64,000 bases of DNA from Paracamarosporium sp. OC-R06-R3 (lineage: Eukaryota; Ascomycota; Dothideomycetes; Pleosporales; Didymosphaeriaceae), in assembly GCA_019828545.1 (NCBI GenBank), contig JACVRA010000113.1, positions 186,001 through 250,000 on the forward strand, in the 5' to 3' direction. Of this stretch, positions 1 through 64,000 are shown piece by piece. The notes beneath the pieces were generated by a model. It was not told the origin of the DNA. It saw only the letters and a program-made list of their open reading frames with translations, and made no database searches. Position numbers and translations under genes: made by a program. Within the stretch, counting starts at the first letter, position 1; each line of letters opens with the position of its first letter.

Positions 1-314
1 CACAGATCATGACCAGCACCATGAGAAAAGTAGAAAAAGTCACAGCAATGCGAAACAGAGTGTGAAAGAGGAAGTGCAGCCCTTTGGCTGCCAAAAAACA
101 TGACTCTCCATTTTAAGAAATCCTGCCGCATGCGCATGCGCACCCATCAATGCAGGCCAAGTCATGCCACCCAAGCCAAAACGCCGTACCCTTCGGTATC
201 CTAAACTATAGTACAAATGCCATGTCCCTCGTTCTACAGCATTTGATGCTGTATCCATACCATGCCACATCGGATATCATTTCCTTCATGTCCATTCCCT
301 GTTTTACAGCCCAC
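1..314. other. 3' flank of the NAB2-like gene, no gene seen
   Basis: The stretch lies downstream of the minus-strand NAB2-like stop codon. It holds only short overlapping open frames with no family resemblance. It is probably 3' UTR and intergenic DNA. Confidence 0.5.
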
Positions 315-2033
315 TCACAGCGCGTCTTCCGCCATCTCCTCAGCCTTTCCCGGGATGATTAGTTCTTCCTCTTGGTTCTCGTCAATGAATTTTCTCTCAC
401 TAACATGTTCTTTCTTTTGCTCCTCTCCATTCTTCGGCGCGACCCAAACATTGCCCTTGTGCATGTTGCTCTTCTTCTGACCGTCCAAGGGATGCTTATA
501 GATACAGCGTGCGTTTGTGCAAGGATTGAACTTGCAAACAACAGAGCTGTGCCAGAAAGTGCAACCAGGGGTAGTGCAGTCGGCGCCGTTGCGGCAGGGT
601 TTCTCGACCGGATGCTTATACGGACAATTAGTCGGATCGCGGCAGTTGGGGAAATACATGCATTCCTGTTCGGCTTGGAATTGCTGCTTCTTGGCGGGAG
701 AAGGGTGCTTGCCAACACATTTGTAATTCTTGCATGCCGCTCCATAATCGCATGTGGTGTTCATATCAACGACCGCAGTCTTGGGAGCTGCTGGTGATGA
801 ATGGACGTAGGGGCAATCGGCTTTGGCACACTTCTGGTTGAAATGGCACATTGTCGTCGCGGGATCTGGCCCTTGGCGAGATGTCTCCACTTGCATGCCT
901 TCGCCCTCGGCCGTAGGCCCGTCGGTCATGTTCTCGTCATCACCTTCCTTCTTCGCGAATTTGGACGATGGCGGTAAGTTCTGTCTGTTACCTTGCGATC
1001 CTCGAGCAAATGGCTTCTTGTTTCCCTTTTGGAAATTTGGATTGACGAACGGTTGCGGAGTCTGTCCAGAAAAGATCTGTTGCATCATCTGCGCTTGCTG
1101 CTCATACATGGACATGAGCGCCATCTGTTGTTGAGGGTTCAATCCTCCACCAGGTAGCCCTTGTCCCATGGGCGGTACAGGCATATTGGGCATGTTCATA
1201 TTCATACCCATCCCCCCACCCATTCCGTTCATGCCAGGACCCAGATTTATGTTTCCTGCACCCCGTCCGTTCGCCATTGCTTCGAGCCCTCTTCCAATAT
1301 TCTGGCCGCGAGGTCCCTTCGGAGGCTCACGCGCATGCGAATTGATGCGGCCAGCGCCCTGTGACCCCCGGACACGGTGAAGAGGGTCGTCATTGCGATT
1401 CATCTGCCTATTTACCTGATTCATCAAGCGGCCACCGCGCGCCTGTTTAGGACCGCTGCCGTTCCGCATAGCTTTAGGTCCGGTGGGTCTGAGGTTTGTT
1501 AGAAAACGTCGCTTGGTACTGTTGTTACAGTGATGGATGCTTGAGGATTCACGCCTCAGGAGTTTGCCGGCGACATCTCTTCTTACGTCCGTAGAGGGTG
1601 AAGTGGAAGAACTTGAAAGAAAATTGGTGTCATACATAGTGCCTGATGATGCGTCTACGCCTTCTGCGACGCCCTCCATCTCGAAGTCTTGCGCCTGCGC
1701 AGAAGATTCTTGCGCGGCATCTTCCATGTGGTTGTCGCTGGTGTGCATGTTGCCGCCAGCAGAGTTTCCGCGTAGCTGGTCGACCTGTTCGAACAGCCAT
1801 CGCGAAAAGCGGTGTGTGTCTGTGTTCTCGCCTTCGGCTTCGTCAAGGAGGTCGTTTGAGAGCTCGGTGGCAACTTGCTCCTCATTCTTGCCATTCGAAA
1901 GCATGAGCAGGATATAGTCGAATAGGGTCGTGTCGTCGCCGCCTGTCGTCCACCCAAACTCGGCGAGCTTGGGCTGAACAAGGTTCTGTAGCGCCGTCGC
2001 CAGGGGCGTACCTGCTGCGAGATCGGTGGCCAT
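315..2033 (-). CDS. NAB2-like nuclear poly(A) RNA-binding zinc-finger protein
   Basis: One open frame of 572 codons starts at an ATG (complement of 2031-2033). The first 90 residues are helical and resemble the PWI-like N-terminal domain of Nab2. The middle is rich in Gly, Met, Asn and Gln. Residues about 396-514 carry five tandem CCCH fingers, each of the form Cys-x5-6-Cys-x4-5-Cys-x3-His, as in the Nab2/ZC3H14 family. Nab2 binds poly(A) tails and acts in mRNA export and tail-length control in the nucleus (established for the family). A possible in-frame intron lies at 1489-1635 (minus strand): GTATGA donor, TTCTAAC branch and CTCAG acceptor, 147 nt with no stop. Removing it would give 523 residues and join straight onto a Pro-Thr-Gly-Pro segment that looks conserved. 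The gene is divergent from the SR-protein gene at 3022. Confidence 0.88.
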   Translation of the reverse strand: MATDLAAGTPLATALQNLVQPKLAEFGWTTGGDDTTLFDYILLMLSNGKNEEQVATELSNDLLDEAEGENTDTHRFSRWLFEQVDQLRGNSAGGNMHTSDNHMEDAAQESSAQAQDFEMEGVAEGVDASSGTMYDTNFLSSSSTSPSTDVRRDVAGKLLRRESSSIHHCNNSTKRRFLTNLRPTGPKAMRNGSGPKQARGGRLMNQVNRQMNRNDDPLHRVRGSQGAGRINSHAREPPKGPRGQNIGRGLEAMANGRGAGNINLGPGMNGMGGGMGMNMNMPNMPVPPMGQGLPGGGLNPQQQMALMSMYEQQAQMMQQIFSGQTPQPFVNPNFQKGNKKPFARGSQGNRQNLPPSSKFAKKEGDDENMTDGPTAEGEGMQVETSRQGPDPATTMCHFNQKCAKADCPYVHSSPAAPKTAVVDMNTTCDYGAACKNYKCVGKHPSPAKKQQFQAEQECMYFPNCRDPTNCPYKHPVEKPCRNGADCTTPGCTFWHSSVVCKFNPCTNARCIYKHPLDGQKKSNMHKGNVWVAPKNGEEQKKEHVSERKFIDENQEEELIIPGKAEEMAEDAL

Positions 2034-3021
2034 GGTGGTTTAGGTAACCGATCGGCTTGCGGGTGCGCGACGAGTTGGAGGAATGGTGAGTGGTGAGAAA
2101 GGGAGTGGCGAGCGGATGCGCCTTTGTCGCGTCGTGTTTGTTCCTCAGTCGTGGTAAGATAAAGGACAGGACTGTGTGATGGTCGCGACGGGGTGGCGCG
2201 TGGACAAAGGGCTGTGTCTCGGTGGGTGAGCCGGCGAAGTGAAGCAAATGTTTGGGTGGGCCAGGTTCTTTGGCGCGAAGTGAGATATCATGCTGACATA
2301 ATCCAAAAGCTTGGCCGCGGTGTGTCGCATGCCAGGGCGAACACTTCCAGCGACGGACTGCTTGCTTCGATGGTATTCTATTCTACTTGTGCAGGTTGCC
2401 ACGCCACATCGAGTCACAGCTGCCACCGTCTTCGCACATGTGTCGGGTCTGCACCCTTCATGGTTCCCCGTGTCAAAGCTCGAGGCCGGACTTCGCGTGC
2501 CTGGCTCGACGCCAGCCTTGGACGAACGTAGCTGTATCCAGGGCTCAGCACATGCTGTAGCTGCGCATAGTACTCTCTACAAGTGTAAATTCTACGATAG
2601 CGGCTCGCTGCACGTCTGATATGGGCCATGTCGTTGTTTCTGCACGCGTGGAGTAAGTAGGCCTCACCCGAGCGCTGAGCTGCTCGCGTGCTACTCCACC
2701 AACAATGATATCTCGGACGTCATGGCACAAACAGCTCCTGCACGCCGCTGTTGGTCAAGTCTGCGGCTCCTCCCTCGAACCATCCCCTCTGGCAGCCATG
2801 GAAGTGTTCCTCGAACCCAAGAGCGCTCCCAGTGGCCGCGGCAGGAGCTTGTTTCTGCTTTCGTACTAGTCTGGTTACGTAGTTGCCTCGCTCGCCTTTC
2901 AAAGATTGTCGCGTTGCCAGCCGCCTCGTGCTCTCTTCCACACCACCTCCCCCGACAAGAGACCCGCCAGCCCGTCCTCCCCCCGAAGTCTCCCATAATA
3001 ATACAGTCGCAGACCGCCAAC
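2034..3021. promoter_or_regulatory. Divergent intergenic region between NAB2-like and SR-protein genes
   Basis: This is 988 bp with no convincing gene. It separates two head-to-head RNA-processing genes and must contain both promoters and 5' leaders. The stretch just before 3022 is rich in CCTCC/CCCC, as is common near fungal start sites. Confidence 0.6.
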
Positions 3022-4011
3022 ATGTCTCGCGGCGGCACCACGCTCTATGTCACTGGCTTCGGCCACGGCACCCGCGCTCGCGACCTCGCCTACGAGTTCG
3101 AACGGTATGTTTCTTAACGCACCGCCCTCCCCGATCGTCGTCGCATCCATCGTCTACCACTCGTTTCGCGATATCAAATTGTCTCCCGCCTCGTCGTCCC
3201 CATCGATGCCTCGATATACGTCGCACTCGCCACCACTCCACACGCCATCACCATGCGATGAGCCCATTGCCATCAGCTTTCCGCCTAAACGTCTTGCGTC
3301 ACGAATCCATCTAACGTCATCCCCAGCTACGGTCGTCTCGTTCGCTGTGACATTCCTGCGCCGCGCTCCGCCTCCAGCAGGCTGTAAGTTGCCGAGAAAA
3401 CGCCCGGTCGCGGCACCTAGCTGACAGCGCAACACAGGTTCGCGTTCGTTGAATATGAGAGCCGCCGTGATGCTGACGACGCGTACCATGAGATGCATAA
3501 CAAGCGCATTGGTCGCGACGACTTGTTGAAGATCGAGGTATGTTGACGCGTAGCCATGCAAGCTGAATGGGTCTAACATGTAGCAGTGGGCTCGCACCCC
3601 GCCTTCAGCCTCATGGCGCTTTGACTCTGGCCGCGACCGTCCTCGTGGTGGCCGTGGCGGAGACCGTTCTCCTCGTGGTGACCGTCCTCGTAGCCGATCT
3701 CCTCGTCGTAGCCGTGGCGGCGACTACTCACCACGCAAGGACGACCGTCGGGAGCGCGATTACGATCGTCGCGACCGAGACCGATCCAGGAGTCCTGAGG
3801 GCGATCGTGACCGGGAGATGAAGGACGTGCGCGATCGTGATGACGACCGTGAGCGTGAGCGCGAGCGCGAGCGAGACCGCGACGCTGGCACCAACGGCGA
3901 AGAGCGCAAGAGTGAGAACCCCATTTCAACAGACAATGACCTCCTCTAATCCATGATATAGACGAAACCCCTCCTCCGGCAGCTCACGAAGACTTGGATG
4001 TAGCGGAGTAG
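3022..4011 (+). CDS. SR-family splicing factor (one RRM plus RS/RD tail)
   Basis: The CDS is joined from five exons: 3022-3104, 3327-3383, 3438-3537, 3587-3911 and 3962-4011, giving 204 residues with phases agreeing at all four joins. An N-terminal RRM spans about residues 7-78, with an RNP2-like LYVTGF and an RNP1-like FAFVEYE. The tail is dense in Arg-Gly, Arg-Ser and Arg-Asp repeats, the hallmark of SR proteins that bind pre-mRNA and help spliceosome assembly in the nucleus. The first intron (222 nt) is long for this genome, and long introns near the 5' end are common in SR genes that regulate themselves by alternative splicing (inference). The product ends in a short acidic tail that needs the last small exon. 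Without that exon the frame runs into a stop in the intron. Confidence 0.9.
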
Positions 4012-6138
4012 ATACTGGTCACTTCTACACCTTGCGTATGTGACGTGCGGGTTACACTGCTTGTCCAGCCATCCCTTCTTTCGGCTTTGGTATGAGTCGG
4101 TTTTTCAGATTGCTAAAAAAACAACGGCGGAGTCGAGTTTGCAGTATACGGCTAAGGGTTTCCCTTTCACCTTTTGATGGCAGTCTCGGCGGCCACATAA
4201 GAGGGCATTAATATTGAAGCAGTCACGCGAATCGAAACCATGGTTTCATAGCGATCGTAACGGCGATATCGGTTTCGGTACGGTCGAAGGTTCATTCACG
4301 GTCGATCGATGCGATCTGGCGATTTCCCCATTCTGTACTTTACTCGAGCGAATCCCGTAGAACGTCGAATACTTTCCACCTACTCCCGTCCTCGAACCCT
4401 TGCGACGACACGACTCGAATTCTTAAAAAGGTTTGTATGTGTCGGATTCACTGATGCGAGGCTGAAAGTGACGCGATTGCTTGACGTATTGACAAGTTTC
4501 TTAGCGCCCTGTTCCCTCTGCTGTGTTGTCTTCATTCAAGCTCCACGCATTGCCCTCTTGCATAGCGAAATCTACGTAACTCCTGCACTGGGCATATGCC
4601 GTTAATCCCAGTACCCCACGCTACATTGCTTTATACACATATCGCTTTCGCCCTGCAGGTGTCAATGTTCTGACATCTAGTAGGGCCTTTGAATCTAGTA
4701 CAATGTGCAGTCGATCGTGCTTACGCAAATCGCGGCTAAGTTTTGGTCGTGATTGACTGAGTAGGATAAGACACTATTCCGGAAACAAGTATTCCCGAAT
4801 TTACATTCTATCCTGCATCATCAATTAATCTATTCGACTAAAACGAAAAGCACCTGCTTGTTTCAAATGATTTCTTGTGCAACGGATGGAACTTCCCTTG
4901 GTATAGGATCGTTCCTTGGTAACAATGCTACAACTTACATTGTTGAACAACTCATTGTATTTATGCTACCGATTGAGTCCACTTTGCAGTGTTTTCTGTG
5001 AGAACATACACCAACTTTGGATGTGCGCTCTTCCAGCATTCACTTTAGGTCCTAACGGAGCTTTTGCCAAAAAGATCGTGCTAACGTGCCCTGAACATTA
5101 TGTTATTAATATCCATATGCGTTTTACAGTGCTTACGCAATGTTAACATTAACTAAGACCGTCACTGTGCCTCCAGCGCGAGATTTATGCTATGGTTCGC
5201 GACGTATGCTAGTTCCCGAGAGCATTTCCCTGATGAGTTCAACGAGTGGATCTATGGCAAGATTTCCATGTTGTCAGGGTTGTTTTGTGCAACTTAGAAG
5301 TAACAGCAGATTGAACGTGTGTATAGCAAGACTGCCATCATGATGAATCTACATAGCAAATTACTCTTTCTTTGAGAGAATGAGGCATGGGATAGACGCC
5401 GCCAAGCGACTCCAATTGGTCACATCCTTGGTAAGAAACATGTTTCATTTGAGATGTTGTACGAACATTATCAAGATAGCGGCAACGACATCCTGGCATG
5501 CTTAGCTAACAACTCGTTAGTTCTCTATTACGTCGCATTTGTAGTCTCAGATGCTGGAGAAAGCGCCGATTTGGGTGGCGTACTGGATTGTGGATTGTGG
5601 GGGATATGGCATCAGAGACAATGCACGCAACATTCGATATGATAGTATTGAAGTCGTGGTCGAAGGATAGTGCTTCGAGGAGAGCAGCGTAGTAGAGGGC
5701 AAGTCTCATTTCTATTCTTTGATAGTTACTTTTTACCACTGTTTACCAACAGTTGCGCGAAGCATGAACCATCCCTTTCCAAGGTTCAGCGCACTAGTTG
5801 ATCCTCTACTCGAGCATGACACAACGGATGGTATATTCCCCGGTAAAAAGATATGTCTAATTTGAAAAACTCTTAAGCGTCTACGAAGCGACTGAGCAAT
5901 TCAATCTCTTTCAGGATCCTGCTTCCGGTGAATAAGTAAGTTGCAACGAACCAAGATGTATAAAGGAAAAGTACACGCAGGTATCAGTAAAAAGAGCCAT
6001 TACACCCTTGCATCCCTATTTCGCCTGTGATTAACCCGTCCAGCAGGCGCAGGTCGATGCAGCCCAGCCGGAAGAAAACCTCTTCCCATGTCTAGCCTGA
6101 CAGCCACGCCTCTTCTCGAGCCCGTCATCGCTCACTTC
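4012..6138. other. Gene-poor interval of 2.1 kb
   Basis: I see no ORF with a family resemblance and no spliced chain with good signals here. It carries the 3' ends of the flanking convergent genes. Open frames of 60-98 codons occur on the plus strand but look random in composition. A small unrecognised gene or non-coding RNA cannot be excluded. Confidence 0.5.
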
Positions 6139-6592
6139 TTAGAACAGGCAGTCCAAGCAGCAACAGCATGCCAATGCCGCCAATAGACCCGCACAGATAC
6201 CGTCCGACGCTCCGCCTCTCCTCTGGTTGTCGTAGTAGCCTCCAGGCGGTGGCGGCCCTTGCTGATAATACATGCCCTGCTGCGGTGGTCCGTATCCGGG
6301 TTGTCCGTATTGCCCCGGCGGTGGTCCATACTGTCCTTGCGGCGGACCGTAGGGACCCGGGCCTTGCGCGTAGGGGTTCGGTGATGCACCATAGTAGTCG
6401 TTTGGTGGTGCAGGGGAGCCACCATAGTAGGGCGCTGGGGGCTGGTATGGACCAGGCGTGGGGCCGGCGTCATGGTGGGCAGGTGGTGGTGATTGAGGGT
6501 AGGCGGGTGGCGCACCGGTAGGAGGGTCCTAGAGTGGTCAGTTTCGCGGAAACGCTTGTGTAGCGGAGACGTACGTATTTGTTAGATGCCAT
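6139..6592 (-). CDS. CYSTM-type small Pro/Gly/Tyr-rich membrane-tail protein
   Basis: There are two exons: a tiny 18-nt first exon (6575-6592, encoding MASNKY) and 6139-6528, separated by a 46-nt GTACGT...TAG intron. The product has 135 residues. Residues 7-110 are a repetitive Pro-Gly-Tyr-Gln segment with PYGPP and QYGPP units. The last 19 residues form a short hydrophobic stretch ending in a Cys-Cys-Cys-Cys-Leu-Asp-Cys cluster. This layout, low-complexity PGY head plus a C-terminal Cys-rich transmembrane module, matches the CYSTM family linked to stress tolerance at membranes. Assignment is by architecture. The exact role is unknown. No single ORF covers the gene, because the first exon is so short. 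Confidence 0.8.
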
Positions 6593-8217
6593 ATTGTCGA
6601 TTTGGTAGAGCAGTCAAGAGTGTGGTGTAAGAGAGGCCCTCAACAGTCTCCCACGGGACCAAAGAAGCTGTGAGGTAGTGTCGCGGCAAGGCTAGGCGTT
6701 TGTCCTGGGCGCGGTAGCTCTTTCGCAAATGCGCCCCGCTTTATCCGCGAAAAGACGGTTGGGTTGAGGATTGGTACAAACAGTACGATATTAGGGAATT
6801 AGGCGGCTGGGCGAGGTGGACAAAGGAGCAAACAAAGAACGAAGGAGATAATGGACGAGTGAGCGGGGATATATGCGACGGCTCGGAGTCGAGTCGGAAA
6901 CTTCAAAGGTGTCGCGTTCCCACGCCACAGGGAACGTTGGCGCTTCGTGGCTGAGCAGCGGAGATGCGTAATGCTCACTAGCCCCATTGCGGTAAGGCCT
7001 CCCGCAAGCGAAAGTCTTTGGCCGAAATTAGCGGCATTCACCACCGGCGCATGCAAAGTACGCCTTCGGTATAGACGCTTCTTGGCAAAGCCCAACTTAG
7101 ACCATGAGAGTTCAATCATTAAGAAAACAGGATAGAGAACAGAAATACAATCAAACATGTCCACCATGATCAACATAGGGAGTCTTGGCGCAATGACCTC
7201 ACAGCTGATGATAATATCTACGTTGAACTGGAGATGAGGGCGCATGTCTCTCTCGGAACGACTACCATCGAGTCTACCATCTCTTCGCCTAGGGTGCCAA
7301 TAATATTTTGATTCCGTTCATGCATGATTCAACCTATAAAAATCCCGCCCGCTTTCGGCGGACTTTGGAAGGAAACGATATCCATCCAATGCTGAGCTCA
7401 TACGACCCTTGTGTCTTCGAGCTGTCACATGTACCTCTTACACTGGGATGTATAGGTGACTATTGGACACGATTCATGTACATCAAAGAACAGGGGGCCG
7501 CACCGTTGAACGCGCTGAGAATGATAAAGCGGATAATACTTTCAGGATGATGCATTCGCACCTCGCAGTGTTCATATATACGATGAGAGATAATCCTTAG
7601 TGTCTATGATACATACATAACTATATACTGAATCTTACCATTGACTGGCATTTGAGAGGAACGCACTGGGTGAACAAAGTTGATCTTTCCAAGTTCCGAC
7701 ATAAAACTTGATCTGGCCTACATCATAGGAGTGTCACCCGCCGAGGATTCAAGTTTCGTATGATCGAGAAGGGATGCTCAGAGGTTTTCATACCATGCTC
7801 TCAGATGCTCACGTCCGACAACAGCCATCTAATTCTACATAATTTGTCAAGAATGTGACTTGCGATGCATGGCAGCGCTTAAACACCCCAAAAACTGCTC
7901 GCAAATTGTTATTCATTCTCTTATATTCAACCTCAGAAATGGTGTTGAGGGATCTACAGAGAGGCTGTGCTTCCCGCATCTGCAGGACGCTAACCACATG
8001 TGTCGACATAGCGGGGGAAACGTGCAACGACTGGACACAGAATACGGAGCGGGCGCTCGAAAAGCGAACGAGAGACATCTTGGCTTAGGCCGGGTCAAGG
8101 CAGACTTCAGCATCGCAATGGCTTCGTGAACTGCTGACTCCCATCGTCCTCTTCCTTCAATACGATTCCATTTCCTACCGTCGCTATCTCATTCAGTCTT
8201 GAACCACATGCAGCGTC
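6593..8217. other. Intergenic interval between divergent CYSTM and membrane-protein genes
   Basis: This 1.6 kb contains the promoters of two head-to-head genes. Open frames such as that at 6799-7245 (minus strand) have no recognisable family features. No repeat or RNA gene was recognised. Confidence 0.5.
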
Positions 8218-9960
8218 ATGGTATGGGGAAGCTTCACAGTTGTCCGGTATCTCGTGCATCTATGCGCTTTGGCATGCGCGGCTTCAGCTCTGCCTCTGCA
8301 CAACATTACACTACCGCTTCCGGCTGGCACGTCAAACCACGGGACTCCAGGATTGCTGTGTACGCCGACAAAATGGACAGACGTCGTCCTCTTCTACCTC
8401 TTCAATTATGTGGCGCACGCAGCAACGGTGCTCACGCGACCCGGTGAGCGCTCGGATGATTTCATGGTCTCTGTCATCGGAAGCTTGCTCTTCCCTGCAC
8501 TCGGACTGTATCGCGGCATTGAAGCTATCTTGAGCAGAGCTGTATTCGTTAGGAACAATGATCTGAAGAAGGCAGCAAGGAGTGGGGCACTTTGCATTGT
8601 TGTGCGTGGGAAAGATTGGCGGCCTGTGGAGGGAGATGATGTGCGAAATGCAGTATTCAAGAGAGCGAGGAGAGAGACACTTGTGATGCGGGAGGGAAAC
8701 GTCGTGGAATGGCTATCGACAAAATATAAAGATGCATGCGATCGGTCTCTGCATTTCCTCACCTACTCGCCTCCTTGGCTCAAATCTCAATTTCGAACTC
8801 CAGTCTATGTCCAACGGCAGATCATTCACGGAACACACAAGCTCCCCAAGGGATATCGTTTTGCCATTGTTCCTTCAGATGCGCAGTTCACTGCGCCAAC
8901 GAGCCCCCATGCCGTCTTGGAAATCTCTGCAACGTACAACTTGGTCAAGGCTCTCATAGCACTGGTGCAATCCTGCTATGCTCTTTCAACATTATATCGA
9001 TCGCGTGGCGATCAGATTGAGTTGTTCGGATACGCTGCTTTCGGGTTGACAGTCACACCATACGCTGTGATGTCGATCATGAACCTGCTTGGGAACTTAT
9101 GCAGGCCAGACTATGCATCTTTGTACATTGTGGAGAACAGTATCATGGACGAAGCTCGAAAAAGAGGCGGTATCTTCCAAGGTGCAGTGGGTCGTGTGCT
9201 TGAGGAAAGCACGACTGTTTGTGGTTGTGGACTGCCTGACGTAGACGACGCTGAGCACTTACGCTTCTCTACAAACGAAGACGGTGAGCTCACCGCTATC
9301 TTCGGTACTGCAGCCACTGCGGAACAGCCGCAATCGCCAGAAAAAGCGGCATCTGTTTGCTCGTCTCTTGCTATACATTCACACACGATCAATGGCTTAC
9401 CGGACAAGCTGAACTATGCTGGCACGGACAATGACGCTTTCCTCATCATACCTTGCTGCAACCCGATAGCGCGCGGTTCTGCGCCCACGCCTTCTGAATT
9501 TGAGTTGCCTCCCCCGCTTTATCGTCTTTCTTCCCTGTCCCTGTCTAAGCCCTGCTGGCCCTCTAAACACCGCGACTGGGTTCCCAAGTTTACCTGTTCC
9601 AGCCCATCACACTCCCTTCGCAAGCAGATTACCAAGTACTTCATCACTACCATCGTAGCTTGCACCCCCCTTGCTGTCTATGGTGGTATTTCGCGCTTCC
9701 AAGTGGGTTCAATCCCGCTGCAGGAGTCATCTACCTGGAGAGCGTATACAGTGCAGTGGTTAATTTTAGGTGTCATTTGTGGGATATGGTGGGTTATGGA
9801 CCAGGAGAACAAAGATGCGAGGTTGAATCGCACGTGGCAGTTCGGGCCTTTGATGAGGGCATGTGTGTATGTAGTCAACGCGAGTCCTGCGATCGGGGGG
9901 TTCATAGTCGTTGGGCAGATGTTGGTGAGATATGGAGTTTGTATTTGGGTTGGGGACTAA
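8218..9960 (+). CDS. Polytopic membrane protein of unknown function
   Basis: This is a single exon of 580 residues with an ATG at 8218. The N-terminus (about residues 8-26) is a signal-peptide-like hydrophobic run. At least six further hydrophobic segments follow, near residues 45-65, 82-105, 240-260, 270-300, 475-495, 505-525 and 540-565. A long soluble part lies between about 305 and 470. No catalytic motif is visible and I do not recognise the family. Proteins of this kind are common as conserved hypotheticals in filamentous ascomycetes. A signal peptide plus several membrane spans points to the secretory pathway or plasma membrane. Confidence 0.75.
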   Translation: MVWGSFTVVRYLVHLCALACAASALPLHNITLPLPAGTSNHGTPGLLCTPTKWTDVVLFYLFNYVAHAATVLTRPGERSDDFMVSVIGSLLFPALGLYRGIEAILSRAVFVRNNDLKKAARSGALCIVVRGKDWRPVEGDDVRNAVFKRARRETLVMREGNVVEWLSTKYKDACDRSLHFLTYSPPWLKSQFRTPVYVQRQIIHGTHKLPKGYRFAIVPSDAQFTAPTSPHAVLEISATYNLVKALIALVQSCYALSTLYRSRGDQIELFGYAAFGLTVTPYAVMSIMNLLGNLCRPDYASLYIVENSIMDEARKRGGIFQGAVGRVLEESTTVCGCGLPDVDDAEHLRFSTNEDGELTAIFGTAATAEQPQSPEKAASVCSSLAIHSHTINGLPDKLNYAGTDNDAFLIIPCCNPIARGSAPTPSEFELPPPLYRLSSLSLSKPCWPSKHRDWVPKFTCSSPSHSLRKQITKYFITTIVACTPLAVYGGISRFQVGSIPLQESSTWRAYTVQWLILGVICGIWWVMDQENKDARLNRTWQFGPLMRACVYVVNASPAIGGFIVVGQMLVRYGVCIWVGD

Positions 9961-11313
9961 GAAGCACGTGTCAAATCCATGATGAGTTCAGGAGCCTTAA
10001 TGTACAAATGATTTTCCTGTCCTGCAGATTTAGGAAAAACAGAAAGAAAGAAAATATCTTGTATTCAAAAGGTGAAGTATGAAAAGACTGGGCCTCCTGA
10101 CTCTATTCGGGCTGACCTACAAGATATCGAGCGTAACACAAATTGGTATGCGAGGAAAATATATCTGACGATGAAGGTGACTCGCTAACAGATATCACCA
10201 ATCAAACAGAAGTGGTGCATAATCGCTCCTTCAATCTGCATGACCATGAACAACCATGGCTTAGGCTTCATAACTACCATCGAAAGGGTAAAGCTCACAG
10301 CGCGAGCAAAGCGGCTCCAGCCGCGTTTGCCCGAACGTAGATGATCAAACTAATATTTGTTGGATGCTCGCGAAATCTTCTTGTCAATCTCGGAGTTAGC
10401 GACTCTGTACCCCCAACCATTCATATTTTCGGTATGAGATTGTGGACTTTAGGTACCTGTTTGCTCAATGTCATTAAAGGGGATGTAAGGACTGAGTTTT
10501 TTCTTGTCACTTGGCTGGACTGATTGCTCACGAGTGAGACTTGTTTGGATTATGGTCGACTCTACCAAACTCAGACTGAGCCTTACGCAACGCTTTGCTT
10601 ATGGTGCTCATTGTGATACTCAAAATTGAAACACTCATTCTTGTCATTAAATCAATGTTTTGACATCTTGAAATTATCAATTCAAATAGTCTTGTTGTTT
10701 TTGTGCTCCGCTTGTGTGGGGATCGCGTGTGTCTCAAGACCTCAGCAACATCCAACATGTTCTCTAATACCTGTCTCTTGTTGATGCTTATCGAGAATCT
10801 CACGCATACAAATGTGTTCTACGGTAGCATTATAAATTCGTAAAGTGTCAATAATTGTCTGTTTGAACAGTTCAAGTGGCTTTGTGACTATGACAGATTG
10901 TCAACCGTCAAGACGTGAATAAGTGGAGCAGGACTAGTAAAGTTTGAATCAAGGTGTTGTAAAATGGTGCTTTCGCGGGACATGATACTTTACTAGAGAG
11001 TCTTCAGCTCCTGTAAATTTCGTTACGGGACTGAAGGTCGACGCGATCAGTATAGATTTCGATTAAGCTGTTGTTTGCACTTTACATATCCAACTACTAA
11101 AATCATCCGACTAGTCCTCATGCAGAATGATCAGGTGGGAAAAACATTGGAAGTTTCTCAAATCGATGACTACCCCATTGGGATTCAGGTGGGGCAATAG
11201 CAAAGAACCCTCTATATCAATTCCACAAATAACAAGCGCCGGGTCATTCTGATCAGGCTCTTCTCTTGACTGCGATACTAACAACAAATCCTCAACCAAC
11301 ATTATTTGTCAAT
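9961..11313. other. AT-rich gene-poor interval
   Basis: No convincing gene is seen. Short open frames at 10143-10340 and 10528-10803 have no family features. The DNA is richer in A and T than the flanks, with many TTTG, CAAA and TTGT runs. Confidence 0.45.
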
Positions 11314-11863
11314 ATGTCTTCCTCACCACCGACCCGTAACTTTAATTCCTCTTCCTCACCAGTCCCCTCATCAGGGCCTCTTCGCTCCAGCCGTCTTATG
11401 GCGAGTCTAACCGCTCAGGCATACCTCGTACCTCGTGCGGCATCAGGCCGAGATATTCTGGTGACTCTGGACGAGGCTCGTCAATGGTTTCAGCACGGTG
11501 TGTTCCGATCATCATCACTGATGTTGTGTATGATTAATATGTTAGGATACACTATCCGCAACCCAATCACTAATCAACCTGTCGACATCGGTGTTGCCCT
11601 AGCTTCAAGATACGGTGAAGGCGAAGGAACATTCGTGCGGGAGGAGGAGAATGAGCGCCAGGTGAGAAACGCGTACACCAAAGGTATGGGCAAGAATTTA
11701 GATGTAATGAGATCGTATTGACTTTTTAAAAGAGGCCACCAAGAAGGACACAAATGGAAACCAAAGTGAGTAGGTTTACTAGTACCTAGAAGGTGACACT
11801 GATTTCTTAGATGACTATCCTGATGGAGGCTCCGGTACTGCCGATGGAGATTCTAAGGCCTAA
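11314..11863 (+). CDS. Small unknown protein, four exons
   Basis: Predicted exons are 11314-11497, 11546-11683, 11733-11765 and 11811-11863, giving 135 residues with phases agreeing at all joins. Introns are 48, 49 and 45 nt. The first is a multiple of three with no stop, so it can also be read through. It nevertheless has a GTGTGT donor, an ATTAAT branch-like site and a TTAG acceptor. The product starts with a Ser/Pro-rich 30-residue head, then a short mixed segment, and ends in a Gly/Asp/Ser tail. It sits alone in an AT-rich gene-poor stretch. I do not recognise it. The small size and isolation fit a lineage-specific gene, but a relic is possible. Confidence 0.5.
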
Positions 11864-12666
11864 TTTAATATTGTTACGGTCAAGTCAGTTAGTATAGTTG
11901 CACCTTCCCAAGAATGCAGTTTTACAAGTTGTTGGAACATTAGGTGGAGATAGTGTATGCTAAAAACAGGAGAATTTATAGGAGGGACTTAGGCCAATGG
12001 TGCCATGCCAAAAGGCCCTCTAAAGCCACCAGATTGAATACCAAGAATTTTCATACTATTGCCTAATGTTGGAGATTCGTCCATCTCTTTTTCAACAATA
12101 GGCTCACACCAGCGTCCCATCGCATCTAAACCTTGTGTCTCTTCAATGATTTGGGACTTGCGGGAATGACGAAGGACAACTCAATCTTCTAGAGACGCGC
12201 AGACCCTCAATTGTTGCCTAAAAGGAACTTCGTTAGGCGATATTCGTGGACGGCACTTGCAATTTTTGGTAGTGAGTACTTGAAAATAGAATACGAGTGA
12301 TGGTTTGTGTCTTCTTTAGCTACGAGTGAGGAAGAGTCTATTGCTTGCGGTTGGTCACATTAATCTATTCGAGCTAAACTGGAGTCGCGCTTACACGGTG
12401 GCGCGAAGGCACGTGAACTGCCAAGCCTGAGCCCGGCTGAAATCGCCTTTAGCGCAGCCTTCGTAACTACAAGACATGAACTTCACACGGTCAAAGTTTG
12501 CCCTTGTTCTTATTATGTTCAACCTGCGACGCGCTATGAACACGATGCGATTTTTTGGATCTACCTTAAGATCAACGTGATCGAGGTTTCGTGAAGCGCC
12601 CCGGCACTAACCCCCACAGTCCACTTAACCCTGACCAACCTAACACCCTTCGCAGTAAATAACATC
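11864..12666. other. Intergenic interval, no gene seen
   Basis: The interval lies between the small unknown gene and the helical-protein gene. No open frame with coding character was recognised. The last 250 bp are pyrimidine-rich and probably contain the downstream promoter. Confidence 0.45.
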
Positions 12667-13559
12667 ATGTCGCTTGCAAACTCTAGGTATGCACGCAAGA
12701 CGCCGTTAGAGGCTTTGGTACAGTCCAAAGCGGAAAAGCTTAAACAAGATAAAGCGAAAGCGATGCGATTGCTGAATCGTCTTCAGTGGAAAGCCGAGTC
12801 GCTCGCCGTATCTTATCTACGTGCCATCGAGATCTTAAGAGCGGAGATTGACCAAAATGGCAATATAGACAGTGGCGTAGAGTTGCGATACGCCTTCATG
12901 CGGACTACCAATAGTGTAAGGAAGCTAGAACCTCTTGCCTACCCAGCAACGAAGCTAACGCTGTGTAGAAACAAGCAGAGTCCATGTTCAAGGTTGACTT
13001 CTTTGAATTCTACACTTTACTCGAGCGCTACATCACCACATCACTTGAAATCATGGGCATCTACGTCTCAGGGACTGCTCCTCGCACCAACGTCAACGCC
13101 CTCAAGTACATTACGAACCCCGACCTGCAACGTACACGGCCACGCGCTCTGCATGCGTTTCACGCAAACCTCCTCGAAGCGCTCGATGATGTCAACTGTC
13201 CGTTGCATGTCTCGCTAGGCAACCAGGACGTACGCATACAGCTTGGCATAGCGAAGGACTACCGAAATGCCTGGAAAGATGCAGATGAGAAGGTTACAAA
13301 AACGAACGGTTACGGCAAAGACGAGGAGTCCAGGAGGAACGTCCATTTGGAGGATCTCGATCTAGACACCATGCTCAGATTTCTGCTAGCCGGTTGTGAA
13401 CATGCCCATGGCATAGTCCAAGAGCGTCCAGACGCCAATCCGAACGATTTTACCAGCCGAGATTTTGAACAACAAGCGCAACAACCAACTTTAAACAATC
13501 TTATGGAAATGGAGGATGTCCCCTTTGAGTACATGGACGATGCAATGGATCTAGATTAG
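12667..13559 (+). CDS. Conserved-looking helical nuclear-type protein, function unknown
   Basis: Exons are 12667-12915 and 12969-13559, joined over a 53-nt GTAAGG...TAG intron at phase 0, giving 279 residues. The N-terminal 85 residues are Lys/Arg/Leu-rich and helical. A second helical part follows (about 85-200), with clusters of Phe, Leu and Tyr. The C-terminus is acidic and Met-rich. No enzyme motif is visible. The pattern would fit a structural subunit of a nuclear complex, such as a kinetochore or replication accessory protein, but I cannot name a family. It is convergent with the gene ending at 13798. Confidence 0.75.
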
Positions 13560-13797
13560 TCACGAGCTGTATTCGCCTTGTATCACTTTCAATTACCCAT
13601 TCTTAACCCATTTCAAGCTTGCGATTTCTTACATATACCCCTCACAAGAAATATTGCACAGCGTAGTCATTTAGATTTAGCTTTGTTCATAGTACGAGAA
13701 AATCCCATTGATCAAATATCCACATAGAATAGTAGGCTTGTGCCTTCCAGAGGGCTTCCTTCTCGGCCATTTCTCTCTCCCTTCCTCTCGTTACTCG

Positions 13798-14910
13798 TCA
13801 TACCCTAGCCGGCAATGCGGCGTCATTCAATCTCTCCTCGATACCTCCAACCGTTTCTATTGGTGTGTTTGGCCGCTGCTCGATACCAATCTTGGCCAGT
13901 AGCTCTTCCTCTTGCACGTTGTCGTCTTGCAGCACGCTATCGGCCCTCATTCTATTGGCATCTGTCCTTTCGTCAACCACTTTTTGTTCCTTTATTTCCT
14001 CTTTCTCTTGTTCTAACTCCCATCGACACCTCTCCTTGCAATCCCAACACACGCCACGATTGCACACTTGTATATCGTACTTCCACTCTGTTCGGTTGAG
14101 CATCTCTTGACAATGCGAGCAATCCATAGGGATTACCACTGTCTCCGTATCGCCTCGCCGCCGCGCAATCGACAAACCCTTGCTTGTCCTCGTTCTGAAC
14201 TTCAAGTCTCCATTCTCGCTTTCTTCAACGCCGTCGAACACAACGAGTTTGTCGAACTTACACCACCACGCTGGCCGCCGGTTCTTCTCTATTCGCGCAC
14301 GCACCGAGGAGCCCGTGAACGCTTCTATTTGTGCTGCAGGTCCAGGCAGAATGCAACCATTGAGCATGGGTCTTGGTGGCGTAAATGTGCGTATCTTCTC
14401 TTCATGCTCTGCTTTCTGTGGCGAGAGGTTCAAGCGGTCCTTTAACAACTGTGTGGGTGATCGAAGCGCGGCCTTGTTCCGGTTTTGCGAATTGCGAATA
14501 AGGTCGTACCGGAGGTCGAGCTCAGAGCGGGGCTTCGAAGGGTCGGCAGTGCCTCCAAAACCTAGGTTGAGCTCGGCAGGGCGACGGAGGCGTGCTATGG
14601 AGTTTGACCGTTGAGGAGTAGACTTTGTTGATAAAGAGCGTGCGGAGGAGATGGATGATGGTCGATATGAAGGAGACAGTTCTTCATTATCGGAGAGGAA
14701 GACACCGGAGTCACGGTCGCTGGGTGTCGACTCATGTTTGCCAGCTTCTTGTTGAGAAACGCTAGATGCAACGTGTTCGCCCACCAGAGCAGTGTGCTGG
14801 CTTTCCATAGAATTAGCCAGAGTGTTTGCCAACTCAGCCATCGTGTCGGTGTTAGGGAGCGAGTATATCCTTCCGTCAAGCAAAGAGTGGACGTGTATTG
14901 CCTTTGGCAT
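13798..14910 (-). CDS. Unknown protein with a C-terminal Cys-rich (putative zinc-binding) motif
   Basis: The frame opens upstream without ATG, and the first ATG is at 14910, giving 370 residues. The N-terminal two thirds are Ser/Pro/Arg-rich and probably disordered. Near residues 260-300 there is a Cys cluster: one Cys-x2-Cys pair, then about 16 residues later a run with Cys at spacings x4, x2 and x3. Six cysteines in this arrangement could bind one or two zinc ions (inference). The C-terminus is acidic with a Glu/Lys coiled stretch. No family is recognised. The gene is convergent with the helical-protein gene 238 bp away. Confidence 0.7.
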   Translation of the reverse strand: MPKAIHVHSLLDGRIYSLPNTDTMAELANTLANSMESQHTALVGEHVASSVSQQEAGKHESTPSDRDSGVFLSDNEELSPSYRPSSISSARSLSTKSTPQRSNSIARLRRPAELNLGFGGTADPSKPRSELDLRYDLIRNSQNRNKAALRSPTQLLKDRLNLSPQKAEHEEKIRTFTPPRPMLNGCILPGPAAQIEAFTGSSVRARIEKNRRPAWWCKFDKLVVFDGVEESENGDLKFRTRTSKGLSIARRRGDTETVVIPMDCSHCQEMLNRTEWKYDIQVCNRGVCWDCKERCRWELEQEKEEIKEQKVVDERTDANRMRADSVLQDDNVQEEELLAKIGIEQRPNTPIETVGGIEERLNDAALPARV

Positions 14911-15897
14911 ACGCTTTAATCGTCTCGATATAAGGAATGACAAAACAATATGACCTCAACAATTCAAAAACTATAGCCTTCGAGGAAGTAGGGAAGACAT
15001 AAGATCTCAATCTGCAACCCAAAGCATCGCGCCCACTAAATACCCAACCATCCCTCCTTCACCTTCCTACCTCCGCCCATGCTCGAGCACCATATCGATA
15101 CGCAAATACGCACCGCCCCACACCTATTTTTATGCACTGCAGCATGCTGTACCGGTATGCATAAAGTCGCAATCAGGTCTGTAACGGCGCTCGTCAGGGT
15201 CATTCACGACCAACCAACCCCATCCTTGCTGTCTGCGTTTCATACGCGTCACAGCCAATCAGCAAGCAATATCTCAAGGTTGAAGAAGGCTTCTAGAAAG
15301 GAGGCTTGGGATGGAGTTTCGATGCATTCTGGCTGGCGGCAATATATGGGAAACGCAACGCGGCTGTTTATGTTCGTGAAATGCCGGGATAGGCTGATTC
15401 AAGATGGGCAACAATACCCCAACGGGAATCAAATGTAACGCAATCAAACTTGTGGTTAGGATGAGGACACGACTTTCATTATGTTTTCTGTTGTGGAATG
15501 CAGTATTCTGTCTGAAGTCGAGGAATATTCGAAAGGGCGGTCGACAAGTCTTAGACGCGCTACTCCATACTCGAAACTCTTCGGAGTGATTGCTTATTCA
15601 AGAACCGCGCTGGTCTATGCGGACACGGAAGGCACTTCGGATCGTGTGGTAGGATTTTATGCGTTTCAATGGGTGTTGCTTGAGGTGAGATCTTTGGCTG
15701 AGGCTATGCAGTAGTTAATTTTAGGCGAGAAGCGTCATTGGAGATGTTTCAAAGTTGCTTTTAAAGAAGGATTAGAAGGGCCATTCATATATGAAGTCCG
15801 CATTATGTATATTGTCGTGTTAGGGGCGACTTTGTGCGGGATTCTGAGGCACATTTCGTGGGAGGCGCTCGCTGATTTTACAGTAGCAGTCACTACA
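14911..15897. other. Intergenic interval of 1 kb, no gene seen
   Basis: It lies between two minus-strand genes, so it should hold the 3' region of the DSBA-like gene and the promoter of the Cys-rich unknown. Plus-strand open frames near 15079 and 15404 lack coding character. Confidence 0.45.
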
Positions 15898-17518
15898 TCA
15901 AAGCCGAGCGGCTTTCTTTTGAGTCCCTGCTGTAGTCTTCCGCGGCTCTGCAAAAGCTACGGTATCTTCACTGCTCCAACCTGCAATGAGGTCTTCCACA
16001 ACGTTCAATTCGTCTTGACCCCAAACGATGCCACCAACATGCTCCCAACCGCCATTACGAGTCTGTCGTACGACACGGTATGTTGGAGCTCCACAAATAC
16101 CAAGCATTTTCGCCTCTGCAGTAGTTTCGCGGAGCATCTGCTTGGTATCTGGTGCGTTCGCTTTCTTCAGCAACTCATCGCCATTGAAGCCTCCTTGGTT
16201 CAGAATCTCGGCAAGGACAGATTCATCGGCCACGTTTGCGTTTTGCTCCCAACATGCACGGTCTACAAAGAGTTAACCAGAAATAACTGTAGGGTGTAGA
16301 GAAAGACTGACAGAGGAGTGGCACAGTCTGAGGGTCTGCAATAGCGCATCTCAACACTGTCGGGGTACGTATAGGGAAAACATCAGCCCAGTAAAAGTCG
16401 ATGTTCTTGTCTGGACTGCCTTCTTGCACGTTGATCGCATTCCAGAACCGGACCCAGTCGCTGTGGTCTTGTCGCGCCCAAACGGCTTTCGTTGGTGAGA
16501 TGGCGCTGGAAGGGAGATTTGGAGCGCCGATTCTTGGAAGGACAGCGTGAGCAACTATCTCAAGAATATAGCGATAGCAAAACTTACTCTCGGAATAGAA
16601 TGCCCAATAGGAAGGGTTTCATATTGATCTCCAAATTGTCTCCGAAAGTCCGCTTAAGACGCTCGAGCTGTGTCCACCCGAGAAACGCCCATGGGCTGCT
16701 GAAATCGTACCAAAACTCCAGCTTGACCCTACTGCTGGCTTTCTGGTCGGGCAAGCACCTCGGCACTAGACTTTTCAAACTTTCCACGTTCTCCCATCTG
16801 TTATTATTTCGTTGCGCAAGAAGAGATGCTTCCACAAAATGCATTCGGTCTTGACCCCAGTAAAACCTTCCTACTCTTTCCTCCCCGCTCACGTCGATCC
16901 AAGTCTCTCCAGGGATCCAGAAACCAGGCACACCGAAAGCACCGCGCTCGATGGCATCTGCAGTAGCCTTCTCCAGTTCTTGCCTCGCACTTGCATCACC
17001 GAACGTCTCCGCAGATAATCGCACCGCGCTTTGGATTCCGCTCTCCTGAACTATCTTCAACAGCTCCTGATCATCATTAACGTCCCTTCCTTCCACCCAA
17101 TACGCCGTGAACAGTTTTTTAGTCAACACTTGGCGCTCCTCTCCATCAACCGCATACAGCAATCTTAGCGCATTCACGGTTTTGCGCGGATGTTGCGGTG
17201 GCGGATTATATTTGATCCCATACCGACATAAAGTGCGCTGCATGGACACAGCAGTGACGGCTTTCTTAGCAGGGTTGAACACATCGGATGCGGAGCCTGA
17301 CGCGCCTTGAGGTGCAGACGTTGCGCGGTATATAGCGCCGAGGAGGACTGGTCGCCATACTAAGGTTGCTCCTGCGCGTGATGCGAGGGCTTCTACGCGG
17401 GTGGATGCTATGTAGGCGAAAGGGCAGGATATCTGTGAATGTTAGTGGTAGGTGCACGTGCGAAGATCTGGGGCAGCGTGCGGACATCATAATTGAATTC
17501 AAGGAGGGCGCTCGTCAT
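15898..17518 (-). CDS. Tandem DSBA-like thioredoxin-fold protein (GST-kappa / HCCA-isomerase type)
   Basis: Four exons on the minus strand (17486-17518, 16588-17432, 16312-16532, 15898-16262) give 487 residues with all phases agreeing. The first intron uses a weak GTCCGC donor. Two homologous halves are visible. Half one begins EFNYDISCPFAY and half two begins near residue 250 with EFWYDFSSPWAF. Each ends in a segment with GVPGFWIPGE- or GAPTYRVV-like loops and a following GQD motif. This is the fold of DSBA/2-hydroxychromene-2-carboxylate isomerase and GST kappa, which use glutathione. Family members usually carry one such domain, so this is an internal duplication. The two halves differ at the catalytic start (SCPF against SSPW), which suggests unequal activity. 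Substrate unknown. Confidence 0.85.
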
Positions 17519-17949
17519 TGTGTGAATTGTATGCTGCGAATCCTGGTTCTACACAGTAACAATGATTGTAGTGATGCTATACATCTAAGGGAACTGATGA
17601 GGATGGCGGGTAGCGAATGAACATTGAGGCGGGGTTTGTAGCCGAGGCTTCTCTTTGCCTAGGTACACAAACTCTCTCCCCTCTTTTGACGCTACACCAT
17701 GTGAGCAGCGCATACATCTCACTGTAGACTTGTCTTTGAGTACGATTGTTGCACAAGGCTGTGGCTGTGTACGTTTCTGCGCCGCATCTTGAATCCTGTG
17801 TACTACTAGTACTATGATCTCAAATGAGTCATTCTGCGCTAAACCCGACTTGTGCAGCAATGCCACTGCTATTCTTCGACGTATACGAAACATAAATACT
17901 CGTATTCGAACGGGATTTTGATGCTTCTGCAAATAGATTCAAACTTGTT
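17519..17949. promoter_or_regulatory. Divergent intergenic region between DSBA-like and REI1-like genes
   Basis: This is 431 bp separating two head-to-head genes. No separate gene is recognised. It must hold both promoters and leaders. Confidence 0.5.
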
Positions 17950-19058
17950 ATGACTGCAACAGCATTACAAACAACAACAACGACAGCAACCACGGCCGGC
18001 ACCACCACCACCACCAACGATGTTCTCCAATCTCCCATTACACCCGTGCGTGATTCATGGGCATGCAATAGCTGCCACATTTCATTCGACAACGGACAAT
18101 CACAAGGAGAGCACATGAAGAGTCCTTGGCAGTATGTATGAAGGTTCGTGTTTAAGATTTAACTGACAAATCCAATAGTGTTTACAATCTAAAGCGGCGA
18201 ATTGCTTCCTTGCCGCCGATATCACTGGCCATCTTTAGCAACCAAGTTCAGCCTCAGTCCGAGCTTGTGGAAAAGGAAAGCAAGGAAGAAGTCATTGATG
18301 ACAATGAACAGGAAGTTGTCTCGCCCCATCAGTGTCTCTTCTGCCAACAGAAATTTGACAATGACACCGAGGACCTGGATAACACACTAGAACACATGTT
18401 CACCGCGCACGGCTTGTTCCTTCCAGATCAACATAGGATATCGGACCTCGAGTCTTTCTTGGGATATCTGGCGGCCGAGGTTCGATTGTGGCATGAATGT
18501 TTATACTGTGGGATCACCAGGAACTCTACGTTGGCAATCCAGAGTCACATGAGAGACAGTGGCCACTGTAAGCTGAATCTGGACAAGGAACCAGAGCTGT
18601 TAGACTTCTGGGAAGACAGAAGCGATGAAGATGAAGGCTCATTGGAGAAATCCGCTAGACTAAGCACGGTACATCGAAAGAACTCCCCCTTTCCTTCCGG
18701 AAAAACAGCAACATCCAGGTTGTCTCATCAGAGACGGGCCAAAGCAGCAAGAGTGAGAGATACATGTACACGTCTTGCATTGCCAGCCGAACCAGAACAG
18801 AAGACACGCCCACAAACACACAAAGAGCAGAGCTGCCGTCAGCTTACTCGAAGAGATGAGATGGGTATACAGAATGTTGGCCCACAGCAACGCCACGCTC
18901 TCGTGTTGGCGGTGAAAAGATCTCAAAAAGATGAAGCGAGCGCATCGCGAGCGAGCGAGTGGTCGTATGCCAGGAAAGCCAACAAACAGAAGCATGATCA
19001 AGCCCATGGTCCTCTGTCGTGGGCGAAAGGTGGTGCTCACAACCTCTTGCCTAGATAG
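17950..19058 (+). CDS. REI1/ZNF622-like cytoplasmic 60S biogenesis factor
   Basis: Two exons (17950-18131 and 18179-19058, 47-nt GTATGT...TAG intron, phase 2) encode 353 residues. A Thr-rich head precedes a C2H2 finger (Cys39, Cys42, then His and HMKS). It is followed by the family-typical WHVYNLKRR segment, which is split by the intron. Two more C2H2-like fingers follow (CLFCQQKF... and CLYCGIT...), then the C-terminal signature with LALPA, QQRHAL and NKQK. REI1 helps release and recycle Arx1-Alb1 from late 60S particles in the cytoplasm (established in yeast). The protein is shorter and more divergent than I would expect for REI1, so it may be a diverged paralogue. Confidence 0.82.
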
Positions 19059-19333
19059 TATAGATATTCGAAATAGACATAACTTGATGCCCACAAGCTC
19101 TGCATTTGTTTCCATGGTGAAGCTTGGAGTATCTTACGTGCAGTCTACAAGGGGTTCCTGGTGAACGGTCGGTTTGCTCAAGTTGGTGGAGCTGCTTGAC
19201 TGTAGGCGGGGTACTGGTGCCGTTAGTTCCCTACGGAAAAGGCAGGACAAAACGGAAACGCACGACAGGGCCGTCGTAACACCGCAGCTACTCAACCCAA
19301 CATTACATACCGCAGATTTAGTAATCCATCAAA

Positions 19334-20363
19334 ATGGCCAATGAAACCCCTAAAGTACTGCTGTTCGGTGTCGGTAGTATTGGCGCAGTTTACCTCTGTG
19401 AGTTTGGGCCGAGGCACACGTGTGACTTACGCTGATTGTTTATCTCGACTGCATACAGACCTCCTCTCCAGAGTCGCTTCCACCACAGCTGTCTGTCGAT
19501 CAAATTATGACATTGTAAAAGAGAAAGGCTTCACAATCAATTCCACCATCTTCGGAAATGGCCTCCATGTTGCGCCCAACGTTGTACGGAGCTGTGAAGA
19601 AGCCGCCGCTCAGGACTCCCGACCTTTCGACTACGTGATTCTCACGTGTAAAGTGACACCCGGTGTCTATCCAAAGATCATCAAGCCCGTCATCACGCCC
19701 GGTCACACCGTCATTGCCCTCCTGCAGAACGGCATCGGCATAGAAGACGAGTACCTGGCCGCCTTCCCAGAGAACCCCATTCTCACGGTGGCCACATATT
19801 GTGCGACCGTGCAAAGACCACCAGGTGTGATTGCGCACCAGGAAGTCGAAAGACTAGAAGTAGGAAGCTATCCTTCTTCTGCGCCGAATACGCATGCGCA
19901 GGCTTTCACATCGCTGCTGCAACACGCCGGGGCAACAGCGACTCTATTCGACGATGTACAGGTCAAGCGATGGTACAAACTCCTCCTGAATGCCTCCTGG
20001 AATCCCATCTGTGCACTCACCCTCTGCTCGGACGTGCAGTTTATGTTATCCTCGGACAGTGCCACGGACTTTGTTCTTGATGTTATGCTGGAGACGCGTG
20101 AGATTGCGTTGGCGTATGGACATGAGATAGCAAAAGAAGAGGTTGAAGCGCAATGGGAGAGAGCAAGAGTGAGAGTCTCGACGGGGAGACCGGTCGAGCC
20201 GAGTATGTTGCAAGACGTGAAGGCGGGTAGGAAGACGGAGGTTGAAGCGATCGTGGGGAACGCGGTTCGGATGGCAAGGGCAAAGAACGTGGCCTGCAGA
20301 AAGCTCGAAACTATCTATCTCTTGATGAAAGCACTGGATACACGGTTAGGAGGCGGAGCATAA
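19334..20363 (+). CDS. 2-dehydropantoate 2-reductase (ketopantoate reductase, ApbA/PanE family)
   Basis: Exons 19334-19397 and 19459-20363 (61-nt intron, phase 1) give 322 residues. The dinucleotide-binding GVGSIGAVY motif (residues 12-20) sits at the N-terminus and is completed only by the small first exon. Further family signatures are LTCKVTPG, LLQNGIGIED (the conserved Gln-Asn-Gly loop) and KRWYKLLLNASWNP (the conserved Lys and Asn of the C-terminal domain). PanE enzymes reduce ketopantoate to pantoate with NADPH in pantothenate and coenzyme A synthesis. Fungi carry several PanE-like paralogues, some on other 2-oxo substrates, so the exact substrate is not certain. The length fits the family. 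Confidence 0.92.
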
Positions 20364-20690
20364 AGTGAAATTCGAAAGATCCATGATGAAAAGGTACCTG
20401 AAACGTGAAGACGAATTCACTATGGTGAGTAGCAAGACATCTTGGATCGCACATAGTTCAGCTACAAATAGATGTAAAACAAGACCAAGAAACTACGTTG
20501 AGCTAGGCGCTATGGCCCAATTGCTTTCGTGCACTATATATGACCGTACCAGTCACACTCATAAACCGACTTCACACCTTCAGGAAATCAACATAGCTCT
20601 ACGAGTCTCAACCGTCTCTGTGGTTAAACTAATCATCTCCAGTCTCTCTCAGCACAAGTTACAACTCATAGTTGATAATCAAACAGCATC
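20364..20690. other. Short intergenic interval
   Basis: This is 327 bp between two plus-strand genes. An open frame starting within it (20365-20754) overlaps the next gene in another frame and looks non-coding. Confidence 0.45.
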
Positions 20691-21056
20691 ATGTCTCCCA
20701 TCGACCACCACGTTTCTACCGCCAACGCTGACGCCAGCATATACCCACCTCTAAGCTTCGCCGCAAAGGCGCGCAAGTCCATCAAGACCACTGCTATTCA
20801 CTCGTTTGACCTCATCACAACCTTCTTCAAAGTGATATTAGTCCTATCTTGGGAGCTCTTCCATGAACTACCCGGCAAAGTCCAAAAAGCCATCATGGGT
20901 ATCTTCATCTTCCACCTCCTCGCCCTCATCGAGGACCCGTACTTCCTTGGAACGTTCGAGGAGTGGTGTATCGGTGCCTTTGGCCTGACCTGCAGCTGCG
21001 CCATCATCTATGCCATCGATCAGTGGTGGCAATGGTGTGATGCTCAGGAGGCATAG
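20691..21056 (+). CDS. Small hydrophobic protein, function unknown
   Basis: A single ATG-started frame of 121 residues. A polar head of about 25 residues is followed by a helical segment at 35-60, then two hydrophobic stretches (about 67-85 and 92-110) and a Trp-rich tail ending WWQWCDAQEA. It could be a small two-span membrane protein. No family is recognised. Codon use looks coding and the start context is good, but the gene is short and unsupported by homology. Confidence 0.5.
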   Translation: MSPIDHHVSTANADASIYPPLSFAAKARKSIKTTAIHSFDLITTFFKVILVLSWELFHELPGKVQKAIMGIFIFHLLALIEDPYFLGTFEEWCIGAFGLTCSCAIIYAIDQWWQWCDAQEA

Positions 21057-21657
21057 AAGCCGGTCGTCGAAGATGTGGAGTATCTTAAAGCGATGATGGA
21101 GGCGGTTAATTAAGAGGGTGAGTGGAAGGAGGAACACCGCAAACTTATGTCACGAGGTCAGTAGTATAGATCTGTCGATCCTGTGGCGAAGCTTGCTGAG
21201 GGGGTCTTGCCGTCGGATGAAAATAGTCTCTACGATTAGGCAATCGGTATATGGGAGCATGTGAGATCACATTCTGGTCTCGAGTTTGGAGTATATGAAA
21301 CTGAATGTGGCTGGAGTATGATGAGCATGTTAGGCCTTCCTTGCAGCGATGTATATCCTGGGAATTGGTGGCCGGTGAAGCGTTCTATGTCAGTCGGGTT
21401 TTAGATAGACCTTGAGACAGATGTTGAAAGCATCATGAGGGCACTATGTAGACAACAAGTGGTACTTTCAAGAGCTTTCATTACGGGTTACGCACTATCG
21501 TTATGCGGAGGACCCTCATCCAGAAACCAAACCAAACCATACCATACCATACCACACCATACCAAACAAAACAAAACAAAACAAACCCACGAGAAAACTC
21601 GATTTCTCAACCCCGAAACACCACCACCCAGAAAAGAAAAGTCCAAAGAGAAAGGTC
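21057..21657. other. Intergenic interval with A/C-rich repeats
   Basis: The interval lies between the small membrane-protein gene and the 3' end of the Pro-Ala-rich gene. It contains a low-complexity CCATA / AAAAC block near 21526-21587, listed separately. No other gene is recognised. Confidence 0.5.
21526..21587. repeat. Short tandem repeats: CCATA units then AAAAC units
   Basis: Direct reading shows ACCAA, then several CCATA pentamers, then four or five AAAAC pentamers. This is a compound microsatellite, probably length-variable. Confidence 0.85.
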
Positions 21658-22339
21658 TCACGCAAGCGACAGCCTGCTGAGGATGGGCCTCTGGATGCCC
21701 AAGACATCCCCAACGAACCTTGCGGCCCGTTTCACCTCACCCACTTGCTGCTTCCCCTCTTCATCACCCCTGTGATGCACCGCCCAAGCATCGAACTCCT
21801 TCATGGTCAAAACTTGGTCGAGGAAGAAGCGGACCGCGTTTTTGAAGGCCAAGAAGTCGGCGTCGTCGATGTCACCACGAGCTTTTTTCAGCTCGTTGAA
21901 GGATTTGGCGGCCGTGTGCATCATCTGCCGAAGCAGGACGAAAGAGCGGATTGACGGGTATTGACCCGGTGCACGGAGGAGCTGCAGGCGAAGAAGAACC
22001 CCGGATTTCTTGAGATTGGTCGCGATCTGGACGTATCGCGCCGCCAGGGCTATAGGATCCCGGAGAGCCGCCTGTTCGGCGGCCTCGGTCCGCTTCTTGC
22101 GGGCGTTGATGGTGTCGTCAGGAATCTCCCAGGCCATCAGTTCGGCCTCGGTCAGGCCCAGTTTGTCGGTGTCGAGGGCGAGGATCTCGGAAAGCGGAGC
22201 CATCCAGTTCTGGAGGTCCATTGGGCTGATCCGGAGGGAGACCGGTGCGGGAGCGGGAGCGGGAGCGAGAGCGCGAGCTGGTGCGGGTGCGGGTGCGGGT
22301 GCGGGTGCGGGTGCTGGAGCGGGAGCGGGAGCCAGAACG

Positions 22340-22380
<41 letters not shown>

Positions 22381-23394
22381 GGGAGCGGGAGCTGGCGACG
22401 CCCAGGGCGCAGCGAAACGAGGGTGCGGGTCGCGGAGGTGGTACTGGACGCCGGTGGACGGCTTCCACCCGAAGGTGAAGAGCGGATGGCGGTCACGCGT
22501 TGGCAAGGTAACCGGGCCAGAGGACGGCGTCCACGAAGGGACGTTGGCGACGGGGTCGATACCGGCTGGTCTGGCCATCTCGTCCGTAGACGCGGGCATG
22601 GGAGCACCGCCAGGATTGGCCGCCGAAGCAGCGCTGTCACCCTGAAGAGGTTCGAAATCCTGTCTCACCCACCCTTCCGTAGAAGTCGGCACGGGGGCAC
22701 GACCAGAGTCGGCTGCAGAGGCAGCGCTGTGACTCTGGGGAGGCTCGACGGGACCCACCCGTGGAGACACGTCGTCTGTTGCGAGACCTGCCGGAGCAGC
22801 GACCACGGGAGTGGAAGGGCGCGACGCAGCAAGGCGTGCGCTCGTCTCAGCGGCGACGGGCGATGCGTGGATATCAGACTCACCGCGCTGGGCACGGGTA
22901 TTGTCCTCCTGCGAAGCAGGGAACTCCAGCAAAGCACTTCGTGCTCCTTGAGGGGCAATCGGTACCCAATCCACCAACATACCGTCTTGTCTGTACCTGG
23001 GCTGAAGGCCGCGGCGTGCCATGTCGGCGATGGTGTACTCGATGACGCTGGGATACATCCTGGTCAACGAGCGAGACTGGTGGGCGGGCTGCGGGGGAGG
23101 ACCGCGCCTCGTGATGACTTCGATGTCGTAGTCCGAGATGGGCGGCGGAGGCGAAGACGAAACCGAAGAGCGGCGCATGGCGGCAGCCGCTGCGCGGCGA
23201 TCGCGACGCCGTAGAGGTGGATCTGGGACAGCCGCCGGAACAGCCGTGAACTTGGAGATGGCCGAGTGAACGACCGAGAAGAGGATGCCGCAGCCGCCGA
23301 AGAACAGCAGCGCGAAGAAGAAGAACTTGAAGAGGTCGAAGACCTCGAGGCCGAACTCCCACATCATGACCAGAACGTCCATGACGCCGGTCAT
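21658..23394 (-). CDS. Membrane-anchored protein with Pro-Ala repeat linker, function unknown
   Basis: A single exon of 578 residues with an ATG at 23394. Residues about 14-42 are a hydrophobic, Phe-rich membrane anchor. Residues 43-340 are Ser/Pro/Ala-rich and probably disordered. A (Pro-Ala)n tract with short breaks follows at about 340-395. The last 180 residues form a helical, charged domain with no recognised family. The anchor, linker and helical-domain order suggests a cytosolic or lumenal domain held away from a membrane. The DNA under the (Pro-Ala)n tract is a hexanucleotide minisatellite, which also keeps a long antisense frame open (21961-23214); I regard that frame as a composition artefact. 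Confidence 0.7.
22243..22393. repeat. GC-rich hexanucleotide minisatellite inside a coding region
   Basis: About 25 units of GGNGCN in blocks: GGAGCG, then GGTGCG, then GGAGCG again, then GGAGCA, then GGAGCG. On the minus strand it encodes Pro-Ala repeats. The block structure indicates expansion by slippage or unequal exchange. Confidence 0.9.
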
Positions 23395-23835
23395 CTTGGC
23401 TGAAGAGAGAAGAGAGAAGTGGTTGTGCTCACAAAAGCTGTCAGGAGGGACAAGATGCTCACAAAAGCTGGAGAGGTGTCGAACGAGAAGCTGTCGCAGG
23501 ATGAGAAGGTGTGCGAGGCTGAAGGGAAAAGGGCTTCAGAGGCGTCCAAGTCGAATATTTATGGGCAGCAAACGCAAACGCCAAGACCCTTCCGAATCGC
23601 CTAGAAAGCGTCACAACAATAGAGAACAATAGGAAAGGAAGGCAGGTGAAGGTGAGAGTGAGTGATGAAGACGCTTGTTCACCGGGTGACCACGAAACCT
23701 CAAGAACTTCGAATGACGCGGGCATGGAAAACACCAGAGAATGCATAAGATGAGGGAAGAGTTATATGTGACCAAGGAAAAAGTAGAAAGACAAAAAGAT
23801 AAGGGCAAACAGCCTGCCCGAAGCCAGAAAGGTAT
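23395..23835. other. Upstream region of the Pro-Ala-rich gene and 3' flank of the DDHD gene
   Basis: This is 441 bp between two minus-strand genes. It should hold the promoter of the gene starting at 23394. No separate gene is recognised. Confidence 0.45.
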
Positions 23836-26800
23836 CTATTGATCGTTCTTCTTGAAAACGCGGTGTCTAGCCAAGAGCTGGGATATCATAAAGTGGGAGA
23901 CGTCCTCGTCTGCCCAGTAAGAAAGATGGCTGGCAATGCTAGCGAGCAAAGAAATGTCAAACGCCTAAACGAGTCAGTATGGTGAGATTAGGGGTAACAA
24001 GCACGAAGCCAGGATGCGCTGAAGGAGTATAGTACTTACGCCCTCCTGAATGCTATAGTCAACCCTGCCATTTGTATTCAAAGCCCGTACCTTGCCCTCC
24101 TCCTTTTTAAGCTTCCTACTTCGTTCTTCCAACTCCTGCCATTCGAGGTCCTTCTCTATACTTTCAGTAGTGTCATCCTCCCTGCTCTTCCTTCGTTTCT
24201 GGAACCCGGCATACAAGGTCTCGATTTCGGAGTCAATCAGGGTGGGAGGATGTTCGCCGTCGTCACCAGGCCCGATGGGCTCTTCGCCTAGTCTGCGCTT
24301 TCGCTCTTCCAACATGAGGGCTCGGGCTGGATCTTCAACATTTGGTGCATTACCTACAGAGGCACCAGTGTTCGGGCCAACGGACAATGGGCGTGAAGAG
24401 CGTTGTCCATGTAGGTCGTTGCTCATCTTCGAAGCATCGTTGCCTGTGATGCCAAGACTGCGGTTTAGCAAGCCACTAGCAATGCCAGTGCTAACTGACG
24501 TCCAGAAATTGGTCACCCCTTGACCTAAGCTTGCCCCGATATTGGTTAATCCTTGCGTAGTAGGAGCACCAAAAAGGCCTCGCTTTGTGTAGGGCAACGG
24601 TTGAGCCTTGAGGGAGGACATTGCAGGCGAGATCAGAGGCTCGAGTCGGTAGCTGATAGGATCTGTAGGGTGGAAGATATTGAACAATTGCTTGCACAGA
24701 GGCGATGAGATGATGAAGTCGTTGATACGAGTACGCTCGGACTGGGGTGAAAAAGGATCATCAAGTGGGCTGGCTGGCGTTTCTGGGGTAACGTATGAGG
24801 CAGATGGTCGCGCAGCAATCGTGCGTCCTTTGAGCATCTGGAAGAGCCCAATGGGCGATCCAAGCGCATAAAAGTCCTCTACTTCGAAATCTAGCTTTAT
24901 GCCTTCTTCGGTAGCACGTCGTGCTTTGCTTGAGTGAGAGGATTTTGACCTGGGATCTTTCTGTTGACAAAGAATATCAAACATGATGGCGGAACCTAAA
25001 GAGTGGCCAACAAGACTGATCTTTCCATTGAACGACGGGTTGCGCTCTTTAAACAATCGATAGATGCGATTTAGTTCCTTTACAACGACCCGAGAAATGT
25101 GGCCCTTATACGCGGGGCTTTGGTAGAGAAGAATATCAAGTGCAAGATCTGTCAGTAGATTGCGCACTGCCGGTACACCTTCGACGGTGATGTCTTCCAG
25201 ATTTGGATATTCGTGATCATCAAAGTCAAGGTCCCCTAGGTCGTGCTCCTTGCGGTTGTGCTTCAAACTCTGCTGAGGGAAATCGAGCAAATGACGCCAA
25301 CATATCGGTAGTACTTGGATTCGACTGTTCTTTGTCTCCTTGTCCACGTCGGAGTTCAATGCCTGCAGATCTGGTGAATTGGAGTAAACAGCCTTCAGGG
25401 ACTTGCGCAGCGAATTGACATCATGAACAAAGTTGACACTTTCCATACGCATACCAAGCCGTTGGCCGATGCCGTGCGTGACAAGGAGTAAATGCTCGAT
25501 CTCTCGACCCTGTTCGTCCTTGTTCTGGTCCTTGTAATCTTCTCGCATCTCCTTCTCTTCCCGTTTCCTGACTTCTTCTTCCTGTCGCTCGGAATTATCA
25601 GACTGAGTAGAGATGATGAGTGATGATAGTTGCCGCTCAAGATTCTTTCTTCGGGTTTCAGATGGAGAAGACTCTCGTCCGCGCTCTTCGCCATCGCTTT
25701 CCACATCTGAAGCGGTCTCGGACCCGGAACCGGTACGCCTCCCGTAATCGGATCCGTAGGCGAGCGATGGAGTTACCGGTCGTTCAGTCTCTTTCTTATT
25801 CGTCGCCTCTTTGTTCGTCTTAGCTCCTTTCTTTTCGGCCGGATCGACATAACCACGGACGTATTTTTGGCCTGCGAAGTGTGCGGCACCTGCGAATCTC
25901 TGGTACAAGGTACTTCCCATACGTGACCACATGTCATCTGTGAGTATGTATGCGGTCATATCATCTTGGTAAGTAACTACCGAGTTCATATGGGAGCCAA
26001 ATAAACGGTAAGACCTGGAGTTTTCATCTGGTGGCGTTGCAGTGTCAGTCGTCGCTGTGGAATGAGAAGGCTCTCTGTTGGTTTCGGCCCTTAGGTTGTC
26101 AAAAGACGACTTGGGGGTCACAGGATTCGATGTAGAGTCCCGGTGGTTCAGTCTTCCAAGCTCTTTCCGGTAGTCATCATCGATCTTTGTGTTCATCGAA
26201 GCCGGACGCGCGCGTGGCTGGGAAGTGGAACGCTTCTCTGGTGGCTTCGCGAACCTCCACGGCTTGACCTTGAGATATCCCTCCTCTAATTGTGTCGCCA
26301 GGTGCTCGTCACAGGGTTCACCGTCTGGTGTAAACCAAGTGCCCCGTTTGACGTCGTAGACTGGTCCGAGCCAATATGCGGGAGAAAGCTCTCGCGTTTC
26401 GATTTCGACGTCGAAGAGATAATCCTCGTTCACCGACACCTTTGTACTCGTCTCAGGCTCCGTGCCCAAACTGGCCTGGTCTGTTCCAGGAGGACTGATT
26501 ATGCCTCGGCGTGTCTCGGCGGCCTCAGCTTCGGCGGCTGTTTTTTGGAAGGCGCTCTCAATGGAGCGCGAGTCTTGGAACGAAAAAGAAATCCATTTCT
26601 TGGGCCGTGGGACGGGCTTGTCAGGCACAACGGCGTTGGAGGCGAAAGGCTTGCGCTTTGGGACCTGACGGCATGTAAGAAGCACGTTGTATTGGGCTAC
26701 AGCAAGAGCTACTTACGTCTACAGCATGGAACCACCTCACGACCAGCGGCGGACAGTCCTGTGGGTATCTCTTGAGGCTGAGCCTGTGCCGCCGATTCAC

Positions 26801-27031
26801 CATGTGGTCTCCGCCCCGCTGCGTGCCCACGCCATCAGCCGCCGCCTTGTCCCTGTCCTTTTCCCTTTCTTTTTCCCTTTCTTTTTCCTTGTCCTTGTCC
26901 CTGTCGTCTTCCACCTTCTTGGGGGTCTTGGGGGTGTTCGGCGGTTTGGGCGTACCGCTGCGCGAACCCCACGGGGAGAGGGCGTTGATCCCAACCGACA
27001 AAAAGCCGGGCTTGGTTTCCGGCGTGGACAT
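23836..27031 (-). CDS. DDHD-domain phospholipase (PA-PLA1 family)
   Basis: Three exons (26717-27031, 24040-26664, 23836-23964) give 1022 residues, all joins in phase 0. The N-terminal part is charged, with a Lys/Glu/Asp/Arg run at about 50-70, followed by the WFHAVD/VPKRKP junction across intron 1. The lipase signature GHSLG has its nucleophile at about Ser660. A DDHD-type C-terminal region follows, and its final segment (QEGAFDISLLASIASHLS...) is completed only by the last small exon. Family members cleave acyl chains from phosphatidic acid and related lipids at ER, Golgi or mitochondria. The frame stays open upstream of the chosen ATG to 27319 with an Arg-rich, Asp/Glu-poor stretch but no ATG. 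An additional upstream exon encoding a mitochondrial-type leader is possible. Confidence 0.88.
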
Positions 27032-27391
27032 CCTGTCGAAGGGGGGCCCGCTGCGGCCTCGGAGGACTTGACTGAGCCAGCTCTTGTGTCGATGCTGCGG
27101 CGTGACCAGGCAGCGTTTTGGTGCGGCGAGCTGGCCGAGGCCGAAGATGCGTCGACAGGCCAATGTGGAGAAAGCGGAGCGCAGACAAGACAAGGAGGGA
27201 CCAGGTGAGGTATCGCGTAGTCCAGCGGTTGCGGCGTATATGGACTTGCAGCGTGCCTTGCATGCCCGCCATACGTCGCGTTGCCTGCCTGTCGTCACCA
27301 GCACGGGCCGCTCGGCCTAGCGTCAGCTTGGTGGGGCCGGAATGTATACATCCTTCTCTGCTCTGCCGACTGCATCTCTGCACGATTCCAC
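27032..27391. promoter_or_regulatory. Divergent promoter between DDHD lipase and Zn2Cys6 regulator
   Basis: This is 360 bp between two head-to-head starts. Part of it stays open in the DDHD frame (see that entry), so it may also be 5' coding sequence. Confidence 0.5.
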
Positions 27392-30300
27392 ATGGTAAGC
27401 TCCCGTGTTTGCCTGCATGATGCCGTGCTGAATCCCTGGAAAGGCTCTCAACCCCATAGCGTGTGAGCACTGCCGCACCAAAAAGTGCAAATGTGACCGG
27501 AAACTGTTTGCAACGTCCTACCTTACGCCAACGTGCGGAGCTGATCGTGCATAGCCCATACTGTTCCCAATGTCAGGCTTTGTCTCTGCTTTGCCGCTAC
27601 GCCGAGGGCGGCAAAAGGGGCATTCCTGCAGCTTACATCAACAGCTTGGAGGATAGACTTGCCGAAACCGAGGCCGCTTTGTTTTCAGCTTTGACGACCA
27701 TCGAGTCGATTGACCACGCTGGGCTGGGCCGGTTGCTCGTGAACATCTCAGGTCCCGTCTTGCGCGAGCGCTCCAAGATAGAAAAGCAAGATGAGTGGAA
27801 ACGCCTCCCTTTACGATCAGGCGAGCAGCTTCAAATGTGGTTCGATGAGAAGTCGCGATTGGAGTACCAGGTACAGCGGCAGCCGAGTGGGCATTCTTTC
27901 TTGAACGCGCAATCTCAGCTCATGCGAAGCGTGGAACCCAGAAGTAGTGAAGCTGTGGAGGTTGTGGAGGTTGTGGAGACTCCTGTAGAGCCTGCATCCT
28001 CACAAGCTGCTGCAGCACCACACGCAGCTACTCAGCTACAAGACTCGATTCAATGGAGAAACTATTTCTAAGCTACGAGAATCGAAGTCACTGACTGACA
28101 GTAGCTTCAGTCGAGAACATCCAGTTCCGCGAGTGGATGGTAGTCATGAGCCCTCGCGCTATTCTGCTCTGGTCAACCTCATGAATCGCCTACAAATGCG
28201 GGGATTTGATCCTCCACTTCTCATCCGAGCCGTCACCCGCATCAGCACCCAAGTGCACAAAACCACGCACGGCGCAGAACTTTCTCTGTAGCATGGAGCC
28301 TCGCGACAGAGACTCGGATTCAGCTACAGAGGGCGACGAGCGACCCTCCAAGAGGAAAAGGTACAATGCTGCAACATCCTTCCTGCCTCGCGAAGTTGGG
28401 TTGATGCGCAGTGTTCCTGGCGACAAGTTCTCAAGCTTTGTCGGCAGTTCAAGCGGTGTCTACTTTATTCGCTCTGTTTATAGCGCATTCCGCTCGCATC
28501 CCAATCCTACGGCTGCAGTACCATCTCCAGGAAGTGACATGGTTCCGGGTGAGGATGATCATCTACACTCAGCATCTCCTGGTGTCTCCAAGCGTTTATG
28601 GCGGATTGACGAATTGCATAATCAGGGATATTCAGCGGTCACCTTCCAGAACCTTGTGGACTGGAGCAGAAGCTACTTTGCAAATTGGCATCCAGCTTAT
28701 CCATTTCTTCATGCCCCAGCCATCCTAGAGTACTTCGAGAGGCTGTCACAAGGCCAAGATAGAAGAGGACCCGTCATCTCAGATTCTGAGTTTACCATCC
28801 TACGGGCCATGATGTCCATCTCTCTCGCGGATCGACGCCAATGCCAATCCGAGAACGAAGAACCGTATCCCGCAGAATTTGTATTCCAGTCTTACGATGA
28901 AGCGATCAACAGTGTCCAGTATGCATTCTCGCAGCCAGTCTCAATGCAGTCTCTCCAAGCAGCCCTCAGTGTGCAACTTTTCCTTGTTTCGATGCTTCGG
29001 TTCAACGCTGCATCTCGTCTTGGAGGACTCATCATCCGCATGGCTCTTCAAATGGGTCTTCATCGTTGCCCCCAAAGGTATCCTTCTTTCTCGCTAGCTC
29101 AAAGAGAGATTCGACAACGCGTGTTTTTTTCAATGTATTGTATCGACCGTTTCATTTGCCAATCAACCGGACTTCCACTCAGCCTTCGCGACGACGACAT
29201 CGACGGTAAGCAGACGCAGGCTGCTAGTAAAAACAACACACTAATCAAGAATATTCGGTACATAGTCTGTTATCTGAGTCTCGAGCATCACGCAGGTGGA
29301 CAATGTTCCACAGGTGAGGTTTCGTGCACCATGTACACTTGTGTTTCTGACAACCAACAGATAGTCGCTTGCGATTGTTGGAGTTCCTTTCTCGTCATTG
29401 TCATATTAGAGGAGAGATCATGGAATTCAAACACAAGTCCATTCAGCATGCTCAACGGGAGACAGACCAAGCTGTTGTCATTACTTCGAAACTCGCAAAG
29501 CTCGCAAACGATGTCGACGAGTTCATTGACTCGGATGAGAGCGACCCTCCAACACTATCACAATTTCATAACACACTCCTCAAGGTACTATATCATGAGT
29601 CAGTGATATCTCTAAATCGTCCCATCATTGCGTCCAATAGAAGTGGTTCGACATACGAGGCTGCTCTGCAACAATGCATTGGATCGGCCCGCTCAATTAT
29701 TACCCTATTGTACAGCGCCATCGAAGCTAGCTTTAACGGAAGGCAAATTTCATTCAACCTGCTCTGGCCTTCGTTCACCTGGTAAGTGAACAGTGTTCTT
29801 ATGTTTCATCTGAGTGTTACTGACGATTCTTCAATCTTAGGGCTGTTTGGATGAGCACTTTTATCTTGTTTCATGCAGCCTATACGAAACACGTATCAAT
29901 AGCTATGGTGTCAAGGTCAGTACATATTGCTATACACGCAGCTCGCTTAGCTCACATGTCACACAGATTGGCGGACAGAAGTCTCAGAATATTAGAACAC
30001 CTAGCGCGTAGAGGAAGCGTATGGCCTGAAGCCTGTGGGGCAGCCATTAAAGACCTACGAACACGACTAATGTGCAACCCTGGTAACATACCAAGAGATG
30101 TTGGTATGAACAGATCCGATAGGTCACCTTCATATCCATATAATATATCGTATCCGCATTCCGTTCGGGACCCCAATGCTACATCAGCCGAGTCGCCTCA
30201 TGTTATCGCACGTACTCCGGGCCAGACGACGATGCCCCCACGATCAGGGTCTGCCCAAGAACGCAATATAGCAGTAGGCACTGATGCTGTCTCCTCAAAT

Positions 30301-30576
30301 CGTCCGGACGCTCGTACTGCTGCTACTGGACGGACACCAGGGGACTCATATAACTTCGAAAACGGATCTGGGCCAGCGGAAACTCATCTCAACGCTCAGT
30401 CAAGCGATCATGATCCTAGTGTTCCACTTATGGGCGATTTCTCGCACAGTGGCCCAACACTGAGAGAATCCTTCCAGTTTCCAAACAATGATGACCAGGA
30501 TCCTTTTGCCGGATTTGATATCCCATTCTGGCTTGGTCAGGATCAATATGCTGGGATGATCAATGAGTGGAGCTAG
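27392..30576 (+). CDS. Zn2Cys6 fungal-specific transcription factor, with an unresolved frame in the middle
   Basis: The zinc cluster is assembled from three pieces: an exon that is only the ATG (27392-27394), 27444-27505, and an exon from 27555. The result, Cys at 8, 11, 18, 25, 28 and 35 (x2, x6, x6, x2, x6), is a perfect Zn2Cys6 motif. A coiled-coil-like linker follows, then a fungal-specific regulatory domain (WHPAYPFLHAP, DRFICQSTGLPLSLRDDDID). Later exons join cleanly: up to 29205, 29266-29313, 29361-29781, 29841-29915 and 29967-30576. Between about 27985 and 28292 the coding frame moves twice. The first move could be an intron (27985-28027 or 28042). The second, near 28280, has no good intron and may be a frameshift. 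The product would bind CGG-type sites and could regulate the adjacent kinase/dehydrogenase pair (inference). Confidence 0.78.
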
Positions 30577-30833
30577 ACTAAGCAATTGTACCGGAAACAG
30601 GTGCATTGAATGGGCTTATCCGGTCAAGCCAATAGGCTACGAAAGAGTAGCATATGGGCAATATTTCATCGTGGGCCTGCCACATTATTTTGATGTCGTA
30701 TAACTTACCTCGGTGGCACCGCGCGCTTGTGTCACATTCATATATTCGATGTTCGATCTGTAAATGACCTTTTACCAATATGTACATATGTACAAGACTC
30801 GTTTTGGAGTTTCTAGAGCTTGAGATATCATCC

Positions 30834-31757
30834 TCAAATAACTTCCACTTTCTCAACACCCCTCTCCTTGTCCATAACGACCCTAACATGTCTCCCGCTC
30901 CCAGCTCCAAAGAATCCCTCCCGCAATCCGTTGAGGTACAGCTCGTACGCTGGCATATAACCCCTCACAAAAGCCCTCACACTTTCGTCCGACATGCCGG
31001 CCCCTTTGACTTTCCACATGGCATGCTCCTGCTGCAACCTCCACCGATACACATTCCTCAGATCCTCCGTATCTAAATGTACAAAGAAGTCGAAATGTTG
31101 AGGACCCATGAAGGTGTCGTTGTACTGAGCCAGATACCGATTTACTTCCTGGATGTGTGAGAGGTCGTGGTCGGGCAGCGTGACAATGCATTCTGGGTTG
31201 TCGTCTGCGGGAGCGGCTTTGGCGCCTTGGTGTTTTGCTTGCAAGGTCGAGTCTGGGAGAGAACGGAAGCCGACGCACCATCCCTCGAAGACGACAACGT
31301 CGGGCTTAGAGGTGCATCGTGGCCAGGTCTCACGCGGTGCACGGTCGCCTTCGCCGTTGAATCTGCTCTTGTCGAAGACGGGTATATCTACGCCTGCTGC
31401 GCTCTTGTCGTCCCAGTATCGCAGCGCTTGTAACGTATCGTGAGCTAGCTGTTGGTCGTGTGTTCCTGGCTGACCGCGTGTTCGGTATATCTTGTTACTT
31501 GGGTCTTGCTCCCTGCGCGCTATGAGGTTGTTGTGGGTGTGGTAGAAGTCATCTAGGGAGACGGTAATGGCATGCAGATCATGTTTTGAAGACAGTGTTT
31601 CTACTATTTTCCCTGCCCATGTTGACTTTCCGCTTCCTTGGAGGCCAGTGATTCCCAGGACGATTGGGTGGGGTGATTGTTGCTTGTGGACGTGGAATCT
31701 AGGAACCAGGAGTTCCAGGATGCGCTGGACGTTTGCATCTAAAGAAGACATTGTCAT
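30834..31757 (-). CDS. TDA10/YGR205W-like P-loop kinase (glycerate-kinase-like)
   Basis: A single exon of 307 residues with an ATG at 31757 (a second ATG lies two codons in). The Walker A motif GLQGSGKST is at residues 38-46. SLDDFYHTH (the acidic Walker B-like strand), RGQPGTHD, PVFDKSRFNGEGDR and VVFEGWCVGF follow, all in the order seen in yeast YGR205W/Tda10 and plant D-glycerate 3-kinase. Plant members phosphorylate D-glycerate to 3-phosphoglycerate; the substrate of the yeast protein is not established. The gene is head-to-head with a tartrate dehydrogenase, whose decarboxylation product can be D-glycerate, so glycerate is the favoured substrate here (inference). Confidence 0.9.
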   Translation of the reverse strand: MTMSSLDANVQRILELLVPRFHVHKQQSPHPIVLGITGLQGSGKSTWAGKIVETLSSKHDLHAITVSLDDFYHTHNNLIARREQDPSNKIYRTRGQPGTHDQQLAHDTLQALRYWDDKSAAGVDIPVFDKSRFNGEGDRAPRETWPRCTSKPDVVVFEGWCVGFRSLPDSTLQAKHQGAKAAPADDNPECIVTLPDHDLSHIQEVNRYLAQYNDTFMGPQHFDFFVHLDTEDLRNVYRWRLQQEHAMWKVKGAGMSDESVRAFVRGYMPAYELYLNGLREGFFGAGSGRHVRVVMDKERGVEKVEVI

Positions 31758-32133
31758 ATGTCGTATTAATAGAATATGACGAGCTGGATTCTACACCTAT
31801 CTGATGGGGACAGACTGTGGATTAACAACTGTAGCTGGTAACGTGACCCGTGGCATCTGGGACTAGTTACCCGCCGAGTCCCTGGTCTGTGGGGTCGCAC
31901 ATTGTAACTCCGGCGCCGCGAACAAGACTGTTACCCGGCCTTTCTTTCTGCGGCGAACCCCGCTGGTCCCCGCTCTCAGAGCCGCAACCGGTGACTCTCA
32001 TAGGTAATTGCTCTTTAATGTTGCGCGTGTGGTGAGCGCGAGATCGAAATATAAACGTGACGTGAATCTTCGTCCTATTGCCTATCCTCAGACTGCCATC
32101 CAGTTGCCCTTTTCCCAAATTCCACAAATCACT
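31758..32133. promoter_or_regulatory. Bidirectional promoter of kinase and tartrate dehydrogenase
   Basis: This is 376 bp between the two start codons. The middle is GC-rich with several CCGG and CGG triplets, including a CGG-N6-CCG inverted pair at 31951-31962 listed separately. A shared promoter fits co-regulation. Confidence 0.6.
31951..31962. promoter_or_regulatory. CGG-N6-CCG inverted triplet, candidate Zn2Cys6 binding site
   Basis: CGG at 31951-31953 and CCG at 31960-31962 are separated by six bases. Inverted CGG triplets with a fixed spacer are the known recognition pattern of many dimeric Zn2Cys6 proteins. One such pair can occur by chance in GC-rich DNA. Confidence 0.4.
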
Positions 32134-33407
32134 ATGTCGCCCATTGCTGTTCACCGCAAGTACTCCATCGCGACGATGGGGGCTGATGGTATCGGTCCCG
32201 AAGTTGTCGATGCAAGCGTACAGGTAATGAAGAAGTTGGTAGAGTTGGACGGCTCCTTCGAGCTCGTATTTGAGAACTTCGACTGGAGTACCGATACATT
32301 CAAGAAAACGGGAAAATACATCCCAGATGGGGGACTTGATGCGCTCAAGAAACATGATGCAATACTTTTCGGTGCTGTGGGCGCCCCTGGTGAGTCCGAC
32401 GACAGCTAAAATTATCAATTCCGCTTATGTCCATTCAGACGTACCCGACCACATTTCCCTTTGGGGTCTACGATTAGCCATCTGCCAACCATTCCAGCAA
32501 TACGCCAATGTCCGTCCTACAAAGATCTTCCGCGGGACGTCATCCCCTCTGCGGAAAGCCGAACATGGCGATTTGGACTGGGTTATCATCCGTGAGAACA
32601 GTGAAGGAGAGTATGCAGGCCAAGGTGGGCGATCACATCGCGGGCAACCGTGGGAGACAGCAACCGAAGTAGCCATTTTCTCAAGACACGGTGTTGAGCG
32701 CATCATGCGGTTTGCATTCGAATCTGCTCAAAAGAGACCGAGGAAGCTACTCACAGTCGTCACTAAGAGCAACGCACAAAGGAACGGCATGGTGCTTTGG
32801 GACGAGGTGGCTGCTGAGGTTGCAAAGGACTTCCCGGATGTTAAGTGGGACAAGATGCTTGTGGATGCCATGACTTGTCGCATGGTTCTTGATCCGAAGT
32901 CATTAGATACCATAGTTGCTACCAATCTCGTGAGTGCTTTCGCCTCGATGCATTTTATCGCTGCTTTCGCATACTGACAACAAGCAGCACGCCGATATTC
33001 TTTCCGACCTCGCTGCTGCGCTTGCTGGCTCGATCGGCATCGCACCCACTAGCAACCTCGACCCTACGCGACAGAATCCCAGGTAAGATTCCCTGCATAC
33101 CTCCAATAGGATTTATAGACTGATTATTCTCAACAGTATGTTCGAGCCTATACACGGCTCTGCCTTTGATATCACAGGGAAAGGCGTTGCAAACCCAGTC
33201 GCAACATTCTGGACAGCTTCCGAGATGTTGACCTGGCTAGGTGAAGAAGAAGCGGCTAAGAAGATGATGGATGCAGTCGAGGCGGTAACAGAACGGGGTA
33301 TCGCCACCCGCGACCTCGGTGGCTCGTCTGGGACAAAAGAAGTCACTGATGCCGTGTGTCTGGAATTGGAAAGGGTGTATGGCGCGGTATCAGCCAAGAA
33401 GGCTTGA
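32134..33407 (+). CDS. Tartrate dehydrogenase/decarboxylase (isocitrate/isopropylmalate dehydrogenase family)
   Basis: Exons 32134-32389, 32439-32929, 32988-33082 and 33137-33407 give 370 residues with all phases agreeing. Family landmarks in order: GADGIGPEVV at the N-terminus, LFGAVGAP, the WVIIRENSEGEYAGQGG loop, the catalytic-region KSNAQRNGMVLW (Lys), the metal-binding Asp region VDAMTCRMVLDP and HADILSDLAAALAGSIGIAP, and MFEPIHGSAFDITGKGVANP. The ENSEGEYAGQGG form and the short length match tartrate/malate-type members rather than isopropylmalate dehydrogenase. The bacterial enzyme oxidises tartrate with NAD and decarboxylates meso-tartrate to D-glycerate (established). Divergent from the TDA10-like kinase. 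Confidence 0.9.
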
Positions 33408-33823
33408 AGATATGGCGTGCGTTTGTAGAGGTATGTAGCCGTTGATGTTGTTCCTTTTCCAACTTGAATACCGGTAGCGTGGAGGTACGGGAAAGCATCC
33501 CGAAAGTGAGCTTTTGTCGAAGCCGTGGCCTCGAGCACCAATCACTAGTTCGTTCCAACGAAGTCAGATACTCCGTTAATAGAAAAACTTGACTAGTCTC
33601 GGTGACACCAATTATAAATACAGATCACTGGTCCAAACGCATAATTGCAGTCCAATAATAATAATTTACAAATCCTCTAAAATATGCGAGGACTCCTGAG
33701 CAAAGTCCTGTCAAACTTACGACAGTGAGCCGACTCGTTGTTAGTATTAGTTACCTATATAACCTCACGATAAGGGACCAAATATTCACATAGCAATGAA
33801 AGATACATGGTGCTACTCTATGC
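33408..33823. other. Convergent intergenic interval
   Basis: This lies between the 3' ends of the tartrate dehydrogenase and P450 genes. It is AT-rich, with a TAATAATAAT run near 33655. No gene is seen. Confidence 0.5.
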
Positions 33824-35613
33824 CTAATTCCTTCGTTTGAGCCTGCAAATAACATCAGTCTGTACGATGAAACTGGCATTGTGTGTTTTCCATGGCCTAT
33901 TATGAGCCATCTCCACTGTGAAGTTGCGCAACATTGAGGGCACAACCTTGTTAATTTCAGCAAGAGCAAGCTACAAGTACACCTAATTAGCAAGCTGCAG
34001 AACGATTTTAGTCCATCAATGTTCAGACTTACGTTCTTGCCAGCACATGGACGAGTTCCCACTCCGAATGAGATATAGGCTCTATCCATAGCTTTACATC
34101 GCTCTTCACTCTCCAGCCATCTTTCCGGCCTGAAAACATCGGTATCCTCGCCAAAGACGATTTTGTCCATTTGTACGATGTGCGGGTTCATACCGACTCG
34201 GTAGCCGGGTGGGATATAGTGTCCTGAAAGCTTGATACCTTCGGGTGGAGAATACCTCTGTATTTGCACGGCGAAGCTGGGAAATATCCTGGAGGCTTCT
34301 TTGATTACAGCGCCAACATATGGTAGAGAGGCGACGACCTCTTGTTGCTTTGGAGGCCAACTTAGCTTCCCAGTAGCAAAAGCCTCGTCGACCTCGGCAG
34401 TGGCCTTGGCCATAGTCTCAGGGTTCTTCATCATGTAGTAAAAGATAGCACGCAGTAGGATAGATATGCTATCTGCACCAGCCATACTGACAAGCTGAGT
34501 CAGTAAAGTGCGCTTATGAAATATAGTGTCGTTTGCTGCAACTTACATTCCGACATGCATTTCTGCCATGACGTTGTTTTCTGTGAAGTTGACCTTCTCC
34601 CCCTTCTCATGAACAATAGTAAGTAGCTGTGAAAGAATATCGTGGCGTTTCGACGTTGCTTCCTCCGCGGCCTTCATTTGCTCCTTCGTATTCTGGATAG
34701 CGACTGCCCGGATACCATCTACTGCAATTACGGCCTTCAGAAGCTTTGGGATAGCGACGGCACAAGCCATTACAGGATAGCGTAAGTAGGTCGGAGTCAT
34801 GGTGATAACAGAGAGAAAGGACACTAGAGGTTAGGTCACAATGTCAGCATTGATTTTTAGAGGTTGCCAATAGAGGCAGAAGCTGTAGTCCGAAAGGAAC
34901 ATACTGGCTAAGTGAACAGACTCAATGTATTTGCCATGGTTGTGACGATTTTCCATAAACCCGAATTGTTTTCCAAAGAAAACGGTGCCAATGATGTCAA
35001 ATGCATACCTAACAGGATATCAGACTTCTATTACCGTGGAAAGACACATATCTTACATCTCCAGCCATAGTCCAAAGTCGAAGCCCTCTTCTCTATCCGC
35101 AAATTCTCCCATGCGGTCAATGAACAAACGCAAACAATCATCCATCTGTTCTTCGTTCCGCAGAACGCTACTCATTGTGAAAGCGCCGGCAATGATTTTC
35201 TTGTACGCGGCATGGTCCTTATTGAGCAAAGTGGTGAACATATCCGGGCGTTCGTGGAAAGCAGGCACCGCTCGCCATGGTAAATACCATACTGTCTTTT
35301 CCAATGGCTTCTGTACACGATAGATGAGCGGAATTTCCGCGGGATTGCCCGAAGAGACCTCATCGGGAGCAATGCGAACAAGAGAGCCGTATTGGTTGTG
35401 TATTTTGCGTAGCTCACGTTCGAGATCTCCAACGTGCATTCTCCACATAAGCCATGTTCGCGAGATAGAGGGCCACAATGGCCCAGGGACTGATGAGAGA
35501 GGGTGGAAGGTACGAGTATATATGATCCAGCCAGTGTAGTATATTACAAAGGCAAGAGGTAAGAAAACAAAGGTCCAACCGCTCAGCTTGGTATCAATAG
35601 TAAGGAGTGCCAT
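33824..35613 (-). CDS. Cytochrome P450 monooxygenase (pisatin-demethylase-like type)
   Basis: Five exons on the minus strand (35057-35613, 34905-35008, 34547-34823, 34033-34486, 33824-33970) give 512 residues, a normal P450 length. The ATG is at 35613; the longer open frame has no upstream ATG. A hydrophobic anchor (about residues 10-35) and a proline hinge (VPGPLWP) mark an ER-bound enzyme. The I-helix AGADSIS, the K-helix Glu-x2-Arg in IKEASRIFP, PERW, and the haem loop FGVGTRPCAGKN with Cys460 are all present. The last exon adds the usual C-terminal strand region. The closest look is to fungal pisatin demethylase-type enzymes, but the substrate is unknown. It is divergent from the CFEM-GPCR gene. 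Confidence 0.92.
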
Positions 35614-36349
35614 TTGCAAAGTTGGCAATGCAGCTCGTGCAGCGGCTGGGTTGGCCCGTAGGACTGGTTCTATTTTAGACAGGACTCCATTCGTTCAAAA
35701 CTCGCACGACAGTAGAGATAAGTGGACTGATACACGGTCTGGACCCAAATAGCAGTCGTTGCGACCAGCCCCAGAAGTCGCATGGTTTCGGGACTGAAAC
35801 GGTTAGATTGTGCACAAGGTCCATATATTCTAGGCGGGAATAAAAGGTGCAAGGACAGTGAAAGATATGGTGTTATAGGATGTGGGCCGCTAATACGCAA
35901 CGCTCTGATATTATGGCTTCTTAGGTTTAGACAGTCCATAAAAATATGATTAATATCAGACGATGGAGCTGATCAGGTTTGTAAATGGGAGCGTCCCCGA
36001 TTGTCTCTGCGGGACGTTGCTGGGTCTAAAATCCTCCCCGCTGCAGGCTTACGAACGACATGGTCACGAACTAGAGGGTCGGCTCGGCTCTCCAGACGGG
36101 GATGGATGCGTTTCTCCAAGAACTGGGTCTGCAAGGACCCTTTGGAATAAGATGTTCCCTGTAGTGGTGACATTGAGCAGTTTTCCGGCAGGACCCATCG
36201 CGGCATCCTACAAACCCATGCTGCCACTAGGAACGCATTGAGGAGTTCCTAGGGTTTGCCCTTTGCTACTGCGAACCCTCATTTTCCTTCTCAAAATTAA
36301 GTCTCATACACTGGGGTTCGATCCGGCATTTTTTCCTCCTTCGATACTC
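35614..36349. promoter_or_regulatory. Divergent region between P450 and CFEM-GPCR genes
   Basis: This is 736 bp with no convincing gene. A GGTTCGATCC string followed by six T at 36314-36332 resembles a tRNA B box plus terminator, but no tRNA folds around it. Confidence 0.5.
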
Positions 36350-37935
36350 ATGATGCGGTGGCCGGCTTTTCTGGCCCTCATACTTGCTTTGATCAGCTTC
36401 GCGATAAGTCCGGTGTTGGGTCAGCTTCCTGACTGCGCTGTAAGGACTTGTTGGTATGGAACCTGGGATAGAATGGCTGATATTGTACAGCAATCATGCT
36501 TTGTATCGGCAGTAGGCAACCAGACGGAGTGCGCGCCCGACAATATACCCTGCATTTGCGCATCACCCTCGATAAATGCAGCGATACAAGGCTGTGTGGG
36601 TATAGCTTGCACTGTCAGAGAAGCTCTAGGTACGTCTCGTACACTCAGAACGTTACCTCGAGAAGCACAGCCTTACCAGAGTAGTGGCCGTTAATACCAC
36701 ACAAACCATGTGCGAAGCGCCAGTTCGTGATAAGAGCGACGTTTTGTTATGGGTCTCCATTGTTTCCGGCGCCTTAGCCTTACTTGCCATAATCATGCGA
36801 AGCACCGTCGCATACATGGCACGCCGTTACAGATGGGATGATGCATGCGCTATTGCAGCCTGGGCTTTCTCGATCCCTCTGACTATACTGCAATTCATCA
36901 CACCTGGCCTTGGACTCGGCAAGGACACTTGGACGGTCGAACCGACAAACATAACACAAGTCCTGAAAGTCAGTCATAAACCGGTACTCGTTGATCCTCT
37001 CTTCTGATTCGTCTCTCTAGATGATTTACGCATCACAAGCTGGTTACTTTATATCAATCGGCTTTACGAAGTTGACCTTCCTGTTCTTCTTCCTCTACAT
37101 TTTTCCAACGCAAGGCGTTCGTACGGCAGTCTTTATACTCATGGGGATTACAATATGCCACTCGATCGGATTTGAACTGGCTCTGATATTCTCCTGTCGA
37201 CCAATCAGAGCCGTCTGGACGGGTTGGATGAAGGAAGAGCCGTTCGATTACTGCATGAATCAAAACGCCTTTATCTACGCCGCAGCTGGTACTAATATTG
37301 CTATCGATTTGGGTATCTTGGCCATCCCAATTCCGCAGCTGCTAAAGTTAAAATTGAGTCTGAGGAGAAAGCTTTTCCTGCTCTTGATTTTTGGTGTTGG
37401 CTTCTTGTGAGTGGTTTCAGATGTTTGCGCATCTTGAGGTACTGACAAGAAGAATAGAACAATGATAGTTTCATGCGTACGCATACAGTCTATCGCCACC
37501 TACGGAAACTCAGCAAACCCCATATATGATAGCCTTGAAGCTGCCCTCTACTCAGTCGTCGAACAAAATGTTGGAATCATTTGCATTTGCATGCCCATGT
37601 TCAGGCGATTCCTCGCCAGACTGATACCCAAGTGCTTTGCAAGTACTGAGGATGATTCGAACTACAAGGTACGACTTTACATCATGTGCGCATAATTAGA
37701 AGGTTGGCTGATGGTGTTTTTGAAATCGCAGTACAACGGTGACTCGCCCAATGCTAGAATATCCAGCGCGAAACGGAACACTCCAAAACATAAGAAGTCG
37801 ACATTGGGCGGAAGTCTCTTCGAGACCCAGATTACGAAGACTGTGGATACAAGAGTAACGTCGACGCAGTTGGATGATGAAGTACGCCTTGTGGAGCTGC
37901 AAACAAATAGCAGAAATCTGGCACCCAGCGTATGA
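36350..37935 (+). CDS. CFEM-domain PTH11-like G-protein-coupled receptor
   Basis: Exons 36350-36629, 36685-36968, 37021-37406, 37458-37668 and 37732-37935 give 454 residues with every phase agreeing. A signal peptide (about 1-25) is followed by a CFEM-type Cys-rich ectodomain (about 27-110, with the CICAS core). Seven hydrophobic segments come next, starting near VLLWVSIVSGALALLAII. The first loop carries the YRWDDACAIAAW motif typical of the fungal Rhodopsin-like/PTH11 class. A basic Ser/Thr-rich cytoplasmic tail ends the protein. PTH11 of the rice blast fungus senses surface cues for appressorium formation (established). Similar receptors are numerous in plant-associated ascomycetes. The ligand here is unknown. 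Confidence 0.92.
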
Positions 37936-38630
37936 TGTGTCGAGACAGGCACAGCTATGGTATGAATTTCTAGACGAATCACTATTGTACGACTCAGCTG
38001 TGAGATATTTGCGGATAAACGTTGCACAAATGGTTGGCTCTGATCCGACAAAAATGTCCGACATCATCATTGCATGCGCTCGCGGCTTGGTTGAGACAAC
38101 TATCATGGTAGTGAGCATTGACCTTGCGATATATGCTAGTGGCAGAAGCACATACGCAGGGTAGACACAGGCACTGCTTCGTTGGTTTAGGCAGTTGGAT
38201 ATTACTGCTGTACGAAGCTGCACTATACTAATCATAGAATCGCCTTGGTCAGAGGGAAGGAGACTCGCCAGTCTCGGATCAATGATAATTTTCCAAAGAC
38301 TTAAATTTCGATATATAATTGCACCAAGCCCTCCACCTTCAGTTGATACACCATAGTCGCCTCCTTCCAGCGTATTAATAGGCGGCATGATTGTATATCT
38401 GTTTATGATAATACCGATGTTCTGCGACGTCAAAACAATGCACCAGGTACCACGGCAATGGAACTGAAGCAACACATTCCGCACTATCGCCTCCTTGCTT
38501 CGCGGCTTACGCGCCGATCCTCCATATATATCCGGTATTCTCTCAGGGAGACTCCGTATCTACTCCTGTTTTAGTCTCTACAACTCAAGCAAATCGATTT
38601 CATCATCAACTTTCTGGACGTTTGAGCATA
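37936..38630. other. Intergenic interval between GPCR and RBR ligase genes
   Basis: This holds the 3' flank of the GPCR gene and the RBR promoter. A minus-strand open frame (37696-38484) overlaps the GPCR last exon and has no family features, so I treat it as a shadow. Confidence 0.5.
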
Positions 38631-40060
38631 ATGAGCAACTGCACCACAGTTCTTCCTGTCGAAGCCGACCAACCAAACATCCTCGATGATGAGATAACGG
38701 CATGGACTCTACAATTAGAGGAGACGGGTATACATGGCCTGAATGGCAAAGGAAAATTTCCTGCTGGAAGCCCACCAGACAGTGCCATCGCATTTGACAA
38801 TTTTCATTACGAGATTGAAGCGCACCTGTCATTCTTGCGCGATGTAAAGCTCGCGCATAGCATGGCTCTTGCGGTAAACACAGACGCGGATGCCATCGCT
38901 GAGCTTACTACTCCAGAACAACAAGCGCAAGATGATCGAGATTTTGCGTTACAACTCGGTGGTTTCATGTGTGACGATGATTCAGACACGGCCGAACCTT
39001 CCGCAAGTCGAGCAAATATCGTACCGCATTGGTTAACTACTATGCCCACTTCTACACGTGTTATCGACGACACAGAGCATACAAGTAGCACCGGTATTGA
39101 AGTACCGTATACCTACACAGAGCGGCAAGCTAATGCTTTCGAAAAGCTATCGCAACAGTTCGACTGTTCGGTCTGTTTCGAGACATTCCACGCACCTTCC
39201 ATTATCTCCTTGGAATGTGGAGATCGCTACTGCTTAGGCTGCCTCAAAAATCTCTTCGTACGCGCAACACGGGATGAGACACTTTTTCCGCCGAGATGCT
39301 GTCGACAACCAATTGCCGTGGCAGTCGTTGCCAACGAGCTTACAAACGCTCAGCTCAAAGCTTTCAAACTGGCTGAGGTGGAGTTCAACACAGGTGACAG
39401 GACCTACTGCAGCAATTTCAGTTGTGGGTCGTTCATCCCCCCATCAGATGTCATGGTGGACAAGGCGTTTTGTGTGCAATGTGGGAGTGAGACCTGCGCG
39501 ATCTGCAAGGGTGAATTTCACCAGAATACAGACTGTCCTTACGATGCGGCTCTGCATGGGACACTGGCCCTGGCAGAAAAAGAGAACTGGCAGCGGTGTT
39601 ACTCGTGCGGCCAGTTAGTGGAGCTGGACCATGGGTGCAACCATATGACGTGGGTTTTGCTTCTCGAGAATTTGTATTCCGTTTGCTAACATAGATTTTA
39701 AGATGCAAGTGTGGTGCCCAATTTTGTTACATATGTGGCACAAAATGGAAGACGTGTAAATGCGAGAATTGGGACGAGCATAGGCTTTATACAAGAGCGC
39801 ATGAGGTGATACGTCGAGACGCACCGCGTGCTTTGCCGCATGCGCAACTGGATCATCGTCAATTCAAGCGCGTTACCAATTGGCTTCGCGAGAATGCAGA
39901 ATGTAGGCATCTTGAATGGCATATACGAGACCCGGCCAACTCCAACTGGCTTCCGCGACTGCAGTGCGACATGTGCAGACAGGGATATTCGGAACTCGCA
40001 CAGTGTACGCAATGCCTAGCCATGGCATGCCGTGACTGTCGCAGAAATCAGATGAGATAG
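38631..40060 (+). CDS. RING-between-RING (RBR) E3 ubiquitin ligase
   Basis: Exons 38631-39649 and 39703-40060 (53-nt GTGGGT...AAG intron, phase 2) give 458 residues. An acidic N-terminal part holds no clear motif. From Cys179 a RING1 (CSVCFETF...CLGCLKNLF...CC) is followed by an IBR (YCSNFSCGSFI...CVQCGSETCAICK) and a RING2 that spans the intron (CYSCGQLVELDHGCNHMT joined to CKCGAQFCYICG). RBR ligases form a ubiquitin thioester on a RING2 cysteine, here probably the one in HGCNHMTC (family knowledge). A further Cys pair set near the C-terminus (CDMCRQGY...CTQCLAMACRDC) could bind one more zinc. The layout matches the many IBR-finger proteins of filamentous fungi. Target unknown. Confidence 0.9.
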
Positions 40061-40643
40061 GGATAAAGGGGGTGTATGGTGAATCCGTTTCGATATTTGG
40101 TTGCAAGAGATGTCGGGCTCGAGATAGCTGTCAACAGTAAACACAACCAACTGGAAATGCATGTCAAATTTGAATTCAAAGAATGCTTGATTGGAATCGG
40201 CCTTGCATGTCGCGCATGGAGTCCAAGTCAGTTGCGTATCTCTCTGTCCTTTGGTATAATGTACAACCCACATCCTATTATGAGGGCAAATCTAGCGCTG
40301 AGCATGCAGTGGCTCAAACGTTTACTCGAGCCCTCGAGCGAACGTCCGTTTCTCGACGGCGTTACAGTGCAGAGCCAAGAAGAAATGATAGGCGTTGGAA
40401 AGTTTAGGTCACGGAGATGGAGTAGTGGATCCTCCCATGATTCGGTAGATCTTGGGGAAGCATCGGTTGTGGGGATGCGGGGTGAGCGTCTTCGAACCAG
40501 TAGTGGTCGGGAACCATCTTCCTCCTGGCTAGCGGCAGAGCTTTCCCGCCAAACTCGCAGTGGTTGGAGCAACTTAAACAATGCGCCAACCGTTGCTTGA
40601 TCGTCTCCAATTCACCTAGGATTTCCTCTATCCAGCCGCCAAA
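40061..40643. other. Intergenic interval; one doubtful ORF
   Basis: The interval separates the RBR and alcohol dehydrogenase genes. An ATG-started frame of 174 codons (40076-40600) fills it, but it has no family features and leaves no room for the ADH promoter. I do not call it a gene. Confidence 0.4.
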
Positions 40644-41919
40644 ATGAGCCCAAAGACAATGTTTGCGCAACAGTATGTTGATTCCATGGCGCATAACACC
40701 ATATCTAACCGATGTCAGATACGATGCGCGCGACAACAAACTCCACTTGAACAGAGTCCCAATACCAGAGCCCCACGAGCACGAACTGCTCATCAAGATC
40801 AAGAATGCCTCCCTCTGCCATTCCGACGTCATGTTGTTTCAACCCAATGATCAAGGTCTCATTCTTGGCAAGAACCCGGTTACTATTGGGCACGAGGCAA
40901 CTGGAACTGTTGTTGGTCGTGGGTCAGGTGAGGCTGCAAACAAGTTCAAGGAAGGTGACGATGTTGGGTTTCTATGCGCCGTAGACTGCTGCTTCACTTG
41001 TTCCAACTGCAGAAATGTCCACAACTCGTGGTGTATTACGGGCAACACAAAGATGCAAGGTTTCACTCTGGATGGGTACTTCCAAGAATACGCCGTTGTT
41101 GATGCGCGGGCTGCCATGGTCCTGCCAGAAGGACGTACGTAGTATCGTGAAGGGAGGCGAGAGCTGAAAGCCGAGCTAACATGCCTACAGTCGATGTCAA
41201 GACGGCGGCTCCGCTTTTCTGTGCTGGTGTCACAGCCTTTCACGGAATTCAAGACTGCGAACTCAATCCAGGACAATGGGTGGCTATAATAGGGTGCGGT
41301 GGCCTAGGACACTTGGGCATCCAATATGCGAAGTAAGTGGTATCGAGTTGGCCATTGTCTTATGTTAACGCTTCACAGAGCCATGGGGCTTAAGGTCATC
41401 GGACTAGACATTGCCGACCAGGCTCTCGAAGAAGCAAATTCTTGTGGTGCGGACCACGTGTTCAATTCGATCAAGGACAAGGACTGGAAAGAAAGGGTGA
41501 TTGAAATAACGGGTGGGGGTGTTGATGCGGCGGTGAACTTCACTGCGTCTAAGAAGTCATACGACGACTGTCCAGCTATCATCAAACCTGGACAGGGCCT
41601 TCTGATGGTGGTCGGCATCCCTCAAGAGCCATTGCAACTCAATGCATTGGACATTGCCCTGGGTCGGTTTCGCGTCAAAGGCTCCAACAACGGAAGTAAG
41701 CGCATCTTTAGTAAAGCGGAAGCATTCAAACGCAGCTGACGATCAATAGCTTGTTACAACATGCGACCGGCTATCGAGTTCAGCGCGAAACACAACATCA
41801 AGCCGCACCAGACGCTTTTCCAGTTGGACGAACTGCCGAAGATGATCGAATTGATGAATTCACACAAGGCACAGGGTCGCATGGGCGTCGTTTTCGAGGG
41901 AGGGAAGAGCAACCTGTAG
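40644..41919 (+). CDS. Zinc-dependent alcohol dehydrogenase
   Basis: Exons 40644-40672, 40719-41134, 41191-41332, 41379-41695 and 41750-41919 give 357 residues with all phases agreeing. The first intron (46 nt, GTATGT...CTAAC...CAG) removes a stretch that otherwise hides the true start, and splicing gives the typical MSPKTMFAQQYDA head. Catalytic-zinc residues are visible: Cys43 in ASLCHSD and His68-Glu69 in GHEATG. The structural-zinc set is Cys101, 104, 107 and 115. NAD(P) binding is shown by IGCGGLGHLGIQYAK. The architecture is that of tetrameric fungal ADHs of the medium-chain family. The natural alcohol is not determined, and the weak substrate-loop match leaves other secondary alcohols possible. 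Confidence 0.92.
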
Positions 41920-42227
41920 AGAGCATTAGTTAATACCAGAATGCACGTTAAGCGGTGTGAAGCCAGCGACGTAATTACTTGAGCGTTATGAAACGAACAT
42001 GCAGCTATGACTCGTGATGCGAAGTGGGAGTTGAACATTGGGGACCGGTTGCCGGGGAAACCGCGACCGATGCCGCTTTCAGCTCAAGCGCCCGCGGCTG
42101 CATCAACACGACGCGCCCCACCACGCTGCATTCTCGACACGACCTTCACGACCGCGACGCGCCCAGGTTTGGACTTTGTTTGCAATACCCGATTTTTTCT
42201 TCCTTCTTTTTGATACCCTGCGGCGCC
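41920..42227. other. Short intergenic interval
   Basis: These 308 bp hold the 3' flank of the ADH gene and the promoter and leader of the checkpoint kinase gene. No gene is seen. Confidence 0.5.
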
Positions 42228-45200
42228 ATGGGCTCCGATGATTTGATCGACTTCGAGGTGATCGAGAACCAAAAGGAGAACATCCAGGCTCTACCAAGCG
42301 GGCGCTCCGCCAAAGCGCTCGCACAACTCTACACGCCGCCGCTTTCTTCCGCTACGGGCAAGACTCCTTCCCCGTCCCAGATACAGGATGCACATTTCGA
42401 GACGCGCCAGGAGTTCGAGAAGGAGCTCGAGGCAATCGACGAGTCCGACGACCCTCTCGATGTTTACGACCGCTACGTAAAGTGGACACTAGACGCATAC
42501 CCTTCCGCGCAAAACACATCACAGTCACAGCTCTGCCCTCTTCTAGAGCGTGCAACAAAAGCCTTCCAGTCGTCGTCGCACTACAAAAACGATCCGCGCT
42601 ACCTGAAGCTGTGGCTGCACTACATCCGCCTCTTTTCGGATACACCACGAGAGACATTTGCATACCTCGCACGACACAACATCGGTGATAAGCTCGCTCT
42701 GTATTATGAAGAATTTGCGGCCTGGCTGGAGACGGCTGGACGCTGGACGCAAGCTGAAGAGGTGTACAGCATGGGAATTGACAAGGAGGCACGTCCCGTC
42801 GAGCGCCTTGTTCGCAAATATGGCGAATTTCAACATCGATTCGAAAGCCGACCACAGCAGGCTGCCGAACCTACCAGCCCTGCGCTCCCGACCGTGCGAC
42901 CTGCGCTCGCGGCAAAGCTCGACCCTTTCGCGACCGGACCGGCCGATCCGCAAGCACAAAGTCGGGCACAAATGGGAGGAACTTCTTCAAAATCTGGAAG
43001 AGCAAAGCTCGCCATCTTTGCAGACGGTGACGAGCCACCAAAACCCAGTTCTAGCGGAAGTTCGAAAGGGTGGGACAGCATTGGGTCTTTAGCAGATCGA
43101 AAGAAAGAGAACACGCCTGAGGCACGGTCATGGGTTGGAGAGACACTGAAGGTCGGAAAGAAGAACACTGGTGTCCAGAAGATGATGATCTTCAAGGACG
43201 AGGTAAGTCGTACAAGTCCGCCATAGCCCTATATATATTTACGAGCACAGGACTAACTGGTATGGCTTTTGCCTTTTGTGTATTGTAGACTACACTGGTA
43301 CCTAATGATGAAGATGCAATGCCTCATCCAGTTCACTCAGAAAAACCGACCGTGAATCCAAAAACCGGAAATGTAGAAGTTCGTTTCGCAAACTTTCAAT
43401 TAATATATCCTAGGCGTGGTGCAGAGTGCTCTTTCGAAGAACTGCGAGCGAGACATCGCGGATGGCTGGACATGGACTGGGCGGCTATCCGGAAAAACAA
43501 TCATGGGGACGCTAACACTGCAAATCTAGAGAGTTTAGAGGAAACTTCTACTCCACAGGAAATTCCTCCGGTCTCCCATGAGCAGGAGAAGGCACACGAG
43601 GAGGTTCTCGTCCATGTGGATCCGGAGCCAGCTTCAGAAGCAGTACCTCCATCACTAGCAGAGGATGAGAAGAAGAAGAACACCAGACTTCATATTCACA
43701 TGGATGCAGAGCCAGCACCCCTGCTGGAAGAAGAGCAGAAGGAGGTTGGCATGAAACTTCAGATACATGTCGATGAAGAAGTTGCGCCACAGTCTTGCTC
43801 TCCTGCGCAGAAGGTACAGAAGAAGAATAAATTATTTGCTGTCCTTGCAGATGAAGAGTCTGGATCGCAAGCAACGCCATTGGCACAAAGAGAACCTAAG
43901 AGAGAAGGTTCCAAAACCCAGACTGTTCCCTTAAAAGGCATTGAAGACGAGATGATCTTGAACGATGAGAACACGCCTCCCTCACAGCTGGAGGTTGAAA
44001 AAGCGAAGGCTACTAAGAAGGCTAGACGAGAAGAACGTTCTAATCGAACCCGAAAAATCAAGGTAATGGAGGTCAAAGAAATTCGCAATGAAACACAGAC
44101 AAGTAAGTAATAGGCGCAATGACGCTATAAATTCCTCAGCACTAATATAACAAAGTTCAAACAAATCTGGATTCTCCCACAGGCCGCAAAATCCGACGTA
44201 AAAAGCTGGGTAAAGAAGCTACGATGACCTTGCATACCAAGGAAGCCATGGAAGAAATCTATGACATCTTTAATGAACCTTTGAAGGAGGCTACGGAGAC
44301 AACTACTGATGTAGAGAGTGAAGAAGAAACGAGTGACGGCGAAGATGATGACGACTACACCAGCGCTGGTGAGAGTACAGGCACTGGTCACCTGTCTTGC
44401 GCCACAAGCGAATTTGGTGACGAAACCACTGCCGCGGACTTCACCCTCGGCACGACAATCGGGGACGATGAGGTAGAAGAGAGCGAGGCGGATGAAACTG
44501 ATACCAAGAGCGTATCAGCATGGTCCGAATTTACCGAAAGCAAACACGTACCAAAGGAGCACAGACAATCTGGATCAGAGGATGAAGGCGAGGATTCAGA
44601 GGACGATTCTTTCAGTGAAGTGTCACATTCCCACGACCCTATCGATGATCAACCTGAGAACCTTGTTACACCCACGTCCCCAGAACATCCTTCTCATTCG
44701 CTACCAACGCGTTACGTGCCTGTGCCTCCTGATAACTACAATGCGCCTACGGGACCATACCGCGACCCTGCGATCGCCGCTAATAATCGTCTACCATTTA
44801 TGACACCAATCGTGGAGAAGACTGAGTCGTCACTAGGGATTGCAACAGCCCATGCTCAAAAGGATTATTTCTCGGCAAAAACCCCGTCACGTTCCAAAGG
44901 TACCCCAGCTGTCATTGAAGACGACGACGAGACATGGAGCAGTCCTTTCCAAGAAGCGCTTGTGCCATCAGTTGATGGTCCTGGAAAAGTTACCAAGCTT
45001 GCTCTGCGAGAGACAAAACCAGTGAAAGAGCCTCTGGCTGAGTCAAAACCGAAAGCTCTCGCCACGAAAGATGTTAGCACCATAGACGCGAAGCCAAAAG
45101 GTCCTATCATCCATGACGCACGGTGTAATCCTGTTGGCGAGGCAATCCGAGAAACAATCCTCCGAGATATACAGCCCCCATTAGATTCGTATGATGGATA

Positions 45201-46380
45201 TTTTGCAGATACAGAGTGCGTTTATGGCAAGGGTGCAGAGATACGAAAGTATACAAAAGCTGTGTCTAAAATGAACAGCCGAACTTCAAGTGATAAAACG
45301 ACGACAAACCTCACCGTACCGCCCACTCTTCGCTTTACGGGTAGTCAGAAGACGTATACTGTTAAGAAAGAGCTCGGAAAGGGTGCTTTCGCTCCCGTCT
45401 ATCTGGCCGAGAGTACTTCCATCGAAGAAGAACAGGACGAGAATCAGCCCATACGAATGGGCAAAGGCGACTTCGGTGTCAAGCGTAATTCTCTGGAAGC
45501 ACTCAAAATGGAAGAACCGCCTTCGCCATGGGAATTCTATATCATGCGCCAAGCCAAGAGGCGTCTAGGTGTCTCTCGTGCAGCAGAGTCGGTTATTCAT
45601 GCATACGAGATGCACATATTCAAAGATGAGTGCTATCTGGTAGAGGAGTTTCGAGACCAGGGTACATTGCTCGACCTAGTCAATGTTGCCCGCGCAGATA
45701 ATGGCGTCATGGACGAGCAGCTCGCGATGTTCTTCACCATCGAGCTCTTCCGGACAGTAGAGGCACTACACTCGAAAGGTCTGATTCATGGCGACTTAAA
45801 GGCAGATAATATCCTCGTGCGATTCGATGCGCTATCCAAAGATGAGCAATGGGACTCCCAGTACAAACGGGACGGCCGGAATGGCTGGGCATCCAAGGGT
45901 ATCGCCCTGATCGACTTCGGTCGGGGTATCGACATGAAGGTCTTCAAACCCGATGTACAATTCATCGCTGATTGGCCCACTACTGAAGCCGATTGCGCTG
46001 AAATGCGCGAGCTCCGACCTTGGACGTACCAAATCGACTATCATGGTCTCGCAGGCATCATTCACAACCTTCTCTTTGGAAAGTATATCTCGACAGTGGC
46101 TGAAAGGGTAGCAACGCTCGGTGCTGGTGCAACGAAGACGTACCGCATTAAAGAAAGCTTGAAGAGGTACTGGCAAATAGAGATCTGGCAAGAAGCTCTG
46201 GATCTGCTATTGAATCCATTAATGCATCTAGAAGCTGAAGAAGGCCGAAAAATGCCGGTCTCAAGGGGGATGAGGGATGTGAGAGAAAAGATGGAAGTGT
46301 GGCTGGAGGCAAACTGCGAGAAAGGAGTAGGTCTGAAGGCATTGGTGAGGAGGATGGAGGAGGCTGTCAGGAAGAGGTGA
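42228..46380 (+). CDS. MadBub spindle-checkpoint kinase (BUB1/MAD3 homologue)
   Basis: Exons 42228-43202, 43289-44102 and 44183-46380 give 1328 residues with phases agreeing. A KEN box lies at residues 16-18, followed by the Mad3/BUB1 homology region I (a TPR-like helical domain, about 55-220, with WTLDAYPS and LHYIRLFSDTP). A second KEN box is at 293-295. A GLEBS-type Bub3-binding motif (SFEELRA) lies at about 373-379. A long acidic, disordered middle follows. The C-terminal kinase has a glycine loop at about 995-999, HGDLKADN at 1132-1139 and DFG at 1174-1176. Mad3-type KEN boxes and a Bub1 kinase in one protein mean that a single gene can cover both roles, blocking APC/C-Cdc20 and signalling at kinetochores. 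Confidence 0.93.
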
Positions 46381-46891
46381 TTCTACCTTATGGTGTACCA
46401 CGGCGTATTGGATGTGTTGCTATAGGCGTTATTCGATGACCTCATGAATTTTATACGTGTTCCTGCTAACTGAATTGAATCACAAAGGCGTGCATATGGC
46501 GAATAGTAGACGTATGAATAAATGTTGACGGAACGTTGATTCCGCAATTGCTCTGCTGCTCGTTCCAGGATAGGGTGAGATGTTTAGGTGGAGTGCACCG
46601 CCACATGTGGCACAACCGTCGTTGGCGGGGAATCGCTAGACCGACGGGTGCCTTGAGCTTGGGGAGCTTCACTTGAACACACGCTGACTAGTCTCCAACC
46701 TCAGAATCGAATTAGTACTTTTAATATACAGTCACGTTCCTTTCTAGTTATTGACACCCAGTCAAGCCTCGGATTTTCACTGCTATTGGGTACACCTGTT
46801 GAGTAGGTGCGACCGCGCCCTAGAACGCCCCGCGCTTCTCGACCCTTTCACACGACTTTCCCACACAGCGGCGTCGAGGATCTGCTACGCA
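46381..46891. other. Intergenic interval upstream of CSN3
   Basis: These 511 bp hold the 3' flank of the checkpoint kinase gene and the CSN3 promoter. No gene is seen. Confidence 0.5.
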
Positions 46892-48684
46892 ATGTCTGTA
46901 GAAGTAATCAACTCTCTCCTGAGCTTCCAGCCGGATGCTCCAGAGCTACAGAAGAGGCGCGATTACGACAGGGAAGCCCGCGAATTCGTCAAGCAAATCA
47001 GCGGTTTGGCCCCGGCGACCCTTCTCAAGGGTGCAGACTCACCTCAAGATCCCCTGGACGTACGTATTGATAAGTCTTCTTGATTTACGTGTCTAACTAT
47101 TCTAGGTGCTAAACCCCACAACCAATGCAATAGCATACGCTTATACCCTCCGACACCGCATCGAAGCAGCCACCAAGAAGAACACAGACCAGCTTCAACC
47201 CGGGGGCTCATTATGGAACAAATTAGTTCTATTTCTAGAGTCGTTTGACCCCGTTCAAATGCGCTACGCCGGAGAACAGTGGAAGAAGCTGGTAGACTAT
47301 GTCGAGTTGATTGCGCGAAACGAAGGAGCGGTACGTTTGAGGCACCGAGGGCTAGGGAAACCACAGCTGCTAATGCATAACAGCCTGCTCTTGCTATCAG
47401 TCCAATCCGCTCCGCAATGTTTCGCCTCGACCCCACCACAGGCACCTTCACCTCGACTCACCTCCGCTTCCTCCAGCTATGCATGGAGACTCGGTCCTAC
47501 AAGGCTGCACTGCCTGTCCTCGACAACTATATACACAGCTTGCCTACAGCTATTGCGAAGGAAACGTTGGAAGAGCTGGAATATTCTGTGGTGGCTGCGG
47601 ACAGCGTTACAAGTGGAGAATTCATCAACTCAAGGTCAGGCCACACAGCTAAGGTGAGCGTGACGGATCTACAAGAGTACTATGTCCTGGGGGCGATGGC
47701 CTATCTTGGAGAGAGGCAGGTCAAAAATGCTCTGCATTTCTTGGAGCATGTATTGGTAACTCCGGCGAACAATGCGTTTAATGGCTTGATGCTCGAAGCG
47801 TACAAGAAATGGGTATTGATTAGCTGTTTGGCGGACAAGTCGGTAAGTCATGGAGCCATGGAGCCATGGCAATTGACGCGAAACTCAAACTCTGGGAGGA
47901 GCTATTGGAGCAGTTTCGCCTGACAATCCACAGTACAAGACCCCTCCTCGGACAATGAGCAGTATCGCAGTGAAGAACTGTAGGAGTGCTGCCAAAGCGT
48001 ACGAGGCGCTTGCAGAAGCTTTCCAACAACTGAACAACCTGCCGAAACTCAAAGCACAGGTAAACGTAGGCAGAGAGATCTGGGCCGAGGTAGGCAAACC
48101 CGGTGCGAAACACTTGATGCTGGATGTCCAAGTTTCGATTCGGTGCTCGAGATGAAACATGTTTAGACGGTTTCGACACATGGCGCTTACACAATGTACA
48201 GGATGGCAACACAGGCTTAGTCGAGGAGCTCTTGGAACACCAGAATCGAGCCTATCTCTCTCGCCTATCACGGACCTTCTCGGCCATTCCGGTGTCAAAC
48301 ATTGCGGGCAGCGTGGGCAGCAGCGTGGACCAAGTCACGACGTTTGTGGACTCGCTGATCCAGCAGGGACTCTTAAACGCGCGGCTCGACAGGTCGGGAG
48401 CAGGCGCGGTTCTGCGTTTCTACCTCGACCCCACCCAAGGGCCGCTTGCCAAGACGGAGAGGCAGCAGCAGCAGGCGCTGATGGAGCAGACGCAGCGGAC
48501 GAATGCGCTGGCGGAGCAGGTGAAGGATGCGGACTACCGGCTGAGCATCACGAAGGAGTACGTGGAGTTTGTCAGGCGGCAGAAGAAGAAGAACGGGGCA
48601 GGGGGCGGCGGGGGCGGCGATGCCATGGAGGTTGGGTTCGACGACGGCGACATGGACGAGGACATGATGGGCGACATGCGCTGA
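46892..48684 (+). CDS. COP9 signalosome subunit 3 (CSN3)
   Basis: Exons 46892-47059, 47106-47330, 47384-47842, 47934-48089 and 48202-48684 give 496 residues, all joins in phase 0. The N-terminal two thirds are helical repeats. Typical CSN3 features are FRLDPTTGTFTSTHLRFLQLC and the LEHVLVTP-like strand near the middle. A PCI/winged-helix part spans about residues 330-430 (LSRTFSAIPVSNIA). The C-terminus is a coiled coil followed by a Gly run and an acidic Asp/Met tail. The COP9 signalosome removes Nedd8 from cullin ubiquitin ligases and, in filamentous fungi, controls development and light response. CSN3 is a non-catalytic scaffold. The last two introns (91 and 112 nt) are longer than the others. 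Confidence 0.88.
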
Positions 48685-48752
48685 GGGACCGGGGGATGAG
48701 CCGTCAGACGGGATATGACGCAACGACGGGAATGGGTGAAACGCGAGGGGAG

Positions 48753-48788
48753 GGATGGCAGGGTGGATGGCAGGGTGGATGGCAGGGC
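48753..48788. repeat. Three 12-bp tandem units (GGATGGCAGGGT)
   Basis: Three adjacent copies of the 12-mer, the last with one changed base, lie downstream of the CSN3 stop. Confidence 0.85.
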
Positions 48789-49062
48789 GGAAGGGCAGCG
48801 GGGCCCGAAGTAGACAGCTGGACAGAAGGCTCGGGAACGATCAGATGGCGCCCGCGAGACGTGACGTGACGTGAAGTGTGAGGCGCGCGAAGACTTGTCG
48901 GCAGCGGCCCCTTTGCAAGCGGTTAGTCAGGTCGGGAATTGCGAAACAGTGGAGCGGCGCTGCTCCCTGGCTAAGCCCGTCGCGGCGGCTGTCTAAACAA
49001 CCCCTGGCGAGGCGTCGTGGGCGCCGGGCGTCTCCACCACGGGCACAAGCACATCGACCGCA

Positions 49063-49094
49063 CACCGCAGCACCGCAGCACCGCAGCACCGCAG
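49063..49094. repeat. Four 8-bp tandem units (CACCGCAG)
   Basis: Four exact copies lie about 170 bp upstream of the MIT-domain start codon, in the leader or promoter. Confidence 0.85.
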
Positions 49095-49269
49095 CACTCG
49101 CCGGCACCGCAGCCTCGTCGCCCGTCGCCGCCCGCCCTCGCCCGCCGCCCTCTGCCCTCTGCCCTCTGCCCGCCGCCCCGCTGCCCGACTGCGCGCGTTC
49201 CTGCACACGGCGCCATGCGGGACGACTGCATGCATAAACGTGCATGATCAACGCTGAGACAGGCCGACC

Positions 49270-52200
49270 ATGAGCCTCTCGACGGCCTCGCCGCCCGCCC
49301 GCCGGCCCTCGCGCAGCAACTCGCTCTCGTCGTCGTCGGTCGTCACCGTCAAGCGCGCCGCCTCGTTCAAGGACCCCGTCGTGGATCCGCCCAACCCCCG
49401 CCGCTCGTCCACACCGCCTGGAGCCAGACGCCGCAGTAGCGCTGCCGCCGGCGCTGGCGACGCCCTGGGGCTGTTCAGGGACGGCGTTGCCAATCTCAAT
49501 CGCTGGTCGCAGAGCACAGAGAGCACCCTGGCCTCGCCCACCTTCAGGGAAAAGGGCCTCCCCCACGGCCTCGCCCATCCCAGCTTCTCGCGCCACCTCC
49601 AGTCGCACTCGCTCTCCCTCGTCAATGGCGCCGCTGCCCATCCCGAGCCCCCTCGCCCTCCAGACGCCCAGTTCCAGTCCGCCGCCAGCCCAGAGCCCGC
49701 CTCGAGCCCGCGCCGCCAGCATCGCCCGCGCTCGCCCGCCTACAACCCCCCGCCCGCGCCCACGGCGCCTCCCCAGATCCCCTCGCTGCCCGCCCTCCTC
49801 CCCGCCACCGTCTACGACCCCAACAGCCCGCACACGGGCTCCTCGAGCGACCCCCCCTCCACCGCCGGGCTCGTCACGCCCACCACGTACATCCAGACCT
49901 CCGCCGACTACTTCAGCTCCAAGCCGAGGCCGGCTCCCCCGGGCCAGCGCCCGCCCTCGCGCACCAAGGCGGACAGGATACTAGGGCGCTCGCCCCTGGG
50001 GTCGCCGCCCGTCAGTGTCCTCGAATCCGAGGCCAGGTACAGGGCGAACTCGGCCGCTTCTCGGCCATCAGCCGCGGGCCGTCCCTCGATCGGGGCCGCA
50101 AGGGAACCCCCGCCGAAACCAGCGCAGAGCGCTGTACACGAACGATCATTCTCGAAAGAGCACGAGTACAGAGATCGGAGTGAAAGCAACGCAAGCAGCC
50201 GCCTCGACGACGGCGTGCAGGGCACCCCTCCCCGCACCCGGGAGCGGAGGGAGAAGGACAAGAAGACGATGCTTTCACGCGCGCTGCAGAAGGCAAACAC
50301 CGCAGTCTTGCTGGACAATGCCCAGAACTTCGAGGGCGCCATGGAGGCGTACGGGGACGCGTGCAAGCTGCTGCAGCAGGTCATGATACGGAGTTCAGGC
50401 GAAGAGGACAAGCGGAAATTGGACGCCATCGTGAGTTTTTGAAACGGTCCATGCTACTCAAGCGCACGTAAATGGCAGACGCTAACATGCCCGCAGCGTG
50501 TGACATATACCAATCGCATCGAAGAGCTAAAACGGTTGGACCCTGGCTACCACTCTTCGAGTGGAAAGTCACTGCCTGCGCGACCCATGAGTAACGAGTC
50601 GCTAGAAGAAGGGCGCTCTATGCTACTAGGTGCAGATGACGAAGAATCCGTCATTCAAACTGCCAAGATCAGTAGGATTATCGATGATAGGCCTATCGAC
50701 GACGATGTACGTGGCAGGTCTGATTCAAGACCACGCCATCCGCAGCAGTTACCTCTGAGAGCAGCACAGTCGATTGGGCAGCGAGATTCGGTCATAACGA
50801 CAGCAATTCGCGACGTCCAGGTAGGTATGACGAGCTCAAACCAGTTCCACCTGCAGCCCCCGCCCGGCCGATTGGCAGACAACACTGCAACACTGGGACC
50901 ATCAGGCTTAGAATCGCCAATGGATCGAAGTTACATGCCTCCGCCATTGTCCCCCCGCCGGCCAATCTCGCCACTCCCCTCGTCAAAGACCGGCCCCGAG
51001 TCAAATACGCGAGACACTCTAGAAAAGCCTACTGTACCAGGGCACCAAAGGGGCAACAGTAGTGAATCTATATCGTGGCTAGACACGATCGACGAATCCG
51101 GTGGTTCTTCCTGTTCATCGTCTGTACATTCGCTTTCCCCAGGTGGGCTGCGCCGGAAGCATATCCGAAATACCAGTGGCGCAACAGAAGCAGAGTTTGA
51201 TGCCGCACTAGACGCAGCCGTAGAAGCTGCATATGATGAAGGCTATGAACCTTACGAAGATGGATTGACGGACTCGGCTGAGCTGAGGGTAAGTAGGTTG
51301 AAGAACGTAGAGCTAGCGAAAGAGCGAGTGCGGGAAGCAGAAAGAGAAGAAGCCATCGCGGCAGCCAAATATCGCTACAAGGAGACACAGTTGCGGAACG
51401 AAGCATTGCCCCACGTCAGAGAGAGCGTGGAGTTCAATTTCCAAGATGAAGCTGAAGAGGAGGAACGATTGCTCGACGAGATCACAAGGGAGTACATGCT
51501 GGACGGATTCGATTTCGATCTCCAAACAAAGTCGTCATTACCGCGTCAGTCAGATTCTAGTGGCTTCTCGGGTAGCACACACAACAGTTCGGTATCCTCG
51601 CACAGGACTACGGGTGGAACCTCACTATCGACCGTTGTGGAAGTCATGCACCCAACGAAGCCAAAACCACCAATCAATTCCCCGCCACCGGTTGCCACAT
51701 CATCCGGTACCCTGGAGTCGGTATCGGAATCTCGAACGTCGGAAGGAAACGATGCTTCTGAAACAACGCCCAAGGCGCAAAACGTTACCAAAGACGCTGC
51801 GTCGGTACGCAGTCGAAGGTTATCGGGTCAAAATCCCAAGTCACTGAAGATAGAAACTTCGCTGCCACCTGTTCCTCCTGCGCCGCACACCGACAAGGCG
51901 ACCCACTTTGAAAGAGAAGCACGTCCTGAGATTCCACCACTACCCAAGTCTGCCGCTGCTGCAACCTTCGGCAGCACTCAACCTTTGATCGATGCAACTT
52001 TCAAGATTCCCGCAATCCCGCAATCGCATTCTCAGAGCGGACTCAACGCTCCTTCACCGCAGACTCTTGTTCCGAGTCCAGCAGAGAGTGCTGTCACCGT
52101 CTCCCCGGCTACGCCAGCTCTTAGCAATGCTATGCCAAACGACAGTACTCTCGCTCCTGCCTCACCGAAGACTGGAAAGGGCCCCTCGATGGGCATCAGG

Positions 52201-53430
52201 AAGAACAAGTCATCGCTTAGCTTGAAGCAGCGTAACCTTTCGGTATCAAGTCCAGATGGCTCAGATGGCTCGGTTGCAACGCCCATGAGCGGTACATTCA
52301 ATTTTGGCGGTCGAAAGCCAAGCATTGCGCCAATACCCACACCTACGCCGAGCGTACCCACTTTCAACGTTGACGGCCTGCCCAGCGGAGGCATGCATCT
52401 GTTTGAAAGCGATATCCACTCACCTTATTCTCCTGGTTCGCCTAGTGCTGCCGTAGCGAATGCTCCGATCCCGTTGGAACCATGCCCGGAATCGTATCTC
52501 CTTCGACCTTTCTGGCTCATGCGGTGCTTCTACCAGACAATCGTGCACCCACGTGGTGGGTACTTGTCGACCAAACTCTTTATTCCTCGCGATGTCTGGC
52601 GTGTCAAGGGTGTGAAGTTGAAGAATCTGGATGACAAGATTGCCAACTGCGACCTGCTTACCGCTGCGCTGCAAAGACTATCAGCGGTAGACACACTCGA
52701 TGCAGATGCCGTTTTGGAAGAGATGCAAGCGTTCGAGGTAGTCCTAGACCAAGTGCAAACGCAACTGTCGAAAAAGCTTGGCAACGAAGTAGGCATACAA
52801 GGCGTGTCGGTGCTCTTCAAAGACGCACATACTGTAGGGGTAGGGTCGGCTACTGATGGCAACCTTGAGAGAGGTACTCACGGATCGCAAGATCATGGAT
52901 CGAAGAGCGGTCTGTCGCAGAGCAAGTCATACCTTACGTCATGGCGGAAGCTGAGATCGAAGAACTCTGCGGTAGGCTTGAGCAGCATGGCAGGAGCAAG
53001 AACCGCGGTGACAGAGGTCTCCAAAGACTCGTTGACCATGGCTACCCTGCCCATGACAAACCTGCCCAACATCAAGTTTGCGAAACGCGATGTGAGCAGT
53101 GTGGCGTTCGAAGGCCCGAATGCGGGTTATATGAACAGCTTGGCGAAGCTATTCGATTCGGTGCAGATACTAGGTAAGTCCTGCTTTCTTCTACGCATGT
53201 TCATCATCATTATCATCAGAGTAGACTGACGCGTATGAACAGACCAAATCGCTCGCCAAGTCGAAGACCCAGGCCTCAAGCACTCATCGCCTACACACGT
53301 CGGCCTCGAACTCTGCGCCCGCCATGCCGCCGAATTCTTCGGCTTCTACATTTGCCGTTTCGTGCTCGCCGACGTCACGCTCATGTTGGACAAGTTCATT
53401 AAGAGGGGAAGCGAGTGGGTGCTGGTGTGA
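49270..53430 (+). CDS. Large MIT-domain protein, function unknown
   Basis: Exons 49270-50430, 50497-53173 and 53243-53430 give 1341 residues with phases agreeing. Residues 1-330 are Ser/Pro/Ala-rich and disordered. Residues about 333-401 form a MIT domain that runs across intron 1 (ALQKANTAVLLDNAQNFEGAMEAY... then NRIEELKRL). The middle has a coiled stretch at about 650-740 and long Ser/Thr/Pro-rich parts. The C-terminal 300 residues look folded (PESYLLRPFWLMRCFYQTIVHP...) and close with the small last exon. MIT domains bind ESCRT-III tails, so a role in endosomal sorting, membrane scission or septation is likely (inference). Similar large MIT proteins are conserved unknowns in ascomycetes. 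Confidence 0.88.
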
Positions 53431-53740
53431 GGTGTATGCATAGTATATCGCATACAGACGCCGTAGTGAAAAGAGGTGGTATCAGGACCCGTTCAGTCGC
53501 ACGCGGATGGGATCTGAACCTCACAATTGTTCATCGCTGCGCCTTTTTTCTGCTCCATTTCTCTTTGGAGAAAGAGAGAGAGAGGCACAGGGAGAACAAA
53601 GCGATTTGCATGTTTTGCACGGTAATGCATGGCATGGTCATGGTACCATTGCCATAGCGATCCGCCCGGCACGTGCCTTTCTACATTACGAGTCATGTTT
53701 CTTTTCCTTTTCCTTTTCTCTTCTACTTATTCCTCTTTAC

Positions 53741-53764
53741 TTTGCTTTGCTTTGCTTTGCTTTA
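53741..53764. repeat. TTTGC pentanucleotide repeat
   Basis: Four adjacent TTTGC units followed by TTTA, inside a pyrimidine-rich stretch. Confidence 0.85.
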
Positions 53765-53861
53765 CTGTATGCAAGTCGAGATATCCCCGATCCCGTATCC
53801 CATGTTATCAGGCCGCTTTGCTCTTGTTGTTCTTGTTCATGTCCTTGCAATCAGATCACCT

Positions 53862-53890
53862 CTACCTACCTACCTACCTACCTCCCTCCC
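53862..53890. repeat. CTAC tetranucleotide repeat running into CTCC
   Basis: About five CTAC units are followed by CTCCCTCCC. Confidence 0.85.
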
Positions 53891-54040
53891 TGTAACTTAC
53901 TACTACTGGTCGCTCCTCGTCGTCTTTGTTGCCTGCCGCTTGCTGCCTGTCCTTACTACTAGACTTTTTAGATGCGCATCTATCTATTCTATCTCTCTAT
54001 CGATATGCGAGTGGAGGGAGAAGGGGGAAACGGAGGCTTT

Positions 54041-54070
54041 GTATGTATGTATGTATGCATGTATGTATGC
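54041..54070. repeat. GTAT tetranucleotide repeat
   Basis: Seven GTAT-type units with one ATGC interruption, within a purine-rich to TG-rich transition. Confidence 0.85.
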
Positions 54071-54302
54071 ACAGACGGTCGGGGTAGCAGGCGGCCGGGA
54101 GGAGCCTGTGCAATGGAAGAACATGTTCGAACATGACTTTAGCTTTTCTTGTGTGGTGTTTTCTGTCTATCTTGTGCATTGCGTGGTTTACTGTTGACAC
54201 TCTACAAGAAAAGAACACGGTTGTGGAGGTACGAGATTTATTGGAAGCGATGCCAGCTACTCAGCACTACTCAAGACTGCGACATCCCAGTACGATACCT
54301 TA

Positions 54303-55259
54303 TTACGCAACGAACCGACGCGCAACCTTCTCAATGCGCCACTCGCTCCATGTCACCTCCGCGTCCGACTCTCCAGACGCTTCAGACAACTCGTCTGCCG
54401 GCTTCCACTGCCTCTGCTCATCACGAACCTGCCTCAGCACAGCACCCTTGTCCCTTCCCCACAACTCCTTATGCGTATAAAATTGCCCTTCGGTCAGCGG
54501 TGGCCTTTTCACATCCTTCACCTCTCCGCGTTTCTCTTTGGTCCCCGCCGTGCCCGGCAAGTTGAGTGGTCGACCCCACGCCACCCGCGCCGACTCTAGG
54601 CTGCCCGACGCGCGGATTGTCCGAAGAATGCTCTGACTGTTCAGCAAGTCGGCTTCCAGCATGGATGTCGAGAACTGGGTGATCGTTTGCTGGAGGGCAC
54701 CAATGGCTTCGTCGACGGGACTGTTCAGTTCTTTGTGCCAGGCGCGGCCGAGGTGAATCAGAGCCTCAGCAAGGTTGGGGATGCTGGAAACGTAGTCGAC
54801 GTAGGGTATGTCAAGCGAGATGTTTGATGGTGGGGTTGGCGTGGGATCTGGGGTATTGTTGGGGATGGTGGTCCATGCAGTCTGGTGGTCATTAGTAGAA
54901 AGATCGAAGGTAAAGTTGAGATATTAAGGCATGAATTTACCTTGTCGACATCGAGCAGGTACTTCGCCCTCAATATCGTAGTGCTGATATTTGCGACCAG
55001 GTCCGCAGTTCCCTATCCCTTCATCAGCAACCACCCTCCAGGACACTTAGATCAGACTTACTAGGGAACCCGCCGGGCTTCCAGGGCTAAAGAACCCCCA
55101 ACTGGAGTTGTTGGGGGCGGCATCAATGGTTATGGCTGTGGAATTGATAACTGTCTTCAGGTCCGTAAGGTCCTGGATGGCGTGTGGAACAACGGTAGGA
55201 AGGAGAATGACGCCCGCGACAAGCATTACTCTGAGAGCTGCCAGCGGACGAAAAGACAT
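54303..55259 (-). CDS. Predicted secreted protein, function unknown
   Basis: Three exons on the minus strand (55062-55259, 54941-55012, 54303-54881) give 282 residues with all joins in phase 0. A signal peptide (about residues 1-26, hydrophobic core VMLVAGVILLPTVV) starts the protein. Residues 27-150 contain several Asn-x-Ser/Thr sites, a Thr/Pro-rich linker (about 95-110) and an amphipathic helical part. The C-terminal half is charged and Trp-containing. Cys is absent. The first half loosely resembles hydrophobic-surface-binding-type secreted proteins (helical, Cys-free, TTILRAKYLL), but this is weak. The gene is convergent with the MIT-domain gene. Confidence 0.75.
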
Positions 55260-56473
55260 GATAGGAGTATTTAAGTAGGTGATGTGAACTTGGCGATGCT
55301 GGCCGATGGTATGGTTTGTGGTGTAGGCTGTTGTAGAGAAGGGTGAAGGGTGGATAAGAGGACAAGGCATGGAGCGGGTAATATATATCCTTCTTCAAGG
55401 ACAGATAGGGCAGGCGCGCGGTGATTATCATGTCACATGAAGACCTTCCTGCCAGGTAGCTCGCAGTAAGTAGCTCTTTCCAAACACATAGAGTGCAGTA
55501 GAATAGGGTCAGAGGGAGGCACGTTTCACTAGCGTGAGCTTCATATTCTATCCGTTCAAGCGCGAAAGAAAGAATATCAGGGTTATACCTCAGATCACGA
55601 TCTCGGTGTGTCATCTGTGCAACAGTGACGTGGACATCGAAACTCTCACGGCAAGATAAATACCTAGTCAAGTGGCAAGGTATCGTCTCATTGACTTCTC
55701 AATATCCCACGTTGCATTAACTAAGGTACACAGGATCCACTGCTTACGGTACAGTTATATCTATTGGTAAATGGGTTTCCCAATCACTCTTTGCTATCTC
55801 TGAATATATACCACCAATGTATACTATTCGTTCCACTCCGTCACCCTCCGTTTTCAATTCTGCCATTCTCGTCATCTTCTCTCATTTCAAGCACATTATG
55901 CATTGATTGCTTTTCGAAATTCGAATCGAAGTCAGCGTGATCGACTCACAGCGGCGCCATCTCATGCACATGTTAGGACTGTCATTGACGAATGTGCAAT
56001 CACTTGAGAATAATAGGCATGCGAATACGTTCGTCTGTTGTTAAATCCATCCCTTCTGACGCTAGACCTTGCACATTGCTTCCTTGTTAAGTAAGCGCGA
56101 ACTAGGAATGCTCAATTCCTACAATTGACCGTGTGCTAGTCGCCTTTTCCGAGCGGATGAATCATGCTCATTCGACATTCGCCGGCAATATCCATAATTG
56201 ATATAGAAGCGTACCTAGCAGAATATTTCATAGCCCACGAAATACCCATTCTGTTTGTAAAGATGTGTTCTTTCGGTTTGCACCAGCATGACGCGCCCGA
56301 CCAGAGACCCACCCTTTGAATGTTTCGGGCGCCTATTCGTCAGTCTGCCCACAACCCCACCACAAAAATCGTTACAATGCACACACCTTTTTGCCGCCCA
56401 ACAGTCTAGTAAAAAATCTAGCTATATATATTTTGTCCAAGATAAATTACGTCATCAACCACAAGCTCAAGAA
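55260..56473. other. Intergenic interval upstream of secreted-protein and tRNA genes
   Basis: This 1.2 kb has no coding features I can support. It contains the secreted-protein promoter on one side and the tRNA upstream region on the other. Confidence 0.5.
56422..56434 (+). promoter_or_regulatory. TATA-like element upstream of the tRNA gene
   Basis: A CTATATATATTTT run ends 39 bp before the tRNA 5' end. Upstream TATA boxes support tRNA transcription in some fungi such as fission yeast (established). Its use here is inference. Confidence 0.45.
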
Positions 56474-56502
56474 AGCTGAGTGGCGCAGCGGAAGCGCGCC
56501 GG

Positions 56503-56553
56503 GTACGTCTCTTCACCATCACCCCTTCACACTCACCCACTAATAAATAGTAG
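56503..56553 (+). other. Intron 1 of the initiator tRNA gene (51 nt)
   Basis: It begins GTACGT, has a CACTAAT branch-like site whose likely branch A (56543) is 10 nt before the end, and ends in TAG. These signals match the protein-gene introns of this window. It splits the anticodon stem. Confidence 0.8.
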
Positions 56554-56569
56554 GCTCATAACCCGGAGG

Positions 56570-56618
56570 GTACGTCATTACCAGATCATATACATCAACC
56601 TCAGACTAATCCAAACAG
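56570..56618 (+). other. Intron 2 of the initiator tRNA gene (49 nt)
   Basis: It begins GTACGT, has a GACTAAT branch-like site whose likely branch A (56609) is 9 nt before the end, and ends in ACAG. It splits the variable loop. Confidence 0.8.
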
Positions 56619-56645
56619 ACCTACGATCGAAACGTAGCTCAGCTA

Positions 56646-58580
56646 TGAGATTTCTTTTTGACTCTTTTTGTTGACCTGGAAATGTACGAGTTCGAGTCCG
56701 CCACCAGCGGTATGTTTTTGTTGTTTGCCAGACATGATTTCACTTTGTTATAACTCTAGCCTGATCGGCCTACTGAATATCGTATGAATTCTTGAAGCAC
56801 ATAAGTTGCTCACTCTCTTGGTCCATTTCATAAGCTACGCCATGTTTGGATGCTAACTTGCTCTACCTGGTTGCACCTTTCGCAAAGTAACGCAGCTCAA
56901 GAGCATTTGCTAACCATGCAGTGTGCAAGGAAAATAATAGCCTCCTCTTCCTGGAAATACCGCGAGCGAACTACACACCAATGCATCATTTTGGCACTTG
57001 TCTAGTAGTGCAACGCAAGCTTGAGCTGTATTTCTTTATATAAAAACTTTGTGTCTTGACAAAGGCATTGATCAGCTAGACATTTACGTTCATACAACAA
57101 CTTGCTGAAAACGAAGATAACGATCGGTGCTATTGTGCTGATTCAGGTCCGTGGCTGGCCTTTTATGGTCTGTGATTTTTCGGCATTGACTGTAAACCAT
57201 CTTGCCTTTGAGAGGAGATGTGTCAAAGAAGACGTTCTTGATTCCACGGAGTCCAAGGAGCGCTGGTGCAATTAACTTATGAGTACTCGTCATTTGGAAT
57301 ACCGTTCTCTTCTTCTCGGTCTGGTCCTGTCGTTGTGTACGGTTAGCGACGTCAACGTGTAGTTGAACCTTGTGAAGAGGATGTCCCTGTCGACTATGAA
57401 ACATATGGTTTCATTACTATGAGGATTGGTCACATGGGCACCTTTGCGCGTGGGGTGAAGACGGTTGATCGTCATCGTCAGCTTATCCTCTGCGGACAGT
57501 ATTATTTGTCTCGCATTCAGATGAATGACTAGTTTCTGGACGTGCTGTTGAAATCTTGCGAGAGCCGCATCACTCTTTACCACCTCGAACAATGTGGTTT
57601 GATCTGCTCGGTCACAGATGGTCAGTCATACAAGGAATATCATGTCTTGCACAACCTGTTTGGTAGCAGACATAACTCGCAAGAAAATAAGACTTTGTAG
57701 AGCTAGCTATATAAACCAGTATACAAGTATCAGAGCACCACGTTTACTATTATAGATGTCTGTGATACCGCAGTCTGGCGAGTTCGGTTCACTTGCCTTG
57801 GAAAAGGTTGTTATTATAGTATCAGTGACGTGGTGTGAAAAAGCAGCGGGAATACGACTTCTATAATTGACAAGTGACAGTTGCACATAGCGAGCTTTGC
57901 AGTTGAAACGCGCGTGAATGCTCGATTGCGAGTAAAGAGGTTCTTGAGAAGCCCTTTTAATGTTAGAAAACCTAATCCTTAACCAAGAATCGATCAGGCG
58001 ACCGTTCATTAACGAGTTACAATAAATCGATCACATACTATTGTCTATTGCTGTGTGCTCGGTTTCGGTTACAAAAACGACGTGAATAAAGCGTAGCCAG
58101 AAGTTCAGTTGAGGTGTTCTATTGGCAAAAAGGATATGAAGAAGAGCGAGCAACTAGATGTAGAAGAGTTGATTTTAGCATATCCACGGCCTAGAGATTC
58201 TCGTGGGCTTCAACGATAAGTCAGTCTTGCCAAGCGAGTTGAACTCGTGGAATAAAGAAGCGTAGTTGACCGGCGAGAACCAAAGTGGGTGATCTCAGAG
58301 ACACTATAGCTTGTTTGTAGAAAGTTTTTAGAGCAAGAGAGTTATTTGGCGAGGCGGGAGCGGAGGTGGGAGATGGTAAAGTGGATTGTTAGTATTAGGT
58401 GGCTACTGTCGTCATAAGGAGCGACTATGTATGACTACATTTTGTAGATAGAGATAGTCTGAAACACTTCTTACAATCGTAGACTCCGGAAGATGTACAC
58501 CTCGAAAGTGCAGCAAATTTCATTGAATAGTGGATAAACCAATGGCCATCCTGCACTCTGCTATTTCATTAGACTGGATG
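56646..58580. other. Gene-poor interval with a possible coding relic
   Basis: No gene can be called. On the minus strand about 57290-57592 is open for 100 codons without an early ATG, and a second frame (57090-57404) overlaps it. The first has amphipathic, protein-like composition (AALARFQQHVQKLVIHL), so it may be an exon of a small gene or a relic. At 56688-56712 a GAGTTCGAGTCC string resembles a tRNA B box, but no tRNA folds around it. Confidence 0.4.
56651..56669 (+). terminator. Pol III-type T-run terminator of the tRNA gene
   Basis: TTTCTTTTT at 56651-56659 and a second five-T run at 56665-56669 begin 5 nt after the tRNA 3' end. T runs are the Pol III termination signal. Confidence 0.7.
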
Positions 58581-60213
58581 TCACCTCTCGTAAGCCCTCC
58601 ACCACAATGCCAGGTTCGCAGCGACTAACAGATCCACCATTTTCAAGCCCTCGTCCTCAATAATTAGTTTGCCCAATTTTGCCCGTTTCCCACCAAATCC
58701 TCCTCCGGCAAACTCTTGTCCGAGTGACAAATCCATGCGATCAAACGAACGGCTGACGTCCTCTGTGCTCTCTACACGGGAATCCGATATCGATGAGTTG
58801 TTGCGGCTATGGCGTGGCCTGTGGAAGAAAGATGATCGCTTGGATGACTCCTCGCCTCGTGGTGTGGAGGCTTTCGAGCTGCCTGGTAGGTTGAACCGGA
58901 GTTCACTAACAGGTAGCGCCACCGGAGGGGCCCCTTGTAAGCCTGGTACCACGTGTCGGCACTGGTCGAAGATTAGTGTTGCAAAAATGCATCAAGCGTG
59001 ACAAACGTACCTTCAAAGAACCACCCCCAGCGCCTGTAATGAACTCGCAACGGCCGTTCCACGGACTTGTAAATACATATCCGCGGAAACTTGGCTGCTT
59101 CTCAGAGACTTGTATGGAACTATACGACTGATTCTCCCTCGTAAGGAAGGGAGGCGTCACCGGAGGTCTTGAATCTAAAGATGTCCGTTGTATGCCTTCA
59201 AAGCTATCTCTAGGGCTACCTCCAGACATATTAGAGTCGTATGACTTAAGCCTTCGATGTCCAAAATCACCACCTGGGTATTTGGCACCCTCCATCCACA
59301 GCCTTCTACGAAACACACCATCTTCACCATGAGCCCCTGCATCGATTGTAGGATGCGAGTCATGAGGAGAGTTGTAGGAAGCGGTAGATTCATTGGTATT
59401 CCGGGTCACAAGCGGAGGTATAGTTTGTTGGGGAGCATGTAGAAATTTGGAATACCCGGGGTTAGTAACCACGATGTACGCGGGCGCTCCGATCTTCCTC
59501 TTTGCTGTTGGGTCGTTCAATGTTGACGATGATACATCCAGCACTGGAGGATCTTCGATGCGAGCGACATTCCACTGTGCACCCGAAGCTGGATCTCGAC
59601 GAATGAGGGTCAAGGACGTTCCTGGAGACGTGGGCTGCTGAGTAGGCCTTCGGGGGAGTGGAGGTTTGTTCTCGTCCTGATATTCGAAGGATGGGCGTGG
59701 GACATAGTTGGGGGTTAGGAGAGCAGATGATGGTTGCTGGAGGGTTGCGACTCCATTGCCAGGGACCAATGACGCTGGGACTGGCTTGCGCGTAGCAGCA
59801 GAAGGCAGACCGGCAACACTAGGATTGGACAGGGCCTTGCGTTGTACCTGTGGTCCATGCGAAGAGTTTGGGCGCGAATTGGGGTATGGTGGTTCTTGAG
59901 GGGAGGGTGGAACAACGAGGCGTGCGTCTTCGGGCTGTTCGACATGAACAAAATACAAGGAATTCTGAATGTCCTCTGCTGTGACGACCTTTTCCCGGGG
60001 TTTCATGGGAGACAGGAACACATCTGTGAGTGATTAGAGCGGGAAACAGTGCAGGCATGCAGCAGCCGTACCTCTGCTCCCGGGCACGCGAGCAATGTAC
60101 AAGACCAGCGGGTCATGCCTCAGGTGGGTGGGGTTCCTGGGGTATGACGGAGGGTTGGAAGCAAGCGAGGTGAGGGTGGAGAGAGACCTGGCCTCGATGG
60201 CGGGCGCAGACAT
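58581..60213 (-). CDS. Conserved-looking fungal protein of unknown function
   Basis: Three exons on the minus strand (60072-60213, 59011-60023, 58581-58961) give 511 residues with phases agreeing. The N-terminal 80 residues look folded (HDPLVLYIARVPGSRDVFLSPMKP... then SLYFVHV). A long Pro/Ser-rich linker follows. A second folded core spans about 355-430 (FRGYVFTSPWNGRCEFITGAGGGSLKCRHVVPG...ELRFNLP). The linker between has NARIEDPPVLD-like and APAYIVVTNPGYSKF segments. The last 40 residues are a conserved-looking helix. No enzymatic motif is seen and I cannot name a family. It is divergent from SURF6. Confidence 0.78.
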
Positions 60214-60673
60214 TGGAAGGCGAAGGACAGAAGAGAAAGCTACTTGGGCTTGTTCACCGGACTATGGTCGATATAAAGCAGGGCAAAGCTGGAGCGTCAA
60301 CCTGGCCGTGGCAGTGCCGCCGCGTACTCTGCGCAGGAAATGGTCGCGCCACAGCCTCTAACCTATAAGCAAAAACGCGCAGAGGAGCCGCCACGGGTCG
60401 CATCGACGACGTGGCGAGGCGCCGACAACAGTGGAAACGGCGGAGACAGCCTGGCTGGCCCGTACGAGCACGGCAGCGCATCGGCACCGTTGCGGGCGGA
60501 GGCACGCTAAAGGTGTAAATCTTGGCAAGGTCTACAATTTTCGGATTTTCCGCGCCAGCCCTCCCCAGTGCACACGACCCTCTCGTCCAGCTCCGCCCCG
60601 CCGACTCTTTTCCTGCTGCAACACCGTGGGCCGAGCGACTCTGCTGCATCTCGACACTTTGCACGCGGCAGCC
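60214..60673. promoter_or_regulatory. Divergent promoter between unknown gene and SURF6
   Basis: 460 bp, GC-rich, between two head-to-head starts. Short frames on both strands look like shadows. Confidence 0.55.
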
Positions 60674-62386
60674 ATGGGCGACGACCTCGAGGCAAGCACC
60701 GCGAGCCTTCCCCGCTTCTGCACGCACGCCGCTAACCGCCAGAGCAGGCGCGATTGAAGACGCACCAGCGGGCCTTCGAGGGCTTGATGTCCTTGATCCC
60801 CGCAAAGGACTACTACGGCAAGGACGAGAGCATCACGAGCGTGCGTTGCCCCTCGCCGCCACGCCGTCCCACAACCGCTAAGTGTGCTGCAGACAGAATG
60901 GACGCGCGTAGGCAAGAAGCAGTCCAAAGCGGAGCGACAGGCTGCAAAGCGAGCCAAGCTGGACCCCGCGAACCACAAGAGCGCCCTCGATGTGCTGGAA
61001 GAAAATGCTCTGAAGCGGAAGCGGGAACTCGAGGCTGAAGCTAACGGTGACGACTCCTCCGACTTCGACATGGACATCGAGAGGGAGAAGCCGGGCGAAG
61101 GCATGAGGACCCCCTCGAGCAAAGCAAAGAAGCAGAAGACTGCCAACGTAGATGACACCGACGCGACCCCAAACAAACAGGCCAAGAACGAAGAGAGGAA
61201 AGCGGCCAAAGAAGCGCGAGCCAAGGCCAAAGCCGACAAGAAGCAGCAGCAGCGTGAGAAGAAGAAGGAGAAGCAGGCACAGAAGCAACAAGACCAGCTG
61301 TCGAAAAAGGCACAGCAGGACGAGTTCAGCAAAGGCCTGACAGACACTGCGGAGCGAGATGATGATGATGATGACGACGACGACGACGACGAAGAGGCTG
61401 TGGACTCAGTAGACGAACACATGGACCACGACGATGACCAAATAGAGGCTATGGACGTTAGCGGTTTGGTCGAAGAGGAGCCGTCTACCACTACAACCTC
61501 AGCTGCAGACTCCACTGCCTCCACAGCATCCGTGGCCTCTGCTGCCTCATCTACATCCTCGATGCCACCGCCCTCTGAAATCCCACAGAAGAAGGAAAAG
61601 AAGTCCCTCGTGCCGAATCAACAGAAACACGAAGAGTTCCGCGCTCGACTCCAAGCAAGGCTTGAAGAAATGCGCGCCAAGAGAAAAGCTGATGGCCCTG
61701 ATGGACGACCCGCAAAGAACCGCGCCGAGCTGATCGAGACTCGGCGGAAGAAGGAAGCAGAGCGCAAAGCAGCAAAGAAGGCACAACGGCAGATTGCGCA
61801 GGAGGATGAGGAGCGTCTAAAGGCAGAAGAACAACTCGCACGGATACGCGGTGGATCTGGTTCTCCTTCTATCTTCTCACATCGATCGTCGCCCGACCGA
61901 GACCGGAATCTGAGTTTTGGTCGTGTGGCCTGGAGTGACGGGAAACAGCTTGAGGGTGACCTTTCAGCGTTCCGAGAATCGAAGAAACAGAAGGGCAGGT
62001 CTGATGCTAAAACCGCTCTTGAAGCCGCCAAGAACAAGCAGGCCCGTCTTAACGCGCTTGACGAGGAGAAGCGCAAGGACATTGAAGAGAAGGACCTGTG
62101 GCTAAACGCAAAGCGAAGAGCACAAGGCGAGCGGGTACACGACGACCCGAAGTTGTTGAAAAAGAGTGTCAAACGTTTGGACAAGGCTAAAGCCAAGAGT
62201 TCACGGGAGTGGGGCGACCGTAAAGAAGCAGTAGAGAAGGGCAAGGAGGCCAGACAGAAGAAGCGTGAGGAGAACTTACGGAAGCGGAGGGACGAGAAGG
62301 GCGTGAAGGGTAAAAAGAAGGTCGGGAAGCCAGGAAAGAAGGTCAAGAAGCGGGCGGGCTTCGAAGGAACATTCAAAGCGAAATGA
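60674..62386 (+). CDS. SURF6/Rrp14 ribosome biogenesis protein
   Basis: Exons 60674-60691, 60748-60840 and 60893-62386 give 534 residues, all joins in phase 0. The first exon has only six codons (MGDDLE) and its intron begins GCAAGC, a GC-AG intron: no GT donor gives the family N-terminus EARLKTHQRAFEGLMSLIPAKDYYG. The middle is Lys/Glu/Ala-rich coiled coil with an Asp run at about 180-190. The C-terminal SURF6 domain covers about 290-480 (FGRVAWSDGKQLEGD, NKQARLNALDEEKRKDIEEKDLW, LLKKSVKRLDKAKAKSSREW), and a Lys/Arg-rich nucleolar-type tail ends the protein. SURF6/Rrp14 is a nucleolar matrix protein needed for both ribosomal subunits in yeast. Confidence 0.92.
61360..61391. repeat. GAT/GAC trinucleotide run coding for poly-Asp
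   Basis: Eleven consecutive GAT or GAC codons inside the SURF6 coding exon. Mixed codons suggest it is held by selection for acidity or is an old expansion. Confidence 0.85.
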
Positions 62387-62883
62387 AGGCAGTTTAAGCG
62401 GGCCGTTCCAGATGCATTCTGAAAAAGCTCTTGTGTATATTGGATTAGCGTAGCATTATTGGCGTAGCGGCTGATGAATGGATACCTTCTTCTGCGTTTT
62501 GAGGATCACGATTTGCTTGAATGATGTAGGTACGTTCGTTACTGTGTTTATTTGATCCTTGAAAAAGGACCAAAGTATGCTATCAGTGGGTGTACAGCTG
62601 CAGGAGGGTATCAACCTGCTCAGTCGGCATTTGTCGCTGTTATCCAAGCTGAGCACCCATGTAAAATCAAATTGATCGTATCACGCTCGAACACAAGATC
62701 CACGTGCAGATGCAGTCCTAGACGTTCGCTGATGTGGTGCTTTTTCACACTATATTGTGCCTACTCTAGTTACCCAAAAGACCGACGACGATTGAAGATG
62801 ATACCACAAAGGAAATCAGAACTGCTGATACTACATTCTTCGGTCTAATATTTACACATCTGCACCTCATTCGATCCCCACCG
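62387..62883. other. Convergent intergenic interval
   Basis: This lies between the 3' ends of SURF6 and the complex I subunit gene. No gene is seen. Confidence 0.5.
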
Positions 62884-63696
<813 letters not shown>

Positions 63697-64000
63697 TGTG
63701 TGTCGTGGGGTGGTCGCGGCGCTGGGGGTTGTCGAGGTGCGAGGTTGCGATGAAGTTGGAGCTTGTTGCGTTCCTGCTTAATCAAGTCGGCTGTGATTGG
63801 CTGCAGTTGGCTGCAATATTGTCGACGTCAAGTCGACGAGCGACGTAAGAGAGGCAAACTCTGAGCCGCCAAAGTCGAAGAGGGCGGCTTCTCTGTGTGT
63901 CTGGGGGTCGAAATCTAGGCCTTGGGTATTCCACCTACTTATCTAGACGCCCGTCAAGGTGGTATGCGTATTGCCGGAAGTGAGGTCGATGCTCTTCGCT
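63697..64000. other. Promoter region of the complex I subunit gene, window end
   Basis: Contains the upstream region of the minus-strand gene starting at 63696. No other gene is seen before the window ends. Confidence 0.5.

Follow-up and report, generated by a model that had tools for sequence, protein, structure and literature searches.

The window, a stretch of 64,000 nucleotides, contains an initiator tRNA gene split by two introns at positions 56474–56645 of its forward strand, on which all features described here are located. Its three exons join to 72 nt. Exon 1 (56474–56502, 29 nt), whose sequence is the same in all three copies found in the genome, comprises the 5′ strand of the acceptor stem, the D arm and the first four bases of the anticodon stem (linear positions 1–29). 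Intron 1 (56503–56553, 51 nt) lies inside the anticodon stem, and intron 2 (56570–56618, 49 nt) lies in the variable loop. Exon 2 (56554–56569, 16 nt), placed between them, provides the last base of the stem strand, the anticodon loop CTCATAA, the 3′ strand of the stem and the start of the variable loop. The remainder of this loop, the T arm with the T loop ATCGAAA, the 3′ strand of the acceptor stem and the discriminator A are encoded by exon 3 (56619–56645, 27 nt). In standard numbering, by our own count and with position 17 absent, the introns occupy sites 30/31 (anticodon stem) and 46/47 (variable loop). Judged from sequence, the boundary of intron 1 is ambiguous by 1 nt (a repeated G), as is that of intron 2 in the window copy.

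Both introns start with GTACGT; intron 1 ends with TAG and intron 2 with CAG. Each carries a branch-point-like CTAAT, at 56540–56544 in intron 1 (CTAAT in all three copies) and at 56606–56610 in intron 2 (CTAAT or CTAAC in the three copies). An earlier note on this DNA, made without database searches, had described an initiator tRNA gene divided at these coordinates by segments of 51 and 49 nt with the same start and ends, and this anatomy is confirmed. It had also placed CTAAT 9–10 nt from the intron ends; the motif is present, but the measured distances are 9 and 8 nt.

Several further elements accompany the exons. A TATA-like box (56423–56430) precedes the 5′ end of the tRNA by 51 nt, and the sequence TGGCGCAGCGG (56481–56491), which we take to be box A on the basis of its consensus, is intact within exon 1. 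Two elements presumably represent B boxes (consensus GWTCGANNC): an internal one, GATCGAAAC (56625–56633), in exon 3, and an extragenic one downstream of the gene, GTTCGAGTC (56690–56698). Between the tRNA end and the latter there is a T5 run (56655–56659), likely a Pol III terminator, followed by a second T5 run at 56665–56669.

The joined 72-nt sequence was recognized by ARAGORN as tRNA-Met(CAT) with all arms paired. It carries A1-T72, A54, A60, three G-C pairs adjoining the anticodon loop and the CAT anticodon; the terminal pair, the two adenines and the three G-C pairs are features that we take to be marks of eukaryotic initiators. The clean initiator tRNA that had been predicted to result from joining is thus obtained. 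An excerpt of PMC3978253 also gives A54 as an initiator mark.

Neither ARAGORN nor Rfam recovers the window copy in its split form. At the settings used, ARAGORN reported no tRNA in the unjoined window, nor in the segment 56001–57200 when introns were allowed, and the window copy had no Rfam family match at the gathering cut-off. With introns allowed, ARAGORN named the copies on contigs C38 and C55 Leu and Pyl.

Split copies and other initiator-like genes in the genome

The genome is represented by a 43.09-Mb draft assembly of 337 contigs. A search of the whole assembly with the joined 72-nt sequence (E ≤ 10) revealed three loci, on contigs C11 (the window copy), C38 and C55, all interrupted at the same two places. 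The joined tRNAs are identical at 72 of 72 positions. Intron lengths (first/second) are 51/49 nt on C11, 54/50 nt on C38 and 53/50 nt on C55. All six introns start with GTACGT, end with AG, lack TTTT and contain CTAAT or CTAAC ending 8–11 nt before the intron end. A tRNA pseudogene was rejected on the basis of the complete identity of the three copies, the pairing of all stems and the lack of decay in the exons. Gene conversion, however, could explain the identity of the exons just as selection could.

The interiors of the introns (without the first six and last three bases, optimally aligned) show 59–71% identity between copies for intron 1 and 55–63% for intron 2, compared with 51–55% for shuffled sequences. 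Since the intron 2 interiors are close to the shuffle background and the signals are fixed, the splice signals have been kept amid diverged sequence. One of the boundaries differs between copies. In the C38 gene exon 2 is one base longer, ending in GGAGGA (GGAGGA|GTACGT) instead of GGAGG, and exon 3 is one base shorter, beginning with CCTACG (CAG|CCTACG) instead of ACCTACG. Intron 2 of this copy therefore lies 1 nt further 3′, is still bounded by GT and AG, and leaves the joined tRNA unchanged. Under spliceosomal recognition, boundaries would be expected to follow GT-AG rather than the position in the tRNA, as is seen here.

The assembly was also screened for intact initiator genes, whose presence, according to the earlier note, would together with a lack of RNA evidence for joined exons have spoken against a working split gene. 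The initiator anticodon arm GGGCYCATAACCC has no match in the whole assembly. A D-arm pattern allowing at most one mismatch gave 45 matches, all of which were checked: the three split copies directly and the remainder with ARAGORN (including C327:244257), some of them also by eye. No intact initiator gene was found among them. ARAGORN cannot recognize split genes of this type, so that the check excludes intact initiators among the 45 matches but not every split gene.

An initiator-like Met(CAT) tRNA gene with an insert of about 15 nt at the canonical site 37/38 was distinguished at C282:515110-515196, 0.3 kb from the contig end. Uncut, it is named Pyl by ARAGORN; its own join gives Met. The joined sequence is 72 nt long, its stems are paired, and it has A1-T72 and A54, with A29-T41 instead of the third G-C pair and G60 instead of A60. 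It is identical to the split copies at 59 of 72 positions (13 differ), and a genome search with this gene matches only itself. Because of this C282 gene with its 37/38-type insert, the initiator supply need not depend solely on the split genes: C282 could be a second initiator, an elongator or a relic, and the three split genes could be auxiliary.

A stronger form of this reading would make the three loci dead or non-essential, with C282, or a copy absent from the assembly, as the source of the real initiator. The paired 72-nt product of C282, with A1-T72 and A54, is in its favor, as are the draft state of the assembly and an incomplete tRNA census (in the RF00005 search 63 of 1284 candidates were scored, and known genes, e.g. 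that on C282, are missed). However, exons identical at three places, surrounding introns that have diverged with their signals kept, would not be expected of dead copies; the C282 tRNA differs from the split copies in the third G-C pair and A60, and the intact anticodon arm is nowhere in the assembly. We regard this explanation as very unlikely. The claim of a working initiator gene whose introns are of the spliceosomal type and lie at non-canonical sites is instead strongly supported, by three paralogues with identical exons, diverged introns and invariant signals, by the boundary shift that tracks GT-AG, and by the results on endonuclease-type structures given below.

Intron type and candidate routes of removal

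As a sample of the mRNA introns of this genome, five introns in protein-coding genes of the window were delimited by comparison with homologous proteins. Three are in a tartrate dehydrogenase gene (32390–32438, 32930–32987 and 33083–33136, starting with GTGAGT, GTGAGT and GTAAGA, respectively) and two in BUB1 (at 43203, 86 nt, and 44103, 53 nt, both starting with GTAAGT). They are 49–86 nt long and all start with GTRAG. Four of the five contain CTRAY, located 9, 12, 31 and 9 nt from the intron end, i.e. within 9–12 nt in three cases. The tRNA introns match the mRNA introns of the window in length and in branch-point spacing. None of the five homology-guided introns starts with GTACGT. Two genes of the window point to the Pleosporales, probably to the Didymosphaeriaceae, the family of both reference species: the glycerate kinase is 86% identical to that of Didymosphaeria variabile and 85% to that of Paraphaeosphaeria sporulosa, and a piece of the tartrate dehydrogenase is 94% identical to the D. 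variabile protein over 74% of the query.

A strict motif, GTACGT-N26..42-CTAAY-N5..9-HAG, written after the tRNA introns had been seen, occurs six times on the two strands of the window, compared with an average of 0.03 over 60 order-1 Markov simulations, and a chance motif was therefore rejected. Two of the six occurrences are the tRNA introns. Splicing of those at 47060, 47331 and 59010 (reverse strand) leaves an open joined frame, although at 47331 the frame is open without splicing as well; the occurrence at 41135 gives no open joined frame. The introns at 47060 and 47331 lie in what we take to be a CSN3-like gene. GTACGT introns thus seem to be an ordinary class in this genome, to which the tRNA introns would belong by sequence, and GTACGT...CTAAY...AG may possibly define a uniform intron class. 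By every sequence criterion for a spliceosomal intron that was tested, the introns of the tRNA genes look spliceosomal.

The introns of nuclear tRNAs are regarded as the preserve of the tRNA endonuclease and its partner ligase. The split copies could accordingly lose their introns through the tRNA splicing endonuclease (Sen complex) and the ligase acting at non-canonical sites, in which case the GT-AG appearance of these introns would be incidental. The pathway is probably active in this organism: two proteins of the genome match the tRNA endonuclease family (PF01974), and ARAGORN called loop introns of 6–33 nt in 26 of 36 other unique nuclear tRNA loci, although some of the isotype names assigned were clearly wrong. 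Moreover, an excerpt of PMC4090602 lists non-canonical tRNA introns in archaea, at sites such as 45/46 and 30/31, the latter being an endonuclease-type site there and the location of intron 1 here, and others in nucleomorphs and Cyanidioschyzon.

The split copies themselves fit such a route poorly. Their introns lie in the anticodon stem and variable loop and not at the canonical position 37/38. At the GT-AG register only 0–2 of the four core pairs of a strict bulge-helix-bulge (BHB) could be formed in any of the six introns (random mean 1.5), and slips of 1 nt gave no more than two of four. This test covered one strict geometry with 1-nt slips, and BHB introns were rejected on the ground that none of the six has a strict core helix. 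Endonuclease cleavage would also leave unexplained the fixed GTACGT, CTAAY and AG within diverged introns and the boundary that tracks GT-AG, and the length of the introns (49–54 nt) fits that of mRNA introns, not that of the 6–33-nt inserts of the other tRNAs. Removal by the Sen complex is therefore, in our assessment, highly improbable.

Promoter layout and proposed biogenesis

Beyond the first T-run of each split gene the sequence GTTCGANNC is present, at +24 (C55), +38 (C38) and +45 (C11) from the tRNA end. This downstream B box is a new element, absent from the earlier account of the locus. The split genes were compared in this respect with a set of 36 other unique nuclear tRNA loci (41 rows with five duplicates, the C282 gene included), none of which has GWTCGANNC within 150 nt downstream. 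The difference (3/3 versus 0/36) gives a Fisher p = 1.1e-4 for a motif that had been seen before the test; its background rate across the window is 0.0066 per 50 nt of each strand. Measured start to start, the internal B box is separated from box A by 147, 148 and 144 nt in the three copies (144 nt in the window, where it has been pushed away by the introns), and the downstream B box by 191, 206 and 209 nt (gaps of 180, 195 and 198 nt; 209 nt start to start in the window).

A TATA box at −47 to −54 occurs in all three split copies. It was rejected as a special trait of these genes, since TATAW is found within 80 nt upstream in 32 of the 36 other unique tRNA loci (37 of 41 rows).

An upstream TATA, box A and an extragenic box B past the terminator are also found in the Saccharomyces cerevisiae SNR6 gene, in which boxes A and B are 202 bp apart (PMC9136082, in the excerpt available). 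The split genes have this SNR6-type layout, their downstream B box lying some 200 bp away from box A, and the match in spacing is suggestive only, coming from three copies. Unlike SNR6, which encodes U6, they are tRNA genes and retain a second, internal B box within exon 3. Both full U6 genes of the present genome, C53:500458-500557 and C302:52088-52187 (reverse strand), have, like SNR6, a B box after the T-run, at +29 and +102, respectively.

A 5′-truncated U6 copy (C302:51797-51868, forward strand) was also observed in inverted orientation about 220 nt from the full U6 gene of this contig; it resembles a U6 pseudogene or a piece of an inverted duplication.

The tRNA exons might be contained mainly in Pol II transcripts that are spliced like mRNA before RNase P and tRNase Z trim them, with Pol III making a minor contribution. 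Such an origin would account both for access of the spliceosome and for the resemblance of the introns to those of mRNAs. However, the TATA boxes, box A, immediate T-runs and downstream B boxes, present in three of three copies, fit Pol III, so that predominant Pol II transcription appears unlikely. Use of Pol III and activity of the downstream B box are what this arrangement points to.

We consider it very probable that the three loci are functional Pol III genes encoding the cytosolic initiator tRNA, and that the two small GT-AG introns of each would be removed by the spliceosome. If so, TFIIIB on the TATA box, together with TFIIIC bound to box A and to the downstream B box, and perhaps to the internal one too, would drive transcription by Pol III, which would cross both TTTT-free introns and stop at the T-run. 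In the precursor the acceptor, D and T arms may already fold: in the predicted minimum-energy structures of the three precursors the acceptor stem, the D-arm helix and the T arm are formed, and the mature anticodon arm is absent. The spliceosome would recognize GUACGU, the CUAAY branch point and AG, both introns would leave as lariats, and the 16–17-nt middle exon with the anticodon would thereby be joined to its neighbors. RNase P, tRNase Z, CCA addition and base modification would then complete the tRNA. Spliceosomal removal and this order of processing are inferred from conservation and gene anatomy, and the making of this initiator tRNA probably requires the spliceosome.

Known systems and further tRNA genes

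Introns of the mRNA type are found in U6 genes of some other fungi besides fission yeast. The intron of fission-yeast U6 is spliceosomal and is thought to have come by reverse splicing (PMC10484740, citing Tani and Ohshima; excerpt). The split tRNA genes share with the U6 case a spliceosomal-type intron in a Pol III gene for an essential small RNA, for which an origin by reverse splicing has been proposed. In contrast, U6 is itself part of the spliceosome and its intron lies near catalytic bases, whereas the host here is a tRNA with two introns; unlike in fission yeast, moreover, both full U6 genes of the present genome are intronless.

Spliceosomal introns also occur in ascomycete nuclear rDNA (Cubero 2000; Bhattacharya 2000, as cited in excerpts of PMC11889510 and PMC8527467), and according to the latter excerpt rRNA spliceosomal introns are removed in lichens and in yeast. 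These are likewise short GT-AG introns in a structural RNA of Ascomycota that Pol II does not transcribe. They interrupt rRNA genes transcribed by Pol I, however, and not, as here, a tRNA with two introns in each of the three copies found.

More than one intron per tRNA, at sites different from 37/38, is described for nuclear or nucleomorph tRNAs of Cyanidioschyzon merolae and Guillardia theta (excerpts of PMC4090602 and PMC3978253). The C. merolae introns are of the BHB/endonuclease type and those of Guillardia are very short (3–24 nt), in contrast to the introns of 49–54 nt with mRNA splice signals and no strict BHB core found here. No spliceosomal intron in a nuclear tRNA appeared in the titles and abstract openings among the matches listed from the open-licence literature, and the word stem ‘spliceosom’ does not occur in the review PMC4090602.

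If true, a spliceosome-dependent tRNA would break the separation between the domains of the endonuclease and the spliceosome, and would provide a natural Pol III substrate for spliceosomal recognition. Recognition of a 16-nt exon and folding of the tRNA would become one problem, and splicing would be linked to translation initiation in a fungus. It would also explain why initiator genes are missed or misnamed by tRNA finders, as by ARAGORN and Rfam here, and would open a way into the question of how spliceosomal introns reach genes not made by Pol II. We further propose, with even chances of being right or wrong, that in this lineage nearly all standard initiator tRNA comes from Pol III genes with SNR6-like promoters and is spliced twice by the spliceosome, which would make the supply of the start tRNA, and with it translation initiation, directly dependent on the capacity for splicing; introns may have been able to settle inside the tRNA gene because the extragenic B box relaxed the constraint on box spacing.

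Further tRNA genes of this or related kinds were sought in the genome with sequence patterns. The pattern CTAAYN{6,36}GTTCGANYC, corresponding to a spliceosomal intron just before the T loop, had 104 matches compared with 211 for the reversed control. Since there is no excess, this search gives no sign of a wider class, although introns elsewhere in a tRNA escape the pattern and the initiator need not be the only tRNA split in this way. The T-arm pattern GGWTCGAANCC had 149 matches versus 163 in the control, and 30 of these loci, when passed through ARAGORN, yielded only a Ser gene and organelle-like tRNAs. For the anticodon arm of elongator tRNA-Met there were 48 matches versus 35 in the control. 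No new tRNA-Met, and with it no elongator Met gene, was found among the 16 of these loci that were examined; the matches further include C282 and four Lys genes already known, of which one belongs to the examined loci. Two contigs, C26 (33 kb) and C300 (28 kb), are dense in organellar-looking tRNA genes.
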